Position numbers and translations under genes: made by a program. Of a stretch of DNA of 64,000 bases, positions 1 through 64,000 are shown piece by piece. This DNA comes from Candidatus Zixiibacteriota bacterium. Lineage in GTDB: Bacteria; Zixibacteria; MSB-5A5; WJJR01. Under the pieces are notes generated by a model that was not told the origin of the DNA, did not search any database, and saw only the letters and a list, made by a program, of their open reading frames with translations. The stretch lies in contig DASWIS010000035.1 of the NCBI GenBank assembly GCA_036397555.1, forward strand, positions 1 to 64,000, in the 5' to 3' direction. Positions within the stretch are counted from its first letter, which is position 1; every line of letters begins with the position of its first letter.

Positions 1-240
1 CGCCGATCAAGCCGAGACGTAATCGGACGAAACCGGGAATAAAGCGGCACGTAAAGTGTATTGAGAGTGAAAGGCGAGAAGCCGGGTTAACGAAAGCCCC
101 CACGTCCTTGCAGGGAGGATCAAACAAGCTGCCAGGCTTGCAGGATGCACCCACCACGATGACACCGGGCCGCGGTTCAGGGATGGACGGCGACCCAAGG
201 CGATGAGGGGGTAGCGGCTCTCCGGCAACGGGGAGCCGCT
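1..240 (+). ncRNA. Candidate structured non-coding RNA (possibly 6S-like), 5' end outside the window
   Basis: No convincing protein is encoded here, but the stretch folds on paper. CCCCCACGTCC near 104-114 can pair in pieces with GGACG at 186-190 and GAGGGGGT at 205-212, and the region ends in a strong intrinsic terminator. The order CACC, short spacer, GGTTCAGGG, then a GC-rich segment around 150-195 recalls the 3' arm of 6S RNA. This is a pattern resemblance only. The 5' end is not defined and may lie before base 1. Another small RNA or the tail of a longer structured RNA is equally possible. The presence of an RNA gene is better supported than its identity. Confidence 0.4.
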
Positions 241-246
241 TTTTTA
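213..246 (+). terminator. Rho-independent terminator
   Basis: An 11-bp stem, AGCGGCTCTCC pairing with GGGGAGCCGCT (one T-G wobble), closes a 6-base loop and is followed directly by TTTTTT. It ends the transcript that enters the window from the left. Confidence 0.85.
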
Positions 247-261
247 TTGCCCTGATCCAGA

Positions 262-441
262 GGGCGTGTTGAAAAAGCCCAATTTGATGTCACCCCGAGC
301 CCTTCGGGCGAGGGGTCTCGATGCGCGAGTGGCCGCCGACAACGCGTTGGAGATTCCTCGCCCGAAGGGCTCGGAATGACCTGAATGATTATTTCCGTGA
401 AACTCGATTATGTGGGTTCCAATGGGTTTTTCAACACGCCC
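262..441. repeat. MITE-like palindromic element, copy 1
   Basis: The element is about 180 bp with near-perfect terminal inverted repeats: GGGCGTGTTGAAAAAGCCCA on the left and its complement, one base shorter, on the right. A nested inverted pair lies inside: GAGCCCTTCGGGCGAGG near 298-314 and CCTCGCCCGAAGGGCTC near 356-372. It has no coding capacity. A second copy in inverted orientation lies at 20440-20611 and a fragment near 62290-62380. The size, ends and interspersed distribution fit a non-autonomous transposable repeat. No transposase source is visible here. Confidence 0.75.
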
Positions 442-447
442 CCAGAA

Positions 448-693
448 TCAAGTGGGCTGGTCGGTCGGGGTGGTGTTGGTCTGTGTCGGGGAATCAAGCG
501 AGGTCGGGCGGCGCAGGTTGTCACGGTACGCGCCCGCCAGGAGCGCCACGCCCACGATGATTAAGATCAACGGCCAGGAGTGACGCATCCCGGGCAGGAG
601 CCCCCAGTTACTCAGCAGGAAGACCAAGCCGGTCCCAACCATGATAATCCCACCAGTCAGGGTTCCGCGTCCGCTGTGCTTATCCTTGCTCAT
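448..693 (-). CDS. Small membrane protein, LiaI/LiaF-like transmembrane region
   Basis: This 81-residue protein has two hydrophobic segments, roughly residues 13-30 and 40-56, separated by a short polar turn (LLSNWGLLPGMRHSWPLILI). It ends in a Thr/Pro-rich tail. The GLVFLLSNWGLL...WPLILIIVGV pattern is typical of the LiaI-LiaF-like/DUF5668 transmembrane module found in envelope-stress proteins and many short orphan proteins. It should sit in the inner membrane. There is no partner kinase next to it, so a stress-sensing role is not shown. Its 3' end abuts the MITE-like element at 262-441. A plausible promoter lies at 731-759. Confidence 0.7.
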   Translation of the reverse strand: MSKDKHSGRGTLTGGIIMVGTGLVFLLSNWGLLPGMRHSWPLILIIVGVALLAGAYRDNLRRPTSLDSPTQTNTTPTDQPT

Positions 694-730
694 CGTTCAC
701 TCCGTTCCCGGCGACACGTGCTGGGCCGCC

Positions 731-759
731 AATATACCTGACGTACTCGACACCACCAA
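731..759 (-). promoter_or_regulatory. Putative sigma70-type promoter for the LiaF-like gene
   Basis: On the minus strand TTGGTG, a 17-bp spacer and TATATT precede the start at 693 by about 38 bp. The consensus match is good for a GC-rich region. Not tested. Confidence 0.45.
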
Positions 760-866
760 GATGCGAAAATCTTTGGCCCGCGTGCCCGGTCAGAAACGAC
801 TTCCCGGTTCCGACCGGCCCCCTACAGCGCGCAATGTAAATCTGACGGCAGCTTTCCGCATTTTTC

Positions 867-895
867 TTGACACATCTTTGCGCCTGTCGTACCCC
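867..895 (+). promoter_or_regulatory. Putative promoter upstream of the GAF/pseudo-receiver gene
   Basis: A perfect TTGACA at 867-872 is followed after 17 bp by a weak -10 candidate TACCCC. The start codon at 957 has GGAGAG about 7 bases upstream. The -35 is strong and the -10 poor. Confidence 0.35.
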
Positions 896-956
896 ATTCT
901 TCGTGTCAATGGGGGCAATTCCAACAATTACTCGCTGTCTTGATCGGAGAGTTTAG

Positions 957-3900
957 ATGAATTCGATGTACGTCGCCCTGCTGCATGCGGCCATCGCCGT
1001 CGTGCTGATCGTGGTCGCCTTTCGCTCGCACGAGCGTTTCTGGTCGTTGGGGTTTGTCGGTTGGCGGAAAGTCTATGCCGGTTTGTCGCTGTATCTTATC
1101 GGCGCCCTGTTAAACGTCTGGTTGAGTCTGTCGGCGACCGTTACCGACCTGCCGGCGGGGCTCATCGCCGGGCTGGGACTGTTCCTGTCGGTCGCCGGTA
1201 TCGGGCTGGTACTGGCCGGTTCGATTGAACGTCTCCACGATCTGGCCGCCGAACGGCAACGTCTCGAGGACGTCCGCGCCGGATTCGATCTCTTCGATAC
1301 GCTGCGTGAAGTGATCGGCGGGCCATACTCGTTCCTGGAAATCCTCGAGTACTCGCTCAAGGAAATTGTCCGCGGCGCCAATGTCGAAAGCGGCGGTCTG
1401 TGGCTGCACAACCCGGCTGAAAAGGAATGGGTGCTGACCGGGGTGGCCGGGATGTCGCAGTCCTTTCGGCAGCAGGTCGAGTCGATCCGTGGCAGCGGGA
1501 CCGGATTCCAGCGGCTGGCGCATCTGCGCGAGGCGCACACGTTTAAGCGCGCCGAAGAAATACGCTTGTTCTTTCCTGAGTGGGAGGCCGAAGGGTACCG
1601 CTCGGTGATCGGTCTGCCGCTGGTGACCGTGACGCCCGGTCAGAGCGAACGTCGGCTGCTGGGTGTCATCGTGCTGGCCGATCATCTGCCCGAGAGATTC
1701 GATGAGGAACGCGGGCGCCGTTTGCATGCGGCCGCCGACTATGTCGCCGCCGTGATCGCCGAGGCGCGCCTGCACCGCGAACTGGACGGTCAGAAACGGC
1801 GCGCGGAAGAATCCATCGCAGCGCTGGAAGCCCGTCTGAACGAATCCCAGTCGGGTCTTGCGGAGTCGCAGGCGGTGACCGCCCGGCAACTACAGCAGTG
1901 GGAGAGCGAACGGGCCGATCTCACCAAACGGCATGGCGAAGAACTGGAAGCACAACGAACCGGCGCCGAGGACAGTCGCCGCCGACAACAGACCGAGTGG
2001 GAACAGGCGCTCACCGCCGAACGCGGCGTTGTCGAGGAGGCGCGTGCCCTTCTCAAACAGTCCGAGGAACGGATTGCGACGTTGCAGGAGCAACTGGCCG
2101 ATCGCGAACGGACATGGGAGCAGCAGCGACGGACCCTGGCCGATGACGCCGAGTCGAAGCGACGGGCCATGCAGGGCGAACGGGATTCTCTCCATGGTGA
2201 AACGCTCAAGCTTCGTGAACACATCACGGAGTTGCAGCGCAGTCATGAGAATGAAATCGGCGCGTTGACGACCGCCATCGATGCGGAACGCAGCCGATTC
2301 GCGCGCCAGCTCGATGAACTTCAGAAGCACATGGCCGGACGTGAGGAACAAATGCAGCGCCAGCGCGACGACGAATTGCGCCGGGCCACCGAACGCGAAA
2401 CCCGGCTACGCGCCACACTCGACGATGAGCGTCGGTCATGGGAAGCGACACAGCATACTCTGACCGCCAACGTCGAAGAGCTGCGCCGCGGTCTGGGGGC
2501 GCTGCAGGAGTCATCACAGCAGCGACTGGCCGAAAGCACTCAGGAGCGGATCCGCCTGGCGGAAACGCTGGAGACCGAACGCTCCGGCGCCCGGTCGCAG
2601 ATCGCCTCTGGGCGACGTATGCTTCAGGACATTGCGGATGCAGTGCGTGATGATAAACCGTTGGCTGGTGCGCTGAGCAAACTGCACGGGCTCATCCCGG
2701 GGGCGCCGGCGCTCGGGTTGTGGCGGCGACTCCCCGACGCGCGATACGAATTCCTGGCGGTCGTCGACACGGCGGGTCTCTCCGTTTCGATTCCCGATGA
2801 TTTGCAGCCGTGGGCGTTTGAACTGCAGACAATCCCCGCCGAAGGAGTGACCACGATAACCGAAGACTCGGCTTGGGATGCCATCCTCCGTCACGCGCCG
2901 AAAACCTCGCTGGAGTCATGGGCGCCGATTTGGGGCGAACGCAAAAGTCCTTCATGGGCGGTCTGCTGGCCCTGGGGCGGGACGGCGGGCGCCGGACACA
3001 ACGGTTGTGTGACGGCGTTCGGTTTCGCCGGAGCCGCGCCCGACCGTCGCGTGATCGAGGCACTGCACGATGCCATCGGGCTGATCGGTGCGCTGGCGGT
3101 CCGGTTCGAAGCGCCGGTGAGAATGGATGAGCGTCCGGTCGGAGCCGAAGTGCAGACTCAGGCGGAAATGGCTCGTGCCGACCAATCCGCAGCCGCTGAC
3201 GCAATGCTGGACCTGCATGACGCGCTCATCGCCTGGGCCGCCGACCAGACCGATGACGCGCTGTGTCTCGAATTGTCGGCGCGCGATGTCCCGCAGGTCG
3301 ATCGGGACTGGCTGAACCGCACCCTCACGGCCGTGCAGCGTCGCTGCCGCACCAATGGCGGCGATGCCGAAGAGGAGTTTCTCGTTCAGACAGAATCCCG
3401 CCGCGGGCAGACGATGCTGCGTCTCTTCAACGTGCGCTTGCGCGGCGGACACGAGCAGCCGCTGGCAACATCCGACCAACACGTGGAATTGCCGTCAACC
3501 GGCGACAGCGACAGCCGCACTCATTGGCTGGCAGTCGATGACCGCGCGGTCGGCATCGAAATCGCATTTCCCGCAGCGAAGGATCAGTCGCCGTCCGCCA
3601 CGGCGGCCGGCACTCTGGATGTACTCGTCCTCGATGACGACGAACCGATGCGCGAGTTGCTCGTCGGGATGGTCGAGACCTTGGGACATCGCGCGTCCGG
3701 TGCGGCGCTCTCCGCAACGCTTCGCCCGGAGAACTCCGCGCATCAGCCCGACATCGTCATCGTCAATCCCGGACCGGATGATCCCCGTGATGACGAGTCC
3801 ATTTTGGGGCTCCAATCGGTCTGGCGGGACACGCCGCTCATCGTTGTGTCCGACAACGAGGATACGGGGGCAGGGATCGACGGTGAGGCGGTTAGGATCC

Positions 3901-4013
3901 TCCGCCGTCCCTTCCGTTTGGATCAACTGCAGGATTGTCTTGAATCACTCGACCGCAGCGGCGTGCCGACCGTGGGGACCGCCTCGGAGTCGCGCGAAGT
4001 CACGGTCGGATAG
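957..4013 (+). CDS. Membrane-anchored GAF / coiled-coil protein with a degenerate response-regulator receiver domain
   Basis: This 1018-residue protein begins with three hydrophobic segments in residues 1-95. A GAF-like domain follows (about 105-275), then a long charged coiled coil (about 280-535) rich in Glu, Arg and Gln, and a second sensory-like region (about 545-720). The C-terminus from residue 887 reads as a CheY-type receiver: the acidic pocket LDDDEP (893-895) is present. The phospho-acceptor position is Asn937 (DIVIVNPGP) and the conserved Lys is Arg984 (ILRRPF), so phosphorylation is unlikely. No DHp or intact ATP-binding box is visible, although about 740-880 could be a decayed kinase ATPase fold. 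It probably acts as a scaffold or sensor at the membrane. Specific function unknown. Confidence 0.75.
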   Translation: MNSMYVALLHAAIAVVLIVVAFRSHERFWSLGFVGWRKVYAGLSLYLIGALLNVWLSLSATVTDLPAGLIAGLGLFLSVAGIGLVLAGSIERLHDLAAERQRLEDVRAGFDLFDTLREVIGGPYSFLEILEYSLKEIVRGANVESGGLWLHNPAEKEWVLTGVAGMSQSFRQQVESIRGSGTGFQRLAHLREAHTFKRAEEIRLFFPEWEAEGYRSVIGLPLVTVTPGQSERRLLGVIVLADHLPERFDEERGRRLHAAADYVAAVIAEARLHRELDGQKRRAEESIAALEARLNESQSGLAESQAVTARQLQQWESERADLTKRHGEELEAQRTGAEDSRRRQQTEWEQALTAERGVVEEARALLKQSEERIATLQEQLADRERTWEQQRRTLADDAESKRRAMQGERDSLHGETLKLREHITELQRSHENEIGALTTAIDAERSRFARQLDELQKHMAGREEQMQRQRDDELRRATERETRLRATLDDERRSWEATQHTLTANVEELRRGLGALQESSQQRLAESTQERIRLAETLETERSGARSQIASGRRMLQDIADAVRDDKPLAGALSKLHGLIPGAPALGLWRRLPDARYEFLAVVDTAGLSVSIPDDLQPWAFELQTIPAEGVTTITEDSAWDAILRHAPKTSLESWAPIWGERKSPSWAVCWPWGGTAGAGHNGCVTAFGFAGAAPDRRVIEALHDAIGLIGALAVRFEAPVRMDERPVGAEVQTQAEMARADQSAAADAMLDLHDALIAWAADQTDDALCLELSARDVPQVDRDWLNRTLTAVQRRCRTNGGDAEEEFLVQTESRRGQTMLRLFNVRLRGGHEQPLATSDQHVELPSTGDSDSRTHWLAVDDRAVGIEIAFPAAKDQSPSATAAGTLDVLVLDDDEPMRELLVGMVETLGHRASGAALSATLRPENSAHQPDIVIVNPGPDDPRDDESILGLQSVWRDTPLIVVSDNEDTGAGIDGEAVRILRRPFRLDQLQDCLESLDRSGVPTVGTASESREVTVG

Positions 4014-4024
4014 CACGGTCGAAT

Positions 4025-4753
4025 TCATTCCGCAGTATCTGCGGGGGCGGTCACGCCGGATTTCCGCATCCGCATATACCGCCCCGCCTCGATATGAGCG
4101 CGGCGCAGCGGCTCCGGCAGCCGGTGCGTCGTGCAGCAGCGCAGCACCGTGTCGATGCTCCCCAACAGATCGATGCGATGACCGGGCGATACGAATAGCG
4201 AATTGACCCCCGACCTCGTCCGCAGCACCACGGCCGGAGCTTGCGGCGAGTAGCGGACGACCGCATAGTCGCCGCGCTTCGGACCCGGCGGATCATAGCG
4301 CCCTACGAGTCGTTCCCGCGCGCAGCCGATCGACGGCACATCCATGCGCATTCCCAGGTGCGTGGCCAAACCGCAGCGTCGCGGATGGCAGACGCCGTGA
4401 CTGGCAAAGAGCGCGAGATCCGGAGTGTGGTAAATACGCTTCCAGGCCGCCAGTGCGGTCGGGCCGAGTCGAAACGCCGAATATCCGCCGAGTTTGGGGA
4501 AGGCGACCGGTTCGCGCGTGTGGGCGCATTGAATCTCGATGATTTTGCCCTTGATGATGTCCATGACGACGATGGCCACGTACACGTTGTCGCCGTCTTC
4601 GGCCGCATCGACGCCAGCGACAATGCGCGGCGGCGCGGCGTGCGGTGTCAGACTCAGGTACTTCGCGAGCGCGCTTTGAATGGCGGCCGCCCGTGACACC
4701 GATACATTCCACGGATGCCTGAGGATCTGCGGCGGTATGAAGGCGGTCTTCAT
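4025..4753 (-). CDS. Endonuclease V family protein with substituted catalytic residues
   Basis: At 242 residues it spans the whole endonuclease V (Nfi) fold: VAGVDAAE, GGYSAFRLGP, SHGVCHPRRCGLATHLG, DVPSIGCARERL and LPEPLRRAH align in order with E. coli Nfi. Authentic enzymes cut 3' of deoxyinosine using Asp, Glu, Asp and Lys. Here only Asp49 is kept. The Glu of the FRE motif is Leu96, the Asp of VDGHG is Ala117, and the Lys of AKKRL is Arg146. The reading frame is intact and the HPRR and substrate-pocket motifs are retained, so this is probably a folded pseudoenzyme, perhaps a DNA-binding protein. It is convergent with the upstream sensor gene. Confidence 0.8.
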   Translation of the reverse strand: MKTAFIPPQILRHPWNVSVSRAAAIQSALAKYLSLTPHAAPPRIVAGVDAAEDGDNVYVAIVVMDIIKGKIIEIQCAHTREPVAFPKLGGYSAFRLGPTALAAWKRIYHTPDLALFASHGVCHPRRCGLATHLGMRMDVPSIGCARERLVGRYDPPGPKRGDYAVVRYSPQAPAVVLRTRSGVNSLFVSPGHRIDLLGSIDTVLRCCTTHRLPEPLRRAHIEAGRYMRMRKSGVTAPADTAE

Positions 4754-5155
4754 CGAGATGAGGGCGCGTCCATTGAAGTCATTGTTTCCCGATACCGTGT
4801 ATTACGTTATTGTACAAGACGATACCGCCGGGCTAATTGGGCCGCCTCCATGCCAAGAAGCTATGAGGACGCCAAAGTTTTGTCACTACTATTCAGTCAT
4901 CGGTCGATGAGTAGCGCTTTGAAGGGGGGATTTGACGTAATTATCTTTGGTCCATCGGAGTCAAGCCAATGCCACGGGGCGCCAAACCATCCTCATTAAT
5001 CAGCCACTTGCTGTCGCCCCGCAAGCGGCGCGGCCTGCTGCATCGGATTTTGCTCTTCGGCGGAACGTAGTCGTGTCTCCGCACTTCGGATTCATCATTT
5101 CCCCAACCCGATACGACCGACGGCGCGCAGTCCGAAGGCGCCGCTGGAGGATACT
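4754..5155. other. Intergenic region between divergent genes
   Basis: About 400 bp separate the endonuclease V-like gene and the aminotransferase. The stretch is AT-richer near 4790-4960, where promoters for both directions would be expected, but no clean -35/-10 pair stands out. A GGAGG at about 5143-5147 is the ribosome-binding site of the aminotransferase. No RNA gene or repeat was recognised. Confidence 0.5.
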
Positions 5156-6499
5156 ATGAGTGATCGTCCGATGATTAAAACCGCGTTGCCCGGTCCCAAG
5201 AGCAAAAAGAAAATCAAGTTCGATGAGACCTATGTGTCGCCGTCGTACACCCGCGCCCATCCGACTGTGTTGGACCATGCCGACGGCCCGTGGATCTGGG
5301 ACATCGACGGCAACAAGTTTCTCGACTTCCATTCCGGAATCGGCGTCTGCTCGACCGGCAACACTCACCCGAAGGTCGTCGAAGCCATCATCCGCCAGAC
5401 ACGCAGAGCCGTGCACATCTCATCGGCGGACTTTTATCATGAGCTGGTCGGGCAATTGGCCAAGCGCTTAAGCGATGTCGCACCGGGACCGCAGCCGCGC
5501 CGCACGTTCTTCACCAATTCAGGCACCGAGTCGGTCGAGGCGGCGCTGAAGCTGGCCCGCTACAAGAGACGCCGTCCGCGCATGATCGCGTTCATGGGCG
5601 CTTTTCACGGACGGACAATGGGCGCGCTGTCCCTGACCTGCTCGAAGAGCACGCAGCGGAAAGGGTTTGCGCCGCTGCTGCCGGAGGTGACGCACGCGCC
5701 GTACCCGTACTGCTACCGCTGCCCGCTAAATTTGGAGCACTCCACCTGCGGTCTGGCCTGCCTGAAGTTTCTGGAGGATGAGATCCTCACGCGCGTCGCC
5801 CCGGCCGAAGAAGTCGCCGCGATCATCATCGAGCCGATTCAGGGCGAAGGCGGGTACATCGTGCCCCCTGACGACTATTTTCCGGCCCTAGCGGCGCTGG
5901 CGAAGAAACACGACATCTATTTGATCGTCGACGAAGTGCAGTCGGGAATGGGCAAAACCGGCAAGATGTTTGCCATCGAGCATTTCGGCGTTTCGCCGCA
6001 AATTCTCACGACTGCCAAAGCGCTGGCATCCGGTGTACCGCTCGGCGCCTGCATTGCCGACCGCGATGTAATGGACTGGCCGCCGGGCGCCCATTCGACC
6101 ACATTCGGCGGCAACCCGCTGGGGTGTGCCTCCGCGCTGGCGACCATCGATCTGTTGGAGGGCGGTCTGATTGCCAATGCGGCGAAGCAGGGTAAGTTTG
6201 TCATGGCGGAACTCAAGAAGCTGCAGAAGCGCCACCCGTCGATGGGCGATGTGCGCGGACTGGGACTGATGATCGGCATCGAGTTCGTCAAAGACCGCGC
6301 CAGCAAAAAGCCCGCGCCGGAAATGGCCGATGAGGTCATGATGCGCGCCTTCGAGAAGGGGCTGATGCTGCTGACATGCGGGCCCAACGGGATCCGCCTC
6401 GTGCCGCCGCTCATCATCGAGCGTCAGCACTGCCAGGTGGCGCTCGAAATTCTCGACGAAGTCATCGGCAAGGCCGAAAAGAAGTTCAAGATCGGATAG
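5156..6499 (+). CDS. Class III PLP aminotransferase (acetylornithine/4-aminobutyrate type)
   Basis: This 447-residue protein has the full class III fold: NSGTESVEAALKLARY (PLP phosphate site), GAFHGRTMGA, EPIQGEGGY, the VDEVQSG Asp-Glu-Val-Gln motif, and Lys288 in TTAKALASG as the Schiff-base lysine. The cysteine-rich PYCYRCPL...CGLACL insertion near residues 182-203 is typical of the GabT-like group that also includes archaeal broad-specificity amino-acid aminotransferases and racemases. The exact substrate therefore cannot be read from sequence. It starts a plus-strand run with asparaginase (44 bp downstream) and tryptophanase, which suggests amino-acid catabolism. GGAGG about 8 bases upstream supports the ATG chosen. 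Confidence 0.85.
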   Translation: MSDRPMIKTALPGPKSKKKIKFDETYVSPSYTRAHPTVLDHADGPWIWDIDGNKFLDFHSGIGVCSTGNTHPKVVEAIIRQTRRAVHISSADFYHELVGQLAKRLSDVAPGPQPRRTFFTNSGTESVEAALKLARYKRRRPRMIAFMGAFHGRTMGALSLTCSKSTQRKGFAPLLPEVTHAPYPYCYRCPLNLEHSTCGLACLKFLEDEILTRVAPAEEVAAIIIEPIQGEGGYIVPPDDYFPALAALAKKHDIYLIVDEVQSGMGKTGKMFAIEHFGVSPQILTTAKALASGVPLGACIADRDVMDWPPGAHSTTFGGNPLGCASALATIDLLEGGLIANAAKQGKFVMAELKKLQKRHPSMGDVRGLGLMIGIEFVKDRASKKPAPEMADEVMMRAFEKGLMLLTCGPNGIRLVPPLIIERQHCQVALEILDEVIGKAEKKFKIG

Positions 6500-6543
6500 G
6501 GACGGTTTGCGCCAAGACTGTCGATGCGATTGCGACCGCGACG

Positions 6544-7584
6544 ATGCGTGAGACATCAGCCAATGCGCCCGCGCCCGTCGCGGTCGAGGTCGTGCGCGGC
6601 GATACGGTCGAGAGCCGCCATCACGCCGCCGTCGCGGTCGTCGATCACCGTGGGCGATTGGTCGCCGCGTTGGGCGATCCCGATTGGGTCACATATACGC
6701 GGTCGTCGCTGAAGCCCTTTCAGGCGCTCCCGACCGTTCGACATGACGTCTGCGGACGCTTCGGGCTTTCGTCCCGCCACGTCGCGGTGATGTGTGGCTC
6801 GCACTCCGGCGAGGAGTGTCATCTTCAGGCGGTCGGTGACATCCTGGCGGCGACCGGCCATCAGGTGTCGGACCTGCAATGCGGCGCCCACGTTCCGTAC
6901 TGGCTTCGCGGGACCGGCGAGGCGGTTCCGCCGGTATCGAGTTTCACCGCATTGCACAACAATTGCTCCGGAAAACACGCCGGTATGCTGGCGTTGGCGT
7001 CGCTGCTTGGCGCACCGCATAAGGATTATCTCGATCCGAATTCGCCGGTCCAGCGAGCGATACGTCAGACGATAGCGGACTTCTGTAAGGTATCACCCGA
7101 TCAGCTCGCACGCGGAACGGACGGGTGTTCGGCGCCAAACTACGCCTTGCCGCTGCGGGCACTCGCCTTCGGGTATGCGCGCCTGGCGCACGCTGCCGCC
7201 GCCGGGGGATCGTCGGGTCCCCACGACGCCGCGGCCGCCACTCTCATCGACGCCATGCGGTCCCATCCCGAATTGGTGTCGGGCACCGGACGTCTGGACC
7301 TGCGTCTGGCGCAGGCGACACGCGGACGGGCCATCACCAAGGTCGGGGGAGAGGCGGTCATGGGAATCGCCGTACCCGAGCGTGCTCTGGGAATCGCGAT
7401 CAAGATCACCGACGGCGGCGAACGAGCGATGGGTCCGACGGCCGTTGCCGTGCTCAGACAGCTCGGCATGCTCGACACAGCAGCCGACCAGGAACTGCAG
7501 ACGATCGCCGAACCGCGAATCACCAACCATCGCGGCATTGTGGTCGGTTCGATTCGCGCGGTCGTTGCGCTGACAGTTTTCTGA
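6544..7584 (+). CDS. Asparaginase, Rhizobium etli AnsA / type II-like family
   Basis: The 346-residue product belongs to the Asparaginase_II family, unrelated in fold to E. coli AnsA/AnsB, and hydrolyses asparagine to aspartate and ammonia. The active-site Ser-x-x-Lys is SSLK (Ser54, Lys57). CGSHSGE (Cys84-Glu90), HNNCSGKHAG (Cys141, Lys144) and GTDGCSAPNY (Asp193, Cys195) supply the second Ser and the Cys/Lys/Cys metal site described for the R. etli enzymes. The open frame continues upstream into the aminotransferase gene, but MRETS at 6544 is the first Met that matches family length. It probably shares a transcript with the aminotransferase and tryptophanase. Confidence 0.85.
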   Translation: MRETSANAPAPVAVEVVRGDTVESRHHAAVAVVDHRGRLVAALGDPDWVTYTRSSLKPFQALPTVRHDVCGRFGLSSRHVAVMCGSHSGEECHLQAVGDILAATGHQVSDLQCGAHVPYWLRGTGEAVPPVSSFTALHNNCSGKHAGMLALASLLGAPHKDYLDPNSPVQRAIRQTIADFCKVSPDQLARGTDGCSAPNYALPLRALAFGYARLAHAAAAGGSSGPHDAAAATLIDAMRSHPELVSGTGRLDLRLAQATRGRAITKVGGEAVMGIAVPERALGIAIKITDGGERAMGPTAVAVLRQLGMLDTAADQELQTIAEPRITNHRGIVVGSIRAVVALTVF

Positions 7585-7630
7585 AATCGCCGTGGACCGC
7601 CCACTGCGCCGTACCTATCCTACAGCCGAC

Positions 7631-9040
7631 ATGAGCAGTTCCTTCCGCCATCCGTTGGAGCCGTTCCGGATCAAATCGGTCGAGGCGATTCCGTTTCTGT
7701 CGGCGGAACAACGGGAAGCGGCGTTGCGCGAAGCGGGATACAACCTCTTTGCCATCCGCGCCGAGGATGTCACGATCGATCTGCTGACCGATTCGGGCAC
7801 CGGGGCCATGTCGGACCGGCAGTGGAGCGGGCTGATGCGTGGCGATGAATCGTATTCGGGCGCGCGCAACTTCTATCGTCTCGAGCGCGCCGTGCGCGAC
7901 CTGACAGGATACGAGCACGTGATCCCGGTGCACCAGGGACGGGCCGCGGAACACCTGATGTTCACGACGATGCTCGAAAAGGGCGACATCGTCGTCTCCA
8001 ACACGCACTTCGACACCACCGGCGCCAACGTCCTGTACTGCGGCGCCACACCGATCGATCTGCCCCATCCGTCCTGCGGCGACCTCGACGATCCCTTCCC
8101 GTTCAAGGGGAACATCGATCTCGACGGTTTGCGACGCGCGATCGCCCATCACGGCGACCGCATCAAACTGTGCGTGTTGACGATCACCAGCAACACCGTC
8201 GGCGGGCAGCCGGTGTCGTATGAGAACGTCTGCGCCGCTCGCGCCATCCTCAGAGAAAACCGTATTCCATTGTATTTTGACGCGGCACGCTTCGCCGAGA
8301 ACGCCTGGTTCGTCAAGCAGCGCGAGGAATCGCAAAACGACCGCAGCGTCCGCGCCATCGCCCGCGCAGTCTTCGACTGCGGCGACGGCTGCCTGATGTC
8401 GGCCAAGAAGGACGGTCTGTCGAACATCGGCGGGTTTTTGGCGCTGCGTGACGGCGATCTGGCCGCGCGCATCAAAGACCTCATGGTCGTGCTCGAGGGT
8501 TTCCCCACGTACGGCGGTCTGGCGGGACGCGATCTCGAAGCGATCGCGATCGGGCTGGACGAAGTCTGCGACGAATCGTACCTGTCATACCGCACTCGGC
8601 AGACCGAATGGTTCGGACAGCGATTGATCGACGCCGGTGCGCGCGTTGTTGTACCGATCGGCGGGCACGCGGTCTTTGTCGATGCCGGATCCTTGTACCC
8701 GCACATCCCGTCCGAGGGATTCCCCGGTCAGGCGCTGGCGGTGGCGATGTACCGCGACGGCGGTGTGCGTACGGTGGAAATCGGATCGCTCATGTTTGGA
8801 GCCGCCGATGCCGTCTCGGGTCGTGACAAACCCAGGCCGGAATTGGTGCGCTTCGCGCTCCCGCGGCGCGTGTACACCGAGTCGCACCTCGGCCACGTCG
8901 TCGATACCTTCGCCAATGTCCATCGCCGCCGCGATACAGCGCGCGGATTCGCCATCGAGTACCAGTCGCCCTACCTGCGCCACTTCACCGCGCGGCTGCG
9001 CGAACAGACGATCCAACAACGTTCCCCGGCACGGCTCTGA
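7631..9040 (+). CDS. tnaA: Tryptophanase (tryptophan indole-lyase)
   Basis: At 469 residues this matches the usual beta-eliminating lyase length. Lys260 in SAKKDGLSNIGG is the PLP lysine, and EGFPTYGGLAGRD, GGHAVFVDAG and PRRVYTESH are family motifs. Tyrosine phenol-lyase is the close alternative. Two positions favour tryptophanase: the loop reads VEIGS, where tyrosine phenol-lyases have a substrate-binding Arg, and the C-terminus has LRHFTARL with the His found in E. coli TnaA instead of Phe. It would convert tryptophan to indole, pyruvate and ammonia. An upstream GTG at 7592 is in frame, but the ATG at 7631 fits the family. No tnaC-type leader or TnaB permease is present. Confidence 0.88.
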   Translation: MSSSFRHPLEPFRIKSVEAIPFLSAEQREAALREAGYNLFAIRAEDVTIDLLTDSGTGAMSDRQWSGLMRGDESYSGARNFYRLERAVRDLTGYEHVIPVHQGRAAEHLMFTTMLEKGDIVVSNTHFDTTGANVLYCGATPIDLPHPSCGDLDDPFPFKGNIDLDGLRRAIAHHGDRIKLCVLTITSNTVGGQPVSYENVCAARAILRENRIPLYFDAARFAENAWFVKQREESQNDRSVRAIARAVFDCGDGCLMSAKKDGLSNIGGFLALRDGDLAARIKDLMVVLEGFPTYGGLAGRDLEAIAIGLDEVCDESYLSYRTRQTEWFGQRLIDAGARVVVPIGGHAVFVDAGSLYPHIPSEGFPGQALAVAMYRDGGVRTVEIGSLMFGAADAVSGRDKPRPELVRFALPRRVYTESHLGHVVDTFANVHRRRDTARGFAIEYQSPYLRHFTARLREQTIQQRSPARL

Positions 9041-9043
9041 GCC

Positions 9044-9505
9044 ATGACGGGGGCCACACGATTCCGCCTCGGCTGTGTGTTACTCCTGTTGTGTCCGGCG
9101 ATGCTTGCCTGTGAGTCGGCCGACAAATACAAGCGTACTCCCTCCCAGGACAGCGAGTTTTACAGCGTTGAATTGGAGGTTCCCTCGGGAGAACGCGACT
9201 GGGTGCACGGCATGTCGCGGGGACTGGATTCCGCCAAACGGCTGGCCGACCACGCCGAATGGAGCGCGGCGGTGGATCTGGCCGATTCGTTGCTGCTCAT
9301 AGCCGATGAGCGGTTGCGGCGGATCGAATTGGGAGGGGCGATGCACGACTTTCTGCTGTTGTACGTCAGCGAAGGGTACACGCTGTCCATCGGCTGGTGC
9401 CAACTGATCGGCGACATGGCGCGCGCCGGTCGCCTGACCGATCGCTTCGGACGGCTCGCCGATACATTGCAAACGCGACGCAGCGAACGCGACACGCTGC
9501 GATAG
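9044..9505 (+). CDS. Hypothetical lipoprotein
   Basis: The 153-residue protein has a lipoprotein signal: a basic n-region, a hydrophobic run CVLLLLCPAM and a lipobox ending at Cys23 (AMLAC). The mature part is mostly charged helix (residues 50-150) and shows no family I recognise. The start codon lies 4 bp after the tryptophanase stop, so translation is probably coupled. A link to tryptophan catabolism is not evident from the sequence. Confidence 0.6.
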   Translation: MTGATRFRLGCVLLLLCPAMLACESADKYKRTPSQDSEFYSVELEVPSGERDWVHGMSRGLDSAKRLADHAEWSAAVDLADSLLLIADERLRRIELGGAMHDFLLLYVSEGYTLSIGWCQLIGDMARAGRLTDRFGRLADTLQTRRSERDTLR

Positions 9506-9516
9506 AACTCGATCCC

Positions 9517-10197
9517 ATGCTGGGTACTCTGGTCAACACCGCAACCGTGATCGCCGGTTCGCTGGTGGGCCTGTTCATCGGCGACCGACTCCCGGCGACG
9601 ATCAAGCGCTCGGTGATGACGGCGCTGGGGCTGGTAACGTTGTGGATCGGAATTCAGTCGGTCGTCAAGGGAACACGCCCGTTTTTGATCATCGGCGCGC
9701 TCGTCGTCGGGGGCATCATCGGCGAATTGATCGGTATCGAGCGAGCGCTGGAGCGCTTCGCCGGCTGGCTGCAGCGACGGCTGAAGGTCGGCACGGCGTC
9801 CGGATTCGTGCGGGGGTTCGTCACTGCGTCCGTGCTCTTTTGCGTCGGACCGATGACCGTGGTCGGCTCGATTGAAGACGGCATCTCCGGCGATGCCACG
9901 CTGCTGCTCACAAAATCGGTGATGGATGGCTTCGCGGCGATTGCGCTGTCGGCGACCACAGGGATCGGCGTGATCTTTGCCGCCGTCACCGTGTTGGTGC
10001 TGCAGGGCGGACTGACGCTGATGGGGGGAATGCTCGCCGCGCTGACGGCACCCGGAGCGCTCGATCAGTTCTCAGCCGTCGGCGGCCTGATGATTCTCGG
10101 TCTGGGCATTCGCATGCTGGAGATCAAGGACATCCCGGTGGCCAACTACCTGCCGGCGTTGGTTCTCATCGCCGTGGCCACGGCATTGTTCCCGTAG
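9517..10197 (+). CDS. DUF554 family integral membrane protein
   Basis: This 226-residue protein has about seven hydrophobic segments. DUF554 hallmarks are the N-terminal GTLVNTATVIAGSLVGL, the central FVTASVLFCVGPMTVVGSI, and GDATLLLTKSVMDGFAAI. Members, including B. subtilis YdfK, are inner-membrane proteins; a transporter role has been suggested but not settled. The open frame extends upstream over the lipoprotein gene, but the ATG at 9517 is the family-consistent start. It follows the lipoprotein by 11 bp. Confidence 0.85.
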   Translation: MLGTLVNTATVIAGSLVGLFIGDRLPATIKRSVMTALGLVTLWIGIQSVVKGTRPFLIIGALVVGGIIGELIGIERALERFAGWLQRRLKVGTASGFVRGFVTASVLFCVGPMTVVGSIEDGISGDATLLLTKSVMDGFAAIALSATTGIGVIFAAVTVLVLQGGLTLMGGMLAALTAPGALDQFSAVGGLMILGLGIRMLEIKDIPVANYLPALVLIAVATALFP

Positions 10198-10289
10198 CAC
10201 TCCCGCAGACGATCTCTACAGTGCGTGACGGCCATCCGCGATTGGCCCACGAGCGCTGGGCGAGGACGCCTGGCGGGCACAATAGTACC

Positions 10290-10672
10290 GGGGCGGGTCA
10301 GCCCTGGGGCCGACACGGACACCCCGCGAGCCGTCAGCCCAAGGGCTGACCGGCACACGCTGAAGAGTTGTCGGCTCGGCTAAAACACGGCCAGCGATGC
10401 GGGAATGTATCGGCGCATGTCGCAGAACATGCGGTTGGTCATCAAGAGCGCGATTTCTTATCTGACCGGCACACGCTGAAGAGTTGTCGGTTCGGCTAAA
10501 ACACGGCCAGCGATGCGGGAATGTACCGGCGCATGTCGCAGAACATGCGGTTGGTCATCAGCAACGCGATCTCTTATCTGTCCGTGCGGGTCAGCCCTGG
10601 GGCCGACACGGACACCCCGCGAGCCGTCAGCCCAAGGGCTGACCGGCACACGCTGAAGAGTTGTCGGTTCGG
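10290..10672. repeat. Partial duplications of the GNAT gene 3' end, interleaved with palindromes
   Basis: The last ~30 codons of the acetyltransferase gene at 10673-11671, plus about 30 bp beyond the stop, occur three times: the authentic copy (about 10644-10753) and two extra copies downstream at about 10351-10459 and 10466-10575. The extra copies differ from the original by only a few bases. Two copies are preceded by the same ~65-bp palindromic segment (about 10290-10355 and 10585-10650) containing GTCAGCCCAAGGGCTGAC. The extra copies cannot be translated as part of the gene. A palindrome-mediated tandem duplication is the likely cause. Confidence 0.8.
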
Positions 10673-11671
10673 CTAAAACACGGCCAGCGATGCGGGAATG
10701 TATCGGCGCATGTCGCAGAACATGCGGTTGGTCATCAAGAGCGCGATTTCTTTGATGCGAAAGCCGTGATTGAGGAGCATCGTCAGGGAGGCGAAATTTT
10801 TTCCGTTCAGCCAAATGCGCGGCGTCACGTCATACTGCGCTTTGAGCAGATGCAGGCAATGATTGACGATCTCCACGAGGTAGATGTCGCGGATCGCCAG
10901 TGCGGGCGCGATAAACCCTTTTCGGGAGATGTAGGCATAGCCGACGAGGGAATTGTTGGCCCGAAAGACGTAGCCCGTGTAGTCCTCGTCCGCCAGCCAG
11001 TAGCAGTGGTCGACCGACCGGTTGATGCCGCGCACTTCCCGGTCCATGTGATTGAGTTCATTTAACAGCGACGTCGAATCGATGACCGACGGTTCGATGC
11101 TGCGCGGCGGATCGGGGCACTTCATTTCCGAACAACGGGGACCCTCCAGCAGGATCAGATTCTTGCGCGGGAACAGTCCGAGACGCGTGTAGAGCGCGAT
11201 CGCCTTGGGATTGTACGTGAAGGTGCACTGCGATGTGATCATCGCGCCGCGTTCGCGGGCGACACCCAGCCCGGTGCGCAGCAACTCGCCGCCGATGCCG
11301 CGATTCTGATGGGCGGTCTCGACGAACTGATAGGCAACGTGCCACTGGTGATCACGGATGTGCGACGTGGCGAATCCCACCAGCGTCTCGCCGTCGTATG
11401 CGCCCCACGACAATTCGGGGTCCTGTTCGTAAATGTGCTGCAGCAGGGGAGGGGTGGACTTCACTTCGAAGTCGAGCGGCTCCAGACCGGCGGTGCGCCG
11501 GATGTCATCGACGGTGCGATGCATCAACTGCGCGGCGGCCAGCAGGTCTTCGGATCGCAGCAATTCGATGCGCGTCGTGGCAGTCGCCGCCGCCGGGGGC
11601 GCGGCCTGACGCTGAGTCTCATCGGTGCGCTTGCGGATCGTGCGTTTCGGTCGTTCGGTTGTCGTTGCCAT
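10673..11671 (-). CDS. GNAT family N-acetyltransferase, probably two-domain
   Basis: In this 332-residue protein an N-terminal basic tail (1-30) precedes a GNAT domain (about 35-180), with the acetyl-CoA loop seen as ETAHQNRGIGGELL (Q/R-x-x-G-x-G/A type). The second half (about 200-332) has a weaker GNAT-like pattern (VFRANNSLVGYAYIS, YLVEIVNHCLHLL). The substrate is unknown. It overlaps no other gene and is convergent with the DUF554 gene. Its 3' end is triplicated downstream (10290-10672). The true start may be the first Met or a later one after the basic tail. Confidence 0.7.
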   Translation of the reverse strand: MATTTERPKRTIRKRTDETQRQAAPPAAATATTRIELLRSEDLLAAAQLMHRTVDDIRRTAGLEPLDFEVKSTPPLLQHIYEQDPELSWGAYDGETLVGFATSHIRDHQWHVAYQFVETAHQNRGIGGELLRTGLGVARERGAMITSQCTFTYNPKAIALYTRLGLFPRKNLILLEGPRCSEMKCPDPPRSIEPSVIDSTSLLNELNHMDREVRGINRSVDHCYWLADEDYTGYVFRANNSLVGYAYISRKGFIAPALAIRDIYLVEIVNHCLHLLKAQYDVTPRIWLNGKNFASLTMLLNHGFRIKEIALLMTNRMFCDMRRYIPASLAVF

Positions 11672-11887
11672 TACCCTGCCTCCGCGATGACGTCGGAGAA
11701 GCTCCCTGTTTTAGTTGTCGCGAGTTACACGCCCCGCCGCATACTTCCGACGGATCCTGATCCTGCGGCCAAACTATCGATCAAATTACTGGATCAGCAT
11801 TGCCGAACAAAGCAAATTCGGTGCGGAATCATCGCCGATCGTCCAAAGAGGTGCTACCCCCATGGCGGGCTTTGTGTTCCACGCAGT

Positions 11888-12148
11888 ATGACCAAACCCA
11901 TCGGATTGACATTCTACACCAAGCCCGATTGCCCGCTGTGCGAGGACGCCGAGCGGCTGTTGGAGGAGGCGATGGGTCAGTGGAATCTCGTGGTCCGCCG
12001 ATATAACATCCGGACCGACCCGTCGGTCTACGCAACATACAAAGACCGCATTCCGGTTCTGCGCTTCGATTCCGGTCCGGCGATTGAGGCGCCCATCACC
12101 TGGCAGGCGCTCGTGACGGCTCTGCGGTCGATGGGGGTCACCGGATGA
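11888..12148 (+). CDS. Glutaredoxin-like / thioredoxin-fold protein (DUF836 type)
   Basis: The 86-residue protein opens with beta-strand LTFYTKPDCPLCEDAERLL, carrying a CPLC redox-type motif at Cys14-Cys17. It then has RYNIRTDPSVYATY and the cis-Pro segment RIPVLRF. This is the layout of the DUF836/glutaredoxin-family short proteins that reduce or bind thiols in the cytoplasm. The longer open frame begins far upstream, but MTKPIGLTFY gives the family length. Partner unknown. Confidence 0.8.
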   Translation: MTKPIGLTFYTKPDCPLCEDAERLLEEAMGQWNLVVRRYNIRTDPSVYATYKDRIPVLRFDSGPAIEAPITWQALVTALRSMGVTG

Positions 12149-12174
12149 GTCTGTCGGTCGGCGCGTATGGATTC

Positions 12175-12202
12175 TTGACGTTCGCCCGGCGGGCCCTATT
12201 TT
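12175..12202 (+). promoter_or_regulatory. Putative sigma70-type promoter for the HNH gene
   Basis: TTGACG, a 16-bp spacer and TATTTT end 27 bp before the ATG at 12230. Confidence 0.5.
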
Positions 12203-12229
12203 AGGACCCTCAGGGGTGCTTGAGTCGAC

Positions 12230-12760
12230 ATGGGGAATGGATTTAACGGCAACCCGCTGACCCGTCCCGTACTGGTCCTCAACCAGAACTACGAGCCGCT
12301 GTCGGTCTGCACGACGCGTCGCGCCGTGGTCCTGGTGTACCTGGGGAAGGCGGAGATCATCGAGCGTCTGGACGGACGGATGCTCAAGAGTATCACATCC
12401 GCGTTGCCGGTGCCGTCGATTGTCCGGCTGGCGATGTATGTTAAGCGTCCGCAAAAGCGGGTCGTCCTGACACGCCGCAACATCATCAAGCGCGATGGGC
12501 ATCGTTGCCAATACTGCGGCCAGTCGCGCACGGCCATGACGGTCGACCATGTCATTCCCCGCAACCGGAAGGGCGACGAATCCTGGGAAAACCTCGTCTG
12601 CGCCTGCATCCGTTGCAACAACCGCAAAGGGGACCGCACCCCCGATGAAGCCGGCATGCCGTTGCGACGGCTCCCGCGACGTCCCAATCACATTACCTAC
12701 ATCCAGCGTTTTGTCGGGCTGGGCGACCATCGCTGGAAACAGTACCTGTTTCTGGATTAG
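12230..12760 (+). CDS. HNH endonuclease family protein
   Basis: This 176-residue protein has an N-terminal segment (VLVLNQNYEPLSVCTTRRA) common to stand-alone bacterial HNH proteins. The HNH/zinc module lies at about 85-135: CQYCG, VDHVIPRNRKG (catalytic His), WENLV and CIRCNNRKGDRTP. Four cysteines in two CxxC pairs bind structural zinc. Such chromosomal HNH proteins are widespread and their cellular role is mostly unknown; nucleic-acid cleavage is inferred from the family. It has its own promoter and no methyltransferase neighbour, so it is not an obvious restriction gene. Confidence 0.85.
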   Translation: MGNGFNGNPLTRPVLVLNQNYEPLSVCTTRRAVVLVYLGKAEIIERLDGRMLKSITSALPVPSIVRLAMYVKRPQKRVVLTRRNIIKRDGHRCQYCGQSRTAMTVDHVIPRNRKGDESWENLVCACIRCNNRKGDRTPDEAGMPLRRLPRRPNHITYIQRFVGLGDHRWKQYLFLD

Positions 12761-12965
12761 TCCAAAAATAGAAGTCATTGCCGTAACCCGGGAATCTGCT
12801 AAATTGAGGGACGAGGGACGCATTCAGGCAAACTTGATCGTCCGCTCCAGTTAGATTGAAACTTGTCCTGTCTGTGTCCGTTGTACTGGCTGTGTCGCCC
12901 GGAGTCTCACCCTCCCCGGTGACCGAACCCACAATTTTTAAGACACTGAACTGCGGAGGTCTGGT

Positions 12966-15311
12966 GTGCTCACACGGCGTCTACGTGTAAAGTTCCATGT
13001 GCTGATCCTGTCTGTTACGGCCGTTTTTGCGCTGCCCGGAGACGTACGCCCAATCGAATCCCCCGGCATTGAGTACCCAACCGACGCGGTCGCCCGGGCA
13101 ACGGTCGAGGCGCTGATCGAAGCCTGCACGCCGGCCGGCTCACCGTCGCTCAATGCGATCGTGGAGCCGGGCCCCATCGGGTTTGATCCGGCCAATTCCC
13201 CGCCGCATGTGGCGCCGGCCGCGATGCCGCCCTGTGTGCCGCAGGAGCCGGGAGTCGAGGCGATCTGGGAGGGCGATCCGCGCTGGATGCGCGGCAACCC
13301 GATTTCCGGAGGAGAGACCTTTTTCGGCAGTCTGGGGAAAGCCACATTGTGGACCATCGGCTCCAGTGTGGCGCCCGATGACTTCGTTCCCGTTGAGATT
13401 CACTTCGACGGCGACTCGACCTACTGCCAGGTCTTCCGCGTCGAGCAGAACTTCAATTCCGTCGGCGTCGGCGTTTTCCCCGGAACCGTGTGGGACGTTT
13501 CCGATGACATGAATCCCCGCCGTTTGAATGTCTGTTTCGCCGAATGGAATGACGGCGGCGGCCCCAATCCGCCACCCAATCTCCGTTGGGACCCCGACAC
13601 CACCATGGGCGCGCCCGGGTTCGGAAAGTGGGAGTTCCTCTATGTGATGGCGTCGAACTACGACGGCACCGGCCTGACCTATGCTGGACGCAACATTCTC
13701 AATGAAGATCTCGACGTCTACTACGGCTGGTACCCGCGCGTCGAGCCGGGACATACGCTGCTGGAGTCGATCCCGGCGACGCTCACCATCAACATCTTCG
13801 ATGACTTCATCCAGTTTCCAAATGCCCGGCCCGACTCCGGACTCATTGAATTGACATGGGTTTACTGCGGCGATGGCTCGCCAACTGAGTACCGCATTTA
13901 CAGAAACACGTCAAATCCCCCTACGACGCAGATTGGCTCTGTAGACGGGAGTACTTTCGTGTTCGTAGACAACGGACTGACCAACGGCGTGACGTACTAC
14001 TATCGCATTGATATACTCGGTCCCGGCGATGTGGTGCTGGGTTTCAGCGGTGTTTTCGCCGGCACGCCGCAAACTATTTCGAGCAATTGCGAGTTCGTCG
14101 GCAACTGGAACGGGCGCGCCGATTACGGGGACATCTGGGGATATGTCGATTCCGTGTCCGGGAAAGAATACGCACTGATCTGTGCGCGGGGAGAGGGGGC
14201 ATCGATCGTCGACCTGGACCTGATGGAAGAAGTCGGTTTTCTGCCCATCCTGGGCGGCGGCGGCGATGCCAAGGACATCAAGGTCTACAAGAACTACGCC
14301 ATTCTGCTGATGGAATACGGCCCGCTGCAGGTCCACAACATCGCCAATCCGGCCTCGCCACAATTCGTCAGCTATATCTTCACGTATGACAACCGTGCGC
14401 ATAACTGCCTTGTCGAGGGAAACTACCTGTATGTTTGTGGCCAGACTTCCGGGGGAATGGAGATATTCAATCTGTCCGTGTTGCCCGCGACGCCTGCCCT
14501 GGCTGGGCAATGGTTCTCCTACTACTACCACGACATGGACATCCGCAATGACACGTTGTACGCGGCTGCGATTTATGGGGATGGGATCGACATTGTCAAC
14601 GTTGCCAACAAGGCGGCCCCGCAGCTCATCGCGAATTTCGATTACCCCGGCTCGGGCGCTCACAATTGCGAACTGTCCGCCGACGGGCGCTATTTGTTCG
14701 TCGGGGATGAAATCGGCACCGGACCCTGGACGCGCGTCTTCGATGTCTCCGATCCATTGGCTGCATCGAAGGTGTTCGACATCAACCTCGGCGTTCCCGG
14801 GTCGATCGTGCACAACTGCTATGTGAAAGACGGGGCGCTCTACATCGGCCACTACGGTCTTGGCCTGCGCATCTGGAACGTGCTGAATCCCGAAGCACCG
14901 TTCGAGATCGGCTTCTATGACACCAATCCCACCAGCAACGTCGGGATGGCAGGCGCCTGGTCGGTCTATCCGTATCTGCCCTCGGGACGCGTCATCGTAT
15001 CGGATATGCTCACCGGGCTGTATGTCGTCACATTCACCGGCAGCATCGAACCCGGCTGCGTCTGCGATTGCCACGGCGATCCGCAGTGCGACGGAATTAC
15101 CAATGTCTTTGACGTCGTGGATGTCGTTGACGAAGCGTTTCGCAACGGCCCCAGCGTGACCGACGTTGCGTGTCCGCATCTCAGCCGCAACGACGCCAAC
15201 TGCGATTGTGTGGTCAACGTGTTCGATGTCGTCTCGTTCGTGGACCACGCGTTCCGGAACAATACCGACCCATTCTGCGATCCGTGCTCCGACCCGTGCG
15301 CCGGGCAGTAA
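12966..15311 (+). CDS. Secreted LVIVD-repeat protein with FN3-like domain and paired dockerin-like C-terminus
   Basis: The start is a GTG with GGAGGT 5 bases upstream. The 781-residue product has a signal peptide (about 1-22), a long N-terminal region, a fibronectin III-like domain (about 275-365, PTEYRIYRNTSN...VTYYYRIDI), and LVIVD-type beta-propeller repeats (about 370-690) with recurring NIANPASPQF/NVANKAAPQL units. The C-terminal 84 residues are two Cys-rich dockerin-like repeats, CDGITNVFDVV and CDCVVNVFDVV, each with the D-x-N/x-x-D...N...D spacing of a calcium-binding dockerin loop. It is probably exported to the cell surface or medium. Ligand or enzymatic activity cannot be deduced. 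Confidence 0.8.
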   Translation: MLTRRLRVKFHVLILSVTAVFALPGDVRPIESPGIEYPTDAVARATVEALIEACTPAGSPSLNAIVEPGPIGFDPANSPPHVAPAAMPPCVPQEPGVEAIWEGDPRWMRGNPISGGETFFGSLGKATLWTIGSSVAPDDFVPVEIHFDGDSTYCQVFRVEQNFNSVGVGVFPGTVWDVSDDMNPRRLNVCFAEWNDGGGPNPPPNLRWDPDTTMGAPGFGKWEFLYVMASNYDGTGLTYAGRNILNEDLDVYYGWYPRVEPGHTLLESIPATLTINIFDDFIQFPNARPDSGLIELTWVYCGDGSPTEYRIYRNTSNPPTTQIGSVDGSTFVFVDNGLTNGVTYYYRIDILGPGDVVLGFSGVFAGTPQTISSNCEFVGNWNGRADYGDIWGYVDSVSGKEYALICARGEGASIVDLDLMEEVGFLPILGGGGDAKDIKVYKNYAILLMEYGPLQVHNIANPASPQFVSYIFTYDNRAHNCLVEGNYLYVCGQTSGGMEIFNLSVLPATPALAGQWFSYYYHDMDIRNDTLYAAAIYGDGIDIVNVANKAAPQLIANFDYPGSGAHNCELSADGRYLFVGDEIGTGPWTRVFDVSDPLAASKVFDINLGVPGSIVHNCYVKDGALYIGHYGLGLRIWNVLNPEAPFEIGFYDTNPTSNVGMAGAWSVYPYLPSGRVIVSDMLTGLYVVTFTGSIEPGCVCDCHGDPQCDGITNVFDVVDVVDEAFRNGPSVTDVACPHLSRNDANCDCVVNVFDVVSFVDHAFRNNTDPFCDPCSDPCAGQ

Positions 15312-15366
15312 GTTGCGGATTTCGGCGGACCGAGCTCGGGGACCAGATGTTGCACGCATCACCCAT

Positions 15367-15393
15367 CGGGGGCGGTCCGGCGGACCGCCCCCG
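15367..15393 (+). terminator. Hairpin, probable terminator of the LVIVD gene
   Basis: CGGGGGCGGTCC pairs perfectly with GGACCGCCCCCG around a 3-base loop. Only a short T-rich run (ATCCTTT) follows, so it may act with Rho or in both directions. Confidence 0.55.
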
Positions 15394-15473
15394 ATCCTTT
15401 ACCAATTGTTTTCGTCCACAGGTACCGGCGCGCGAAAGATGCCTTTTGCCGGACGGACAACCGCTCGCCTGAC

Positions 15474-15502
15474 TTGAACCGGCACAGCGACGTTGTTACT
15501 TT
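15474..15502 (+). promoter_or_regulatory. Putative promoter, very close to the GTPase start codon
   Basis: TTGAAC, a 17-bp spacer and TACTTT end only 8 bp before the ATG at 15511. A transcript from here would have almost no leader. Confidence 0.4.
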
Positions 15503-15510
15503 GAGAGGCG

Positions 15511-16512
15511 ATGCCCGCCAATCTTCCGCCGCAGTATGTCAAAATCGAGGAGGAGTACCGCCGCGAGCGCGAACCGAGGCGTCGGCTCGAATTGCTGCAG
15601 ATGATGCTGCGCGAGATCCCCAAGCACAAGGGGACCGACCATCTGCAAGGCGAGCTGAAGTCGAAGATCTCGAAACTGAAGGCGGAGATCGAATCACCGA
15701 AAAAGGCCGGCGCATCGCGTCTGCACCCGCTCGATCACATCCCGCGCGAAGGCGCCGGACAGATCGTGCTGATCGGCCCGGCCAACAGCGGCAAGTCGAG
15801 CATCGTCGGCGCGCTGAGCCACGCGCCGGTCGAAATCGCCGAGTGGCCCTTTGCGACGCGCAAGCCGGTCCCCGGTATGGCGGCCTGGGAAAATGTAAAG
15901 CTGCAGTTGGTCGACACGCCGTCGATCGCCGAGGGGTACTGCGAGAATTACGTATTCAACATCGCCCGCACCGGCGATGTCGTCGGGTTGGTCGTGTCGC
16001 TTGCCGATGATGATGTGATCGCACATTACGAGTACGTGGTCAAACGCGTTCACGAGGGCAAGGTCCGACTCGGCGGGTTGGCAAAACCGGATGACGAGTT
16101 GCCCACCGCCGTCGAAAAACGCACGATCGTGGCCGCGACCGGATGCGACAACCCCGGTGCCGCCACCCGATTGGAATTGTTAGAGGAGATCATCGGATCA
16201 CAAGCGCCGCTCGTCACGCTCTCGATTCCCCAACGGCGCGGGTTGGATCACTTCCTGGAAACCGCATTCAAAGCACTCGGACTTTTGCGCGTATACACGA
16301 AGGCGCCCGGCCAGAAGCCCGACTTGCGCGATCCGGTGTTGCTGCCGCACGGCGGCACAGTCGCCCATGCGGCGCGCGCGATTCACAAGGAGATCGCCGA
16401 GAAGCTCCTGCACGCGCGGCTCTGGAGCGCTGAAAACAAGGCCATGCAGGGCGTACGCGTCCCCGCCGATCATACCTTACAGGAAGGGGACGTCATCGAG
16501 TTTCATGTGTAG
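15511..16512 (+). CDS. DRG/Obg-like GTPase with C-terminal TGS domain
   Basis: The 333-residue protein has an N-terminal charged helical hairpin (1-70) like that of DRG proteins. The G domain carries P-loop GPANSGKSS at about 90-98 and G3 DTPS, where DxPG is usual. The G4 position reads ATGCD in place of NKxD, so the Lys is missing and guanine specificity is uncertain. A TGS domain occupies about 255-333, ending TLQEGDVIEFHV. TGS GTPases of this group usually act on ribosomes or RNA. It stands alone between repeat-rich intergenic regions. Confidence 0.8.
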   Translation: MPANLPPQYVKIEEEYRREREPRRRLELLQMMLREIPKHKGTDHLQGELKSKISKLKAEIESPKKAGASRLHPLDHIPREGAGQIVLIGPANSGKSSIVGALSHAPVEIAEWPFATRKPVPGMAAWENVKLQLVDTPSIAEGYCENYVFNIARTGDVVGLVVSLADDDVIAHYEYVVKRVHEGKVRLGGLAKPDDELPTAVEKRTIVAATGCDNPGAATRLELLEEIIGSQAPLVTLSIPQRRGLDHFLETAFKALGLLRVYTKAPGQKPDLRDPVLLPHGGTVAHAARAIHKEIAEKLLHARLWSAENKAMQGVRVPADHTLQEGDVIEFHV

Positions 16513-16552
16513 GGATTCAATTGATTGCAGAATTGTTGAGACAGTGGCCGTG

Positions 16553-16833
16553 CGGGTCAGCCCAAGGGCTGACACGCACAGAACCGGCACAAGCGGCCTG
16601 AGCAGCACCGATTCCGATTGAGGCGATGATAACCGAAACTGTCATGCTGTGCCCTGAGGTTCTCCCGCGTCAGCGGGAGAAGCGAACGGGCGAAGCATCT
16701 GCTTTTTCTGCGACCGATACAGTACGGGTCAGCCCAAGGGCTGACCCGAACAGAACCACACCGTTGACGGGAACAACCGGGGATGCTCGGCTCGTAAGAG
16801 ATGACAGTGCGGGTCAGCCCTTGGGCTGACCCG
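16553..16833. repeat. Intergenic palindromes GGTCAGCCC-AA/TT-GGGCTGACC and an ~80-bp direct repeat
   Basis: The 391-bp gap 16513-16903 holds three palindromes, at 16553-16574, 16725-16748 and 16810-16833. The last two begin an imperfect direct repeat of about 80 bp that continues GAACAGAACCACACCGTT and ends near TCGGCTCGTAAGAGA or its variant. The same core occurs at 10333-10350, 10628-10645 and 21287-21306. It behaves like a REP-type extragenic palindrome. Nothing else is visible in the gap. Confidence 0.8.
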
Positions 16834-16903
16834 AACAGAATCACACCGTTCACGGGAACAATCACATAGATTCGGCTTGTAGGAGACTGTGAGGGTAGGT
16901 GCA

Positions 16904-17083
16904 ATGAAACGTTGGCATTGGTGGCTGATCGGCGTTGTCATGACGGCGGGCGCTCTGGCGCTGCTGATCGTGTTCTGGCCGAAGGTCTACGAATGCGGCC
17001 AGCGCTATGTCGAGCGCGGCCGCCAGAGGCGTCACCGCATCGCTCCCGGCGATGAAGGCGACGACTTTGCCGAAGCGGCGTGA
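16904..17083 (+). CDS. Small single-pass membrane protein
   Basis: This 59-residue protein has one transmembrane helix (about residues 5-24, WWLIGVVMTAGALALLIVFW). A basic stretch follows (RYVERGRQRRHR), then an acidic C-terminus (GDEGDDFAEAA). An in-frame GTG lies 15 bp upstream, but the ATG at 16904 has a GAGGGTAGGT stretch in front of it. It resembles no family I can name. It is 180 bp upstream of the E1 dehydrogenase. Confidence 0.45.
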   Translation: MKRWHWWLIGVVMTAGALALLIVFWPKVYECGQRYVERGRQRRHRIAPGDEGDDFAEAA

Positions 17084-17262
17084 CGTGCGCCGTGTTGCCG
17101 CGGCTTAACCTGTTGCCACAGGACAGGATGGAGTTGCCGTACATTGCCGCGCCGCTCAAAATGACGTTGCCTGTCCGCCCCTTGAACGCTATCCTTGAGC
17201 GGGTGTTGAGCGGGGGCCGGCATCAGTTCCGACCGTTTGGATTCACCGAAGTCAGGAGGACC

Positions 17263-19434
17263 ATGAACTCGACCACCACGGACATTGCTACACCCCGGCG
17301 CCAATCGCAGCAGTCCGGTTCGGGGACTTCGCACAAACTCACCGACGAGCAGTTGCTCCTGCTCTATCGCTGGATCTACACCTCGCGCCGTGTCGACGAC
17401 ATGGAACGCAAACTCAAGGCGCAGTCGCGTGTGTTCTTCCAGATTTCCGGCGCGGGGCACGAGGCGGTGCTCGCCGCGCTCGGATTGGTCGTGCGACCGA
17501 AAGTCGACTGGTTCTACTGCTACTACCGCGACCGCGCGCTGGTGCTGCCCTTGGGCTACACAGCCGGGGAAATGCTGATGGACGCAGTCGGCGCGGCCGA
17601 GTCGTCATCGGGCGGACGCCAGATGCCCTCGCACTGGTCGATCCCGCGCGTCAACGTGGTCAGCAAGTCGTCGTGCACCGGCACCCAGTTTTTGCAATCG
17701 GTCGGCTGCGCGCAGGCCGGACGCTACCTCAACAGCACCGAGGCGATCTCGGCGCGCGACATCCCGCACGACGCCGAAGAGATTACGGTCGTTACGGGCG
17801 GTGACGGCACCACCTCGGAGGGCGAATTCTTCGAGGCGATCAATGTCGCCTGCCTGAAGACGCCGTTGGGGCAGCTTCCGGTGCTGTTTGTGATCGAAGA
17901 CAACGGCTATGCGATCTCGGTCCCCAAACACCAGCAGACCGCCGGCGGTTCGATCTCGAAGTTCTTAAGCGGCCTGTCCGATCAGGGATTGTTGGAAATC
18001 CGCGAAGTCGACGGCTGCGACCCGATCGAGTGCTACGAGACGTTTCGCGAAGTCGAACCCATTTTGCGCAGAGAGCGGCGCCCGGTCCTGGTGCATGCGC
18101 ATGTGATCCGTCCGTATTCGCATTCCGAGTCCGATGACGAACGGGCCTACAAGACCGAACAGATGCGCCAGAAGGAGCAGCAGCGCGATCCGTTCAAGAA
18201 CTTCCCGTTGTATCTGAAGGAACACCGTGTCGCCACCGAACAGCAGCTCGAGACGATCCGCAACGAAGTCGACGCCGAGATCTCCGAAGGCGCCGAGAAG
18301 GCGGTCCGCGCCGCGCGCCCCGACAAAGACTCGATTCCGCTCTATGTGACTTCGCCGACGGTCGATGCTTCCTCGGATGCGTTTGCAGTCGCACCGAAGT
18401 TTGACGACGAGGACGTCTCGATCATCCAGGGCATCAATCGCACGTTGAAAGATGAGATGAAACGCAATCCCGCCATTCTCGTTTTCGGTGAGGATGTCGC
18501 CGATGTCGGTTTCACCGAGTTGATCGACCAGGTCCCCGGCAAGGGCGGCGTGTTTAAGGCGACGGCCGGGCTGCAACGGACGCATGGTCCCAACCGCGTC
18601 TACAATTCGCAGTTGGCCGAGGCAACCATCGTCGGCACCGCGACCGGGATGGCGACTCGCGGGATCAAGCCGGTCTGCGAAGTGCAATTCGCCGATTATC
18701 TCTGGCCGGCGATGATGCAGTTGGTCAACGAGACATCCAAGATGCGCTGGCGCTCATTTAATGGTTTCGGCGCGGCCGCGGTCATTCGTATCGCGACCGG
18801 CGGATACTTAGGCGGCTCCGGCGCAGTCTATCACTCGCAGTCGATCGAGGGCACCTTTGCACATTTCCCCGGATTCCTCGTTGCGATCCCATCCAACGCG
18901 CTGGACGCCTGCGGGCTGCTGCGCACCGCGATGCGCTGCGAAGACCCGGTGCTGTTCCTCGAACACAAACGGCTCTACCGTCAACCCGCACTGAAATCAA
19001 AATATCCCGGTCCCGACTTTACGATTCCATTCGGACGCGGCAACAAACTCACCGAGGGCGACGATCTGTTAATCGTCAGTTGGGGCGCAACGGTCCCCAA
19101 AGCAGTAACGGTTGCGCGCGCACTCGCCAAAGAAGACATCAGTGTCGAGATCATCGACCTGCGCACTGTGCTGCCGTGGGATCATGACATGGTCGGCGAG
19201 TCGGTCAAACGCATCGGCAAAGTCCTCGTGGTCCACGAAGACGTCAAGTTCATGGGCTTCGGCGCGGAAGTCTCCGCCTGGATCACCGAGAACTGCTTCG
19301 AGCATCTCGATGCTCCGGTGCGACGGGTCGGCGCGGCCTTCACGCCGGTCTCCTACGGTCCCGAAGCGGAGACCTACATCCTCCCGCAGGATGGCTGGAT
19401 CGAAGAAGCGGCGCGGGAATTGATCGCGTATTAG
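17263..19434 (+). CDS. Fused 2-oxoacid dehydrogenase E1 alpha-beta subunit (branched-chain/pyruvate type)
   Basis: This 723-residue protein joins the two E1 subunits in one chain. The alpha half (about 30-360) carries the thiamine diphosphate motif starting GGDGTTSEG (GDG at 180-182) and ending in EDNGYAISVP. The beta half (about 380-723) starts DEDVSIIQGINRTL and has FGEDVADVGF, GKGGVFKAT, NSQLAEATIVG and the C-terminal transketolase domain (VSWGATVPKAV). It decarboxylates a 2-oxoacid and passes the acyl group to an E2 lipoyl protein. E2 and E3 are not in the window, so pyruvate versus branched-chain substrate is open. AGGAGGACC before the ATG at 17263 selects this start over an earlier in-frame one. 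Confidence 0.88.
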   Translation: MNSTTTDIATPRRQSQQSGSGTSHKLTDEQLLLLYRWIYTSRRVDDMERKLKAQSRVFFQISGAGHEAVLAALGLVVRPKVDWFYCYYRDRALVLPLGYTAGEMLMDAVGAAESSSGGRQMPSHWSIPRVNVVSKSSCTGTQFLQSVGCAQAGRYLNSTEAISARDIPHDAEEITVVTGGDGTTSEGEFFEAINVACLKTPLGQLPVLFVIEDNGYAISVPKHQQTAGGSISKFLSGLSDQGLLEIREVDGCDPIECYETFREVEPILRRERRPVLVHAHVIRPYSHSESDDERAYKTEQMRQKEQQRDPFKNFPLYLKEHRVATEQQLETIRNEVDAEISEGAEKAVRAARPDKDSIPLYVTSPTVDASSDAFAVAPKFDDEDVSIIQGINRTLKDEMKRNPAILVFGEDVADVGFTELIDQVPGKGGVFKATAGLQRTHGPNRVYNSQLAEATIVGTATGMATRGIKPVCEVQFADYLWPAMMQLVNETSKMRWRSFNGFGAAAVIRIATGGYLGGSGAVYHSQSIEGTFAHFPGFLVAIPSNALDACGLLRTAMRCEDPVLFLEHKRLYRQPALKSKYPGPDFTIPFGRGNKLTEGDDLLIVSWGATVPKAVTVARALAKEDISVEIIDLRTVLPWDHDMVGESVKRIGKVLVVHEDVKFMGFGAEVSAWITENCFEHLDAPVRRVGAAFTPVSYGPEAETYILPQDGWIEEAARELIAY

Positions 19435-19467
19435 ATCACACATTCCAATCACAGAATGCATTTGCAG

Positions 19468-19658
19468 GGGCGCGGTCACCGCGCCCTTTTCCGTGGTGTC
19501 CAACGAATGGGGCGGGGAGACCCCGCCCCTACAGATTGCTATCAGCAGGCGCGGTTTCAAACCCGCCCTTTTGCGTTTCTTGTCGTATTCGTAGGGGCAC
19601 GGCGTGCCGTGCCCAGTGCTTTTGTGTTCTATTGGCGAGGGCACGGCTCGCCGTGCCC
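19468..19658. repeat. Cluster of four GC-rich perfect or near-perfect palindromes
   Basis: Palindromes lie at 19468-19486 (GGGCGCGGTCACCGCGCCC), 19509-19529, 19594-19614 (core GGCACGGCGTGCCGTGCC) and 19639-19658. They fill the 283-bp gap between the convergent E1 and membrane-protein genes, where they may also stop transcription. One more GGCACGGCGTGCCGTGCC occurs at 41938-41958. Confidence 0.75.
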
Positions 19659-19717
19659 CTACACACTCTATGACTCGGGCCCTGACGATCCCGTCCGGGT
19701 CACGCATCGTCCCCACT

Positions 19718-20251
19718 TCAGTTCTTGGGCACATCCGCAGTCGTCCCGGGAAACGAAACACTGATCGCCCGAACCGAAGATGCGTAACCCACGAATCCCA
19801 TCGCCACACGAATCCAGTCCCAACTGACCCACTGACGAACCATTTCGGCAACTTCCGCAGGGTCTTGGATCGCCCCGGGGAACCCCTGCGCAACAGCCCA
19901 CAGGGCCGCATTGCGCGGCCAGAATGCGGAAACCGTGAAGATCAGTATTGCCAGCATCATGATTGCCGGCAGAATGAGCCAGATGCGATACCTCCACGGC
20001 GTTTGCCATCCGGTGATCAGGGCGGCGAATGAGCATAGTAGCAGCGCGACCGAACTCGGAAAGAAATACTCGCCCGTGTCGACCGGGAAATGGGGCCCGT
20101 AGGGCAACAGGTTGAGCGATTCGGGAGGTGAGGCGCTCCACGCGCCGACCAGCACGCGCAGGTCAAACAGTTTGCCGCCGACCAATACGCCCCAAGCAAG
20201 TACAGAGATCCAAAGCAATGTCCGAGTCGATCTTGCGCGCCATGACATCAT
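19718..20251 (-). CDS. Four-helix integral membrane protein, DUF1772-like
   Basis: The 177-residue protein has hydrophobic segments at about 10-30, 65-85, 90-112 and 145-165. The pattern of a first helix with GGKLFDLRV, a periplasmic loop, and a last helix preceded by WVSWDWIRVAMG recalls DUF1772/anthrone-oxygenase-like proteins. The match is by eye and not firm. An ACGGAGGAC sequence lies just upstream of the start. Function unknown. Confidence 0.55.
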   Translation of the reverse strand: MMSWRARSTRTLLWISVLAWGVLVGGKLFDLRVLVGAWSASPPESLNLLPYGPHFPVDTGEYFFPSSVALLLCSFAALITGWQTPWRYRIWLILPAIMMLAILIFTVSAFWPRNAALWAVAQGFPGAIQDPAEVAEMVRQWVSWDWIRVAMGFVGYASSVRAISVSFPGTTADVPKN

Positions 20252-20439
20252 GTCCTCCGTAGCAAACGTTGCCTTCGTTGTGGCCCAGACCCCCGGACCG
20301 TCCCGAGCAAAGTCGAGGGATCAGGGCTCGCGTAACCCACGTTCGAACGAGCACAATGCATGCCCTGACGAGGGCGTCAGGGCCACAAATCCGCGCCCTT
20401 TTCTATGTGCAGTATCATGAGGGGGTGGCCCGGACCTTG

Positions 20440-20611
20440 GGGAGTGTTGTAAAACCCATTGGAACCCACATTATCGAGTTTCATGGGAATAATCATTCGG
20501 GTCATTCCGAGCGAAGCGAGGAATCTCCAACGCGCTGTCGGCGGCCACGCGCGCATCGAGACCCCTCGCTCCGCTCGGGGTGACATCAAATTGGGCCTTT
20601 TCAACACGCCC
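20440..20611. repeat. MITE-like palindromic element, copy 2 (inverted)
   Basis: This is about 172 bp and largely the reverse complement of the element at 262-441. It starts GGGAGTGTTGTAAAACCCA and ends GGGCCTTTTCAACACGCCC, and retains the nested GAGCGAAGCGAGG / CCTCGCTCCGCTC pair. It sits inside a further inverted pair, GGCCCGGACCTTGGGG and CCCCAAGGTCCAGGCC. The remainder of the 421-bp gap 20252-20672 holds no gene I can support. Confidence 0.75.
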
Positions 20612-20672
20612 CAAGGTCCAGGCCACGCAGGTAGTCAAACGTTTATTCTCAGAAGACACACATTAGTGTGAT

Positions 20673-21233
20673 CTAATACCCGCCCCCCGCCATCATCTGC
20701 TCCATCTCCTCCCGCGTGGGGATGGTCGAGCCGCAGACGCGGACGGACGGAGACTTGGCGAAGACGTCGGGCGGGACCGAGGGGCCTTTGGCTTTGCAGT
20801 GTTCGTTGAAGACGCGCACCAGATCGTAGGCGACCATGCGGGCGGTGCGTCCTTCGATCATGTGGCGGTGCATCGCGTAAACGAGGTTGCCGTCTTTGAA
20901 CAGGAAAATCGAGGGAGACGAGGGCGGCTGCTCGGGCAAGAACTCGCGGGCACGCTGCGTCGCCTCGCGGTCTTGTCCGGCAAAGACAGTATAACTGTGG
21001 TCGGGGATAACCGAGTTCTGCAGCGCCAGAGCGACACCGGGGCGCGCGTTGCCCGCAGCACAGCCGCAGACCGAATTGACCACCAACAGCGTCGTCCCGC
21101 CCTTCTGCTCAAACGCCTCCGCGACGGCCTGAGGCGTCGACAACTCCCGCACATTGACGTGCGTGAGTTCCGTGCGCATGGCGTCGAGGATGCGCGTGAT
21201 TTCATCCGACGTGTAAATCGGCATGTCGCTCAT
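20673..21233 (-). CDS. Bacilliredoxin, BrxA/BrxB (YphP/YqiW) family
   Basis: This 186-residue protein has a thioredoxin-like fold with the family CGC motif in VVNSVCGCAAGNARPG near residues 54-58, followed by VFAGQDREAT and SPSIFLFKDGNLVYAMHRH. The family removes bacillithiol from oxidised proteins in Firmicutes. In other phyla it is common although bacillithiol synthesis is patchy, so the low-molecular-weight thiol used here is unknown. The C-terminal tail (about 150-186) has an extra Cys (VRVCGST) and ends MAGGGY. It lies downstream of, and on the same strand as, the SUF genes. Confidence 0.85.
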   Translation of the reverse strand: MSDMPIYTSDEITRILDAMRTELTHVNVRELSTPQAVAEAFEQKGGTTLLVVNSVCGCAAGNARPGVALALQNSVIPDHSYTVFAGQDREATQRAREFLPEQPPSSPSIFLFKDGNLVYAMHRHMIEGRTARMVAYDLVRVFNEHCKAKGPSVPPDVFAKSPSVRVCGSTIPTREEMEQMMAGGGY

Positions 21234-21286
21234 GCAATCATCACCCTTTCATTAACAACAACCCTCTACAGATCGCGTTCCGTGCT

Positions 21287-21306
21287 GGTCAGCCCAAGGG
21301 CTGACC
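21287..21306. repeat. Extragenic palindrome GGTCAGCCCAAGGGCTGACC
   Basis: This is a perfect 20-bp inverted repeat of the family described at 16553-16833. It lies in the 199-bp gap between the bacilliredoxin and the small acidic protein gene. Confidence 0.8.
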
Positions 21307-21432
21307 GGCACACCAAGTCATTATGAGGCCCGGACCAAGGTCGCCGCCACACGCTGCATCAAGCCGGATCGCAGCCCAGCGTGACGGGGCAAAGCCCAGT
21401 ACTGTTCACCCGCGTAGTCCCATGAACACTAC

Positions 21433-21732
21433 TCAATCGGATTCGGCCATCTCCGAGAGCTGGTTGAGCAGTTCGCGGACTTGCATGACGGCCGCGTGAG
21501 GATTGTTGTTGGCTTCTTCCTTCGCGATCGCCTCTTCGATCCCTTCACCGATCTCCTCGATCAATTCTTCCATGTCCGACTGCGACAACGAACCGCTCTG
21601 GTAATCATTCTCGGCCTGCACTACGCGATCGATCAGCTCTCGGCCTTCGCCGATCGGCATCTCGACATTGGCCAGCGCCTCATGCAGCAGATCGTGAATC
21701 TGCATCAAGACCGCACTGACGGATGAACTCAC
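21433..21732 (-). CDS. Small acidic helical protein
   Basis: This 99-residue protein is strongly acidic with predicted helices throughout (QIHDLLHEALANVEMP, MEELIEEIGEGIEEAIAKEE). It has no Cys, signal peptide or membrane segment. It lies 44 bp downstream of the DUF59 gene on the same strand, so it may be the last gene of the SUF transcript. I do not recognise a family. Confidence 0.5.
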   Translation of the reverse strand: MSSSVSAVLMQIHDLLHEALANVEMPIGEGRELIDRVVQAENDYQSGSLSQSDMEELIEEIGEGIEEAIAKEEANNNPHAAVMQVRELLNQLSEMAESD

Positions 21733-21776
21733 GACACCCCCCCGTGAAAGTGGTTCAACATACGCAATGGCATGTC

Positions 21777-22088
21777 CTACCAGATCCCCAGCTTGTCCTT
21801 GATCTCATCGGTCGCCATCGTGCGCGGATCCCACGGCGGGTCCCAGACGACCCGGACTTCGGCCGTATCGACGCCGGGCAGATTGGCGACTGTCTGGCGC
21901 ACGTCGTTGACCAGTTGCGGCCCATAGGGGCACGCGGGCGTGGTCAGCGTCATGCGCACCGACACATTGCGTCCGTCGTTGTCCAAGTCAACACCGTATA
22001 TCAGCCCCAGATCGGCGACGCTCAGCCGGATTTCGGGGTCGATCACGCCCTTGAGCGCCTCGCGGACGATGTCTTCGTTGACGATCAC
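21777..22088 (-). CDS. DUF59 / MIP18 family protein, SufT-like
   Basis: The 103-residue protein is a single DUF59 domain: VIDPEIRLSVADLGLIYGV, then LTTPACPYGPQLVNDV with the conserved Cys near residue 54, and VVWDPPWDPRTM. Such proteins assist maturation or delivery of iron-sulfur clusters. Its start overlaps the end of sufU by 4 bp, so it is translationally coupled to the SUF operon. Confidence 0.85.
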   Translation of the reverse strand: MIVNEDIVREALKGVIDPEIRLSVADLGLIYGVDLDNDGRNVSVRMTLTTPACPYGPQLVNDVRQTVANLPGVDTAEVRVVWDPPWDPRTMATDEIKDKLGIW

Positions 22089-22588
22089 GAATTCCCCTCT
22101 TCGGTCACGGTGACGCCGGTCGACGGATCATCCCCCAGTTCGACACGTCTCAGAGCATCGTCCATGGTCACCCAGGCCAGCAGGGCGCATTTGACGCGCA
22201 CCGGGAAATTGCGGACACCTTCCAGAGCATCCAGGTCGCCCATATCCAGATCGGCCGGAGCGGGCCGGCCATGCATGATGCCGCGGAAGGCCTCCCCCAG
22301 CGCGTGCGCCTCGGAGATCGTTTTGCCGGGCAACAGCTCCGAAAGCATCGAGCCGGAGGCCATCGAGATCGCGCAGCCCTTGCCGTCGACGGCGACACCG
22401 GCGATCGTTTCACCATCGAGCTTTAAGCTGACGGTCAGCCGGTCGCCGCAGAGCGGATTGTATCCGGCGCGTGTCGCATCGATACGGTCCAGTGGATGCC
22501 GTCCGCGCGGCGAACGGTAATGATCGAGCACCGTATCGCGATACAGTGCGTCGAGCTCGACGTCCTCTTTGTTGAACACGTCAGCCAC
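22085..22588 (-). CDS. sufU: SufU, NifU-like iron-sulfur assembly protein / sulfur acceptor
   Basis: At 167 residues it has the SufU layout: LYRDTVLDHYRSPRGRHPL, NPLCGDRLTV (first Cys), DGKGCAISMASGSML (second Cys) and VKCALLAWVTM (third Cys). An insertion of about 18 residues before the third Cys separates SufU from IscU. In Gram-positive systems SufU binds zinc and accepts sulfur from SufS. It overlaps sufS by 8 bp and the DUF59 gene by 4 bp. Confidence 0.9.
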   Translation of the reverse strand: MADVFNKEDVELDALYRDTVLDHYRSPRGRHPLDRIDATRAGYNPLCGDRLTVSLKLDGETIAGVAVDGKGCAISMASGSMLSELLPGKTISEAHALGEAFRGIMHGRPAPADLDMGDLDALEGVRNFPVRVKCALLAWVTMDDALRRVELGDDPSTGVTVTEEGNS

Positions 22589-23858
22589 GGCTCAGATACT
22601 CCCCCGCGAACTGGAGCGCATCGACGAGGCGGTCGACATCCTCGCGGTTGTTGTAGACATAAAAACTCGCGCGCAAGGTGGCGCTCTGGCCGAGCCGTTC
22701 CATCAATGGCTGCGCGCAGTGATGCCCGGCGCGCACCGCCACCCCGCGCCGGTCCAGAATAGTGGCGAGATCGTGCGCGTGCAGCGTGTTGTGCACGAAT
22801 GAAACGACTCCTGCCTGCCGCTCGGGGTCGGACGGGCCGAAAATGCGAAGCTCCGGCAGCTCGCCGAGTCGATCCAGGGCATAACGTGTCAGCTCACGCT
22901 CGTGACGGCGGACTGCATCCATTCCCAACGATTCCAGATAGTCGATGGCGGCGCCAAATCCGACGACGTCGGCAAAGTTGGGTGTGCCCGCTTCGAACCT
23001 CCACGGCAAATCATTCCAAGTCGCGCCTTCGAAAGTCACGGTGCGGATCATGTCGCCGCCGCCCAAGACCGGCTCAAGACGTTCCAACAACGCGCGTTTG
23101 CCATAGAGAACACCGACTCCGGTCGGTCCCAGCATCTTGTGCGATGAGAAGGCGATAAAGTCGGCATCCCAATCGGCAACGTCGACGCGGGTATGCGGCA
23201 CTGCCTGCGCGGCATCGACGATCACCAATGCGCCGTCGTCGTGGGCGCGGCGCGCGATCTCGGCAATCGGATTGATCGTTCCCAGGACATTGGAGACAGC
23301 GGTCAACGACACGACCTTGGTGCGCGATGTGAACCGCGTATCCCATTGCCTCAGATCCAGACATCCGTCATCGGTGATCGGCAGGAACCGAACGACCGCG
23401 CCAGTGCGCTTGGCGATCAGATACCAAGGCACCAGATTGCTGTGGTGCTCCATTTCGGACAGCAGGATTTCGTCGCCGGGCACAAGATTGGCCGCGCCCC
23501 ACGATTGCGCGACCAGATTGATCCCCTCTGTCGTGTTGCGCGTAAAGACGATCTCTTCGGTCTGTTTGGCTCCGATCAGACGGACGACTTTTTTGCGCAC
23601 ACCCTCGTATTTGTCGGTCGCCTGCGCGGAGAGCGCGTAAACCCCGCGGTGGACATTGGCGTTGGTCGTGCGATAGAACTCGGAAATCGTATCGATGACC
23701 GCATGGGGCTTTTGCGATGTCGCCGCGCTGTCGAGATAGACCAGCGGACTGCCGTGGATCGAACGCGACAGAATCGGAAAATCGGCGCGGACTTTGGCGA
23801 CGTCGTAGGCCGCCTGCGGTTCTGCCGGACGTGGCATTTTTGCCGTCAGGGTCGTCAC
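22581..23858 (-). CDS. sufS: Cysteine desulfurase SufS
   Basis: The 425-residue group II cysteine desulfurase has YLDSAATSQKPHAVID, the PLP lysine in FSSHKMLGPTGVGVLYGK, and the catalytic cysteine in RAGHHCAQPLMERLG. It mobilises persulfide sulfur from cysteine for transfer to SufU. The extra N-terminal ~20 residues before DVAKVRADFPIL are unremarkable. It overlaps the Rieske gene by 4 bp and sufU by 8 bp. Confidence 0.93.
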   Translation of the reverse strand: MTTLTAKMPRPAEPQAAYDVAKVRADFPILSRSIHGSPLVYLDSAATSQKPHAVIDTISEFYRTTNANVHRGVYALSAQATDKYEGVRKKVVRLIGAKQTEEIVFTRNTTEGINLVAQSWGAANLVPGDEILLSEMEHHSNLVPWYLIAKRTGAVVRFLPITDDGCLDLRQWDTRFTSRTKVVSLTAVSNVLGTINPIAEIARRAHDDGALVIVDAAQAVPHTRVDVADWDADFIAFSSHKMLGPTGVGVLYGKRALLERLEPVLGGGDMIRTVTFEGATWNDLPWRFEAGTPNFADVVGFGAAIDYLESLGMDAVRRHERELTRYALDRLGELPELRIFGPSDPERQAGVVSFVHNTLHAHDLATILDRRGVAVRAGHHCAQPLMERLGQSATLRASFYVYNNREDVDRLVDALQFAGEYLSRG

Positions 23859-24181
23859 GCGGCATCATCTCCCAAATCAACGAATATCTCGCCGTTGTCG
23901 ACACGCACGTCATAAGCACGGACCGGATAGGCCGCCGGCATGCGCAACACCGCGCCGGTGCGCACGTCGAAGCGCGCGCCGTGACGCGGGCATTCGATTG
24001 CGTGGCCGTACAATGTCCCGGCACCCAGGGGACCGTCGTCGTGTGTGCAGCGGTCGTCGACGACATGGATCGTCCCGCCGACGTTGCAGACCGCCAGCCG
24101 TGTGCCGGCGACCTCGACTACGCGCGCCTGTCCCACGGGGACATCGGCGACTTTGCCGAGACTGACCTCTGTCGACGGCAT
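23855..24181 (-). CDS. Rieske [2Fe-2S] ferredoxin within the SUF operon
   Basis: The 108-residue protein is a single Rieske domain with both ligand boxes: CTHDDGPLG (Cys-x-His) and CPRHGARFD (Cys-x-x-His). It has no membrane anchor and resembles the non-haem iron oxygenase ferredoxin type. Placed between sufD and sufS with short or overlapping junctions, it is probably an electron donor to, or client of, cluster assembly. Such a gene appears in some SUF operons, but its role is not established. Confidence 0.9.
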   Translation of the reverse strand: MPSTEVSLGKVADVPVGQARVVEVAGTRLAVCNVGGTIHVVDDRCTHDDGPLGAGTLYGHAIECPRHGARFDVRTGAVLRMPAAYPVRAYDVRVDNGEIFVDLGDDAA

Positions 24182-24183
24182 AC

Positions 24184-25530
24184 TCAGCGTTCCTCCAAAC
24201 GGCGGATAATCGTCGATCGCAGGCGCGATTGTGCAATGTCGGGGACATGCTGCACGATCGGCTCGATGAATCCTGCCACGATCAAGCGGATGGCCTCGGC
24301 GCGGTCGATCCCGCGCGATTCGCAGTAGAAAATTTCCTGCTCGTCGATGCGCCCGACCGTGGCCCCGTGCGAGCAGCGGACCTCGTTATTGAGAATCTCC
24401 AATTCGGGAATCGATTCGGCCTTCGCCTTCGGCGAGAGAATCAGGTTGCGGTTTTCCTGATATGCTTCGCAAAACGCCGACTTCTCATCGATCCGAATCA
24501 GGCCGGTATAGACCGAATCGGCATTGTCGCGAAGCGCAACCTTGAACTTCAGATCACTGCGCGTCCGACCGGAGGCGTGCCGGTGCACGGTGTGATGGTC
24601 GAAGCGCTGGCTTTGGTCGCCGATCGCCAGCCCGTAGATGTTGCTTTCACCGCCGGGCGCAGAGAGGATCGTGCCGCAATCGACTTTTGCCGAGGCGCCG
24701 CCCATCGACGTCATCACAACGTCGATGCGCGCATCCGAATCCAGGCGCGCGCGCTGGGTCATGTACGACGTCGTATTGCGATTCCAGTTTTGGATCGGTG
24801 CATAAGTGAAACGCGCGCCGCGTCCGACGAATGCCTCGACAATATGATGTGTGCGCTGCGGGATGGACGCCGCTGCACCGTCTCCGTATTCATCGATCAA
24901 CGTCAGCGACGCGCCTTCGTCGACTATTACGAGCAGCCGACCAGCGACGTCGGTGAGATGCACCGGCTGCGCCGTGACCAGGTGCACCGGACGCGACAAT
25001 TCCAGACCGCGCGGGACATAAACCAACAACCCGCCCGACCAGGCGGCATTGGTGAACGCTTCGAACTTCCCGAAGTCGGCGCCGATCAGCGACCCGAGAT
25101 GCTGCTGCACCAACTCCGGCTTCTGCCGCGCACCTTCGTGCAGGTCCATGATCAGCAGACCCGCGCGCGAGAGTTCCTCGTCGACCGCCGTCTTCCAGAC
25201 CAGACCTTCACGGATGTACGCGGCCGCCGCGACCGATTCCGGCCCGAGTTCGTCGGCGAGCACGGACGGAAATTCACGTTTCCCGGAAGCCGATGGTGCG
25301 GCGAGCGCCGCGGCACCATCTTGCGGGATGAACTGCTCGGGCGCCGTATAACGCCAAAGATGCGTGACGCGATCGGGCAGCGCTGAACCTGCGTATGCCG
25401 CCAAGGCATCCCGTCGGGCGCGCGTCAGCCACTCCGGCTCTCGGTAGAGCGCGGCGATCCGATCGAGAGTCGCGTCGCCGTTTGTCGGCACGGCTTTTGG
25501 TGTGGGACGCTGTTGTGTCAATGTCGCCAT
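24184..25530 (-). CDS. sufD: SufD, Fe-S cluster scaffold subunit
   Basis: This 448-residue protein has the SufD/SufB beta-helix core in residues 130-410 and the C-terminal signature EVRCSHGATVGRIDEQEIFY followed by CESRGI. SufD forms SufB2C2D-type or SufBC2D complexes that assemble clusters. Its ATG overlaps the sufB stop by one base (TAATG), which fits tight stoichiometry. Confidence 0.92.
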   Translation of the reverse strand: MATLTQQRPTPKAVPTNGDATLDRIAALYREPEWLTRARRDALAAYAGSALPDRVTHLWRYTAPEQFIPQDGAAALAAPSASGKREFPSVLADELGPESVAAAAYIREGLVWKTAVDEELSRAGLLIMDLHEGARQKPELVQQHLGSLIGADFGKFEAFTNAAWSGGLLVYVPRGLELSRPVHLVTAQPVHLTDVAGRLLVIVDEGASLTLIDEYGDGAAASIPQRTHHIVEAFVGRGARFTYAPIQNWNRNTTSYMTQRARLDSDARIDVVMTSMGGASAKVDCGTILSAPGGESNIYGLAIGDQSQRFDHHTVHRHASGRTRSDLKFKVALRDNADSVYTGLIRIDEKSAFCEAYQENRNLILSPKAKAESIPELEILNNEVRCSHGATVGRIDEQEIFYCESRGIDRAEAIRLIVAGFIEPIVQHVPDIAQSRLRSTIIRRLEER

Positions 25531-26972
25531 TAGCCGACTGATCCTTCCATTTCCAGTTCGATGAGCCGGTTCATCTCGACCGCGTACTCCATCGGGAGCT
25601 GCTTGACGAACGGCTCGAAGAATCCATTGACGATCAGCATGCGCGCCTCATCCTCGGAGAGGCCGCGGCTCTGCAGATAGAAGATCTGTTCTTCGGCGAT
25701 CTTGCTGACGCGCGCCTCGTGCTCGATGCGGACATCCTCAGAGGCGATTTCCATGGTCGGGTACGTGTCCGACCGCGCGCTTTCATCCAGCAGCAGTGCG
25801 TCGCACTCGACCGACACCTTGCAGTTGGTGGCGTTCGGGTATGCCTTCACCAGCCCGCGATAGGAGGCACGGCCGGTCCCCTTCGAAATCGATTTCGACG
25901 TGATCCGCGAGGTGGTGTTCGGCGCGGCGTGAATCACCTTGGCGCCGGCGTCCTGATGCTGGCCATCACCGGCAAACGCCACCGAGAGAATCTCGGCCTT
26001 GGCGCGTTCGCCCATCAGGTACACGCAGGGAAACTTCATGGTCAGCTTCGAGCCGAGGTTGGCGTCGACCCATTCGACGGTGGAGTCCTTGTGTGCGACA
26101 GCGCGCTTGGTGACCAGATTGTAAACGTTGTTGGACCAGTTCTGGATGGTCGTATAACGGATGTACGCGCCGTCGAGCGCTATCAATTCGACGACCGCCG
26201 AGTGCAGCGAGTCGGTCGAGTAGACCGGTGCGGTGCAGCCCTCGATGTAATGCACACGCGCGCCCCGATCGGCGATGATCAGCGTCCGTTCGAACTGCCC
26301 CATGTTCTTGGCGTTGATGCGGAAGTACGCCTGCAGGGGCACCTTCACTTCCGTATCGGGCGGGACATAGATGAAGGATCCGCCGGACCAGACCGCCGAG
26401 TTGAGTGCCGCGAATTTGTTGTCGGCCATCGGAATGACCGAAGCGAAGTGCTCGCGGACGATGTCTTCGTTCTCGCGCAGAGCGGTATCCATATCCTTGA
26501 AGATGATTCCCTGTTTGGTGAGATCGTCGCGCATCGAGTGGTAGACCACTTCGGATTCATACTGCGCCGAGACGCCGCCCAGGAACTTCTGTTCCGCTTC
26601 GGGGATACCGAGACGATCAAACGTCTTCTTGATGTACGCGGGGACATCATCCCAATTGGTTTCCTGCTTTTCGCTGGAACGGACAAAGTAGCGGATTTTG
26701 TCGAATTCAATCGAATTCAACAGGGCGGTGTCGCCCCAGGTGGGCATCGGCTTGGCGAGAAACGTATCGAGTGATGCGTGCCGGAACTGCCGCATCCAAT
26801 CGGGTTCATGCTTCAGTTGCGAAATCATCTCCACGACTTCGTGATTGAGACCAACCGGCGCCCGATGGAAGTACTCCTCCGGATCGGCGAACCCATAACG
26901 GGTCGCGTAGTCCTCGCGAACGCTGATGTCGTTTTGCTTTTGGACGTGCCGTGTTTTCGAAAGTTCAGTCAT
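25530..26972 (-). CDS. sufB: SufB, Fe-S cluster scaffold subunit
   Basis: The 480-residue protein has the SufB hallmarks: [14 protein letters not shown] at the N-terminus, [18 protein letters not shown], and [17 protein letters not shown]. The Cys equivalent to E. coli SufB Cys405 is absent ([12 protein letters not shown]), as in Gram-positive SufB proteins. This agrees with the presence of SufU instead of SufE/SufA. It lies between sufC (18 bp upstream) and sufD (1-bp overlap). Confidence 0.93.
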
Positions 26973-26990
26973 AATGCCGCGCTCCCTTCC

Positions 26991-27788
26991 TTATGCCACC
27001 GCGGCGGCGACTGCGTTGACCTCGTTGATGATCCAGTCGTACCCCTTCTCCTCCAGTGTCGCGGCCAGTTCGGGTCCGCCCGAACGAACGATGCGCCCGT
27101 CGTAGAAGACATGCACGTACTGGGGTTTGACGAAATTCAGTATGCGTTGGTAGTGCGTGACCAGGAGCACGCCCACGTTGCGCGCGACGACTTCGTTGAT
27201 GCCGTGCGCGACAATCTTCAGCGCGTCGATGTCCAATCCCGAATCGGTTTCGTCCAACAGCGCGATTTTCGGCTGCAACACCGCCATCTGGAGAACTTCC
27301 AGACGCTTCTTTTCGCCGCCGGAGAAGCCATCATTGACATAGCGCGTCGCAAAACCCGGATCGATGCTGAGCTTTTCGAATTCAGCGAGCAGCGTCCGAC
27401 GAAATCCCTTGAGCCGTTCCTCGTCGTTGTTGGTGATCGCTTTCAAGGCCGAACGCATGAAGTTGGCGACTGTCACGCCCGGTACCGCGACCGGGTATTG
27501 AAAAGCGAGGAACATGCCCTTGCGCGCCTTTTCGTGCGGATCAAGCTCGGTGACATCCTCGCCGTCGATGAAGACTTTGCCCTTGGTCAACTCATAGGAC
27601 GGGTGCCCCGCCAGCGCGTTGGCCAGCGTGCTCTTTCCCGACCCGTTGGGGCCCATCAGCGCGTGAATTTCGCCAGGTCGGATCGCAAGCGAAACGCCTT
27701 TGACGACCTCCTTGCCCTCGATCTCCACGTGGACATTCTCACAGCGAAAGACTGCTTCATTGTGGGTCATCGTATCGTTCACTCCCAT
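26991..27788 (-). CDS. sufC: SufC, ABC-type ATPase of the SUF scaffold
   Basis: The 265-residue ATPase has Walker A GPNGSGKST, the SufC-type signature FSGGEKKRLEVLQM, and Walker B KIALLDETDSGLDIDAL. It drives conformational change in SufB/SufD. The start shown has AGGGG 5 bases upstream; a second Met six codons later is possible. It follows the regulator gene by 9 bp. Confidence 0.93.
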   Translation of the reverse strand: MGVNDTMTHNEAVFRCENVHVEIEGKEVVKGVSLAIRPGEIHALMGPNGSGKSTLANALAGHPSYELTKGKVFIDGEDVTELDPHEKARKGMFLAFQYPVAVPGVTVANFMRSALKAITNNDEERLKGFRRTLLAEFEKLSIDPGFATRYVNDGFSGGEKKRLEVLQMAVLQPKIALLDETDSGLDIDALKIVAHGINEVVARNVGVLLVTHYQRILNFVKPQYVHVFYDGRIVRSGGPELAATLEEKGYDWIINEVNAVAAAVA

Positions 27789-27797
27789 CGTTACCCC

Positions 27798-28331
27798 TTA
27801 GTTCACCGACTCGATGTCGGATCTCAGTTCAAACCGTTCTGGCGGCCGTGTGTTTCGAGCCAACAGTTCTTCGACCGTGTCTTTCAAGTGGCGGTGCAGC
27901 GCCACCGTCGCCTGCGCCTCGCCATCGATCAGATCCGCCAAGCGGATCCGGTGCAAAACCCCACCGAAAAGGCCGTCAAGGATACCCCACAGCGACCGCA
28001 CCGAGCAAGCGCCGGAGTTTACGCAAATCGAAACCTGCCCGGCGTGCCGACCGCAGAAGTCAGCGTCGTACATCCGCCCGCCCAGCAACTCAAGAACGCG
28101 CCCGACACTGATTTCGGTCGGATTCCCCTTCAGGACATACCCTCCGGAGCGCCCGCGCACACTTTCGACGAGGTCGGCTTCGCGGAGTACCATAAGCAAT
28201 TTGCGCGCATGGGCGACGGTAATCCCTTCGGCCTCGGCGATCTCATTAATCGTCAGCGAATGTTTGTCCTGCGCCCGCCCTAATTGAAGCAGGCACCGCA
28301 ACCCGTACTCTTCTAAGGCGCTGATCTTCAT
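27798..28331 (-). CDS. Rrf2-family transcriptional regulator of the SUF operon
   Basis: The 177-residue protein starts MKISALEEYGLRCLLQL, the classic Rrf2 N-terminus, so I use this Met and not one 7 codons earlier. A winged helix occupies residues 5-75. The cluster-binding segment FCGRHAGQVSIC...GACSVRSLW has three Cys with C-x9-C-x5-C spacing, wider than in IscR. The last ~35 residues are longer than usual. As first gene of the operon it probably senses iron-sulfur status and represses its own promoter through the inverted repeat at 28367-28390. Confidence 0.9.
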   Translation of the reverse strand: MKISALEEYGLRCLLQLGRAQDKHSLTINEIAEAEGITVAHARKLLMVLREADLVESVRGRSGGYVLKGNPTEISVGRVLELLGGRMYDADFCGRHAGQVSICVNSGACSVRSLWGILDGLFGGVLHRIRLADLIDGEAQATVALHRHLKDTVEELLARNTRPPERFELRSDIESVN

Positions 28332-28366
28332 GCGTTTATCTCGTCTGGCCACTCTTGGCCGTCTAT

Positions 28367-28390
28367 ATAGTATACGAAACAGTAATCTAT
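28367..28390. promoter_or_regulatory. Candidate Rrf2 operator
   Basis: ATAGTATAC, six bases, GTAATCTAT form an imperfect dyad (half-site ATAG-ww-TAC). It covers the -10 box and most of the spacer of the SUF promoter, which suits autorepression by the first gene. Confidence 0.5.
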
Positions 28391-28397
28391 TTGTGAA
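28369..28397 (-). promoter_or_regulatory. SUF operon promoter
   Basis: On the minus strand TTCACA, a 17-bp spacer and TATACT lie 38 bp before the rrf2 start. This is one of the best consensus matches in the window. Confidence 0.65.
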
Positions 28398-28912
28398 GAG
28401 GAATCGTGGCTTTCTGACAAGTCAAGTAGAAACCGGTCCGTGATCCCACTTGAGTCAGGCCAGAAGCCGAGTAGAGTCCGGCCAAGCCATTCGGCCACAA
28501 AGATTTGTCAACAGACGGAACTTGGTCAAGTCAGCAGAAGGGGAAACGATGATGGTCATCCGTATTGTATTCCAGGCATTCCAACCGAAGTTCGGCAAGG
28601 TCAAGGTAGAGTCGATGGTTGGTAATTGGGGGTTGAAGTTCCTCAACACCGCCACACTCAAGAGGGCCACCATGTCCAACAGATCTCTCAGGACCGTATG
28701 ACACACGCGTTCTGGAGAGCGATTACGAGTGTTTCGCCGACTGAGAAGCCGCGTTTCACAAGGTCAACGCCGTGAAAAAGCGGCAGGAGTGCTAAAGCCC
28801 GTTCGTGTCAGTGACCGAATGCGGCCGACGGGAGATCGGCACCGCCGTTCGGTAACAGAAACAGGAAGCGTCAGCAGGACGCTTCCTGTTTGGATTTCGT
28901 ACTGCACGCAGA
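28398..28912. other. Intergenic region with two hairpins
   Basis: Between the SUF promoter and the sod gene no convincing protein is present; short open frames near 28450-28700 lack family features. A hairpin near 28812-28856 (GTGACCGAATGCGG with CCGCCGTTCGGTAAC) and a strong one at 28859-28891 precede the end of sod. Nothing else was recognised. Confidence 0.5.
28859..28891 (-). terminator. Terminator-like hairpin after sod
   Basis: AAACAGGAAGCGTC and GACGCTTCCTGTTT form a perfect 14-bp stem with a 5-base loop, 21 bp beyond the sod stop. The flanking A and T runs make it usable in both directions. Confidence 0.65.
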
Positions 28913-29554
28913 CTACACGGCGACTGTCGCGCCGCTCATGGCCTGTGTGAAACGTTTCGCAACCTCGTCCCAGTTGATCACCTTCCAAAAGGCGGCGATG
29001 TAGTCCGGACGGCGATTCTGATACTTCAGATAGTACGCGTGTTCCCAGACATCAAGCCCGAGGATCGGCGTGCAGGCGCAATCGACGACCCCCTTCATCA
29101 GCGGATTGTCCTGATTGGGCGTCGAACAGACGCAGAGCGAGTTGTCCTTGACACCCAGCCAGGCCCAGCCGGATCCGAATCGTGTCGTGGCCGCAGCCGC
29201 GAATTTCTCTTTGAACCCATCGAAGCCGCCGAAGGCGCTCTTGATCGCATTCTCCAGATCGCCCTTGGGTTGTCCACCGCCGCCCGGCTTCATCAGTTTC
29301 CAAAACATGGAGTGATTGAAGTGGCCGCCGCCGTTGTTGCGCACCGCTGTGCGCTTGGCATCGGGGACTTTGGATAAATCGGCGATCAACTGATGCACCG
29401 GCAAGTCGCCGAGTCCGGTGCCGTCGAGCGCGGCGTTGAGATTGTTGACGTACGCCTGATGATGCTTGCCATGATGGATTTCCATCGTCGTCTTGTCGAT
29501 GTGCGGCTCCAGTGCATCGTGCGGGTACGGAAGATTGGGTAGCGTGTGCGGCAT
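28913..29554 (-). CDS. sodA: Superoxide dismutase, Mn/Fe family (Mn-type features)
   Basis: The 213-residue protein has all four metal ligands: His27 (EIHHGKHH), His81 (FNHSMFW), Asp168 and His172 ([19 protein letters not shown]). [18 protein letters not shown] and the [11 protein letters not shown] motif are closer to manganese enzymes, although metal choice cannot be proven from sequence. No signal peptide is seen, so it is cytoplasmic. Its position beside the SUF operon fits oxidative-stress protection, but the transcripts look separate. Confidence 0.92.
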
Positions 29555-29597
29555 GTGCTGCTCCTCCCTGGATTATGAGTGGGCAATATAACGATGC

Positions 29598-30719
29598 TCA
29601 GCTTGATCCCTTAACGATTCCTTCGAAAACTTCCGCAAACTGCGCGCGCTGCGACGCGGTGCCGACCGTGACCCGGATGCAGCGCGACAACGGCGCTTCA
29701 CCCGGCATACGAACAAAAACGCCATGCCGTTGAAGGCGCGCCAGAATATCCCGGGCACGATCGGCGCCGCCGATGTCGATGCAGACGAAGTTGGTCGACG
29801 ACGCGATCGTCGGCAGCCCGAGACGATCGGCCAGTGCCATATACTCGAGTCGCCCTGCGGCGACTGCGTCGATGACGGATGTGATGAACGCTTGATCCCC
29901 CAGAGAAGCCAACGCTCCCGCTTGAGCAACCCGATTGACCTCAAATTGGTTGCGAATCTTGTTGACGGCATCCGTGACATCCGTGTGCGCGATCACGTAT
30001 GCGATCCGTGCGCCCGCCATGCCATGGGCCTTTGAAAACGTCCGAAACCGAACTAATCGCGGATCATCCGTGCGGATCGCCGGCACCTCTTCCGCAGAGG
30101 CGAATTCGCCATAGGCCTCATCCAGCGCGAGCATGCAATCGGGCGGAAGCGAATTCAACAAGGCGTCAATGTCGACGGCGTGGTGACAGGTGCCGGAGGG
30201 ATTGTCGGGATTGCCGAGATAGACCAAGCGCGCACCGAGTGCGTGCGCATTCTGCGACAGACGCTCCAAATCCTGGCGATCGTCGGCGGCATACGGCACA
30301 CGGTGCAGCGTGCCGCCGTATCCGATTGCGTGATAATTGAATGTCGGGTAGGTACCCAGAGATGTCACGACGTGCGTGCCCGGCTCGACGAAGGCGCGGA
30401 CGATCAAGCCGAGCAGTCCATCGATACCGCTGCCGACGACGATGTGATCGATGTCGATCCGGTGATGCGCCGCCAGCCCGGCGCGCAGATCGTAATTCTC
30501 GGGGTCGGCATACCACGACGTCTGCGCGATCGCGGCGCGCATCGCCTGCTGCGCTCCTGGGGAGATGCCGAAGGCGCTCTCGTTGGCGCCCAGGCGCAGG
30601 GCAAGTGGGGATCCGGTGCGTCGCTCGATCGCCTCGGGTGCAACGAACGGCACGCTCGGCGGCAGCGCCGCAACCGTCGTGCTCAACGGAGGACGAATCA
30701 TGCTGGGTTTCATGGACAT
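29598..30719 (-). CDS. hisC: Histidinol-phosphate aminotransferase-like class I/II aminotransferase
   Basis: This is a PLP enzyme of about 373 residues: LGANESAFGIS, VGSGIDGLLGLIVRAF, YLGNPDNPSGT, LDEAYGEFA, FRTFSKAHGMAGARIAYV (Schiff-base Lys) and IRVTVGT. These fit HisC and its close paralogues acting on aromatic or other amino acids. No other his gene is nearby, so histidine synthesis is likely but not proven. The open frame extends about 83 codons further upstream over the divergent gene's promoter; the Met at 30719 has GGCGGA 11 bases upstream. Confidence 0.82.
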   Translation of the reverse strand: MSMKPSMIRPPLSTTVAALPPSVPFVAPEAIERRTGSPLALRLGANESAFGISPGAQQAMRAAIAQTSWYADPENYDLRAGLAAHHRIDIDHIVVGSGIDGLLGLIVRAFVEPGTHVVTSLGTYPTFNYHAIGYGGTLHRVPYAADDRQDLERLSQNAHALGARLVYLGNPDNPSGTCHHAVDIDALLNSLPPDCMLALDEAYGEFASAEEVPAIRTDDPRLVRFRTFSKAHGMAGARIAYVIAHTDVTDAVNKIRNQFEVNRVAQAGALASLGDQAFITSVIDAVAAGRLEYMALADRLGLPTIASSTNFVCIDIGGADRARDILARLQRHGVFVRMPGEAPLSRCIRVTVGTASQRAQFAEVFEGIVKGSS

Positions 30720-30924
30720 AGAGTGGGATTTCCGCCCTGCGACCCGACTCGCGAAGGACCGCATTATACGGATTCCCGGGATTGGCCGGGGCGGATTTCC
30801 TGCCGTCGAAGGAACTGAGACCCGATTTTTCGTGTTCAGCCCCGTGACCGTTGCGACGACACCCCCATCAATGATTATATTGATGAGCGGACGCGCGTTG
30901 TTCGCGGCGGCACAGGTTCGGATC

Positions 30925-31851
30925 GTGAACAAACCCCTGATCATCGTCGGAATGTCACTATTGGGCACCGCCTGGTGGTCCCCAACGCTTCAGGCCCAGG
31001 GCACGATCTTCGGCGTGGTCCGTAACGCCGACCTCAGTACACCGGGGACGAACGATGTGCGTTGGGTGGGATTCCTGGACAACACCGATGAAGAGATTCG
31101 CATCGAGACAAACGTCGGCTCGGGGTATGAGAGTGGAAACTGGTTCGACGATTTCCAGAACTATACGACCGAAGCGGCCGGCAATCCGTATGACTTCCAC
31201 TTTGTGAACACCGCCAATGGCCAGGCATTACGACATGAAGGACCGATTCCGGACAACTCTTTTCAGCAGGAAGATGTGCAACTGGCTGTAACGTCGGTTC
31301 CCGCGCAGCCGACCGGATTGACAGGCGCTGTCATCGCTACGGCGACAGTCCGCTTGTCATGGGGCATGACCCCCGGGCTGAGCTACCATGTCTACCGGCG
31401 CGACGCCTCCAACAACAGCGTCTATCGCCGTCTGGATGACCCGACCGGCAATCTTGGCAATCCCGGTGTCGCCGATTCATTCTTCATCGACGCCGCCACT
31501 GATGGCGTCACTGACTACACCTATCTCCTCATCGCCGAAGATGATGCCGGAAACTGGTCGGCACACTCCGAAGAGTTGACGATTTCCTCGGGCGGCGATG
31601 CTTGCGCCTGCGACTGCTTCGGCGACCCGCAGTGTGACGGCACGGTCAATGTGTTCGATGTGGTTCTCGCAACCGGCGTTGCCTTCCGCAGCGAAGCCCC
31701 GATTCCCGATCCGAATCCGCAGTGCCCGCTTCTCACCACCGATGTCGACTGTTCCGGCGCAACGAACGTGTTCGACGTCGTCCGCTTCGTCGATGTCGCC
31801 TTCCGCAATGGAGACATCGGGGACGCCTTCTGTAATCCCTGTGCCCATTAG
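30925..31851 (+). CDS. Secreted FN3-like protein with paired dockerin-like C-terminus
   Basis: From a GTG at 30925 the product is 308 residues with a clear signal peptide (NKPLIIVGMSLLGTAWW, cut near LQAQG). An ATG at 30883 would only lengthen the n-region. An N-terminal beta-rich region precedes a fibronectin III-like domain (about 125-220, SYHVYRRDASNNS). From about 226 come two dockerin-like repeats, CDGTVNVFDVV and CSGATNVFDVV, ending in FCNPCAH. It is the first gene of a plus-strand block of secreted proteins and is divergent from hisC. Confidence 0.75.
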   Translation: MNKPLIIVGMSLLGTAWWSPTLQAQGTIFGVVRNADLSTPGTNDVRWVGFLDNTDEEIRIETNVGSGYESGNWFDDFQNYTTEAAGNPYDFHFVNTANGQALRHEGPIPDNSFQQEDVQLAVTSVPAQPTGLTGAVIATATVRLSWGMTPGLSYHVYRRDASNNSVYRRLDDPTGNLGNPGVADSFFIDAATDGVTDYTYLLIAEDDAGNWSAHSEELTISSGGDACACDCFGDPQCDGTVNVFDVVLATGVAFRSEAPIPDPNPQCPLLTTDVDCSGATNVFDVVRFVDVAFRNGDIGDAFCNPCAH

Positions 31852-32121
31852 GCGCGCACGCTCGTTCCGAACTGACATATGCGCCTCAGGTGCGCGCTGG
31901 CCCTGACCAAAAGCTTGTCCGCCTTGGTGGACGGTCAGGCCACATCGCCCATTCCGTTTCCCCCGGTCATCCCCGCTCCCCAGCGCGGGCAGTGATCCTG
32001 TTGCATTCCTGCCCCGAAACCGTATCTTTCGCATTAGTCGGCCGCCCTGAAGCGGCCGGTCGCTCGCACACGCATCGACAGTACACAGAGTCGTAACCGG
32101 GTAACCTCACGAGGAGGAAGT

Positions 32122-34029
32122 ATGCGTCATCGTATCGTTTTGGCGTTGGGGGCAATGGTATGCCTGGCCATCGCCGCCGGATCGGCCGGGGCCGCCGTGC
32201 CGCAGTTGGTCAACTATCAGGGGATCGTGCTCGACTCCACGGGGGTACCGGTGCCCGACGGCGTCTATTCGATGCGGTTTTTCATCTACGACGATGAGAT
32301 CGCCGGGAGTGTGTTGTGGGCGGAGCTGAATCCCGCGGTGCAGGTGACCGGCGGAACATTCAATGTCCTGCTGGGTTCGATTGAGCCGCTGCACGACACG
32401 GTGTTCTCCGGCACCAACCGTTGGCTGCAAGTCCTGTTTGTGAGTCAACTCCTCACACCGCGGACGCAGTTGGTATCGACGCCATTTTCACATCGGATCT
32501 CGACGGTCGACGGCGCTTCCGGCGGCGACATTACCGGCGACGTGACGATTACCAGCAGTTCGATCGGAAATACGTTCGAAGTCGTCAACACCGGCGGCGG
32601 ACGGGGCGGCCGATTCGAAGTGAGCGCCGGGAGCACCGAACCAGCCGTTCTCGGTGTGAGCATGGGCGCGGTGGCGGGGCAGTTTTTCAACGACGGCGGC
32701 GGGGACGGTCTCATTTCGGCCTCGACCGGCGCCGGGTACGGCGTGGACGCCAGCAGCTCATTCGGGACCGCCATACGCGGGGCGGCGGGGACATCCGGAT
32801 ACGGCCTGTATGGCAGCAGTTCGACGGGAACGGGTGTGTACGGGTCGTCGGGCAGCACATCGAGCAATGCCAAAGCCGTCCATGGTCATCTGACTACAAC
32901 CTCTCCCGGATCGTACGCAGCAGCAGTGCGCGGCGAAAATGCCGGGACCGGCCTCAATGGCGTCGGTGTCTGGGGCTCGCATGAAGGCGGGGGTTGGGGA
33001 GTGTACGGTACGTCACAGAATATTCTGGGTCGCGGAGTTTATGGGTTGTCGAGCGCCGGAATCGGTGTGTTCGGTGAATCGTCCACCGGCGCGGGCGTGT
33101 ACGGCTTCTCGGAAACCAGCTACGGTGTCTGGGGCAACAGCAACTCGACGCATGCGGTATTCGGCACGACCGGTTTGTCGGGCGCCGCCGGTATTTACGG
33201 TCGCAATACCAGCAGTGGCTCCAATGCCCAGGCCATTCGCGGAGTGCTCGACAATACATCGGCGGGAAGTTTTTCGGCGGCCGTGCGCGGTGAGAACAAG
33301 GGCACCGGGCTGACGGGAATCGGCGTGTACGGTTCTCACGCCGGCAGCGGCTGGGGCGTCTATGGCGAGGCGAATGGCGGGGCATTCAGCCGTGGCGTCT
33401 ACGGCGCAAGCGACGACGGTGTCGGGCTCTACGGGCACTCCGACAATAACCTGTCGGGATACTTCACCGGCAGCCGAGTAGAGATCATCGGCGGCAGCGA
33501 TGCCTCCATCGGCGGGTTTGCCAGCGGCTATCTCGTCCTGGGTCAATCGAACGCGGCGAACATTGTGCTGGATAACAATGAAATCATAGCGCGCGACAAC
33601 GGCGTGTCAGCGATGCTGCACCTGCAGGCCGATGGCGGGCAGGTCGGCATCGGGGCGTCGGGCATCAGCTTTTCGTCGAACTACATTCTTGGCGTCGACG
33701 GCCGTGCGCTTTTTGAGGAGGTGGAAGTCCAACTCTCCGGTTCGTGGCCGGACTATGTGTTCGATGAGGACTACGAACTGATGCCGCTGGATCAGGTCGA
33801 GCGGCATATCAAAGATCGCAAGCACCTGCCGGGACTGCCATCCGCCAGCGAAATTGAAGAGGGCACACTGCCCTTGGGAGAGATGCAGACGAAGCTTCTG
33901 GAAAAGATCGAAGAGCTCACGCTCCACGTTATTGCTCTCAACAAGCAACTCGAATCGGCAGCCGGCGACAACGCGCAACTCCGCGAACGGGTTGCGACAC
34001 TGGAATCGGCCAACACGGAGATTGACTAA
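32122..34029 (+). CDS. Secreted GVYG-repeat protein with tail-fibre/S74-like C-terminal domain
   Basis: The 635-residue protein has a signal peptide (1-24) and a conserved N-terminal domain (about 25-130, VNYQGIVLDSTG, RTQLVSTPFSHR) seen in many FCB secreted proteins. About 300 residues of Gly/Ser-rich repeats follow, built on GVYGxS/GxGVYG units. A C-terminal region from about 530 reads YELMPLDQVERHIKDRKHLPG and then GEMQTKLLEKIEELTLHVI, ending in a coiled coil. That tail resembles the intramolecular-chaperone end of phage tail-spike proteins, so a trimeric surface fibre is likely. GGAGGAAGT precedes the ATG. Its stop overlaps the next start (TAATG). Confidence 0.75.
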   Translation: MRHRIVLALGAMVCLAIAAGSAGAAVPQLVNYQGIVLDSTGVPVPDGVYSMRFFIYDDEIAGSVLWAELNPAVQVTGGTFNVLLGSIEPLHDTVFSGTNRWLQVLFVSQLLTPRTQLVSTPFSHRISTVDGASGGDITGDVTITSSSIGNTFEVVNTGGGRGGRFEVSAGSTEPAVLGVSMGAVAGQFFNDGGGDGLISASTGAGYGVDASSSFGTAIRGAAGTSGYGLYGSSSTGTGVYGSSGSTSSNAKAVHGHLTTTSPGSYAAAVRGENAGTGLNGVGVWGSHEGGGWGVYGTSQNILGRGVYGLSSAGIGVFGESSTGAGVYGFSETSYGVWGNSNSTHAVFGTTGLSGAAGIYGRNTSSGSNAQAIRGVLDNTSAGSFSAAVRGENKGTGLTGIGVYGSHAGSGWGVYGEANGGAFSRGVYGASDDGVGLYGHSDNNLSGYFTGSRVEIIGGSDASIGGFASGYLVLGQSNAANIVLDNNEIIARDNGVSAMLHLQADGGQVGIGASGISFSSNYILGVDGRALFEEVEVQLSGSWPDYVFDEDYELMPLDQVERHIKDRKHLPGLPSASEIEEGTLPLGEMQTKLLEKIEELTLHVIALNKQLESAAGDNAQLRERVATLESANTEID

Positions 34030-34985
34030 TGGAGACGCTACAACGGCAGTGCCGCAACGGCACCTGCGTTCGCGTTGCCGTGCTGGGCGGACTCACGGCG
34101 GCCATGTTGTGCGCGGTGTTGGATCGTCCGGCCGGCGCCGAAGGAGTGCCGATTTCGCACCAGTGGTATCGCGCCGCCTACAACGCCGGCGACACGGTAC
34201 GGGTCACGCAGGACCATTACACGCATACGCCGCCCAACAAGATCGACATGATCGGTGTGCCGGAAGGCGGATATCACCGGATTCGTGCCGCCGCGCCGGG
34301 GATCGTCCGCGTGGCGATCGACGTCAATTCGGAATGCTGTTCGGACACGTTTACGAGCGGTGTTTCCGCCTGCGCGGGCTGCAATAATTTTGTCTGGATC
34401 GAACACCCCAACGGAGAGTGGACCAAGTACACGCACTTTATGCAGGACAGCGTATTCGTCGACTCCGGCGACTGTGTCAGCGCGGGAACGCTGCTGGGAA
34501 TCGAGGGCGATGTCGGCCACACCAGCGGCGGGGCCTCCTGGGATCGTCCCGCCGATCCATGCTATGATCCCTCGGATACGACCGTTGTGGTCAACGGCAA
34601 TCAGTGCGGAATCCATTTGCACTTTGAGGTGCTCTACGATCGTCTCGGTCCCGACCCACAATTGCGCATTCCGCTGGTCTGCGGGTCGGCGACGGGATTC
34701 TATGTGAAATCCGACACTTTGATTGCGGGATCATGCGGGAGCTTTTCGTGTTCGGCGGATATCCTCATGCCCGTCAGTGCGGTTGCGGGGAATCTGGTGC
34801 GGGTGGTGCAGGCGTCGAATTCGATTTCGGCTAACGGTTATGAAGTGCTCGACGATGCCAGCGTGGCCTTCATCGCCGGCAACAAGATCACACTCAGTCC
34901 CGGGTTTCATGTCGAGCGCGGCGCATACTTTCACGGCTGGATTGACGACTGCAATGGTCAGGTCAGCGGCTGCCCGAGCCCGTAG
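34029..34985 (+). CDS. Secreted M23-like (LytM fold) peptidase with 3-coathanger-type C-terminus
   Basis: The 318-residue protein has an N-terminal hydrophobic export segment (about 14-37). The M23 zinc residues appear in order: a His/Asp region in DHYTHTPPNKIDM (about 59-71), HFMQDS, GDVGHTSGG, and the HxH motif GIHLHFEV near residue 200. The domain has an eight-Cys insertion rich in disulfide candidates. The last ~65 residues, with SNSISANGYEVLDDASVAF and AGNKITLSPGFHVERGAYF, match the 3-coathanger stack type found at the ends of FCB secreted proteins. It may cut peptidoglycan or protein cross-links. It overlaps the upstream gene by one base, implying coupled expression with the fibre-like protein. 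Confidence 0.75.
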   Translation: METLQRQCRNGTCVRVAVLGGLTAAMLCAVLDRPAGAEGVPISHQWYRAAYNAGDTVRVTQDHYTHTPPNKIDMIGVPEGGYHRIRAAAPGIVRVAIDVNSECCSDTFTSGVSACAGCNNFVWIEHPNGEWTKYTHFMQDSVFVDSGDCVSAGTLLGIEGDVGHTSGGASWDRPADPCYDPSDTTVVVNGNQCGIHLHFEVLYDRLGPDPQLRIPLVCGSATGFYVKSDTLIAGSCGSFSCSADILMPVSAVAGNLVRVVQASNSISANGYEVLDDASVAFIAGNKITLSPGFHVERGAYFHGWIDDCNGQVSGCPSP

Positions 34986-35050
34986 GACGGTATCCGATCC
35001 GGAATACCTGGGATCGGATCGGAACACGCACGTGAGACCGTGAGGCGATC

Positions 35051-35770
35051 ATGAAACGATTCAGACCATACGCACTGGTGATCATGGCCGGCTTGATTGC
35101 GATCTTGCCCGGCGAGACAGCACCAACCGCGCGCGACAACCACACCGAACTTCGCCGTGACCGTCCCAATCCGGCGGCTACGCCAATCCCGAACGCGGAC
35201 GTGAGTCCGGAAGCGGTTTCGACCCCCGGACAGCCGGGTACGACAGCCGAGATTGCCGACACGACCTTATCTGCGCCCGTTCAAAGTGAGCCGGAGCTGG
35301 CGGGGCCAGTGCCGGCGACCGTCGAGTCGGCGGGGTCGTATTCGATTCCGTGGCGCTCGATCAACGGCGGCGGACGACCAATAGCCAGCAGCGGCTTTTC
35401 GATCAACGCGTCGGTTGGGCAGTCGGCGATCGGGCTGGTCTCAAGCAGCGGTTACGAGGCGGGGATCGGTTATTGGTATGGAGTGCGCGCCGACTTCTCG
35501 GGCGCGTGCGGATGCGCCTGTCATGCCGATCCGGTATGCGACGGAGTCACAAATGTCTTTGATGTGGTCTCGGCGGTGGACGTCGCGTTTCGCAACGGGA
35601 TGGCGACATCCGACGGCGATTGCCCCGCTGATCGTCAGGAGGTCAATTGCGACGGCGTGGTCAATGTGTTTGACGTCGTGATCTTAGTCGACGTGGCCTT
35701 CCGCAACGGCAGCACGACACAATACTGTGACCCGTGCCAGTGCACTCCGTATCCGGGCGGATGCCCATAG
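35051..35770 (+). CDS. Secreted protein with GGxxxxSSGFSINASVGQ motif and paired dockerin-like repeats
   Basis: In this 239-residue protein a signal peptide (1-24) is followed by a Pro/Thr-rich linker (about 25-95). A short beta module then reads WRSINGGGRPIASSGFSINA, GQSAIGLVSSSGYEAG and IGYWYG, a recurring secreted module in FCB-type genomes. From about 153 come two dockerin-like repeats, CDGVTNVFDVV and CDGVVNVFDVV. It is 65 bp after the M23 gene. No enzymatic domain is present; it may be an adaptor. Confidence 0.7.
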   Translation: MKRFRPYALVIMAGLIAILPGETAPTARDNHTELRRDRPNPAATPIPNADVSPEAVSTPGQPGTTAEIADTTLSAPVQSEPELAGPVPATVESAGSYSIPWRSINGGGRPIASSGFSINASVGQSAIGLVSSSGYEAGIGYWYGVRADFSGACGCACHADPVCDGVTNVFDVVSAVDVAFRNGMATSDGDCPADRQEVNCDGVVNVFDVVILVDVAFRNGSTTQYCDPCQCTPYPGGCP

Positions 35771-35819
35771 GCGCCCGGCGAATGCCAATGGGCGATACTT
35801 TCTCCGAGCTTCTGCCCAG

Positions 35820-35847
35820 TTGCCGAATCGGGAAATCGTATTATATT
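35820..35847 (+). promoter_or_regulatory. Putative promoter before the first subtilisin gene
   Basis: TTGCCG, 16 bp, TATATT, in an AT-richer stretch about 190 bp before the start. A hairpin (CCGGGGTCGGGC with GTCGGACCCGGC) follows it. Weak evidence. Confidence 0.3.
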
Positions 35848-36033
35848 GCCGGGGTCGGGCTGTCGGACCCGGCGTAGCCGTGTCCCTTACCACATTGTGA
35901 TTGCCTGACACTACCGACCATTTTGTGAATCCGCGTTTCATCCAGGCGGCACGAGGTACAGCAGTAACACTTGAATTCTGCCGATCCTTAAGGTGACAGC
36001 AGGGCGACCGATCAATTCGATTCTGCAATACTT

Positions 36034-38034
36034 ATGCTGCCAATTGCGTCCACCGGAATGACGACCCGATTCCCGCTACCCGCAGCAATCGCGCTCGCGA
36101 TGGCCGTTTGGGCGACGCCGGGGCCGGTGCAGAGTCAGGCGACTTCGACTGACCATGATCGTTCGCGGATTGTCGTCAGGTTGGCGCCGTGGCAGGGCGC
36201 TGCCGGTTTTGTGACCAAGGGGAACACGGGGCGGCCCGCGTTTGATCGCATCCTCGACGATGCACACGTCACCTCCCTGCGGCAGATTTTTCCGCCGTCC
36301 CCGCGAAGGGCAGACCTCCAAATCAAAGCTGCCGAATTGGGCATGCACGACTATGTCGTCATCGATGTCCCCGACGGCACTGATCCTGACGCTCTGTTGT
36401 CCACGCTGACCAAGAGCCCGGATGTAGTGCGCGCGGAGTTTGATGTCGTCGCGCGAATCGCCACGGCGGGCGTGACGCCGGATGATCCGTTCTTTGCGAC
36501 CCATCAATACTCACTGGCCAACGGCGGCACCCAACCCCCCCATGATCCGGGGACAGCCGGCGCTGATATCGAGATGGAGGCGGCTTGGGCCATCGCTACG
36601 GGAGACACGGGGACAATCCTGGCCATCCTCGACACCGGCATGGACACCGACCATCCCGACCTGATCGGACGGCTGTGGATCAACGAGGGTGAAGAAATCG
36701 ATGATTTCGACAACGACGGCAATGGATTGATCGATGATCGCTTCGGCTGGAATTTTGAATCCAACGGCCCGTCGGTCGAAGATGGCCATCAACATGGCAC
36801 ACACGTGGCGGGAATCGCAGCGGCGATCGGGAACAACGGCATCGGCGTCGCGGGTCTGAATTGGAACTGCCAGTTGATGATCATCAAGGTCCTGGGCAAT
36901 GACGGCTCCGGATCGGCGGCAGGCGTCGCATCCGGAATCGAGTACGCAACCGATATGGGGGCCGATGTCATCAGCATGTCGCTGGGATCATCGGGGATGT
37001 CGTCCGCCGAGAGCACAGCGGTCGCCTACGCCGTCGCCGCAGGCGTCGTGGTAGTGGCCGCATCGGGGAATGATGGTGTCGGCACGCCGTTTTATCCGGC
37101 CGCGTTCGACGGCGTCGTGACGGTCGGCGCGACCGACTCCCAAGATCGGCGTGCATTGGACCTGTGCGGTGCGCCCGGATCGAATTTTGCACCTTATCTC
37201 GATGTCTGCGCGCCTGGCAAAAACATCTGGAGCACGATCCCGACGTTTATCATCGCCACGGGATGCGGTCCGGGAGTGCAAACCGGGTATGGGAATCTCT
37301 CAGGCACCTCAATGGCGACGCCGCATGTGTCGGGGCTGGCATCACTCATTTTCGGGATGCGTCCCGACTACACCGCCGACTCGGTCAAGCGGCTGATTCG
37401 GGTGTCGGCGGAGGATGAAGTCGGCATCCCTTCGGAAGACACGCCGGGATTCGATATCTATCACGGCTGGGGACGCATCAATGCCCGCGTTGCGCTGCAG
37501 GCGCTGGCGTACGACTTCCCGCCGATCATCGCCGACGTCGATACGCAGTATGTGGTCGAAGCCGAGACATTGGTGGTCGCCATTGCCGCATCCGACTCGA
37601 ATTTTACGGAACCCTCGTTGACGATGGAACCGGCGACGAACGCTATGTTGATCGATCATGGCGATGGAACGGCGGAGATCGTCTACACCCCCGATTACTC
37701 GCAGGCGGGCACGCAGGATTTCACTGTTTATGCCTCCGACGGCTCCCTGGCCGACACGCATTCAGTCACGGTCGTGACCCTGCAGGGGTGCTTCTGTCCG
37801 TGTCAGGGCGACCCGGTTTGTGATTCGGTTACGAACGTGTTCGACGTGGTCAAATCAGTGGATGTCGCCTTCCGCAGCGGCCCTCCCCTTATCGACGAAT
37901 CGTGCTTCCCCCATCCTAGCGGGCGCACCGATGCCAACTGCGACAGCGTGACCAATGTCTTCGACGTGGTCAAATTTGTCGACGTTGCCTTCCGCAGCGC
38001 CCCCGCAGTCTTCTGCGATCCGTGCTCGCCTTAA
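36034..38034 (+). CDS. Secreted subtilisin-family (S8) protease with paired dockerin-like repeats
   Basis: The 666-residue protein has a signal peptide (a Met at 36058 would give a tidier one) and a propeptide of about 110 residues. The S8 domain has the triad Asp200 (LDTGMDTDHPD), His254 (HQHGTHVAG) and Ser426 (SGTSMATPH), and the oxyanion Asn in AASGNDG. A beta-sandwich domain at about 490-580 precedes two dockerin-like repeats, CDSVTNVFDVVKSVDVAF and CDSVTNVFDVVKFVDVAF, almost identical to each other. All catalytic residues are intact, so it should be an active extracellular protease. Confidence 0.88.
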   Translation: MLPIASTGMTTRFPLPAAIALAMAVWATPGPVQSQATSTDHDRSRIVVRLAPWQGAAGFVTKGNTGRPAFDRILDDAHVTSLRQIFPPSPRRADLQIKAAELGMHDYVVIDVPDGTDPDALLSTLTKSPDVVRAEFDVVARIATAGVTPDDPFFATHQYSLANGGTQPPHDPGTAGADIEMEAAWAIATGDTGTILAILDTGMDTDHPDLIGRLWINEGEEIDDFDNDGNGLIDDRFGWNFESNGPSVEDGHQHGTHVAGIAAAIGNNGIGVAGLNWNCQLMIIKVLGNDGSGSAAGVASGIEYATDMGADVISMSLGSSGMSSAESTAVAYAVAAGVVVVAASGNDGVGTPFYPAAFDGVVTVGATDSQDRRALDLCGAPGSNFAPYLDVCAPGKNIWSTIPTFIIATGCGPGVQTGYGNLSGTSMATPHVSGLASLIFGMRPDYTADSVKRLIRVSAEDEVGIPSEDTPGFDIYHGWGRINARVALQALAYDFPPIIADVDTQYVVEAETLVVAIAASDSNFTEPSLTMEPATNAMLIDHGDGTAEIVYTPDYSQAGTQDFTVYASDGSLADTHSVTVVTLQGCFCPCQGDPVCDSVTNVFDVVKSVDVAFRSGPPLIDESCFPHPSGRTDANCDSVTNVFDVVKFVDVAFRSAPAVFCDPCSP

Positions 38035-38261
38035 ACGAGGTGAGCGGGTGCCCTTGGGCATGACTGCACAACCTTACCGAGACTGTCACCTGGAATCGAA
38101 AATCTCGCGTACGCCCCCATCCCCCGAAACCGCCCTGTGAAAACTCCGCGTTCGTGCGTATAATATTCACACGGGGCGCAATCCGCCCCCGGCAGTACAC
38201 CCCTCTTTCTCCACCCCATCCGCGACAATTCGTGTAGTTTGTACCTGTCCCTGAATTGGGA

Positions 38262-41200
38262 ATGGACTCCATGGCCGATTGCCGGGAAAGAGCAGCCCGT
38301 CCCCCAAGATTCTCGACGTGCGGATTGGCGTCATGCGCCGCACTGATCGCGATATTCTGCAGCTCCATTCCCGTCGCCTTCGGACAACCGTCGTCGCCGT
38401 CTCCGGAAATCGGCGGATTGATCGTCAAGGTCCGGCCCGGCTTTCTGCCGTCGGATCAACTGCGCGGCACATCATTGGCGATCGGTGCAGCATTACGACA
38501 GGATGAGGAAGAAATCCTGCGTCGTTGCCGGTCGTTGGGGATTACAGATACGAAGCGATTGTGGACGGCGGCCGAGTCCTCCGTAGCGGCAACATCGCCT
38601 GATGTGCACCCCGGTCTGCATACGTTTGTCATGGCACTGGCCGATGAGTCCGATCCCAAGGAAGTCGCAAGGCGCCTGTCGGCGTTACCGTGGGTCGAGT
38701 ATGCCGAGGTCGACCGACGTGTCGAATTGCACGGCGCGATACCGGACGATCCGCTGTTTGCCCGGCAATGGAGCATGCAAAACACCGGGCAGCCGTACTG
38801 GCATGTGCAGAGCGTCCCCGGCGACAACAACGACACACTGACCGAACGCACCGGCACGCCGGGGGCGGACGTGCGGATGCTAACAGCGCACAATCATACG
38901 GGTCCGCGCGCGACGGTCATCGTCGGCGTGATCGACACCGGCATCGATCCGGAGCATCCCGATCTGCGCGACCATGTCTGGCGCAACCCCGGCGAGATCC
39001 CCGGCAACGGGCTCGATGACGATCACAATGGATTCGTCGATGACGTCGACGGTTGGGATTTTTCCGGCGATATCAGCGCGACCCCGCTTGATCTGACCGC
39101 CGACAACAACGTGCGCGACGACGTCGGGCACGGGACGCATGTCGCCGGCATCATCGGCGCGGTGCCGGATAACGGCGTGGGGATCGCCGGCGTGTGTGCA
39201 TCGGCGCGCATCTTCTGCGCAAAGAATTTTCCCAACTCATTCTTCTCGGTTTCGGCGCAGGCGATCTACTATTGTGTCGCGCGCGGCGCGCAGGTGATCA
39301 ACATGAGCTGGGGCGGCGCGTTTCGTTCGCGCGCGCTGGAGGATGCCCTGCAGTACGCGCACGCACGGGGCGTCGTACTCGTCTGCTCGATGGGCAACTC
39401 CGGGCAGGATGAGGTCTTTTATCCCTCCGGTTATCCGACCACGATCGGAGTCGGCGCGTCGACCGCCGACGATCGCGAGGCGACGTTTGCGACGTACAAC
39501 GACTTCATCGATTTCACCGCGCCGGGTCAGGAGATTCTGTCGTTGCGCGCGGCGGGCACCGATCTGTACGCCGATGCCGGTGAAGCGGGATCGTACATCG
39601 TGCAGGGCAACTACCTGATCGCCTCGGGCACCTCGATGTCGGCGCCGCACGCATCCGGCGCAGCCGCGGTGCTCTTGTCACTCGCACCCGGATTGGACAA
39701 CGAACGTGTGCGCAACATTCTGCGCAGTACTGCCGACGACATTGTCGATCCATACGGCACCGGCGAAAACTATCCCGGATACGACCGATTCACCGGAGCG
39801 GGTCGTATCAACCTGGAGCGCGCCATCGCCGCACTCCCCGGCACGTTTGTCGCTATCACGGAGCCGCAGCCGTACACGTGGGTGCGCGGACCGGTCGTGA
39901 TCACCGGATCGGCGTACGGCCCGGCATTTGGGGGCTACCTCGTCAGTGTCGCGTCCGGGCATACCCCGAGCGAGACCGACTGGAGCATCGTCGCGCAGTC
40001 GAACAAGCCGGTGTCAAACGGCACAATTGCCGAGTGGGATAATGGCCCGCTGCGCGGGCCATACACGTTGCGCGTTGATGCCGGCCATGACGCGGTTCGT
40101 GAGATTCGAATCACTCTGCACGGAGACGTGGATGTCGCTATCACATCTCCCCGGCCAGGCGATACGATCCGGCTGTTGTCCGCTGTCATCGGCACGGCCG
40201 CAGGACACGGATTCGCGTCGTACGAATTGACCGCGTCGGGACCGTTTCCGGCAACGACCAGCCGGCGGATCGCTCTGTCGACACGCCCGCTGTGGGACGA
40301 CACGCTGGCGATCTGGCGTACCGATCCGCTTCCTGAGGGAGACTACCTGCTCTCGCTGCGGCTCAGCAGCGATTCCGCATCGCCGGTGTTCTCGGTGCCG
40401 GTGACGGTCGCATCACCATTCGCCGACGGCTGGCCGGTGCCGTTGCAGGGGGTGTCACACTTCGCGGTCACGGCGGTCAATCTCGACGGGGCCGGTGACG
40501 ACGAGATTGTCTGTGCGACCCAGCGCGGAATGATGGTTTTGCGATATGACGGCACCGCATACCCCGGATGGCCGCGTGACACGCTGCCCGATGTGACGTC
40601 GCCGGCAGCGATCGCCGATCTGGACTTCGACGGCAAATTCGAGATCATCGTCCCCGGCGACTCGCTAATGTATATCTATGCCTTCATCGGCGAGCAGTAC
40701 GCCGGATGGCCGCAGCCCTTCGAGCGTGTCTACAACATTTACGGCGGCGCATTGCCCACGGTCGGCAATGTCGACGGGCGCGGCGCGTTGGAGATTCTGG
40801 CCATCGACCGTTTCGGCGTCATTCAGGTGTGGAATGCCGACGGTACCGAGTACCGTCCGCAGGACGGCGGCTCGTTCGGGAGTGTGGCCAATGCGAATTC
40901 CGTTCAGACCTGGCTGCCATCCGCGAGTGTCTGCGATCTCGACAACGACGGACGTCCCGAACTCATTGCGGCAGCAGACAACATCCTGATCTTCGACGGA
41001 CGCACCGCAAAACCGTACCGGGAGAATCCCTCCGCGACAATCGCGTCGCACCACTCGGTCCTCGGCATGGTGATCGGAAACTTTGTCGGCGGCCCGGAGC
41101 GCGAGATTGCTTACGCAGCGACCGATGCCTCATCCAGCGATATCTTCTTCACGATGATCGACGCGCGGGGAACCGTCCTGCCCGGCTGGCCGCGATCCAT

Positions 41201-41903
41201 CCCGCATACGCTCGACCGGTACTTGCTGTATGCGCTGTCCGCCGGAGACATCGATGGCGACGGCTCCCCTGAAATCTTTGGCGCCCCGTATTCGCTCGAT
41301 GAGGGGTATCTCTATGCCTTCCACGCCAATGGCGCTCCGGTGGGGTCCGACTCGACAAACGGGCTGTTGGCGACGCTCCCGGGCGCGGCATCCTCGGTCG
41401 CTATCCTCGACATCGACGACGATGATGAGCCGGAAATCGTGTTGCGTGTCGGCTCGATCCTGACCGGTCCGGATCGGGTCTTTGCCTTCGAAGCAGATGG
41501 TTCTCTGGTCTCCGGGTATCCGTTGACGTTCGGGTTCGGGTCGGTCATCACTCCGGCCACGCCGATCATCGCCGACCTGAATCGCGACGGACGCACCGAT
41601 ATGGTGACATTGCAGTCGACCGACCGTCTGCTCGCGCTTTGGAAGTTGCCGACGCCGATGGACTACGCCGTGCGTCCGTGGCCGAAGTTTCGCGGCGATT
41701 CGTGGAATACCGCTGTGCTCGCCGACCCGCATTACGACATCATCTATGTCACGAAGCTGGTCGTCGCGATGCTGCGCGGTGGCCCGCAACTTCCCCCTTA
41801 TGAACCCTCAGATCTCAACTGCGACGGTGCGATCGCCGTCGCCGACATCGTTCGCCTGATCGACTACCTGTTTCGATTCGGACCGGCGCCGTGCGTGCCG
41901 TGA
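38262..41903 (+). CDS. Large secreted subtilisin-family (S8) protease with FG-GAP/VCBS-like repeats and a dockerin-like end
   Basis: This is about 1213 residues from the ATG at 38262 (a TTG two codons earlier and an ATG at 38271 are alternatives). After the signal peptide (to about residue 42) and propeptide, the S8 triad is Asp225 (GVIDTGIDPEHPD), His290 (DVGHGTHVAG) and Ser458 (ASGTSMSAPH). Ig-like regions cover about 525-720. FG-GAP/VCBS-like propeller repeats follow, with calcium-loop phrases such as DLDFDGKFEII, DLDNDGRPELI, DIDGDGSPEIF and DLNRDGRTDMV. The end is a single canonical dockerin-like half, DLNCDGAIAVADIVRLIDYL. It is probably a calcium-stabilised surface or extracellular protease. 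Confidence 0.88.
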   Translation: MDSMADCRERAARPPRFSTCGLASCAALIAIFCSSIPVAFGQPSSPSPEIGGLIVKVRPGFLPSDQLRGTSLAIGAALRQDEEEILRRCRSLGITDTKRLWTAAESSVAATSPDVHPGLHTFVMALADESDPKEVARRLSALPWVEYAEVDRRVELHGAIPDDPLFARQWSMQNTGQPYWHVQSVPGDNNDTLTERTGTPGADVRMLTAHNHTGPRATVIVGVIDTGIDPEHPDLRDHVWRNPGEIPGNGLDDDHNGFVDDVDGWDFSGDISATPLDLTADNNVRDDVGHGTHVAGIIGAVPDNGVGIAGVCASARIFCAKNFPNSFFSVSAQAIYYCVARGAQVINMSWGGAFRSRALEDALQYAHARGVVLVCSMGNSGQDEVFYPSGYPTTIGVGASTADDREATFATYNDFIDFTAPGQEILSLRAAGTDLYADAGEAGSYIVQGNYLIASGTSMSAPHASGAAAVLLSLAPGLDNERVRNILRSTADDIVDPYGTGENYPGYDRFTGAGRINLERAIAALPGTFVAITEPQPYTWVRGPVVITGSAYGPAFGGYLVSVASGHTPSETDWSIVAQSNKPVSNGTIAEWDNGPLRGPYTLRVDAGHDAVREIRITLHGDVDVAITSPRPGDTIRLLSAVIGTAAGHGFASYELTASGPFPATTSRRIALSTRPLWDDTLAIWRTDPLPEGDYLLSLRLSSDSASPVFSVPVTVASPFADGWPVPLQGVSHFAVTAVNLDGAGDDEIVCATQRGMMVLRYDGTAYPGWPRDTLPDVTSPAAIADLDFDGKFEIIVPGDSLMYIYAFIGEQYAGWPQPFERVYNIYGGALPTVGNVDGRGALEILAIDRFGVIQVWNADGTEYRPQDGGSFGSVANANSVQTWLPSASVCDLDNDGRPELIAAADNILIFDGRTAKPYRENPSATIASHHSVLGMVIGNFVGGPEREIAYAATDASSSDIFFTMIDARGTVLPGWPRSIPHTLDRYLLYALSAGDIDGDGSPEIFGAPYSLDEGYLYAFHANGAPVGSDSTNGLLATLPGAASSVAILDIDDDDEPEIVLRVGSILTGPDRVFAFEADGSLVSGYPLTFGFGSVITPATPIIADLNRDGRTDMVTLQSTDRLLALWKLPTPMDYAVRPWPKFRGDSWNTAVLADPHYDIIYVTKLVVAMLRGGPQLPPYEPSDLNCDGAIAVADIVRLIDYLFRFGPAPCVP

Positions 41904-41937
41904 AACTGCCTGGCGGGCGAACCGGCCAGAATCGTAG

Positions 41938-41958
41938 TGGCACGGCGTGCCGTGCCCA
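41938..41958. repeat. GC-rich palindrome
   Basis: TGGCACGGCGTGCCGTGCCCA lies between the convergent protease and GNAT genes. It shares its core with the palindrome at 19594-19614 and may help stop both transcripts. Confidence 0.6.
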
Positions 41959-41964
41959 CAACCA

Positions 41965-42546
41965 CTATCGAGGAATTGCCAGCCGCACAATCGGCCGTCC
42001 GGGCGAGCGGCGTTCGACTTCTTTGAATCCCGCTTTGCGGAAGGCCGAGAGTGTCCCGGTCCAGATGAAGGCATCGGGGGCGTGGTCGGTTTTGGTTTCG
42101 TGGGGGTATGCCTCGATGAGCCGCGCGCGTTTACTCTTGGCGAGCTTGACTGCCGCCCGGATCAATTCGGTGCTCAGCCCCTGCCGCCGATACGGACGTG
42201 CGACAAACAGACACGTGATCGACCAGACCGGTTTGTCGTCGACCGGCGCGAGGATACGCGAGCCGCCCAGTCCGGGATATTCCTCACGCGGCCCCACCGC
42301 GCACCAACCCGCCGGCTGACCGTCTACGCAGGCAATCACTCCCGGCTCGACGCCCGAGGCGATCAGCCGCTTCATCGTCCTCTTATTGCCGTCGCCTTTG
42401 TCGCGCAGGTACTGCGCGCGCGGCTTGCGCGCCCACATGCACCAGCATCCGGCGCAGGCGCCACGCGGACCGAAGAGCGTTTCAAAGTCGCCCCAGCGTT
42501 CGGGCGTGACGGGATGAATCTTGATGGAGGAGCGTGTCGCGGGCAT
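41965..42546 (-). CDS. GNAT family N-acetyltransferase
   Basis: The 193-residue protein has a GNAT core (about 60-190) with CLFVARPYRRQGLSTELI as the acetyl-CoA binding helix and TGTLSAFRKAGFKEV near the end. The N-terminus has a Cys-rich segment, GACAGCWCMWARKPR, seen in one subgroup of bacterial GNAT proteins. The substrate is not known. It lies 26 bp downstream of rmuC on the same strand. Confidence 0.8.
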   Translation of the reverse strand: MPATRSSIKIHPVTPERWGDFETLFGPRGACAGCWCMWARKPRAQYLRDKGDGNKRTMKRLIASGVEPGVIACVDGQPAGWCAVGPREEYPGLGGSRILAPVDDKPVWSITCLFVARPYRRQGLSTELIRAAVKLAKSKRARLIEAYPHETKTDHAPDAFIWTGTLSAFRKAGFKEVERRSPGRPIVRLAIPR

Positions 42547-42572
42547 CGATCTCTTCGACGGGAGCAGCCGCG

Positions 42573-43937
42573 TCAGTTGCCGTCGCCAGAGCTGCGCGGC
42601 GCCGAACCATCGGGATTAGTCAACAGTTCAACTTGCAGGCGACGCACGCCGCGTTCGATTGGGGCGCTCTCGGGTATATCGGGCTGCGCCGTAGCGCCCA
42701 GTTCCCGAAACTTGCGGGTGGAGACGAGCACGCGCGATTCCAGCGAACCGACCGATTCGTTGTACGCCGCCGTTGCCGACTCCAGCGATTTGCCGACGCG
42801 GATATAGTGCTCGACAAACTTGCTGATTCGTTCATGCAGTTCCGCGCCGAGCTTGCTGATCTGCGCCGCGTTTTCGGTGAGTTGCTCCTGCCGCCATCCC
42901 AGCGCAACCGTGCGCAGCAGAGCAATAAATGTGGTCGGTGACGACAGGATCACGTTGCTGCGAACCCCCTCCTCGTACAGGTTCCGATCCACATCAACCG
43001 CCGCCGAGAAAAACGACTCGCCAGGGATGAACATCACAACGAAGTCGGGCGTCTGATCGAACTGACTCCAGTAGGCCTTGCCGGAGAGTTTCTTCATGTG
43101 GTCGCGCACGTGCGCGGTGTGACGACGCAGGTGAGCCGCGCGTTCATCGTCATCGGCGGCTTCGACCGCGTCCAGAAAAGCCACCAACGGGACCTTGGCG
43201 TCGACGACGATCGTCCGCTCACCAGGAAGATGCACGATCATGTCAGGACGCTGTCGTCCCTCATCGGTGTCGACCGACTGTTGCTCATAAAAATCGCAAC
43301 GCTCGCTCATGCCCGCCAATTCGGCTACGCGACGCAAAGTCAACTCGCCCCAGCGACCGCGAACCTGCGGCTTGCGCAATGCCTGCCCGAGATTGGCGGT
43401 CTCGCGTTTTAACAGATCTGTGGCCGCCGTCACGGTCTTCAACTGCTCTTCGATAGTCCCGTACGCATGCTGGCGGGTGCGTTCCAGCTCCTGAATCTGC
43501 TTTTCGTAGCGGCTCAATGAATCGGTCAACGGCTTGATCAGGGCATCGATGGACTGTTGACGCTCGCCGGCCTGCTGCCGGAACTCTTCGAGGCGCTCTT
43601 TGAGGACGTCACCGGACAGCGCCTTGAATGCATCGGCGAGATTTTTTTTGCTCTCTTCGATAAACTGCCGCTGCTCTGCCAGGTTTTGCGAGGATTCGGT
43701 CAGCTTGTGCTGCGTGACCGCCAGTTCCTTGCGTGTTTCGCCATGGGCTGTGCGCTCGGTGTCGTACAGTTCGCGCAGCTTCAGAATCTCACCGTCCTTC
43801 TGGTCGATCTGCTGACGGACAATTTGCAGCGTATCGGCGCTGGGTCCCTCTGGTGCCGGGCGTCGGCCCGAACGAGCCGCGAGCCACGCCCCCAAAGCTC
43901 CCACAAGCAGGCCGGCGATCAGATACAGCCAAACCAT
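42573..43937 (-). CDS. rmuC: DNA recombination protein RmuC
   Basis: The protein is 454 residues from the Met at 43937, which has AGGAGGA 9 bases upstream. It has an N-terminal membrane helix (VWLYLIAGLLVGALGAWLAA), a coiled coil (about 40-150) and the RmuC domain with KPQVRGRWGELTLRRVAELA, DMIVHLPGERTIVVDAKVPL and FVVMFIPGESFFSAA. The D...DAKVPL element is the family's nuclease-like motif. RmuC limits certain recombination events in E. coli. Confidence 0.92.
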   Translation of the reverse strand: MVWLYLIAGLLVGALGAWLAARSGRRPAPEGPSADTLQIVRQQIDQKDGEILKLRELYDTERTAHGETRKELAVTQHKLTESSQNLAEQRQFIEESKKNLADAFKALSGDVLKERLEEFRQQAGERQQSIDALIKPLTDSLSRYEKQIQELERTRQHAYGTIEEQLKTVTAATDLLKRETANLGQALRKPQVRGRWGELTLRRVAELAGMSERCDFYEQQSVDTDEGRQRPDMIVHLPGERTIVVDAKVPLVAFLDAVEAADDDERAAHLRRHTAHVRDHMKKLSGKAYWSQFDQTPDFVVMFIPGESFFSAAVDVDRNLYEEGVRSNVILSSPTTFIALLRTVALGWRQEQLTENAAQISKLGAELHERISKFVEHYIRVGKSLESATAAYNESVGSLESRVLVSTRKFRELGATAQPDIPESAPIERGVRRLQVELLTNPDGSAPRSSGDGN

Positions 43938-44177
43938 CGTTGCAGATCCTCCTGACACTAAGCGAAATGCCCGGCATCTATCAAGTCAATCGCTTCATGC
44001 CGGGGCAATCACATTCTTTCTTGACAGAGGGATGCCCGGGTGTATCGACCCCCCTCGGTTGTCCCCTGCGAGGCGCATGGCGAGCACAAAGGTAGCCGAT
44101 TTGCCGGTTGAGGGCACCTGGGCAGTACGGCGTTCCTGCCTGTAAAGATGCATGACCCGGCCAGTGCCGAAGATGAT

Positions 44178-44206
44178 TTGATCCGTTATATTGAACATTC
44201 TATACT
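44178..44206 (+). promoter_or_regulatory. Promoter of the MacAB-like operon
   Basis: TTGATC, a 17-bp spacer and TATACT, with the ATG only 19 bp beyond the -10. There is no Shine-Dalgarno sequence in the short leader, so initiation may be nearly leaderless. Confidence 0.6.
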
Positions 44207-44225
44207 ATTTGGCCTTGCTCAAACC

Positions 44226-45464
44226 ATGAACGCCGAATCCTCCGGACCCGACCTCTCCCGTCTGCGCATCCATCGCGATGAGGGCACACCGGTGCATGCG
44301 GTCGTGAATCGGAACCCGTGGAAGTTTGCCGTCATCGCGACGGTCGTTCTGGCCGTCATCGTCACCGTCCTGTTTCTGCAGTTGCGCGGGGGAGTTGCGG
44401 TCGTGGAGGTGGCAAGCGTGCAACGGCTCGCACCGGCGGCAGCGCAGTCGCTGCTGACTGCGACCGGGTATGTCGTGGCACAGCGTCAGGCGGCCGTCGC
44501 CTCGAAGGGTACCGGACGACTGGAGGTGCTCAATGTCGAGGAGGGCGATCAGGTCAAATCGGGCGATGTGATCGGTCGGCTGGAATCCAACGATGTCGAG
44601 GCAGCGCTGGCCTCGGCGAGGGCTTCCGTGGCACAGGCCGATGCCGAATGGGAACGTGCCAGGGCCTTGTTGCATGAGGCGGAACTGAACTACGACCGCA
44701 TCAAGGGGTTGCTGACATCATCCCTGGCTTCGCAGTCGGAATTCGACAACGCCGAGGCACAGTTTCGCACGGCGCAGGCCGGAGTCAATTCGGCGAAGGC
44801 GGCGCTCGACCGCGCCCATGCCGACCAGGACTATGCCGCCGTCGCCGTCGAGAACACGCTCATTCGCGCCCCATTCGACGGAACAGTCCTGACCAAGGAC
44901 GCCGACGTCGGCGAGGTGGTTGCGCCGTTTGCGGCGTCGTCATCGTCGCGCGGCGCATTGGTGACACTGGCGGATATGTCGTCATTGGAAGTCGAGGCCG
45001 ATGTCTCCGAGTCGAACATCCAGCGCGTGTCGGTCGGCCAACCGTGCATCATCACCCTTGATGCCCAGCCCGCCGAACCGTACGCCGGTTATGTGAAGAA
45101 GATTGTCCCGACAGCGGACCGCTCAAAGGCAACCGTCTTAACAAAGATCGCCTTCGACCAACTCGACAGCCGCGTGTTGCCGGAAATGTCGGCCAAAGTC
45201 GGTTTTCTGGCCAGCGGCCAATCGGCCGCGGAACTGGGAACCGGCACGGTCCTGACCGTCCCGACAACCACGCTGACGACCAAAAACGGACAGACTCTCG
45301 TTTTCCGGGTCAGCCATAACCGCGTTTCTGAAGTCACGGTACAGACGGGAAGAATCCACGGCGGGGTAACGGAGATTGTGTCGGGACTGGACGCGGGTGA
45401 TATTGTCGTCGTCAATCCTCCTCACAACCTGCACGACGGGGATGATATCGAACTCAAAGAGTAA
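44226..45464 (+). CDS. Periplasmic adaptor (membrane fusion protein), MacA/RND type
   Basis: The 412-residue protein has one N-terminal membrane helix (about 38-58). A lipoyl/biotinyl-like half (GTGRLEVLNVEEGDQVKSGD) and a coiled-coil hairpin (about 125-200) are followed by the second lipoyl half (IRAPFDGTVLTKDADVGEVV) and beta-barrel and proximal domains. It links an inner-membrane transporter to the outer membrane. It is followed by an ATPase and two permeases, so a MacAB-like lipoprotein, peptide or macrolide exporter is likely. No TolC is in the window. Confidence 0.85.
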   Translation: MNAESSGPDLSRLRIHRDEGTPVHAVVNRNPWKFAVIATVVLAVIVTVLFLQLRGGVAVVEVASVQRLAPAAAQSLLTATGYVVAQRQAAVASKGTGRLEVLNVEEGDQVKSGDVIGRLESNDVEAALASARASVAQADAEWERARALLHEAELNYDRIKGLLTSSLASQSEFDNAEAQFRTAQAGVNSAKAALDRAHADQDYAAVAVENTLIRAPFDGTVLTKDADVGEVVAPFAASSSSRGALVTLADMSSLEVEADVSESNIQRVSVGQPCIITLDAQPAEPYAGYVKKIVPTADRSKATVLTKIAFDQLDSRVLPEMSAKVGFLASGQSAAELGTGTVLTVPTTTLTTKNGQTLVFRVSHNRVSEVTVQTGRIHGGVTEIVSGLDAGDIVVVNPPHNLHDGDDIELKE

Positions 45465-45480
45465 CCAAGGATCGGACATC

Positions 45481-46152
45481 ATGCCGAGTGTCGTCGAAGT
45501 CGCCAATGTCAGCAAGAGCTATCACCGTGACAAACTCCAGATCAACGTGCTCGCCAATCTCACCCTGTCGGTTCCGGAGGGCGAGTTTGTCGCGCTGATG
45601 GGGCCGTCGGGGTCGGGCAAGACGACGCTGCTGAATCTAATCGCCGGCATCGACCGTCCCGACTCCGGGACCGTGCGTGTCGCCGGGACCGATCTGTCTT
45701 CGCTCAACGAATCCGACCTGGCCAAATGGCGCGCGCGGCACATCGGGTTTATCTTCCAGTTCTACAATCTGCTGCCGGTTCTGAACGCCTTTCAAAACGT
45801 CGAGCTGCCATTGCTGCTGACCAAGCTCTCCGGCAAAGAGCGCAAACAACACGTCGAGACGGTGCTGGAGCTGGTGGGACTGAAAGATCGGATGCACCAT
45901 TATCCCCGTCAACTCTCCGGCGGACAGGAACAGCGGGTCGCCATCGCGCGCGCGCTGGTCACCGATCCGACCGTGATCGTCGCCGATGAACCGACCGGCG
46001 ATCTGGACAAGCAGTCGGCCAGCGAGGTGCTCGATTTGCTGGTACGGCTCGACAAGGAATTCAACAAGACGATCGTGATGGTGACGCACGACCCCCGCGC
46101 GGCGGAACGCGCGGATGTCGTGCGCAATCTGGACAAGGGCGAGTTGCAGTAA
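45481..46152 (+). CDS. ABC transporter ATPase, MacB/LolD type
   Basis: The 223-residue ATPase has Walker [11 protein letters not shown]-loop [18 protein letters not shown], signature [15 protein letters not shown], Walker [13 protein letters not shown] and the switch His in [12 protein letters not shown]. The [18 protein letters not shown] stretch is typical of the LolD/MacB/FtsE subfamily. It lies 16 bp after the adaptor gene. Confidence 0.92.
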
Positions 46153-46347
46153 GAGACTTGGATGGATCATTACATCTCATCGTTTTCTCTCACCCGACCC
46201 TCTCCCAGAAGGAGAGAGAGAAACATAATCCTCACCCGGTGGGGGATGTCGCCCCGAGTCCCGTGCGCAATACGGGACAGAAGGACCGGTAGCGGACTCG
46301 TAAACGTATCGCGCTTCATTCCGAAGCAACTGAATCGACGATAACTC
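46153..46347. other. Gap inside the export operon
   Basis: This 195-bp spacer includes CTCTCCCAGAAGGAGAGAG, an imperfect hairpin near 46199-46217 of the kind often found dispersed in bacterial genomes. No gene is visible. It may reduce downstream expression. Confidence 0.4.
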
Positions 46348-47505
46348 ATGCGTGTCTTCGGCCTGATATACCGCAACATGATGCGCCACAAGCTGCGCAC
46401 ACTGCTGACGATCGCCGGCATCGGCGTGGCGATTCTCGCGTTCGGGCTTTTGCGCACATTCATATCGGCTTGGTACGCCGGAGTCACACAAGCCGCGCCG
46501 GATCGCCTGATCACGCGCAGCAAAATATCGATCACGTTCACCCTGCCGTTGGCGCAGAAATCCAAGATCGAACGCATATCCGGGGTCGAGGCGGTGACTC
46601 ACGGCACGTGGTTCGGCGGCTACTATAAAGACCCCAAGGATTTCTTCGCCCAGATCGCCTTCGAGAGCGCCGAGTCGTTCAAGCTTTATCCGGAATTCCT
46701 GGTCGATTCGGCGGCGCTGAGTGACTTCACGCGTGAGCGCAACGCCGTCATCGTGGGGCAGGTCACGATGGAGCGGTTCGGTTGGAGCGTCGGCGATGTG
46801 GTCACGCTCACGGGAATGATCTATCCCGGACAGTGGGATTTCGTGATTCGCGGAGCATACACCGGACGTGACGAAGCCACCGATGTCTCGCAGTTTCTCT
46901 TCCATTGGGATTATATCGATCAGCGGATGGCGCAGGAGTGGCCCTCGCGCACGGGGCAGGTCGGCTGGTGGATCATCAAGATCGACGACCCCGCGAAAGC
47001 GGCGCAGATTTCCGCCGCGGTCGATGCAGAGTTCGACAACTCCGCCGATGAGACGCTGACCGAAACCGAGGCGGCGTTTCAGCAGAGCTTTGTCGCCATG
47101 GCCGGGACCATCATCTTCTCGCTCAAGGTCATTTCGTTTCTCGTCATCGGGATCATCCTTTTGGTTGCCGCCAATACGATGGCGATGACCGCGCGCGAAC
47201 GCATCTCCGAATACGCTGTGCTCAAGACGCTTGGGTTCGGCGCGTTTCATGTCGGCGGACTGATTGTGGGAGAGTCGCTCCTCATTTCCGCCCTCGGCGG
47301 GGCTTTCGGGATCGCGCTGATGTTTCCCGTCCTCAATGTCGTCGGCGCGGCGCTGCGCGCCTGGTTCCCGGCTTTTCCGATTGACCCGAACACATACCCG
47401 ATGGCGGCCGCAGCCGCAATCGGGGTCGGCATTTTAGCGTCGATCTTCCCGGCGTGGCGCGCGTTGAGTGTGCGCATCGCCGACGGGCTGCGGCGGATCG
47501 GATAG
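46348..47505 (+). CDS. ABC transporter permease, FtsX/MacB type (first)
   Basis: The 385-residue protein has one N-terminal helix (about 15-35), a large periplasmic MacB_PCD domain (about 40-255) and three C-terminal helices with the FtsX-type pattern (NTMAMTARERISEYAVLKTL). It pairs with the next gene to form a heteromeric permease. Confidence 0.88.
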   Translation: MRVFGLIYRNMMRHKLRTLLTIAGIGVAILAFGLLRTFISAWYAGVTQAAPDRLITRSKISITFTLPLAQKSKIERISGVEAVTHGTWFGGYYKDPKDFFAQIAFESAESFKLYPEFLVDSAALSDFTRERNAVIVGQVTMERFGWSVGDVVTLTGMIYPGQWDFVIRGAYTGRDEATDVSQFLFHWDYIDQRMAQEWPSRTGQVGWWIIKIDDPAKAAQISAAVDAEFDNSADETLTETEAAFQQSFVAMAGTIIFSLKVISFLVIGIILLVAANTMAMTARERISEYAVLKTLGFGAFHVGGLIVGESLLISALGGAFGIALMFPVLNVVGAALRAWFPAFPIDPNTYPMAAAAAIGVGILASIFPAWRALSVRIADGLRRIG

Positions 47506-47508
47506 ATC

Positions 47509-48675
47509 ATGGGACTGCTGCTCAACTATAGTCTGCGCAATCTGACCGTACGCAAGCTCACCACAACGCTGACCGTGTTGGGCGTCGGGCTGGTCGTGTT
47601 CGTGTTTGCGGCGGTGTTGATGCTGTCGCACGGTTTGGAGCAGACGTTGGTCGACACCGGCTCGCCTGACAACGCCATCGTCGTGCGCAGCGGGGCGACA
47701 TCGGAGACATTGTCATTGGTGTTGCGCGATCAGGCGGGCGTGGTCGAGACACAGCAGGAAGTCGCCATCGCCGAAGACGGGACCCCCGTTGCGGTGGCCG
47801 AGATTGTCGTGCTGATCAACATCAACAAGCGCGCCAACGACGATCCCTCCAATGTCACGATTCGTGGCACGACCCCGACGGCCTTCGCGCTGCGGCCCGG
47901 CATCCGGATCACTGAAGGGCGCATGTTTAGTCCCGGCACTTCGGAAGTGATCGCCGGATTATCGGTCTCGGAAAACTTCAAGGGGTGCGGCCTCGGTGAG
48001 TCCGCACGATTTGCCGGGCGCGAATGGACCGTGGTCGGCGTCTTCGATGCGGGCGGCACCGGCTGGGATTCGGAACTGTGGGGCGATGTCGAACAGGTGC
48101 AGCAGGCGTTCCGTCGCAATATCTACTCGTCAATGACCGTCAAACTTGCCGATCCGGCGCAATTCGAACAGATGAAGACGCGCCTGGAAGCCGATCCGCG
48201 CATGAGCGTGACCGTGCAGCGCGAAGTCGATTTTTATCGCCGCCAGTCGGTCGCCACATCGTCCTTCATCAAGATCATGGGGCTGGTCATCTCCATCGTC
48301 TTTTCCATCGGCGCGATGATCGGCGCGATGATCACGATGTATGCCGCCGTGGCCAATCGCACGGTCGAGATCGGGACATTGCGGGCGCTCGGATTCTCGC
48401 GCGCGCGGGTGCTGAGCGTCTTTCTCACCGAGGCGATGTGGCTTTCGCTCATTGGCGGCGGAGTCGGACTGGTCGCCGCTTCGTTTATGTCGTTTGTCAC
48501 CATCTCCACCACCAACTGGGACACCTTCTCCGAGCTCGCCTTCGGCTTCGCTTTATCCCCCACGATCATCATCAGTTCCCTGATTTTCGCCGTCGTCATG
48601 GGCATCGCCGGCGGCTTCCTGCCCGCAGTCCGCGCCGCCCGCGCGAAGGTGGTGGATTCGCTGAGGATGGAGTAG
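47509..48675 (+). CDS. ABC transporter permease, FtsX/MacB type (second)
   Basis: The 388-residue protein has the same topology as its neighbour: N-terminal helix (about 18-40), periplasmic domain, three C-terminal helices, and NRTVEIGTLRALGFSRARVL before helix 3. The start lies 3 bp after the previous stop, so the two are translated together. With the adaptor and ATPase it makes a four-gene MacAB-like exporter; the substrate is unknown. Confidence 0.88.
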   Translation: MGLLLNYSLRNLTVRKLTTTLTVLGVGLVVFVFAAVLMLSHGLEQTLVDTGSPDNAIVVRSGATSETLSLVLRDQAGVVETQQEVAIAEDGTPVAVAEIVVLININKRANDDPSNVTIRGTTPTAFALRPGIRITEGRMFSPGTSEVIAGLSVSENFKGCGLGESARFAGREWTVVGVFDAGGTGWDSELWGDVEQVQQAFRRNIYSSMTVKLADPAQFEQMKTRLEADPRMSVTVQREVDFYRRQSVATSSFIKIMGLVISIVFSIGAMIGAMITMYAAVANRTVEIGTLRALGFSRARVLSVFLTEAMWLSLIGGGVGLVAASFMSFVTISTTNWDTFSELAFGFALSPTIIISSLIFAVVMGIAGGFLPAVRAARAKVVDSLRME

Positions 48676-48814
48676 CGTATGAAAACGCCTTACACTTCGA
48701 CCAACGGACGGCGGTTCCAAACGACCTACGCTGCGAATTAGCAAGTTCGTGGACGGGCTTTCAGTATAAGAGTAGATTCGTCCTACACGGATGGCTTGAA
48801 ACATCGTGAGAGAT

Positions 48815-49681
48815 ATGACGGAGCATACAGAGCCGATTCCCTACTGCGCCGCGGGCATTCTACAGCCATACCTGCGCTGGGCGGGCGGCAAGATCAATTT
48901 GATTAATGAGATACTACAGCACATTCCTGAGGACGCAAAGCGACTGAGGTATCACGAGCCGTTTTTGGGTGCGGGCTCACTTTTCTTCGCATTACGGCCA
49001 AGGCATGCTTCACTCTCGGATGCGAATCATCATGTAATCGACTGCCATAGATTCGTGAGAGATTGCCCTGAGCTGATCTACCGTTCCATCCGAAGGTACG
49101 CCAAATCCACCTCCGAACGATACTATTATGAGGTGAGGGAGGCATACAATCGTGGTTCAGCCTCGCCTGCTCAGGCGGCGAGGTTCATTTATCTGAACAA
49201 GACGTGTTTTAATGGGATATTCCGAGTAAACCGCGCAGGCAAGTTCAACGTCCCATACGGATGGAAGGAGCCGCCGTCCTTGCCGAGCTTGGAACTCCTT
49301 CGATCCACTTCCTCAGCGCTCAAGCATGCAAGCCTCAAAGTGCAAAGGTTCGAAGACGCCACGAGTGCAGCCCGACCCGGAGATTTCGTTTATCTCGATC
49401 CTCCGTACCCACCGCTGAATGGTACAGCATATTTCACACACTACACGGAGAATCGATTCTCAATCGCGGATCACAGGAGGGTTGCGGAAGAGGCACAACG
49501 TCTCGACCGCAACGGCTGCCGAGTCTTGATCTCGAATGCCGATGTCCCACTTGTAAGGGAATTGTACCGCGGGTTTTGCGTCCTTCAACTCCCAGCAGTT
49601 CGCTATATTTCATGTAAGCGGGTCAAACACCGGGTCAATGAGCTACTTATAGCAAACTACCGCATGGCGCTCTCGCGATGA
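48815..49681 (+). CDS. Dam-family DNA adenine-N6 methyltransferase (MT-D12)
   Basis: The 288-residue protein follows Dam/DpnM step by step. It has motif X LRWAGGK, motif I EPFLGAGSLFF, IYLNKTCFNGIFRVN and GKFNVPYG, then DPPY (Asp195-Tyr198) in YLDPPYPPLNGTAYFTHY. The TAYFTHYTENRF segment parallels TANFTAYHTNSF of E. coli Dam, so GATC or a related target is likely but unproven. It would transfer a methyl group from S-adenosylmethionine to adenine N6. An in-frame GTG at 48806 is an alternative start. Base composition is visibly lower in GC than the exporter upstream. The next gene follows after 14 bp, which suggests a modification-restriction pair. Confidence 0.88.
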   Translation: MTEHTEPIPYCAAGILQPYLRWAGGKINLINEILQHIPEDAKRLRYHEPFLGAGSLFFALRPRHASLSDANHHVIDCHRFVRDCPELIYRSIRRYAKSTSERYYYEVREAYNRGSASPAQAARFIYLNKTCFNGIFRVNRAGKFNVPYGWKEPPSLPSLELLRSTSSALKHASLKVQRFEDATSAARPGDFVYLDPPYPPLNGTAYFTHYTENRFSIADHRRVAEEAQRLDRNGCRVLISNADVPLVRELYRGFCVLQLPAVRYISCKRVKHRVNELLIANYRMALSR

Positions 49682-49695
49682 ATGGAGGTGGATAA

Positions 49696-51963
49696 GTGCT
49701 TGAGAATGTTCACCCCGTTGAGAGCCTCCGAGCTCTGGCTGCTCGTAAGAGAAGGACCGAGGTCTTCAAATCAGTGGCAACATCAAAGACTGACGAAGCC
49801 CGTGGCGAGGGTTGGTGCATCCAGAAGGCCGGAAAGAGAACGGCCCGCGTCAAAAAGGACAAGTCGAAGAGCACACTCCTTGAGGATCGTGTTTGGTCGG
49901 TCCTTTATACTATGGGATTTGATTTCATGTCTGGAGATGGCGGCGGCAGACTGATCACGTCCGCAAGCGACGACAGCTCCATCACAAATCAGCTCGACGT
50001 CGTGGCGATTGATGCCGACGTTGCAGTTGTTGTAGAATGCAAGTCCGCCAAATCACCACGCAGGGCGAACGCCTTCCAAAATGACTTGGCAAAGCTGAGC
50101 ACGCTTAAGAAGGACTTCAGTTCGGCAGTCAGAAAGATGCTGCCTGACGGTCAAAAACGCACGTTGGTGTTCGCATTCTGGCTTTGGGACATTGAACTCG
50201 GCGAAAGCGACCGCAAACGCACCGAGAAAGAGACAATCGCCGTGCTTGACAAAGAGAATCTAGAGTATTACGAGCAACTGGTCATACACCTTGGCCCGGG
50301 TGCGAAATATCAGTTTCTCGCCGACTTACTACCCGAACGCAAAGTAGGCGGGTTGGAGTCCAGAATCCCCGCCCTACGCGCCAAGATGGGCGGATTCACA
50401 TGCTACACGTTCTCTGTGAAGCCCAGCTATCTTCTGAAGATCGCTTATGTGTCGCATCGAGCAAAGGGCAAGGCATCCGACGTCAACACATACCAGAGAA
50501 TGATCCGCAAGACACGCCTCAAGGCAATACGCGAGTATATCTCGAACGATGGTATGTTTCCAACCAACATCGTGCTGAGTTTTGAGGACAAGCGGATGCT
50601 CCGATTCGAGCCGAAGCACGCGGAAACGGGAGATGAGGGTGGGAGATATGGAGTTCTTCACTTGACTCCGAGGTATCGCGGTGCCTGGATTATCGATGGA
50701 CAGCATCGATTGTTTGCCTATTCCGGACATCCACTCTGCGACAAGAGCTATGTCAGCGTGCTGGCGTTTGAGGGTCTGCCCGCGAACGAACAGGCCCGGC
50801 TCTTCATCGACATCAACCATGAGCAGAAGAGCGTCAAACGGAGCCTCCTACACGAACTCTATGCGGAGCTCCACTGGAACGCCGACGATGTGGAGCTTCG
50901 TACACGTGCCATCGTGTCAAAAGTGATACAAGTGCTTGGACGTGACCCGCATTCACCGTTCAATGAGCGCATCCTTCTTTCGGATGAGCCCGCGACTGAG
51001 AAGCGATGCATCACATTAGAGGCAATGTTCTCTGCGTTGAACATTCCCAGCTTCTTCGTTGTCAAGAAAGACATCCTGTACGGGCCGCTTTGGGCGGTCG
51101 ACAATGAGCTAACTGTCAGAAGAGCATCTGCCATTGTAAATGCATGGTTTCTTAGGATCTGCGAACATGCTGCCGAATGGTGGGCGCTTGGCAAGGCTGA
51201 AGGCGGTGGACTCGCAATGAACGACGGGGTGGTCATCTGTATTGCTGTTCTCCGATCCGTGTTCGACCATTTGGCGCGGAACGGCCTCCCACTGGTTGAG
51301 ATGAGTGAGGAAGAAGTGATTGGTAAGCTTGATCGCTATGGGCACGAGTTGGGAAAATACCTCGGTTCCCTCAACGGAATGGAAAAAGATGCCTTTCGAA
51401 AAGGTCACAGAGGTACCCAAGGACAGACACTCGGGAGGCGAACATGCGAAAGGGCGATAAGGGACTCCATTCCCGAGTTTAATCCCCCTGGGCTCGAGGA
51501 CTTCGTCAAGGATCAGAGTGCACGCACTAACGAAAGAGCGTACCCCATTGTTGAGCGGATCGAAAAGACTCTGAAATTGCTGATTGTCGAAGGATTGCGC
51601 GTGGAATATCAGGAATTGCCGGATGGCGACGCTTGGTGGTACAGCGGTATTCCTGATGAAGTCCGCAAGAAGGCGTCTACCCGACTGGAGGATGAATTAG
51701 GCAAAGGAAACAAGGAGGATTACCTGGAGCTCATCGACTTCCGCAAGATTGTGCTTAAGAACTGGGAAGTGTTCAAGGATACGTTCGCGTATGGTGACAA
51801 GGGCAATAAAGAAAAGCGCACGGAATGGATCGTGAAGGTGAACGACATCCGCAAGATTGTAATGCATCCCGCTAAAAACCGCCAAGTTACGTCCGAGGAT
51901 CTTGTATGGTTGGAGACCTACGAACGATGGTTGACGTCACGCCCGGGTCCCGAAGATGGGTAA
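49696..51963 (+). CDS. Three-domain protein: PD-(D/E)XK nuclease, DGQHR (DndB-like), Swt1-like HEPN
   Basis: The start is a GTG with GGAGGTGG 4 bases upstream; the product has 755 residues. N-terminal (about 55-175): LLEDRVWSVLYTMGF, then Asp101 in NQLDVVAID and Glu114-x-Lys116 in VVECKSAK, the D...ExK core of Mrr-type endonucleases. Centre (about 215-440): WIIDGQHRLFAYSG with DGQHR at 334-338 and INHEQKSVKRSLLHEL, the DGQHR fold shared by DndB/DpdB-type DNA-modification proteins and distantly by ParB. C-terminal (about 680-750): KNWEVFKDTF, then NDIRKIVMHPAK with Arg719-x4-His724, like Swt1-type HEPN RNases. The Dam-type methyltransferase immediately upstream suggests a defence role in which methylation status gates cleavage. 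Domain identities are by motif; function is inference. Confidence 0.75.
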   Translation: MLENVHPVESLRALAARKRRTEVFKSVATSKTDEARGEGWCIQKAGKRTARVKKDKSKSTLLEDRVWSVLYTMGFDFMSGDGGGRLITSASDDSSITNQLDVVAIDADVAVVVECKSAKSPRRANAFQNDLAKLSTLKKDFSSAVRKMLPDGQKRTLVFAFWLWDIELGESDRKRTEKETIAVLDKENLEYYEQLVIHLGPGAKYQFLADLLPERKVGGLESRIPALRAKMGGFTCYTFSVKPSYLLKIAYVSHRAKGKASDVNTYQRMIRKTRLKAIREYISNDGMFPTNIVLSFEDKRMLRFEPKHAETGDEGGRYGVLHLTPRYRGAWIIDGQHRLFAYSGHPLCDKSYVSVLAFEGLPANEQARLFIDINHEQKSVKRSLLHELYAELHWNADDVELRTRAIVSKVIQVLGRDPHSPFNERILLSDEPATEKRCITLEAMFSALNIPSFFVVKKDILYGPLWAVDNELTVRRASAIVNAWFLRICEHAAEWWALGKAEGGGLAMNDGVVICIAVLRSVFDHLARNGLPLVEMSEEEVIGKLDRYGHELGKYLGSLNGMEKDAFRKGHRGTQGQTLGRRTCERAIRDSIPEFNPPGLEDFVKDQSARTNERAYPIVERIEKTLKLLIVEGLRVEYQELPDGDAWWYSGIPDEVRKKASTRLEDELGKGNKEDYLELIDFRKIVLKNWEVFKDTFAYGDKGNKEKRTEWIVKVNDIRKIVMHPAKNRQVTSEDLVWLETYERWLTSRPGPEDG

Positions 51964-52153
51964 GCCTGTCGACGCGTGGCCCGGCCCTCGGTCCGGGTTT
52001 GCCTCCGGTGATCCGACGACTCGGCACTCTCTATGACCCTGGCTGATTCGTGTGATCGCGCTTTTGGCGATTCTGCGAGCGCCTTGAGGCTGCGCCTCAG
52101 CAATGTGAAGGAGACACATCCTTAATCTCTGTTCAAATGCCAAATGTTCGAAA

Positions 52154-52288
52154 CCCGGACCAAGGTCCGGGCCACACTTCATCGTTGTAGGCGGAGTGGT
52201 ATTCGTAGGGTGGCCCGTAGGTCCCGCGTGCGGGGCTGAGCCCACCAAATGTCTGTGTGACAGCAAGTGGGCGGAGCAAACCCTACGA
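52154..52288. repeat. Palindromic intergenic repeats downstream of the methyltransferase/nuclease pair
   Basis: A perfect 18-bp palindrome CCCGGACCAAGGTCCGGG lies at 52154-52171. A longer hairpin element with ends CGTAGGGT (52204-52211) and ACCCTACG (52280-52287) follows. Parts of the first palindrome recur at 20427-20441, 20609-20624 and near 21327. The 340-bp gap 51964-52303 holds no gene. Confidence 0.6.
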
Positions 52289-52303
52289 CTGAACAAAAAA
52301 ACC

Positions 52304-53938
52304 TCACCCCCCGCTTGGACCCGCGTTTGTCACTTCCGCGGGGACATCGCGCTCGAACTGCTTGAAGTTGTCGCGGAAGCGTTTGGCCAAATCGCGCGCG
52401 GCGGCATCGTACTTCGCCGGGTCGGGCCAGGTGCTGCGCGGGTCGAGCACAATGGATGGGACATCGGGACAGGAGACCGGCACGCCGATCCCGAAGACCG
52501 GATCGGGACGGGTGGCGACTTTGTCGAGCGCGCCGGAGAGCGCCGCTTTGACCATCGCGCGCGTGTGCGCGATCGACATGCGTTCGCCGACTCCGAACGG
52601 CCCGCCGCTCCAGCCGGTGTTGACCAGCCACGCGGTGGCGTTGTGTTTGCGCATGCGTTCGGCCAGCAGCCCGGCATAGACTTTGGGATGCAGCGCCATA
52701 AACGGCGCTCCGAAGCAGGTCGAGAAAGTCGCCTGCGGTTCGCTGCCCAGACCCTTTTCGGTCCCCGCGAGCTTGGCGGTATATCCGGAGATGAAATAGT
52801 ACATCGCCTGCGCCGGGGAGAGCTTGGCGATCGGCGGCATCACGCCGAAGGCATCGGCGGTGAGCATGATGATGTTCGCAGGATGCCCGGCATGTCCGGT
52901 GGGGACATGGTTGCGGATGAATTCCAGCGGATACGCGGCGCGTGTGTTTTCCGTCAGCGAGGCATCGTCCAAATCGAGCGCGCGCGTCACCGGGTCGCAG
53001 ACGACATTTTCCAGCACCGCGCCGAAGCGGTGAATCGCGGCATAGATGTCCGGCTCGGCGACCTGCGAAAGCCGGATCACCTTGGCGTAGCAGCCGCCTT
53101 CGAAATTGAAGACTCCCCCGTCGGACCAGCCGTGCTCGTCATCGCCGATGAGGAAACGGTTGGGATCGGCCGACAGCGTCGTCTTGCCGGTGCCCGACAG
53201 CCCGAAGAAGAGCGCGACATCGTCGCGCTCGCCGACATTCGCCGAGCAGTGCATCGAGAAGACGCCCTCGAGCGGGAGGATGTAATTCATCACCGTGAAG
53301 ATCGATTTTTTGATCTCACCGGCATAGCTGGTGCCGCCGATTAAAATCAGCCGCTTCTTCATGTTCAGAATGATGAAGGTCCCGGTGCGGGTGCCGTCGA
53401 GCTCGGGCGTCGCGTGGAAGTTGGGCGCGTGCAAAATGGTAAAGTCGGGCGCGAATGACGGCAATTGTCGTGGATTCGGGCGAATGAAAAGCGTTCTGGC
53501 GAAGAGACTGGCCCAGGCGAATTCGGAGATCACGCGCACGCGGAGGCGATGGTTGGGATCGGCGCCGGCGTACGAGTCCTGCACGAACAGTTCACGATGC
53601 TGCAAATAGGCCAGCACGCAGCGGTGTAGCGCATCGAACCTGGCAGGGTCGATGCCGACGTTCGATTTGCCCCACCAGACATGGGCGTGCGTCGAGTCGT
53701 CATCGACGATATACTTATCCTGCGCCGAACGTCCGGTGTGCTGTCCGGTGCGGACCACCAGCGCGCCATCGGGAGCGATCACACCCTCGTTGCGGCGCAC
53801 GGCGGCTTCGTAGAGCAACGGCACCGACAGGTTCATGTGGATCGGGCCAGTATTGGTCAGCCCGGCGGCTTCAATTCCGACCCGTTGGTTCATGGTCTTG
53901 GTCACAACAGGTTTATCGGCAGTGGCAATGCTGCTCAC
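52304..53938 (-). CDS. pckA: Phosphoenolpyruvate carboxykinase (ATP)
   Basis: The 544-residue protein begins at a GTG with GGAGGAG upstream. It carries the ATP-type signatures: RTGQHTGRSAQDKYIV, the kinase-1a P-loop GLSGTGKTTLS, and LIGDDEHGWSDGG followed by NFEGGCYAK for metal and substrate. It interconverts oxaloacetate plus ATP and PEP plus CO2 plus ADP, the gateway to gluconeogenesis, which suits an organism living on amino acids and proteins. Length and motifs are standard. Confidence 0.94.
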   Translation of the reverse strand: MSSIATADKPVVTKTMNQRVGIEAAGLTNTGPIHMNLSVPLLYEAAVRRNEGVIAPDGALVVRTGQHTGRSAQDKYIVDDDSTHAHVWWGKSNVGIDPARFDALHRCVLAYLQHRELFVQDSYAGADPNHRLRVRVISEFAWASLFARTLFIRPNPRQLPSFAPDFTILHAPNFHATPELDGTRTGTFIILNMKKRLILIGGTSYAGEIKKSIFTVMNYILPLEGVFSMHCSANVGERDDVALFFGLSGTGKTTLSADPNRFLIGDDEHGWSDGGVFNFEGGCYAKVIRLSQVAEPDIYAAIHRFGAVLENVVCDPVTRALDLDDASLTENTRAAYPLEFIRNHVPTGHAGHPANIIMLTADAFGVMPPIAKLSPAQAMYYFISGYTAKLAGTEKGLGSEPQATFSTCFGAPFMALHPKVYAGLLAERMRKHNATAWLVNTGWSGGPFGVGERMSIAHTRAMVKAALSGALDKVATRPDPVFGIGVPVSCPDVPSIVLDPRSTWPDPAKYDAAARDLAKRFRDNFKQFERDVPAEVTNAGPSGG

Positions 53939-54082
53939 GGTACTCCTCCGGCACTCATATCAAAACTCAGTGCTGCCCCGATGGGCCGGCTGTAACCGGG
54001 CCAATGGCAATATAGGACTGCCGAGGTCCGGGCGCTCCGGGCAAAAGTCAGGTTTGCCAAATCGGCAGCAGCAGCCATCGGC

Positions 54083-54541
54083 TCAGGGAGTTTGTGAAAC
54101 CGAATCGAGCACCTGAACGCTGTCGCCGACGCGCAACTGGCCACCGGTCAGGACGCAACAGACCACTCCCGCCCAGTCGCCGAGGGCCGCCTGACCACCC
54201 GGCCCGATGGTCTCGTTCATGCGCTCGCAGGGATCGCATGGTCCGACGACATCAACGTGGACAGTACCCAGTGCCAGGTGCTTTCCGATCATTCCCCTGA
54301 GATCCAGCCCGCGCACGACGATCTGACGGCGCGATGCTCCCAGGGCAACCTCGTGCCCCAGTATCGAACCAACCTGATCGAGGACCTCTTCTTCGATCAG
54401 AGTCAGTTGACGCATCTTGTCGGCGCGCGAACGGTAGTCCCCTTCGATTCCCCAGTTGGTCCGTACCGGGACGATGGCCAGCTCTTCAGCGGGGCCGCCG
54501 TTGGCGGCGACACGATGGATTGAAACGATCATTCCGTTCAT
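54083..54541 (-). CDS. MOSC domain protein
   Basis: The protein is 152 residues from the Met at 54541. The MOSC (molybdenum cofactor sulfurase C-terminal) fold is indicated by GIEGDYRSRADKMRQLTLI, LGASRRQIVVRGLDL and the conserved Cys motif VGPCDPCERMNETI. MOSC proteins handle sulfur for molybdenum enzymes or detoxify modified bases in the YiiM/YcbX groups. Its start is just after the M14 gene stop, so it is probably cotranscribed. Confidence 0.85.
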   Translation of the reverse strand: MNGMIVSIHRVAANGGPAEELAIVPVRTNWGIEGDYRSRADKMRQLTLIEEEVLDQVGSILGHEVALGASRRQIVVRGLDLRGMIGKHLALGTVHVDVVGPCDPCERMNETIGPGGQAALGDWAGVVCCVLTGGQLRVGDSVQVLDSVSQTP

Positions 54542-54543
54542 AA

Positions 54544-56349
54544 TCAGTTCCAATCCCTCCATGGCGGGATAAAGTTGATGCGCGCGTGAAAGCGCGTCAC
54601 CGGATACCAGTTGTGGTCGTGCTCGTAGTACGACGAGTTCTTATAGAAGAACTCGCGCTTCCTGGTAACGCTGCCGGCAAATGCCGTGTCGCTGGCCAGA
54701 CGCGCTTCGTACTCCGCTCGCAGCGCGGCATCGTGTTCCAAAAGGGAATCGGCCAGCGGCTCGACCATGTAGTCGTCGATGTATTCCTTGCGTTCGAAGA
54801 TCGCGTTCCATATTCCCCACGACACCAGGCAATCGACCGCCTGCGGCTCCAGCGCCTGCATGATCACCTTGGCCGCCGGCTGGAGCATATCGACGACAGC
54901 GGTGCCGACCGGGAACGACATGGTCGTGTCGACCCTGATGGTTTTGTATTTGACCCTCAGGTGCGATTCGAACGGCGCAGTCTCCCATTGGGCGCTGTCG
55001 AGATAATAGCGCTCGACCGGTGCGGTCAGCTCGCGCACCAGCGTGTCGAACTCGACGCCGTGCAGCCGCAGCAGATCGATCTGTTCGGTCCACTCGCGTG
55101 GGATGAAGTATGCGCGCGGCGGGACGACCGTCACCCTGGGCTTGTGTACGTTAAAGTACGGCATGCGCACGGTGATCGGGCGATTGTGATCCCAGCCCGG
55201 ATACCATCCCCCGGTGATGGCGCTGGAATCCCAGCGCGATTCATACGTCGCGATCTCGACCATCATCGAATCGCCGGTCCGTTCGAAGGTCAACGGATAC
55301 GGTCCGATCTCGCCGCCGGCTGTCTTGCGGTCGGCCAGAGCGGTCGCCTGTTGCAATGCGCGCCCTCGGGCATTGAGGATGTCCAGGACCGCGACCAGCG
55401 CCGTGTAATTGGCCAGAACGCGTGTCTTGTAGTCCTTCAGCGAGTGCATCTCGACCAGCAGGCCCGGACGATTCCACAGCGCCACATATCCGGTCGAAAA
55501 GCGCGGGCTGTCGACCCAGATATTGACGCCTTTCTCGATCTGGCGCTCGTCGACATACGACGCATATGGGAACACCGGATACCCGGCGCCGCGCACCGCG
55601 CGCGTAAACGACGAATCGAAAAAGTGTTTGACCCAGGTGCGGACGGCGGTGTCGGAGTTGGGCTGCCAGGGGGCGCTGTAGGTGACGACATACTGCCAGT
55701 CGTGCCCGTCGGTGACGTGGTCATCGATGAAAAAGTGCGGCATCCACTGCCGCCACAACAGCACCCAGTACTTCATCTCCGGCGAGTCGGCCTTCAGATA
55801 ATCCCGGTTCAGATTGAGACGCTGCGACGTCGCACGGAATCCGGCATTGTCGGGGCCATCCTGGTTGGGGCGGGTGTACCGTACCCGGTTCTCGTGCCCG
55901 TCGATATTCAGGATCGGAATGATCACAATGATCACGCTGTCCAGCAGCGAGGCGCGCTCTTTGGTGATGACGATGTCGCGCAACAGCGCCAGTGTCGCAT
56001 CTTTGCCGTCGATTTCCCCGGAATGGATGCCGTTTTGGATCATCAGGATCGTCTTGCCGGTGCGCCGGGCCGCTTCCGGGGTAAACGCCCCCTCCTGGGA
56101 GACAACCAGCAGCTTCATGTCTCGCCCTTGTGGCGTGACGCCGAAGGATGTCATCTGCACCCAGTCGGATGCGTCATCCAGACGACGGCAATACTCGATG
56201 GCCTCGTCGTAGGTGGCGGTAGTACGATAGTCGGACTTTTCCGCGACTGTGGTCCATTGATCCTGTCCGAGGGCATCCTCAACGGCGCAACACACTGCCA
56301 GCGGCACGATGATGAAGTGGATAACTGCCGTCGCGAGATATCTGCGCAT
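54544..56349 (-). CDS. Secreted M14 family zinc carboxypeptidase
   Basis: This is 601 residues from MRRYLATAV at 56349, which has AAGGAGA upstream; the open frame runs 60 codons further without support. A signal peptide (1-29) is followed by the M14 domain with zinc ligands His109 and Glu112 (IHSGEIDGKDA), the substrate Arg182 in NLNRDY, and the third zinc His near 211-216 in IDDHVTDGHDW. The C-terminal part (about 400-601) is an accessory region typical of larger bacterial M14 peptidases. It probably removes C-terminal residues from peptides outside the cytoplasm. Confidence 0.88.
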   Translation of the reverse strand: MRRYLATAVIHFIIVPLAVCCAVEDALGQDQWTTVAEKSDYRTTATYDEAIEYCRRLDDASDWVQMTSFGVTPQGRDMKLLVVSQEGAFTPEAARRTGKTILMIQNGIHSGEIDGKDATLALLRDIVITKERASLLDSVIIVIIPILNIDGHENRVRYTRPNQDGPDNAGFRATSQRLNLNRDYLKADSPEMKYWVLLWRQWMPHFFIDDHVTDGHDWQYVVTYSAPWQPNSDTAVRTWVKHFFDSSFTRAVRGAGYPVFPYASYVDERQIEKGVNIWVDSPRFSTGYVALWNRPGLLVEMHSLKDYKTRVLANYTALVAVLDILNARGRALQQATALADRKTAGGEIGPYPLTFERTGDSMMVEIATYESRWDSSAITGGWYPGWDHNRPITVRMPYFNVHKPRVTVVPPRAYFIPREWTEQIDLLRLHGVEFDTLVRELTAPVERYYLDSAQWETAPFESHLRVKYKTIRVDTTMSFPVGTAVVDMLQPAAKVIMQALEPQAVDCLVSWGIWNAIFERKEYIDDYMVEPLADSLLEHDAALRAEYEARLASDTAFAGSVTRKREFFYKNSSYYEHDHNWYPVTRFHARINFIPPWRDWN

Positions 56350-56565
56350 GGCTTTTCTCCTTCCGGTGGAGTTGGAATGTCGAGACCGCAACGGGCCGGA
56401 TCGGCCAACTTGATCCTGAATGTAAGCCCGACGGCAGGCCGCGTCGAACGGTTTTCCGTTATTGGCGCAATACCCTTGAATCGGAGTCGCCGCCTGTGGT
56501 ATGCTCCTCAACGGCTTTCGCGGGTTCAAACAACCGCACTGTATCGCTGGGCTCCCCGGGGACAG

Positions 56566-57357
56566 ATGGCATGCAATCCTGCCGGGGCGGCGACCGCCAT
56601 GACCGCGACCATTGCCTGCGCCTTCGATGCCGATGGATTGGAGACTTTTGCTGCGGGCTCGAACGCCGCGGCAGTGGACATTCTGATCCTGCCGGAACTC
56701 TTCGACGGCGGATACGCGCGTCTCGAAAGCGGCGGCTCATCCGCCGAACGCACGGCACGCATTCTGGATCGGTTGTCGGGGATTTCACGTCAGCACCGGC
56801 TCCACCTGATCGGCGGATCGCTGGCGCTGCCGGGACCCGATGGCAAAGTCCGCAACACGTCGGTGGTCTTTTCCAACGGCATCGAGATCGCTCGTTACAC
56901 CAAGACGCATCTGTTTCGCCCATTACGCGACGATATCCATTTTGCGCCGGGTCATCCGGGTGAGATTCTCGGACTTCAGTGCGGAGACGAAACGATCTAC
57001 GTCGGCGTGATCATCTGCTACGACTTGCGCTTCCCCGAAATCGTGCGGCCGTGGTTTCGGGAGGGACTTACGCTGTTGGCGGTTCCGGCGCGCTGGCCGC
57101 GTGTGCGCGATGATGTGTGGAAGACGCTCTTGCGCGCACGCGCGATTGAGAATCAATGTTTTGTCGTCGGTGTGGACTCGCGCGACGATGAAGGCGGCGG
57201 CAGCTACGTATTTGGCCCCGCCGGAGAAATCGTCTTCGACCTCGGTCCCGATCCCCGGCCGGAGGATCGCCCGTGGTACTCATTTGCGATCGACACCGCC
57301 GCCATCGACACGGTCAAATCGCGCTTCGACACGCGGCGCGACGCCGTGCTGCTGTAG
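56566..57357 (+). CDS. Carbon-nitrogen hydrolase (nitrilase superfamily), omega-amidase-like
   Basis: The product is 263 residues from the ATG at 56566 (MTATIACAF at 56599 is an alternative). The catalytic triad is Glu44 (LPELFDGGY), Lys113 (KTHLFRP) and Cys151 (ICYDLRFPE). LRARAIENQCFVVGVDSR and the C-terminal SRFDTRRDAVLL resemble YafV/Nit2-type omega-amidases, which hydrolyse 2-oxoglutaramate-like amides. Although the same frame is open for a further 660 codons upstream, that part is antisense to the M14 gene and not real. Confidence 0.88.
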   Translation: MACNPAGAATAMTATIACAFDADGLETFAAGSNAAAVDILILPELFDGGYARLESGGSSAERTARILDRLSGISRQHRLHLIGGSLALPGPDGKVRNTSVVFSNGIEIARYTKTHLFRPLRDDIHFAPGHPGEILGLQCGDETIYVGVIICYDLRFPEIVRPWFREGLTLLAVPARWPRVRDDVWKTLLRARAIENQCFVVGVDSRDDEGGGSYVFGPAGEIVFDLGPDPRPEDRPWYSFAIDTAAIDTVKSRFDTRRDAVLL

Positions 57358-57561
57358 ATTATCGATATTCCATCGTAGGAGCGGGTCGCGACGCGCTGTC
57401 GATTTTCATTGTTGTGTCCGTCTGACATCCTCGCCGGGAGAGTTCACGGTGACGATCCACCATGCGCGGACTCGCCGGACGACGCCCAAAAACGCGTGGA
57501 ATAGCCCTTATGTTTGATTGCATTTCAAATCTCAAAAAGCGCGCGGAACAGAGTTTTGTTA

Positions 57562-57590
57562 CTGACAAAGCATTGCGCGTCGATTAGTGT
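57562..57590 (+). promoter_or_regulatory. Putative promoter of the first tandem lipoprotein gene
   Basis: CTGACA, 17 bp, TAGTGT. The surrounding TGACAAAGCATTGC is conserved before the second paralogue (58305 on), which argues that it is functional or was duplicated with the gene. Confidence 0.35.
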
Positions 57591-57623
57591 AGGTTGAAGG
57601 ATCCTAACGAAAGAACGTTGAAT

Positions 57624-57980
57624 ATGCTGCGACTTCGGCGATCTATCGGTTATCTCGCCGTCTGCTTCACTTCACTCGGGTTCCTTATCAGCTGCCAGAA
57701 TGGGCCCGTTGCCGAAGAACCCGTGGTACACGTTACTGGCGCAGTAAGATCATCGGAAACCTCGCTGCCATTGGACTCGGCGTGGGTTGCGTTGTCAGAC
57801 TCGTTGCTTGGTCCGAGAACTGAGACTGACTCCGCAGGCATGATTTCCCTGATTTCTTTCCCCATAGTCAGAGATTCACTCTTTGTTGGAGCGGACGGGT
57901 TCCTGACGTATGACACAGTGCTGGAAGACGTACATGAGGATACCGATACAATCTTAATCGAACTTGTGCCATCGCCCTAG
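57624..57980 (+). CDS. Lipoprotein with carboxypeptidase-regulatory-like fold, paralogue 1
   Basis: The 118-residue protein starts MLRLRRSIGYLAVCFTSLG with a lipobox at LISC. The mature part is one beta domain like carboxypeptidase regulatory domains: VTGAVRSSETSLPLDSAWVA, SDSLLGPRTETDSAG and LFVGADGFLTYDT, ending TILIELVPSP. It is the first of three tandem paralogues. Membrane-anchored on the periplasmic or outer face. Function unknown. Confidence 0.7.
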   Translation: MLRLRRSIGYLAVCFTSLGFLISCQNGPVAEEPVVHVTGAVRSSETSLPLDSAWVALSDSLLGPRTETDSAGMISLISFPIVRDSLFVGADGFLTYDTVLEDVHEDTDTILIELVPSP

Positions 57981-58302
57981 AATCAGTTTCATAACCCGTT
58001 CTGATTGATACTCATGGCCTTAGACGTAGTCCGTCGATCCGTTCTGACGACCCTTCGGCGCGCCGAAGCAGGGACCGTCCAAGCTTTGAGGCTCCGGTCC
58101 TCCCGAGGAGGGAGGAGACAGTCTGGTCCATCCCAAACAGACCCGATTCCGTGACAGGGGCGGCGGATGAAAGAGGCCCAACATCGGCGTAATCCGTTGA
58201 TTTACATACGAATTCGGTCATGAAACTGACTCTAGAAACTCGGGAAGATATAAAATGATCTGGCCGACGTGGCTCACGACGGCAACGGAGAAAATTATTG
58301 GG
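57981..58302. other. Intergenic spacer between tandem paralogues
   Basis: Roughly 320 bp without a coding feature. A GC-rich inverted stretch (GGACCGTCC near 58073 and GGTCCTCCCGAGGAGGGAGG near 58093) may form hairpins. No other structure recognised. Confidence 0.4.
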
Positions 58303-58332
58303 TTGACAAGGCATGGCTCCAACAGCTATGGG
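58303..58332 (+). promoter_or_regulatory. Putative promoter of the second tandem lipoprotein gene
   Basis: TTGACA, 18 bp, TATGGG. It shares TGACAA-GCAT-GC with the region before paralogue 1. Confidence 0.35.
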
Positions 58333-58363
58333 TCTAGCGAATCTTAACGAGAGGTGGCTGCGT

Positions 58364-58726
58364 ATGATGCGACTTCGACGATCGCTCTGCTGCATCGCCC
58401 TTTGCCTCAGCACGTTCTGCATGTTCGCGGGGTGCCCCGGGGACATCGTCAGTGAGAAATCTGTCATCATATCGGGCGTAGTGCAGTCGGCCACGACGCA
58501 TACGCCGGTCACTTCCGCATGGGTCGCGCTTGCAGACTCCTTGCTGGGACCGAGAGCGGAAACCGACTCCGCTGGCACATTCTCCATAGGTTCCTTCCCG
58601 ATCACCAGAGAATCACTCTTCGTTGGGGCAGACGGGTTCAAAACGTTTGACACGCTCTTGGAAGACGTACATGGGGATACCGATACAATCTTAATCGAAC
58701 TTGTGCCATCGCCACAGGCGATATAA
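58364..58726 (+). CDS. Lipoprotein with carboxypeptidase-regulatory-like fold, paralogue 2
   Basis: This is 120 residues from MMRLRRSLCCIALCLSTFC, lipobox at MFAGC. It follows paralogue 1 almost residue for residue (SAWVALADSLLGPRAETDSA, SLFVGADGFKTFDTLLEDVH). The last ~45 bases before the end are nearly identical in DNA, so the duplication is recent. The longer open frame starting at 58313 is not needed; GAGAGGTGG lies before this Met. Confidence 0.7.
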   Translation: MMRLRRSLCCIALCLSTFCMFAGCPGDIVSEKSVIISGVVQSATTHTPVTSAWVALADSLLGPRAETDSAGTFSIGSFPITRESLFVGADGFKTFDTLLEDVHGDTDTILIELVPSPQAI

Positions 58727-58737
58727 GGAAGATGATA

Positions 58738-59088
58738 ATGATTCGGGGTGGACATTCAGTCGGGCGCCTCGCCATCTGCTTATTCTGGCTTGGCGTCATC
58801 GTGGGATGCCCCGGAGACGTGAGCGAACAAACGGTCACCATCTCCGGAACCGTCAGTTCGCATTCCACGCAAGCGCCAATCGCCTCGGCGTGGGTTGCAT
58901 TGTCCGATTCCCTCGAGGGTATTCGTGTGGAGACCGATTCCACAGGAAGCTTTGGTTTTGCTGCGCCACCGTGGTCGGAGCACCTTCTCATCATTGGAGC
59001 GACAGGGTATCACACTCGTGACACAACACTTCGTAAGGCTGACGATGATCTGGAAGATGTCTTGGTGGAGTTGACAGCTTCGCCATAG
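58738..59088 (+). CDS. Lipoprotein with carboxypeptidase-regulatory-like fold, paralogue 3
   Basis: The 116-residue protein starts MIRGGHSVGRLAICLFWLG with a lipobox at IVGC. It is the most diverged paralogue (VTISGTVSSHSTQAPIASAW, VALSDSLEGIRVETDSTGSF). AAGGAAG lies 6 bases before this Met; an ATG two codons earlier would overlap it. It is 11 bp after paralogue 2 and 19 bp before the metalloprotease, so the three probably share a transcript with the protease. Confidence 0.68.
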   Translation: MIRGGHSVGRLAICLFWLGVIVGCPGDVSEQTVTISGTVSSHSTQAPIASAWVALSDSLEGIRVETDSTGSFGFAAPPWSEHLLIIGATGYHTRDTTLRKADDDLEDVLVELTASP

Positions 59089-59107
59089 TGGCTTTTTGGA
59101 GGTTGCC

Positions 59108-61168
59108 ATGCTCCGGCGAACCTATTCTGTCATCACCACTTCGATACTCTCGCTCGCGACACAGATGGCGTACTCCCAGAACTACATGTTGGTGGAATTC
59201 TCCGATACAGCCCTGGCTGAGTATGACGCGGCCGTGTCGCGGCTCGAGGGAATTGGCATGCATGTCCGGCATTTCTTCCCTCCGAACTATTGCATAATTG
59301 ACGCACAGGGCTTTCTGCCGGAATCGCTCACCGGCATTGCCGGCATTGCAAGAACGATTAGCCCGACTGATTCTCCATCAGAGACTGGAGATGGCCAAAT
59401 CGCCAGGGCCACTGCTGTCTTGATGCATTTGTCCCAATCAGACAAGCATGCTGAAAAACCTTTCGGAACCTCGTCCTGGCCGGCAGGCGGGTGCGTCATC
59501 AAACCGGAACCGACGACCAAAGAGGCAAGCGGATTCAAGGACATCGCCACAAGCCCACTTCAGATGTACACCGCGGAATACATGATTGGCCGCGTCGCCG
59601 TAGCCGTTATTCTCATGGAGAGCAGCGGTTCGGGCGAAAACTGGACGAGCAGTGCTGAAACGCAGGCGATATCCGAAGTCATTCAAGGGGCGGATTGGCT
59701 AATCGACCAAGCCGAGCTGCATGGACAGTACCTCAGTTTTGTTTACTCAATCCATACAGGTGTTCCGACTTCCTATGAGCCGATTACGGGTCGATCTGTT
59801 CCGTACTACAGCGTCTGCTGTCCGATTCTGAGTTGGGAGTTTGAGTGGATGGATGACGCATTCTCGTACTTGGGCGTGGCTGACGAATGGGACGGCGTGT
59901 ACGAGCTGGCCAACCGCATTCGTCACGATTATGCCTCGGATTGGTCGTACGAGGTTTTTATCGTCATGGACGAGAACGACGATGATCATAAGTTCTCAAA
60001 CGACAAGTTCGCATATTATGCTCCGTACTACGACATTGACGGGACGCGATACGAGAGCCCCCTAATAGTCCTGACGTATCACAATGACGGCTGGGGCACC
60101 TCTGGTCTCAGCACAGTGTTCGCACATGAAACGGGGCATGTCTTCGGTGCGCCTGACGAATATTCGGAGGCCGATTGCGATTGCGGCGGCAGTCATGGCT
60201 ACTTGCACGGCCTAAACGGTAATTGCGACGTGTGCAATCCTTCTGCGGTATCATGCGTCATGCGGTCAGACGCGCAGACCCCCTATTTGTGTCAGTACAC
60301 TGTGAAACATTGGGGTTGGACCGACACCGATGGAGACGGCCCCGCCGACGCGATTGATCCGCATTTCGAGTGGGCGCTGCGGGTTCAGCCGGTTGCGCTT
60401 GGAGACATCGTACAGATCACCACATTGACGGGTTCACTTATCAAGACGATAGCTGTTAGTGAGATCACACGCGATCCGATTTATGGAAGTGTCTTTTGGG
60501 ATGGACTCAACAACTACGGTTACGAGACCGCGCCACAGGTCCGGTATCTCCTGATAAACGGCCAACTGCAAGGCACGGTTGGGCTCACTCACACGGATCT
60601 GGATGAAGCAACGCCCACATTCAACGACATCTCTTATGCCGATCAAGTTCTGACGTGGACCTTGGATATGTCGTTTGCGCATGTCCGCTGTTTCCTGTAT
60701 GACGATTCGGACGAGGGGCTGATTGCACGGCCGGTCTGGGACCATCAGCGCGAGGCACCGGGAACTTACAGCACGACCTTGGAGCTCGAGATATTCCGGG
60801 GACCGGCCATAGCGCAATTCTATGGCTGGCGACCGGACGGTGCAGGTTCCGATCCGACAGAATTCCGGATTTGCGACTGCCAGTGCCATGCCGATCCGAT
60901 GTGCGACGGTATTCCGAATGTATTCGACGTCACACGGGTCGTCGATGTTGCGTTCCGCGCCGGGCTGGCTGAGGAAGGTCTGTGTACGCGGGAATGGACC
61001 GATGTCGATTGTTCAGGTGTGACAGACGTCACTGATGTCGTGCACTATGTGAATGTTGCATTCAATAACGCCTCACCTGAAACGGAGTTCTGTGTCCCGA
61101 CTTGTGATCAAGGAATGGCCGCGTCTTATGGGGGGCTTCTCGGTCAATGGAATCGGCTTCAGCAATAA
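59108..61168 (+). CDS. Secreted HExxH metalloprotease with paired dockerin-like repeats
   Basis: The product is 686 residues from the Met at 59108, with GGAGG 6 bases upstream. A signal peptide (1-23) precedes an N-terminal domain (about 25-70, YMLVEFSDTALAEYDAAVSR). The zinc site AHETGHVFGAPDEY (His340, Glu341, His344, Asp350) has the metzincin-like HExxHxxGxxD form, with a possible Met-turn at SCVMRSD and a Cys-rich insertion between. From about 588 come two dockerin-like repeats: CDGIPNVFDVTRVVDVAF and the more diverged CSGVTDVTDVVHYVNVAF. Base composition is lower in GC than most of the window. Its 3' end overlaps the convergent HxlR-type gene by 107 bp. Confidence 0.8.
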   Translation: MLRRTYSVITTSILSLATQMAYSQNYMLVEFSDTALAEYDAAVSRLEGIGMHVRHFFPPNYCIIDAQGFLPESLTGIAGIARTISPTDSPSETGDGQIARATAVLMHLSQSDKHAEKPFGTSSWPAGGCVIKPEPTTKEASGFKDIATSPLQMYTAEYMIGRVAVAVILMESSGSGENWTSSAETQAISEVIQGADWLIDQAELHGQYLSFVYSIHTGVPTSYEPITGRSVPYYSVCCPILSWEFEWMDDAFSYLGVADEWDGVYELANRIRHDYASDWSYEVFIVMDENDDDHKFSNDKFAYYAPYYDIDGTRYESPLIVLTYHNDGWGTSGLSTVFAHETGHVFGAPDEYSEADCDCGGSHGYLHGLNGNCDVCNPSAVSCVMRSDAQTPYLCQYTVKHWGWTDTDGDGPADAIDPHFEWALRVQPVALGDIVQITTLTGSLIKTIAVSEITRDPIYGSVFWDGLNNYGYETAPQVRYLLINGQLQGTVGLTHTDLDEATPTFNDISYADQVLTWTLDMSFAHVRCFLYDDSDEGLIARPVWDHQREAPGTYSTTLELEIFRGPAIAQFYGWRPDGAGSDPTEFRICDCQCHADPMCDGIPNVFDVTRVVDVAFRAGLAEEGLCTREWTDVDCSGVTDVTDVVHYVNVAFNNASPETEFCVPTCDQGMAASYGGLLGQWNRLQQ

Positions 61169-61772
61169 TACTCCGTCCGACTTGTGTTCCCGCATTGCAC
61201 CGTTTCCCCTTCAATAGAAGTCCAGCAACCAATCGCCCCAGCGACGGCGCCATGCGTCGGCCCAAACGAGCGACGCGGTACGTCACTGACGGCGGGTAAG
61301 TGTCGGCGACGTCACGGTCGATGAGTCCGGCGTGTTCCATTTCTTTGAGCGACTGTGCCAGCGCGCGCGGCGTGATCGGCGATATTTGTTCGCGCATCTC
61401 CGAAAAACGCAGCCCGCCCTGCGAGACAATGAGGACGAACAGCGTCGGCAGCGTCCACTTGCGCAAAACGACGTCGCCGAGACCGAGGCGTTCGGCGCTG
61501 CGCATCAGTCGGTCGCACGCCGGAGCGAGGCGTTGTCCCGCCACGGTGAGCAGATATTCGGGACGCATCGGGTGCCCATAGCCGGGATTGCGACGGACCC
61601 GCCCCTGCCCGGTCAGCGCGCGCAGTGTGTGCTTTAGCGAATCGGGACTGATCCCCAGCCGGAATGTGAGTTGCACGAACTTCGCTTCGCCGTGCAGACG
61701 CGACAGCTCCGCCATGACCGGGATCGCCCAACGGTGATGACACAGGGCGACCAGCTTGTCAATCTGATTCAC
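61062..61772 (-). CDS. HxlR-type transcriptional regulator with two fused winged-helix domains
   Basis: From a GTG at 61772 it is 236 residues. Domain 1 (about 5-85): WAIPVMAELSRLHGEAKFVQ, then ISPDSLKHTLRALTGQGRV. Domain 2 (about 95-185): KWTLPTLFVLIVSQGGLRFS, ITPRALAQSLKEMEHAGLI and PSVTYRVARLGRRM. Both follow the HxlR/MarR-like pattern, so the protein may act as a pseudo-dimer. The last ~50 residues are unlike HxlR proteins and lie over the 3' end of the convergent protease gene, which hints at loss of an earlier stop. It is divergent from the VOC gene, its likely target. Confidence 0.75.
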   Translation of the reverse strand: MNQIDKLVALCHHRWAIPVMAELSRLHGEAKFVQLTFRLGISPDSLKHTLRALTGQGRVRRNPGYGHPMRPEYLLTVAGQRLAPACDRLMRSAERLGLGDVVLRKWTLPTLFVLIVSQGGLRFSEMREQISPITPRALAQSLKEMEHAGLIDRDVADTYPPSVTYRVARLGRRMAPSLGRLVAGLLLKGKRCNAGTQVGRSIIAEADSIDREAPHKTRPFLDHKSGHRTPFQVRRY

Positions 61773-61786
61773 ACGATCAAAATACG

Positions 61787-61815
61787 TTGACACGGAAATA
61801 AAGCAAGTATACTTT
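61787..61815 (+). promoter_or_regulatory. Promoter of the VOC gene
   Basis: TTGACA at 61787-61792 with TATACT at 61808 (15-bp spacer) or TACTTT at 61810 (17-bp spacer). AAAGGAG lies 6 bases before the ATG at 61851. The short intergenic space is shared with the divergent regulator. Confidence 0.55.
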
Positions 61816-61850
61816 TCGTATCGCTCGACCAACCCCGAAAGGAGCACGCT

Positions 61851-62225
61851 ATGACGGAATCACTCAACTACGACGGCGGCCTCACCTGCGCCTACGACGT
61901 CAAAGACATGCAGGCGTCGATTCGCTGGTACGAGAACGTCATGGGTTTCAAACTCCTCTACGCGATGGACGAGATGGGCTGGTGCGAGCTGGCCTCATCG
62001 GTCGCGCGCGTCAATGTCGGGCTGTCGCAAGTCGAAAAGCCCGAGGTCAAAGGCGGCGCGGTATTGACGTTCGGCGTCAAAGACATTGAGGTCGCGCGCA
62101 AGACCCTCGAGGGTCAGCAGGTGCGCTTCGATGGCCCAACGCGGACGATCGAAGGCATGGTCAAGCTGGCGACCTTCTATGATCCCGATGGCCACACGCT
62201 AATGCTGTACCAGAGCTTGTCGTAG
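61851..62225 (+). CDS. VOC superfamily (glyoxalase/bleomycin-resistance) protein
   Basis: The 124-residue protein is one VOC domain made of two beta-alpha-beta-beta-beta units: CAYDVKDMQASIRWYENVMG, FKLLYAMDEMGWCEL, LTFGVKDIEVARKTLEG, and KLATFYDPDGHTLMLYQSL with the terminal metal-ligand Glu replaced by Met in HTLMLYQ. Substrate unknown. It may be controlled by the divergent HxlR-type gene. Confidence 0.85.
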   Translation: MTESLNYDGGLTCAYDVKDMQASIRWYENVMGFKLLYAMDEMGWCELASSVARVNVGLSQVEKPEVKGGAVLTFGVKDIEVARKTLEGQQVRFDGPTRTIEGMVKLATFYDPDGHTLMLYQSLS

Positions 62226-62288
62226 AACAGAGGCGCTCGGACAATCAGCGGTCATTCCAGGGACTGAGCCCCGCTCCGTGGGGCGAAG

Positions 62289-62380
62289 GACGTAGAATCT
62301 CCAAAACATACGGCACGGGAATTGGAGATTCCTCGCCCACGATCCCGCGCTTCGTGCGTGATCGGGGACTCGGAATGACC
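62289..62380. repeat. Remnant related to the MITE-like element
   Basis: GGAGATTCCTCGCCC and GGGGACTCGGAATGACC correspond to the inner right part of the element at 262-441. An AGAATCTCC inverted half lies at 62295-62303. The terminal repeats are missing, so it is a fragment or a relative. Confidence 0.5.
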
Positions 62381-62407
62381 GTTACAGATTGTCGAATGCA
62401 CTGCGTG

Positions 62408-62791
62408 TCACGCGCCGTGATCGTGGCCTTCGTGCCCGTCGTGGTCATGATCGTGCTCTTCGATCTGACCGGGGGGCATGATCTGTCCGGCCGCGGCGGA
62501 GTCGACTCGCGCGATGTATCGGGCCTGATCGGCCTCAAACGTTTCGACGCAATGCGCACAGCAAAACTTGATGGTGCGGCCGTTGTAGACTTTCTCCACG
62601 GGGTCACCCATGCTTCCGAGTTTCTCGCCGGAGACGACGCACCAATCGATCGGATACGCCTGCGCGGTCGCTGCCGGTTGCGCCGCGGGCGGGGTTTGAG
62701 TTTGCGATTGCTGTTCACCGCCGCAGCCGAGAAGCACAACGAGTCCGGCCAATGTCGACGTTGCCGGAATGAGTCTGAGGTACTTGCCCAT
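62408..62791 (-). CDS. YHS-like lipoprotein with His-rich tail, linked to metal efflux
   Basis: The product is 127 residues from MGKYLRLIP at 62791 with GGGAGG 7 bases upstream. The lipobox is LLGC (Cys23). After a Gln/Pro/Ala linker (26-45) a YHS-like metal module reads WCVVSGEKLGSMGDPVEKVY and KFCCAHCVETFEADQARYI with four Cys, followed by a tail of repeated His-Asp (EHDHDHDGHEGHDH). Such domains bind copper or similar metals. It lies 80 bp downstream of the CusA/CzcA-type pump gene on the same strand, so it may deliver or buffer metal for the pump in the periplasm. Confidence 0.75.
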   Translation of the reverse strand: MGKYLRLIPATSTLAGLVVLLGCGGEQQSQTQTPPAAQPAATAQAYPIDWCVVSGEKLGSMGDPVEKVYNGRTIKFCCAHCVETFEADQARYIARVDSAAAGQIMPPGQIEEHDHDHDGHEGHDHGA

Positions 62792-62871
62792 CGCTAATCC
62801 TCCCAGTGTGGGTTTGCTATTAATCAACAGCATCTGGTCCGGTTCATCAATTCTCAAGTTCAGGTGTGGTC

Positions 62872-64000
62872 TCAGACAGCGGCCGCCCGGGATCGCTTCA
62901 GCCGCCGTTCCGCCAGCGCGCAGTAAATCGTCGGCACGACAAACATCGTGATCAGCTCCAGCGTCATTCCGCCGAAGGACGGGATCGCCATCGGCACCAT
63001 GACATCGGAGCCGCGCCCGGTCGAGGTCAGCACCGGCAGCAGCGCAAGGATGGTCGTGGCGGTGGTCATCAGGCACGGCCGTACACGGCGCAGCCCGGCC
63101 TGCACGGTCGCCTCGTGGATCGCTTCGACCGATGCGGGCTTTTGTTCGGTGAACGACTGATCCAGGTACGTCGCCATGATCACGCCGTCGTCGGAGGCGA
63201 TCCCAAAGAGCGCCAGGAACCCGACCCAGACCGCAACGGACAGGTTGATCGTGTGGATCTGAAACAGTTGGCGCAGCTCCACGCCGAACAGACTGAAATC
63301 CAGAAACCACGATTGCCCATACAACCAGATCAGGATGAACCCGCCGCTCCAGGCGACGAGGATACCGGAGAACACCAGCAACGAGGTCGAAACCCGATGG
63401 AACTGAAAATACAGGATCAGGAAGATGATGAACAGCGCCAGCGGGATCACGACGGCGAGCGTCTTCGCCGATCGCACCTGGTTTTCATAGCTGCCCGTGA
63501 ACCGATAGCTGACGCCGGCGGGCAGAACGAATTCGCCGGATGCCTGTTTTTCCTCGAGGTAGCGCCGGCACTGCTCGACCACGTCGACTTCGGCAAACTG
63601 CGGCTGCTTGTCGAAAACGACATACCCGGTCAGGAAGGTGTCTTCGCTTTTGATCATGTCCGGACCGCGGACGTAGCGAATCTCGGCGACCTCGCCCAAG
63701 GGTATCTGTGCCCCCTCTGTGCCGGCCAGTATGATCCGGCGCAGATTGTCGATGTCCCCGCGCCGCTCGCGCTGGTACCGCACGCGTACCGGGTAGCGTT
63801 CGCGCCCTTCGACCGTCATGGTCAGGGGTTCGCCGCCGACCGCCGTCTCGATGACGTTCATGACATCGCGCACGCTCAGCCCGTATCGCGCAATGGCGGG
63901 ACGGTCCGGGAGGATTTCCAGGTATGGCTTGCCGACAATACGGTCCGCCACGACCGTGGCCGGCCGGACCGACGGCACCTGTTTGAGCAGTTCCTCCAGT
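62872..64000 (-). CDS. Heavy-metal efflux RND transporter, CusA/CzcA family, C-terminal part
   Basis: The frame is open to the window edge, so the N-terminal two thirds are missing. The visible 376 or so residues cover the second docking/porter region (RIVGKPYLEILPDRPAIARY, SEDTFLTGYVVFDKQPQFAE) and transmembrane helices 7-12. The central helix has GIASDDGVIMATYLDQ, and the end RPCLMTTATTILALLPVL and STGRGSDVMVPMAIPSFGG. These are signatures of CusA/SilA-type pumps exporting Cu(I)/Ag(I) or related metals. The protein ends LKRSRAAAV. Confidence 0.9.
   Translation of the reverse strand, partial: LEELLKQVPSVRPATVVADRIVGKPYLEILPDRPAIARYGLSVRDVMNVIETAVGGEPLTMTVEGRERYPVRVRYQRERRGDIDNLRRIILAGTEGAQIPLGEVAEIRYVRGPDMIKSEDTFLTGYVVFDKQPQFAEVDVVEQCRRYLEEKQASGEFVLPAGVSYRFTGSYENQVRSAKTLAVVIPLALFIIFLILYFQFHRVSTSLLVFSGILVAWSGGFILIWLYGQSWFLDFSLFGVELRQLFQIHTINLSVAVWVGFLALFGIASDDGVIMATYLDQSFTEQKPASVEAIHEATVQAGLRRVRPCLMTTATTILALLPVLTSTGRGSDVMVPMAIPSFGGMTLELITMFVVPTIYCALAERRLKRSRAAAV

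Follow-up and report, generated by a model that had tools for sequence, protein, structure and literature searches.

We consider it somewhat probable that the endonuclease V (EndoV) homologue encoded in the window (the whole stretch of 64,000 nucleotides that was analysed) is a vertically inherited nfi gene, which lost its two-metal site after the split from its sister family and has persisted as a nucleic-acid binder that would no longer cut by the EndoV mechanism. Comparison of the sequences shows orthology by synteny, a family-wide loss of catalytic residues, purifying selection, and a relaxation that falls mainly on the catalytic columns and the wedge.

The gene starts with ATG and has no internal stop codon, and its product (Table 1) matches Pfam PF04493 at E=2.5e-51 with a score of 174.6 bits against a cut-off of 23.4; residues 29-220 lie on profile positions 3-197 of 198, which covers the profile at full length. 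The first-pass annotation had described a full-length EndoV homologue with an intact frame, and these matches confirm it. In a comparison with solved structures, residues 13-225 match the Thermotoga maritima EndoV chain 2w35 at 3e-40, and the three active-site motif regions align without gaps (FRLGP with FREGP, FASHGVCHPR with FDGQGLAHPR, and GCARERL with GVAKSRL). The alignment places Leu96 (codon CTC), Ala117 (GCC) and Arg146 (CGG) in the columns of T. maritima Glu89, Asp110 and Lys139, so that the catalytic set Asp43/Glu89/Asp110/Lys139 reads D, L, A, R in the window protein. Asp49, which corresponds to Asp43, is kept, as is the fifth active-site residue, His220 (His214 in T. maritima). The annotation's central claim, that three of the four catalytic residues are replaced and only Asp49 is left, is thereby upheld; the motif regions being ungapped, realignment does not restore the acidic residues.

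Two further parts of the site have changed. The strand-separating wedge, PYIP, has become PKLG with the loss of its tyrosine, a degeneration absent from the annotation's description, and the hypoxanthine pocket (Gly83, Leu85, Gly111, Gly113, Gly121 and Leu142) reads G, S, S, G, G, L; the pocket residues and the roles of the catalytic residues and of the PYIP wedge follow passages of PMC4650699. The window protein stays below the curated cut-offs of the NCBIfam EndoV equivalogs NF041102 (190.7 versus 300) and NF008629 (171.4 versus 230). A sister protein with the complete set (DEDK) also falls under them (218.4 and 217.2), so the miss is no marker of catalytic loss. An AlphaFold2 prediction from three sequences (the window protein, L008 and L009) reached a mean pLDDT of 38.4, and no claim made here rests on that model.

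Table 1. The EndoV gene of the window, its motifs and its neighbours
Feature	Positions	Strand	Basis
EndoV homologue, 242 aa, catalytic set incomplete	4025..4753	-	ORF, Pfam, sequence alignment with solved structures
Asp49 codon (T. maritima Asp43), kept in 6/6 complete family copies	4607..4609	-	
PKLGGYSAFRLGP: degenerate wedge (PYIP to PKLG) and Leu96 at the Glu89 column	4460..4498	-	
Ala117 codon, Asp110 column	4403..4405	-	
DLALFASHGVCHPRRCG: HPR motif kept; Cys122 and His123 family-invariant (canonical EndoV mostly Ala at 122)	4370..4420	-	
Arg146 codon, Lys139 column	4316..4318	-	
AVVRYSPQAPAVVLRTR: Arg167 and SPQAP family-invariant, not canonical consensus	4214..4264	-	
RLPEPLRRAHIEAGRYMRM: C-terminal block with His220 (His214); Arg218 and Glu222 family-invariant, not canonical consensus	4067..4123	-	
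Neighbour with weak GAF_2 match (27.6 bits, below cut-off 28.6), convergent with EndoV gene	957..4013	+	
Neighbour, class-III aminotransferase (PF00202), divergent from EndoV gene	5156..6499	+	

The loss is shared by the whole family of the window genome (f1). Each of the seven genomes of this family, all of them drafts (35 to 530 contigs), carries a single EndoV match, and in G001 the copy is truncated at the end of a contig. The annotation had proposed a search for a catalytic nfi elsewhere; the window genome, which is rated 100% complete, yielded no second copy. The four catalytic columns spell DLAR in the window protein and DLNN, DDVR, DHSA, DHAS and DEHD in the other five complete copies. 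All six lack the second Asp and the Lys, and five lack the Glu, with replacements that differ from copy to copy; none of the six has an intact set. The case that the annotation had named against itself, in which orthologues are intact and this copy alone is mutated, thus fails, with the caveat that the next family of the same order, the sister family f2, keeps DEDK in 2/2 genomes. Tyr80 of the wedge is kept in 2/6 complete copies of the window's family. In the pocket, Gly83, Gly113 and Gly121 are kept in 6/6, Gly111 and Leu142 in 5/6, and Leu85 in 3/6, while Asp49 and His220 are invariant.

The closest pair of copies (G004 and G005) has 94% amino-acid identity, with a dN of 0.036 and a dS of 0.33 (dN/dS about 0.11), and its members differ at columns 110 (Ser, Ala) and 139 (Ala, Ser). 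The five between-genus pairs that were measured share only 49-58% of their residues, all six complete copies are open, and 82 positions do not vary within the family. Purifying selection acts on the protein but does not hold the catalytic positions. The open frames and the low dN of the closest pair bear out the annotation's view of a gene that is selected and not decaying. Loss of catalytic residues together with purifying selection is one mark of a pseudoenzyme, beside the lack of activity, and the window's family shows this mark.

The released positions cluster in the catalytic site and the wedge. Among 119 canonical EndoVs, 33 columns are kept in at least 90% of the sequences, and eight of them (P79, Y80, P82, L85, E89, D110, A138 and K139) are relaxed in the window's family, a column being called relaxed when its entropy there is at least 1.4 bits. 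They cover the metal site apart from Asp43, as well as the wedge, a single pocket position and one adjacent residue. The remaining 25 columns include 21 that are invariant and four (111, 142, 167 and 178) that vary mildly. Seven of the 33 columns belong to the catalytic site or the wedge, and all but one of these seven are relaxed (hypergeometric 1.7e-4, with a threshold that was set after seeing the data).

Other positions have become fixed. Arg21, Cys122, Arg167, SPQAP, Arg205, Arg218 and Glu222 are newly invariant in the window's family, being neither canonical consensus nor present in the canonical sisters; Arg148 and Arg228 were not counted as new, since they set the family apart from its sister but equal the commonest canonical letter. 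The family has settled on new constraints, beyond those of an EndoV with a dead site, although invariance among six sequences is a modest measure. The net charge of the family ranges from +6 to +11, compared with a median of +2 for 19 canonical proteins of the phylum and +7 and +10 for two sister proteins. It is thus no higher than that of the sisters, and the gain of arginines is not reflected in a higher overall charge.

The gene neighbourhood speaks to the origin of the loss. The divergent class-III aminotransferase gene adjoins EndoV in all six complete members of f1 and in both genomes of f2, and the cluster of the convergent gene with the GAF_2 match adjoins it in 5/6 complete f1 members and 2/2 f2 genomes, the gene being not clustered in G006. 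In a tree of RpoB, f1 and f2 are joined with an SH-aLRT support of 100. Given the shared locus and this join, the simplest reading would be that the loss took place in situ, in a vertically inherited gene, after the split from f2. The neighbours of the EndoV gene suggest no binding partner or nucleic-acid context.

In the binder that we favour, cleavage would be absent, since the metal-binding Asp110 and Glu89 are gone, as is Lys139. The protein would grip its ligand through the remainder of the cleft, by glycines matching Gly83, Gly113 and Gly121 and by His123, Arg95 and His220, and also through the family-invariant, non-canonical arginines Arg21, Arg167, Arg205 and Arg218. Relaxation of the wedge as well makes deoxyinosine flipped from duplex DNA a less likely ligand than RNA or a nucleic acid that is branched, single-stranded or open in some other way. 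The annotation had proposed recognition of inosine or of branched DNA or RNA without cutting. Inosine binding by way of the wedge appears disfavoured, as the wedge and the Leu85 column show roughly as much variation in the family as the catalytic residues do, while branched-DNA binding is possible by analogy, since human ENDOV binds branched DNA without the wedge tyrosine.

Work on other EndoVs bears on this reading from both sides. As reported in PMC6300609, the catalytically dead D43A variant of T. maritima EndoV still scans and interrogates DNA, and does so less without the wedge. In one study of human ENDOV, branched DNA was bound and left uncut, the Y91A substitution had no effect on binding, and replacement of the whole wedge by glycines abolished branched-DNA binding (PMC3489907). 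The last result counts by analogy against a binder, as the wedge is degraded in the window protein. Asp49 and His220, invariant in 6/6 complete copies, would not obviously be needed by a pure binder, and this too speaks against it. The annotation's term "non-cleaving" is deduced from the lost residues and should be read with care: the related Endonuclease dU (Endo_dU) cleaves with an incomplete tetrad, so by analogy the loss of the tetrad would be no proof of inactivity.

Repair of hypoxanthine and uracil may rest with Aag and uracil-DNA glycosylase (UDG) of the same genome. Aag removes hypoxanthine, and an Aag-type glycosylase was found in 113 of the 132 genomes of the phylum, the window genome included, although G001 and G006, which belong to the seven-genome family of the window, gave no match. 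UDG was found in 9/9 genomes of the window's order, again including the window genome. With these enzymes at hand, the loss of repair by EndoV may be tolerable. Aag is present in 89/98 genomes of non-canonical families versus 21/30 of canonical ones (Fisher 0.013, relatedness and completeness ignored), a frequency that fits a permissive role and does not explain the catalytic loss. About 1.7 kb from the Aag gene, on contig C8:626512-628963 of the window genome (G000), lies a 660-aa frame for a GIY-YIG protein, which we presume from its size to be UvrC.

The main rival, which we think rather unlikely though far from negligible, is that the protein is still a nuclease with an unconventional site, in which Asp49, His123 and His220 would cut a different lesion in the manner of Endo_dU. 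These three residues are invariant in 6/6 complete copies while the Glu89, Asp110 and Lys139 columns vary freely, and in AfuEndo_dU the D10A substitution alone has no effect whereas D10A-H166A dramatically decreases cutting, as described in PMC11585767. However, His is found at 116 in 119/119 and at 214 in 95/119 canonical EndoVs, so that the retention of the histidines is unspecific. The window protein has no match to PF01949 (Endo_dU) at E values up to 1, and with UDG throughout the order a dU nuclease is not obviously needed.

It is less probable again, indeed doubtful, that the EndoV fold serves as a scaffold or regulator, binding another protein through its RxSPQAP and RRAHIEAG blocks and no nucleic acid. 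Residues of these blocks are family-invariant and depart from the canonical consensus; but most conserved EndoV columns are kept in the window's family, no loss-specific partner gene was found beside EndoV, and the canonical sister family has the same adjacent genes.

Very improbable, in our judgement, is a gene on its way out that is still undisrupted. Decay does occur in the phylum, where 49 of 132 genomes (22 of the 78 good ones) have no EndoV match and the non-canonical copies of G067 and G083 are interrupted. In the window's family, retention in 7/7 genomes, six open frames despite the 49-58% between-genus identity, the dN/dS of about 0.11 in the closest pair and the 82 invariant positions stand against it and refute it for the family as a whole; decay of this single copy is rejected as well. 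Sequencing or assembly error, conceivable in draft genomes, and misalignment are rejected with a negligible residual chance, as the loss recurs in six separate genomes and the motif alignments are ungapped.

Catalytic loss is also found beyond the window's family. An EndoV match is present in 83 of the 132 genomes of the phylum (Zixibacteriota), and of 80 alignable copies (the fragmentary or interrupted ones of G001, G067 and G083 were left out) 19 are DEDK and 61 are non-canonical. Outside the phylum, 99/105 EndoVs are DEDK and 6/105 are not (Fisher 8e-25 versus the phylum, relatedness ignored); this set comes from 111 genomes with a match, minus G299 and G231, which the profile missed, and the incomplete G216, G403, G306 and G163. 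Since 99 of the 105 outside EndoVs keep all four residues, the loss is more than chance. Three outside copies, L145, L146 and L147 (G347, G205 and G301), have Phe at Asp43 and Arg or Asn at Lys139, so catalytic loss in EndoV is not confined to the phylum.

The non-canonical EndoVs of the phylum fall in three groups, f1, f7-f10 and f14-f16, with different residue sets. In f7-f10, Glu89 is kept in 46/46, Arg stands at 139 in 46/46, Asp is never found at 110, and the wedge tyrosine is kept in 41/46. In f14-f16, Gly at 43 and Pro at 110 are found in 9/9, and Lys139 and the wedge tyrosine are likewise kept in 9/9. In the RpoB tree (29 genomes, a quick search with SH-aLRT only, f17 absent and three rows partial), f14-f16 join the canonical f4, f18 and f19 with a support of 83, f7-f10 form a clade with a support of 99, and the branching among f1 with f2, the canonical f3 with f11 and f12, and f7-f10 has a support of 36. 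The EndoV tree separates the three groups as well, but AU tests on it reject neither a clade of f1 with f14-f16 (p 0.576; 4.08 log units above the free search) nor one of f1 with f7-f10 (p 0.354). The EndoV tree alone is therefore no proof, and the claim rests on the RpoB tree and the differing residue sets, which suggest three separate losses in the phylum if there was no gene transfer. This would be the simplest history, because regaining several catalytic residues is unlikely. More tentatively, and with a little less than an even chance in our estimate, EndoV may have become a non-cutting protein on three separate branches of the phylum, with a different part of the active site lost and a different remainder kept on each, to yield readers without an eraser.

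Several features of these groups are worth recording. In f7, Asp110 is most often replaced by His (20/27), commonly in the motif HGHGIAHPR, and Lys139 is Arg in every row; the three histidines may, together with Asp43 and Glu89, make up a candidate new metal site. A His at 110 could hold a metal, so "dead" is an unsuitable word for this group. Two non-canonical EndoV genes, L070 (G067) and L090 (G083), in f7 and f9, are interrupted, and some copies in these groups may be in the course of being lost. A same-strand gene of one cluster follows EndoV in 53/56 genomes of f7-f12, and the one member of the cluster that was scanned, taken from G034, belongs to the M20 peptidase family. We rejected this gene as a functional partner: it is common to the canonical f11 and f12 and the non-canonical f7-f10 and hence does not explain the catalytic loss.

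In f14-f16, an EndoQ-like protein is found in 8/11 genomes versus 2/121 others in the phylum. One example, L242:1489-2745 (+), matches TIGR00375, which we take to be EndoQ, at 202.7 bits, below the cut-off of 326.6. The outliers are G018 (f6), which has no EndoV match, and G039, which has only a weak EndoV fragment. The EndoQ-like protein may have taken over deamination repair in f14-f16. One EndoV homologue of f15, L065:1548-2258, scores 194.9 bits with PF04493 and also has a weak PF01949 match (24.9 bits, cut-off 32.7) over 50 residues near the C-terminus. EndoV also occurs within open frames of about 585 aa at L200:1132-1953 and in L207 (G294 and G147); in L200, a canonical DEDK EndoV is followed by a match to the poly(A) polymerase head domain (22.8 bits, slightly under the cut-off of 23), which may point to a fusion with a tRNA nucleotidyltransferase-like protein. 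Viral contigs scanned for relatives of EndoV yielded 63 pattern matches and no confirmed relative.

A lineage that keeps EndoV without its cutting residues would show that the fold has another role worth preserving, and readers of lesions or structures without an eraser would be a bacterial protein type that we did not find among the open-licence papers listed. With the DEDK orthologue of the sister family at the same locus, L092:4860-5603 in G008, the window protein forms a natural before-and-after pair for comparing binding and cleavage. For annotation, a match to PF04493 calls for a check of the catalytic residues before the protein is named an endonuclease. The abstracts of PMC4650699 and PMC8526164 present EndoV as a protein conserved from bacteria to humans, with DNA repair as its role in bacteria and a role on RNA in humans. 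The fold and the family are well known; among the open-licence papers listed, judged by title and the opening of the abstract, we found neither a natural inactive EndoV nor a paper on EndoV in Zixibacteria, though such a report may exist, and within that scope a natural, conserved EndoV without catalytic residues and its repeated origin in one phylum appear to be new.

Compared with known systems, the window protein resembles bacterial EndoV (Nfi of T. maritima and E. coli) in its full-length PF04493 match, its ungapped motifs, the HPR motif, some of the pocket glycines, and the counterparts of Asp43 and His214. It differs in the replacement of Glu89, Asp110 and Lys139, in its degenerate PYIP wedge, and in family-specific invariants including RxSPQAP. 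Human ENDOV keeps the catalytic set that is lost in the window protein. This natural EndoV bound branched DNA, and neither bound nor cut hypoxanthine DNA, in the study cited above (PMC3489907), but unlike the window protein as we read it, it cuts inosine-containing RNA (title of PMC3741642). Endo_dU (DUF99, PF01949) is RNase H-like and related to EndoV, and its tetrad is incomplete, as is the catalytic set of the window protein; it is, however, an active nuclease in the text of PMC11585767 cited here, and the window protein does not match its profile. The RNase H-like centromere protein B group, as described in PMC3985635, is one example of proteins that have lost their metal ligands and kept the fold, as the window protein has, with the difference that this group is classed with proteins derived from transposable elements whereas the window protein derives from a repair enzyme.

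Follow-up and report, generated by a model that had tools for sequence, protein, structure and literature searches.

Restriction–modification (R-M) systems that are guarded by suicide RNases, such as PrrC with EcoprrI, are usually multi-protein. Passages of Anantharaman et al. treat the coupling of HEPN RNases to R-M as an established theme, and their 2013 listing includes a Swt1-like HEPN domain fused to ParB, Saro_3948, marked 'mostly active' (PMC3710099). Reviews of Dnd (PMC10853773) and BREX (PMC12839542) count HEPN and restriction endonuclease (REase) domains among the auxiliary or suicide effectors that stand beside modification genes, and PD-Lambda-5 is presented as a highly compacted RM+Abi system (PMC9519451). 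The named marks of the DGQHR domain are a QR pair, the DGQHR pentapeptide and an FxxxN motif (PMC4619093). DndB is reported to be an ATP-dependent repressor (PMC10853773), and a DndB-like protein binds ATP and GTP (PMC12704722).

We analysed the first 64,000 nucleotides of a contig from a Candidatus Zixiibacteriota bacterium (DASWIS010000035.1; the whole stretch is hereafter the window), in which an adenine methylase gene is followed by a gene for a three-domain effector that combines a PD-(D/E)XK nuclease domain, a DGQHR/DndB-like core and a HEPN domain. We found no description of such a chain with a Dam partner in the open papers that we searched. An initial annotation had considered the effector alone; its two-nuclease layout is supported, but the account was incomplete, as the chain is half of a methylase–effector pair. 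Judged from its genes, the pair looks like a phage-defence cassette with a built-in self-destruct.

The methylase–effector gene pair

The first gene of the pair (48,806–49,681, forward strand) encodes a 291-amino-acid adenine-N6 DNA methylase of the DpnM/EcoDam type. It matches TIGR00571 (230 bits) and PF02086 (E = 1e-51), which places it among the Dam-type (D12) enzymes, its closest solved relative is DpnM (2dpm, E = 5e-54), and the LRWAGGK (SAM) and DPPY motifs are intact. An NG-x-x-R-x-N...NVP stretch, which we take to help to read GATC in Dam structures, is present in both methylase subgroups. The window contains 542 GATC sites where 575 are expected; the motif is not depleted, which is uninformative about specificity.

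The effector gene begins 14 nt further on, so that a methylase gene adjoins a nuclease gene, as in a type II R-M layout. Its frame (49,696–51,963, forward strand, 755 amino acids) is open throughout and starts with GTG, 6 nt downstream of a ribosome-binding site, GGAGGT, read directly in the sequence (49,684–49,689, forward strand). Profile matches and a whole-chain AlphaFold2 model (48 homologues as input, mean pLDDT of 87) support the three-domain assignment. The codons of the candidate catalytic residues lie at 49,996–49,998 (D101), 50,035–50,037 (E114), 50,041–50,043 (K116), 51,850–51,852 (R719) and 51,865–51,867 (H724); the residue numbering and the RKIVMH motif given initially are correct in this frame.

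The pair differs from each described system that it resembles. The methylase is closest to DpnM and five homologues of the effector lie within DpnII operons, but no DpnII nuclease stands beside the window cassette, and the nuclease domain of the effector resembles Card1 and Hjc and is joined to DGQHR and HEPN domains. The methylase model of PD-Lambda-5 (PMC9519451) matches the window methylase (E = 2e-12), whereas no partner-protein model of that system matches the effector, and in this the pair differs from PD-Lambda-5. GmrSD type IV restriction enzymes likewise join a ParB/Srx-type DGQxR domain to a DNase on one chain, but GmrD is a C-terminal HNH domain, whereas the effector has an N-terminal PD-(D/E)XK domain, a HEPN domain and a methylase partner (PMC4619093). 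Saro_3948 shares the combination of HEPN and ParB-fold on one chain; its entry in the 2013 listing gives ParB as the sole fusion partner and mentions neither an N-terminal nuclease nor a methylase (PMC3710099).

To collect homologues we aligned the nuclease and C-terminal parts as the query and omitted the DGQHR core, because it might have swamped the result. From GTDB genomes this tailored search returned 56 loci, and from viral contigs 3; scans of GTDB and IMG/VR contigs with a single sequence returned no homologues, and plasmid copies and copies from the same phylum were additional. The 59 effector homologues are mostly 25–45% identical. All 59 were aligned as rows, 57 of which have letters at each motif; alignments A3–A5 exclude the broken or truncated L022, L040, L041 and L048, and invariance over the full chain and the HEPN region refers to 48 complete, diverse members.

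Conserved sites in the three domains

The nuclease domain (residues ~58–211; 49,867–50,328, forward strand), delimited by alignments A3 and A5, profiles and Foldseek, carries the motif E63, D101, E114-C-K116. The model places E63 in helix 58–72, D101 in strand 97–105 and E114 and K116 in strand 109–123, followed by a helix and a strand, which is the order of the PD-(D/E)XK fold. The N-terminal part scores weakly against the Card1 and Hjc nuclease profiles and better against a CARF–PD-(D/E)XK model (E = 6e-8); across the family, Card1_endonuc matches 17 of 48 members and Hjc 15. Foldseek pairs the nuclease part with VC1899, Cdn1 and Card1 at a probability of 1.00 but with E-values of 0.001–0.2. 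Card1/Can2 CARF–PD-(D/E)XK proteins have the nearest nuclease domain by both HMM and fold, although the fold E-values are not significant, and the effector differs in having a DGQHR domain where they have CARF, which was not found in it. In a fold search with the whole model, only the VC1899, Cdn1 and Card1 (nuclease) and Noc and PadC (ParB) matches are plausible, and none of these reaches E < 0.001. Searches of solved structures by sequence, with the family and with its parts as queries, yielded no credible match; a lectin match was discarded as a short repeat, and a HepS match to the HEPN motif (E = 0.39) was rejected.

Between the PD-(D/E)XK and HEPN domains lies a DGQHR/DndB-like domain with a ParB fold (residues 224–493; 50,365–51,174, forward strand), supported by invariant columns, by PF14072, the DndB profile (E = 3e-14), and by TIGR03187 (E = 4e-39; 135 bits against a cut-off of 58.85). 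Its core marks are intact: Q267-R268, the pentapeptide D334–R338 (50,695–50,709, forward strand) and F370xxxN374. Foldseek gives weak matches of this part to the ParB-type proteins Noc and PadC, none below E = 0.001. The DGQHR, QR and FxxxN motifs and the TIGR03187 and DpdB models relate the effector to DndB and DpdB of the Dnd and Dpd systems, but it falls far under the equivalog cut-offs (88 of 300 bits for DpdB, 75 of 450 for DGQHR_dnd_1) and adds nuclease and HEPN domains. A Dnd context was rejected, as a search of the genome found neither dndC nor dndD. Of 132 genomes from the phylum, only 6 contain DGQHR domains.

Two loci of the same phylum (L004:658-2253 and L005:1453-2646) encode DGQHR proteins that lack HEPN and adjoin Dam methylases, and in L004 a GEIDLLF...LLIEVST stretch appears to resemble the nuclease core as D...E-V-S, without the Lys. 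Because these DGQHR-only proteins adjoin Dam genes and L004 is apparently Lys-less, the methylase may be a partner of the DGQHR module rather than of the nuclease.

The C-terminal domain (residues ~600–748; 51,493–51,939, forward strand) is tentatively assigned to the Swt1/Abi2 type of HEPN. PDC-M34B matches this part of the window effector (E = 4e-9), and Pfam HEPN_Swt1 is recognised in 22 of the 48 homologues (best E = 7e-7), the window's own segment not being among them. Modelled alone, the last 159 residues are all-helical (pLDDT of 91), with R719 close to where helix 710–723 ends and H724 just beyond it, the HEPN arrangement with Rx4–6H spacing. The best fold match is AbiF (8vz6, TMq of 0.54), which is not significant and is the sole one above 0.5 among the matches listed. 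Stand-alone relatives of the HEPN region occur in the same phylum (L006:1459-2187 and L007:1321-1890); that of L006 has an N-terminal helix-turn-helix and matches PDC-M34B.

Conservation in this family supports the two-nuclease architecture. Q99, D101, E114, R719 and H724 are invariant in the 48 diverse homologues, as is E63, and the fold predictions agree with both motifs. The initial annotation had asked whether all five candidate residues are invariant; across the 57 homologues this holds for D101 and E114 (57/57 each) and not for position 116 (K in 40, T in 16, R in 1), whereas R719 is kept in 55 and H724 in 56, and neither motif varies freely among close homologues. The exceptions at R719 and H724 are L032, with a degenerate HEPN motif, and L052, which has no HEPN domain and whose letters there come from a fused methylase. 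In the HEPN region, R719 and H724 (alignment A4; 51,850–51,867, forward strand) are the only invariant columns in a domain with a mean column identity of 29%. The residue after R719 varies (N 28, R 12, K 7, T 6, D 2, Q 1, S 1), which makes a Lys there uninformative, and the doubt once raised over the RKIVMH motif has little force. RNase activity had been called the less secure half; this order is now reversed, as the predicted RNase motif is the better conserved of the two and position 116 is Thr or Arg throughout a 17-member clade. The chain appears to carry putative DNA-cutting and RNA-cutting active sites together.

Gene neighbourhoods and partner exchange

The gene neighbourhoods of the 59 homologues fall into two context groups that follow position 116. 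Among the 40 members with Lys116, an adenine methylase gene lies at most two or three genes away in 35. In 30 this is a D12 gene of the window type on the same strand, and in one (L048) a D12 gene on the opposite strand; the others are a fused remnant (L052), divergent D12 genes (L035 and L050) and an MT-A70 gene on the opposite strand (L043). The flanks read of the other five (L045 and L062–L065) contain no methylase.

The 17 members with Thr or Arg at position 116 form one clade (support of 100), and none of their neighbourhoods contains a methylase. All but one (L053) adjoin radical SAM and/or GHKL (HSP90-like) ATPase genes. At these 16 loci (L008, L009, L013, L017, L018, L020–L027, L029, L030 and L057) the partners are a radical SAM protein of ~545 amino acids and/or an ATPase of ~525 amino acids, and some loci add a second, small DGQHR protein and a PIN_8 protein. 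PADLOC models did not match representative radical SAM, ATPase and PIN proteins of these loci, and the gene set may represent a DNA-modification or defence system that has yet to be catalogued. L008, a full-length homologue from Novosphingobium aromaticivorans pNL1 (~32% identical), is very probably Saro_3948 itself; the HEPN–ParB fusion listed in 2013 probably belongs to the effector family. The pNL1 copy differs from the window effector in its Arg in place of the catalytic Lys and in its radical-SAM/ATPase cluster.

On the tree, the link between Lys116 and the methylase comes down to a single loss event. A Fisher test of Lys116 against methylase (p = 7e-10) treats 57 members that are not independent points, and we set it aside, as a single change on the tree accounts for the association. 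Within the Lys116 group the methylase lies either upstream or downstream, with at least six switches of side on the tree; the sister effectors L014 and L015 have it on opposite sides. The window methylase groups with those of L012, L014 and L016 (support of 96), whereas the window effector groups with L010, L019, L066 and L067 (support of 97–99), a disagreement which implies that partners have been exchanged while the pairing was kept. Because of these side switches and discordant trees, the methylase–effector pairing looks to be under selection.

Five Bacteroidota-type loci (L038, L046, L049, L051 and L058) place the effector inside a full DpnII operon, in the order DpnM, DpnII REase (E = 4e-95), effector and N6_N4 methylase. 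These operons already own a restriction enzyme, so the effector there is an extra layer. L035 and L050 have a cluster of a PtuA-like ATPase, a PtuB-like HNH nuclease, the divergent D12 methylase and the DGQHR effector. In L052 (6794-9583) one open reading frame joins nuclease and DGQHR domains to a Dam methylase; as HEPN is missing and the methylase has no N-terminal SAM motif, this is likely to be a decayed fusion and was dropped as support for coupling.

GC content is ~0.53 over the two-gene cassette (window positions 48,500–52,000) and 0.60–0.62 in its flanks, which is consistent with acquisition from elsewhere. A genome of the same family (G128) shares both flanks, the exporter genes to one side and pckA to the other, but has different genes in place of the cassette. 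Both observations are consistent with horizontal acquisition.

Possible modes of action

We consider it somewhat probable that the two genes form a compact R-M-like defence cassette, in which the methylase marks self and the effector cuts unmarked DNA and cellular RNA. The Dam/DpnM-type methylase would mark host DNA, probably at GATC; the ParB-fold DGQHR module, likely to bind NTPs, would sense DNA that lacks the mark or carries a disturbed one; the PD-(D/E)XK domain would then cut the unmarked DNA, and the HEPN domain would cut cellular RNA as an abortive second arm, or suicide arm. Both nuclease sites are presumably active and methylation presumably protects from the DNase; the HEPN trigger and the order of events are as we infer them. 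The joint loss of K116 and the methylase, with HEPN kept, fits this mechanism because a methylation-restrained DNase would be dangerous without its methylase; the co-loss is one event and must be read as one contrast. Several observations weigh against the proposal: five Lys116 members lack a methylase in the flanks read, Dam genes also adjoin DGQHR-only proteins, the DpnII operons already contain a restriction enzyme, and the fold match of the HEPN domain is weak. More tentatively, the effector could be a methylase-gated enzyme in which unmodified DNA leads to the cutting of DNA and then of RNA by one and the same chain; the DGQHR module, likely to bind nucleotides, would switch between the two, and in the sister clade, without the DNase Lys and the methylase, the RNase arm alone could operate under the radical-SAM/GHKL-ATPase set.

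The persistence of R719 and H724 even in the clade without Lys116 and methylase makes HEPN the constant part, and could instead indicate that the effector is mainly a HEPN suicide protein. Its DGQHR module would sense phage (NTP level, or modified DNA or nucleotides) and fire the RNase, the PD-(D/E)XK domain would be a DNA-binding or accessory part and the methylase would only tune sensing; the stand-alone HEPN-region relatives in the phylum agree with this. We find this reading doubtful, as a binding domain would not need a D101 and E114 that never vary or a Lys116 that every one of the 40 members outside a single clade retains, and L032 has lost its HEPN motif yet retains the nuclease motif and the methylase.

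That same locus, together with the methylase pairing, would suit a two-gene R-M system in which the effector is simply the cognate restriction enzyme and its HEPN fold serves only for nucleic-acid binding or dimerisation, without cutting RNA. This is improbable given that R719 and H724 are the sole invariants of a highly divergent domain, a signature of catalysis rather than of a scaffold; L052, in which HEPN was lost through methylase fusion, also lost the N-terminal SAM motif of the methylase and looks decayed. A further reading makes the effector a DndB-like regulator of the methylase, or a clamp for it, in which neither nuclease fold is active. The repressor role of DndB itself is a precedent (PMC10853773), but this reading is very improbable, as two unused active sites would hardly stay intact over ~40 diverse members and the genome lacks dndC and dndD.

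If the pair is the R-M-like defence cassette proposed here, it holds both blades and the DGQHR module on one chain, with one methylase, so that two genes and a set of point mutants could serve to test how restriction is coupled to abortive infection. The family is itself a natural experiment, in which the DNase Lys and the methylase were lost together in one clade and HEPN stays. Such a cassette would indicate a function of DGQHR domains outside phosphorothioation.
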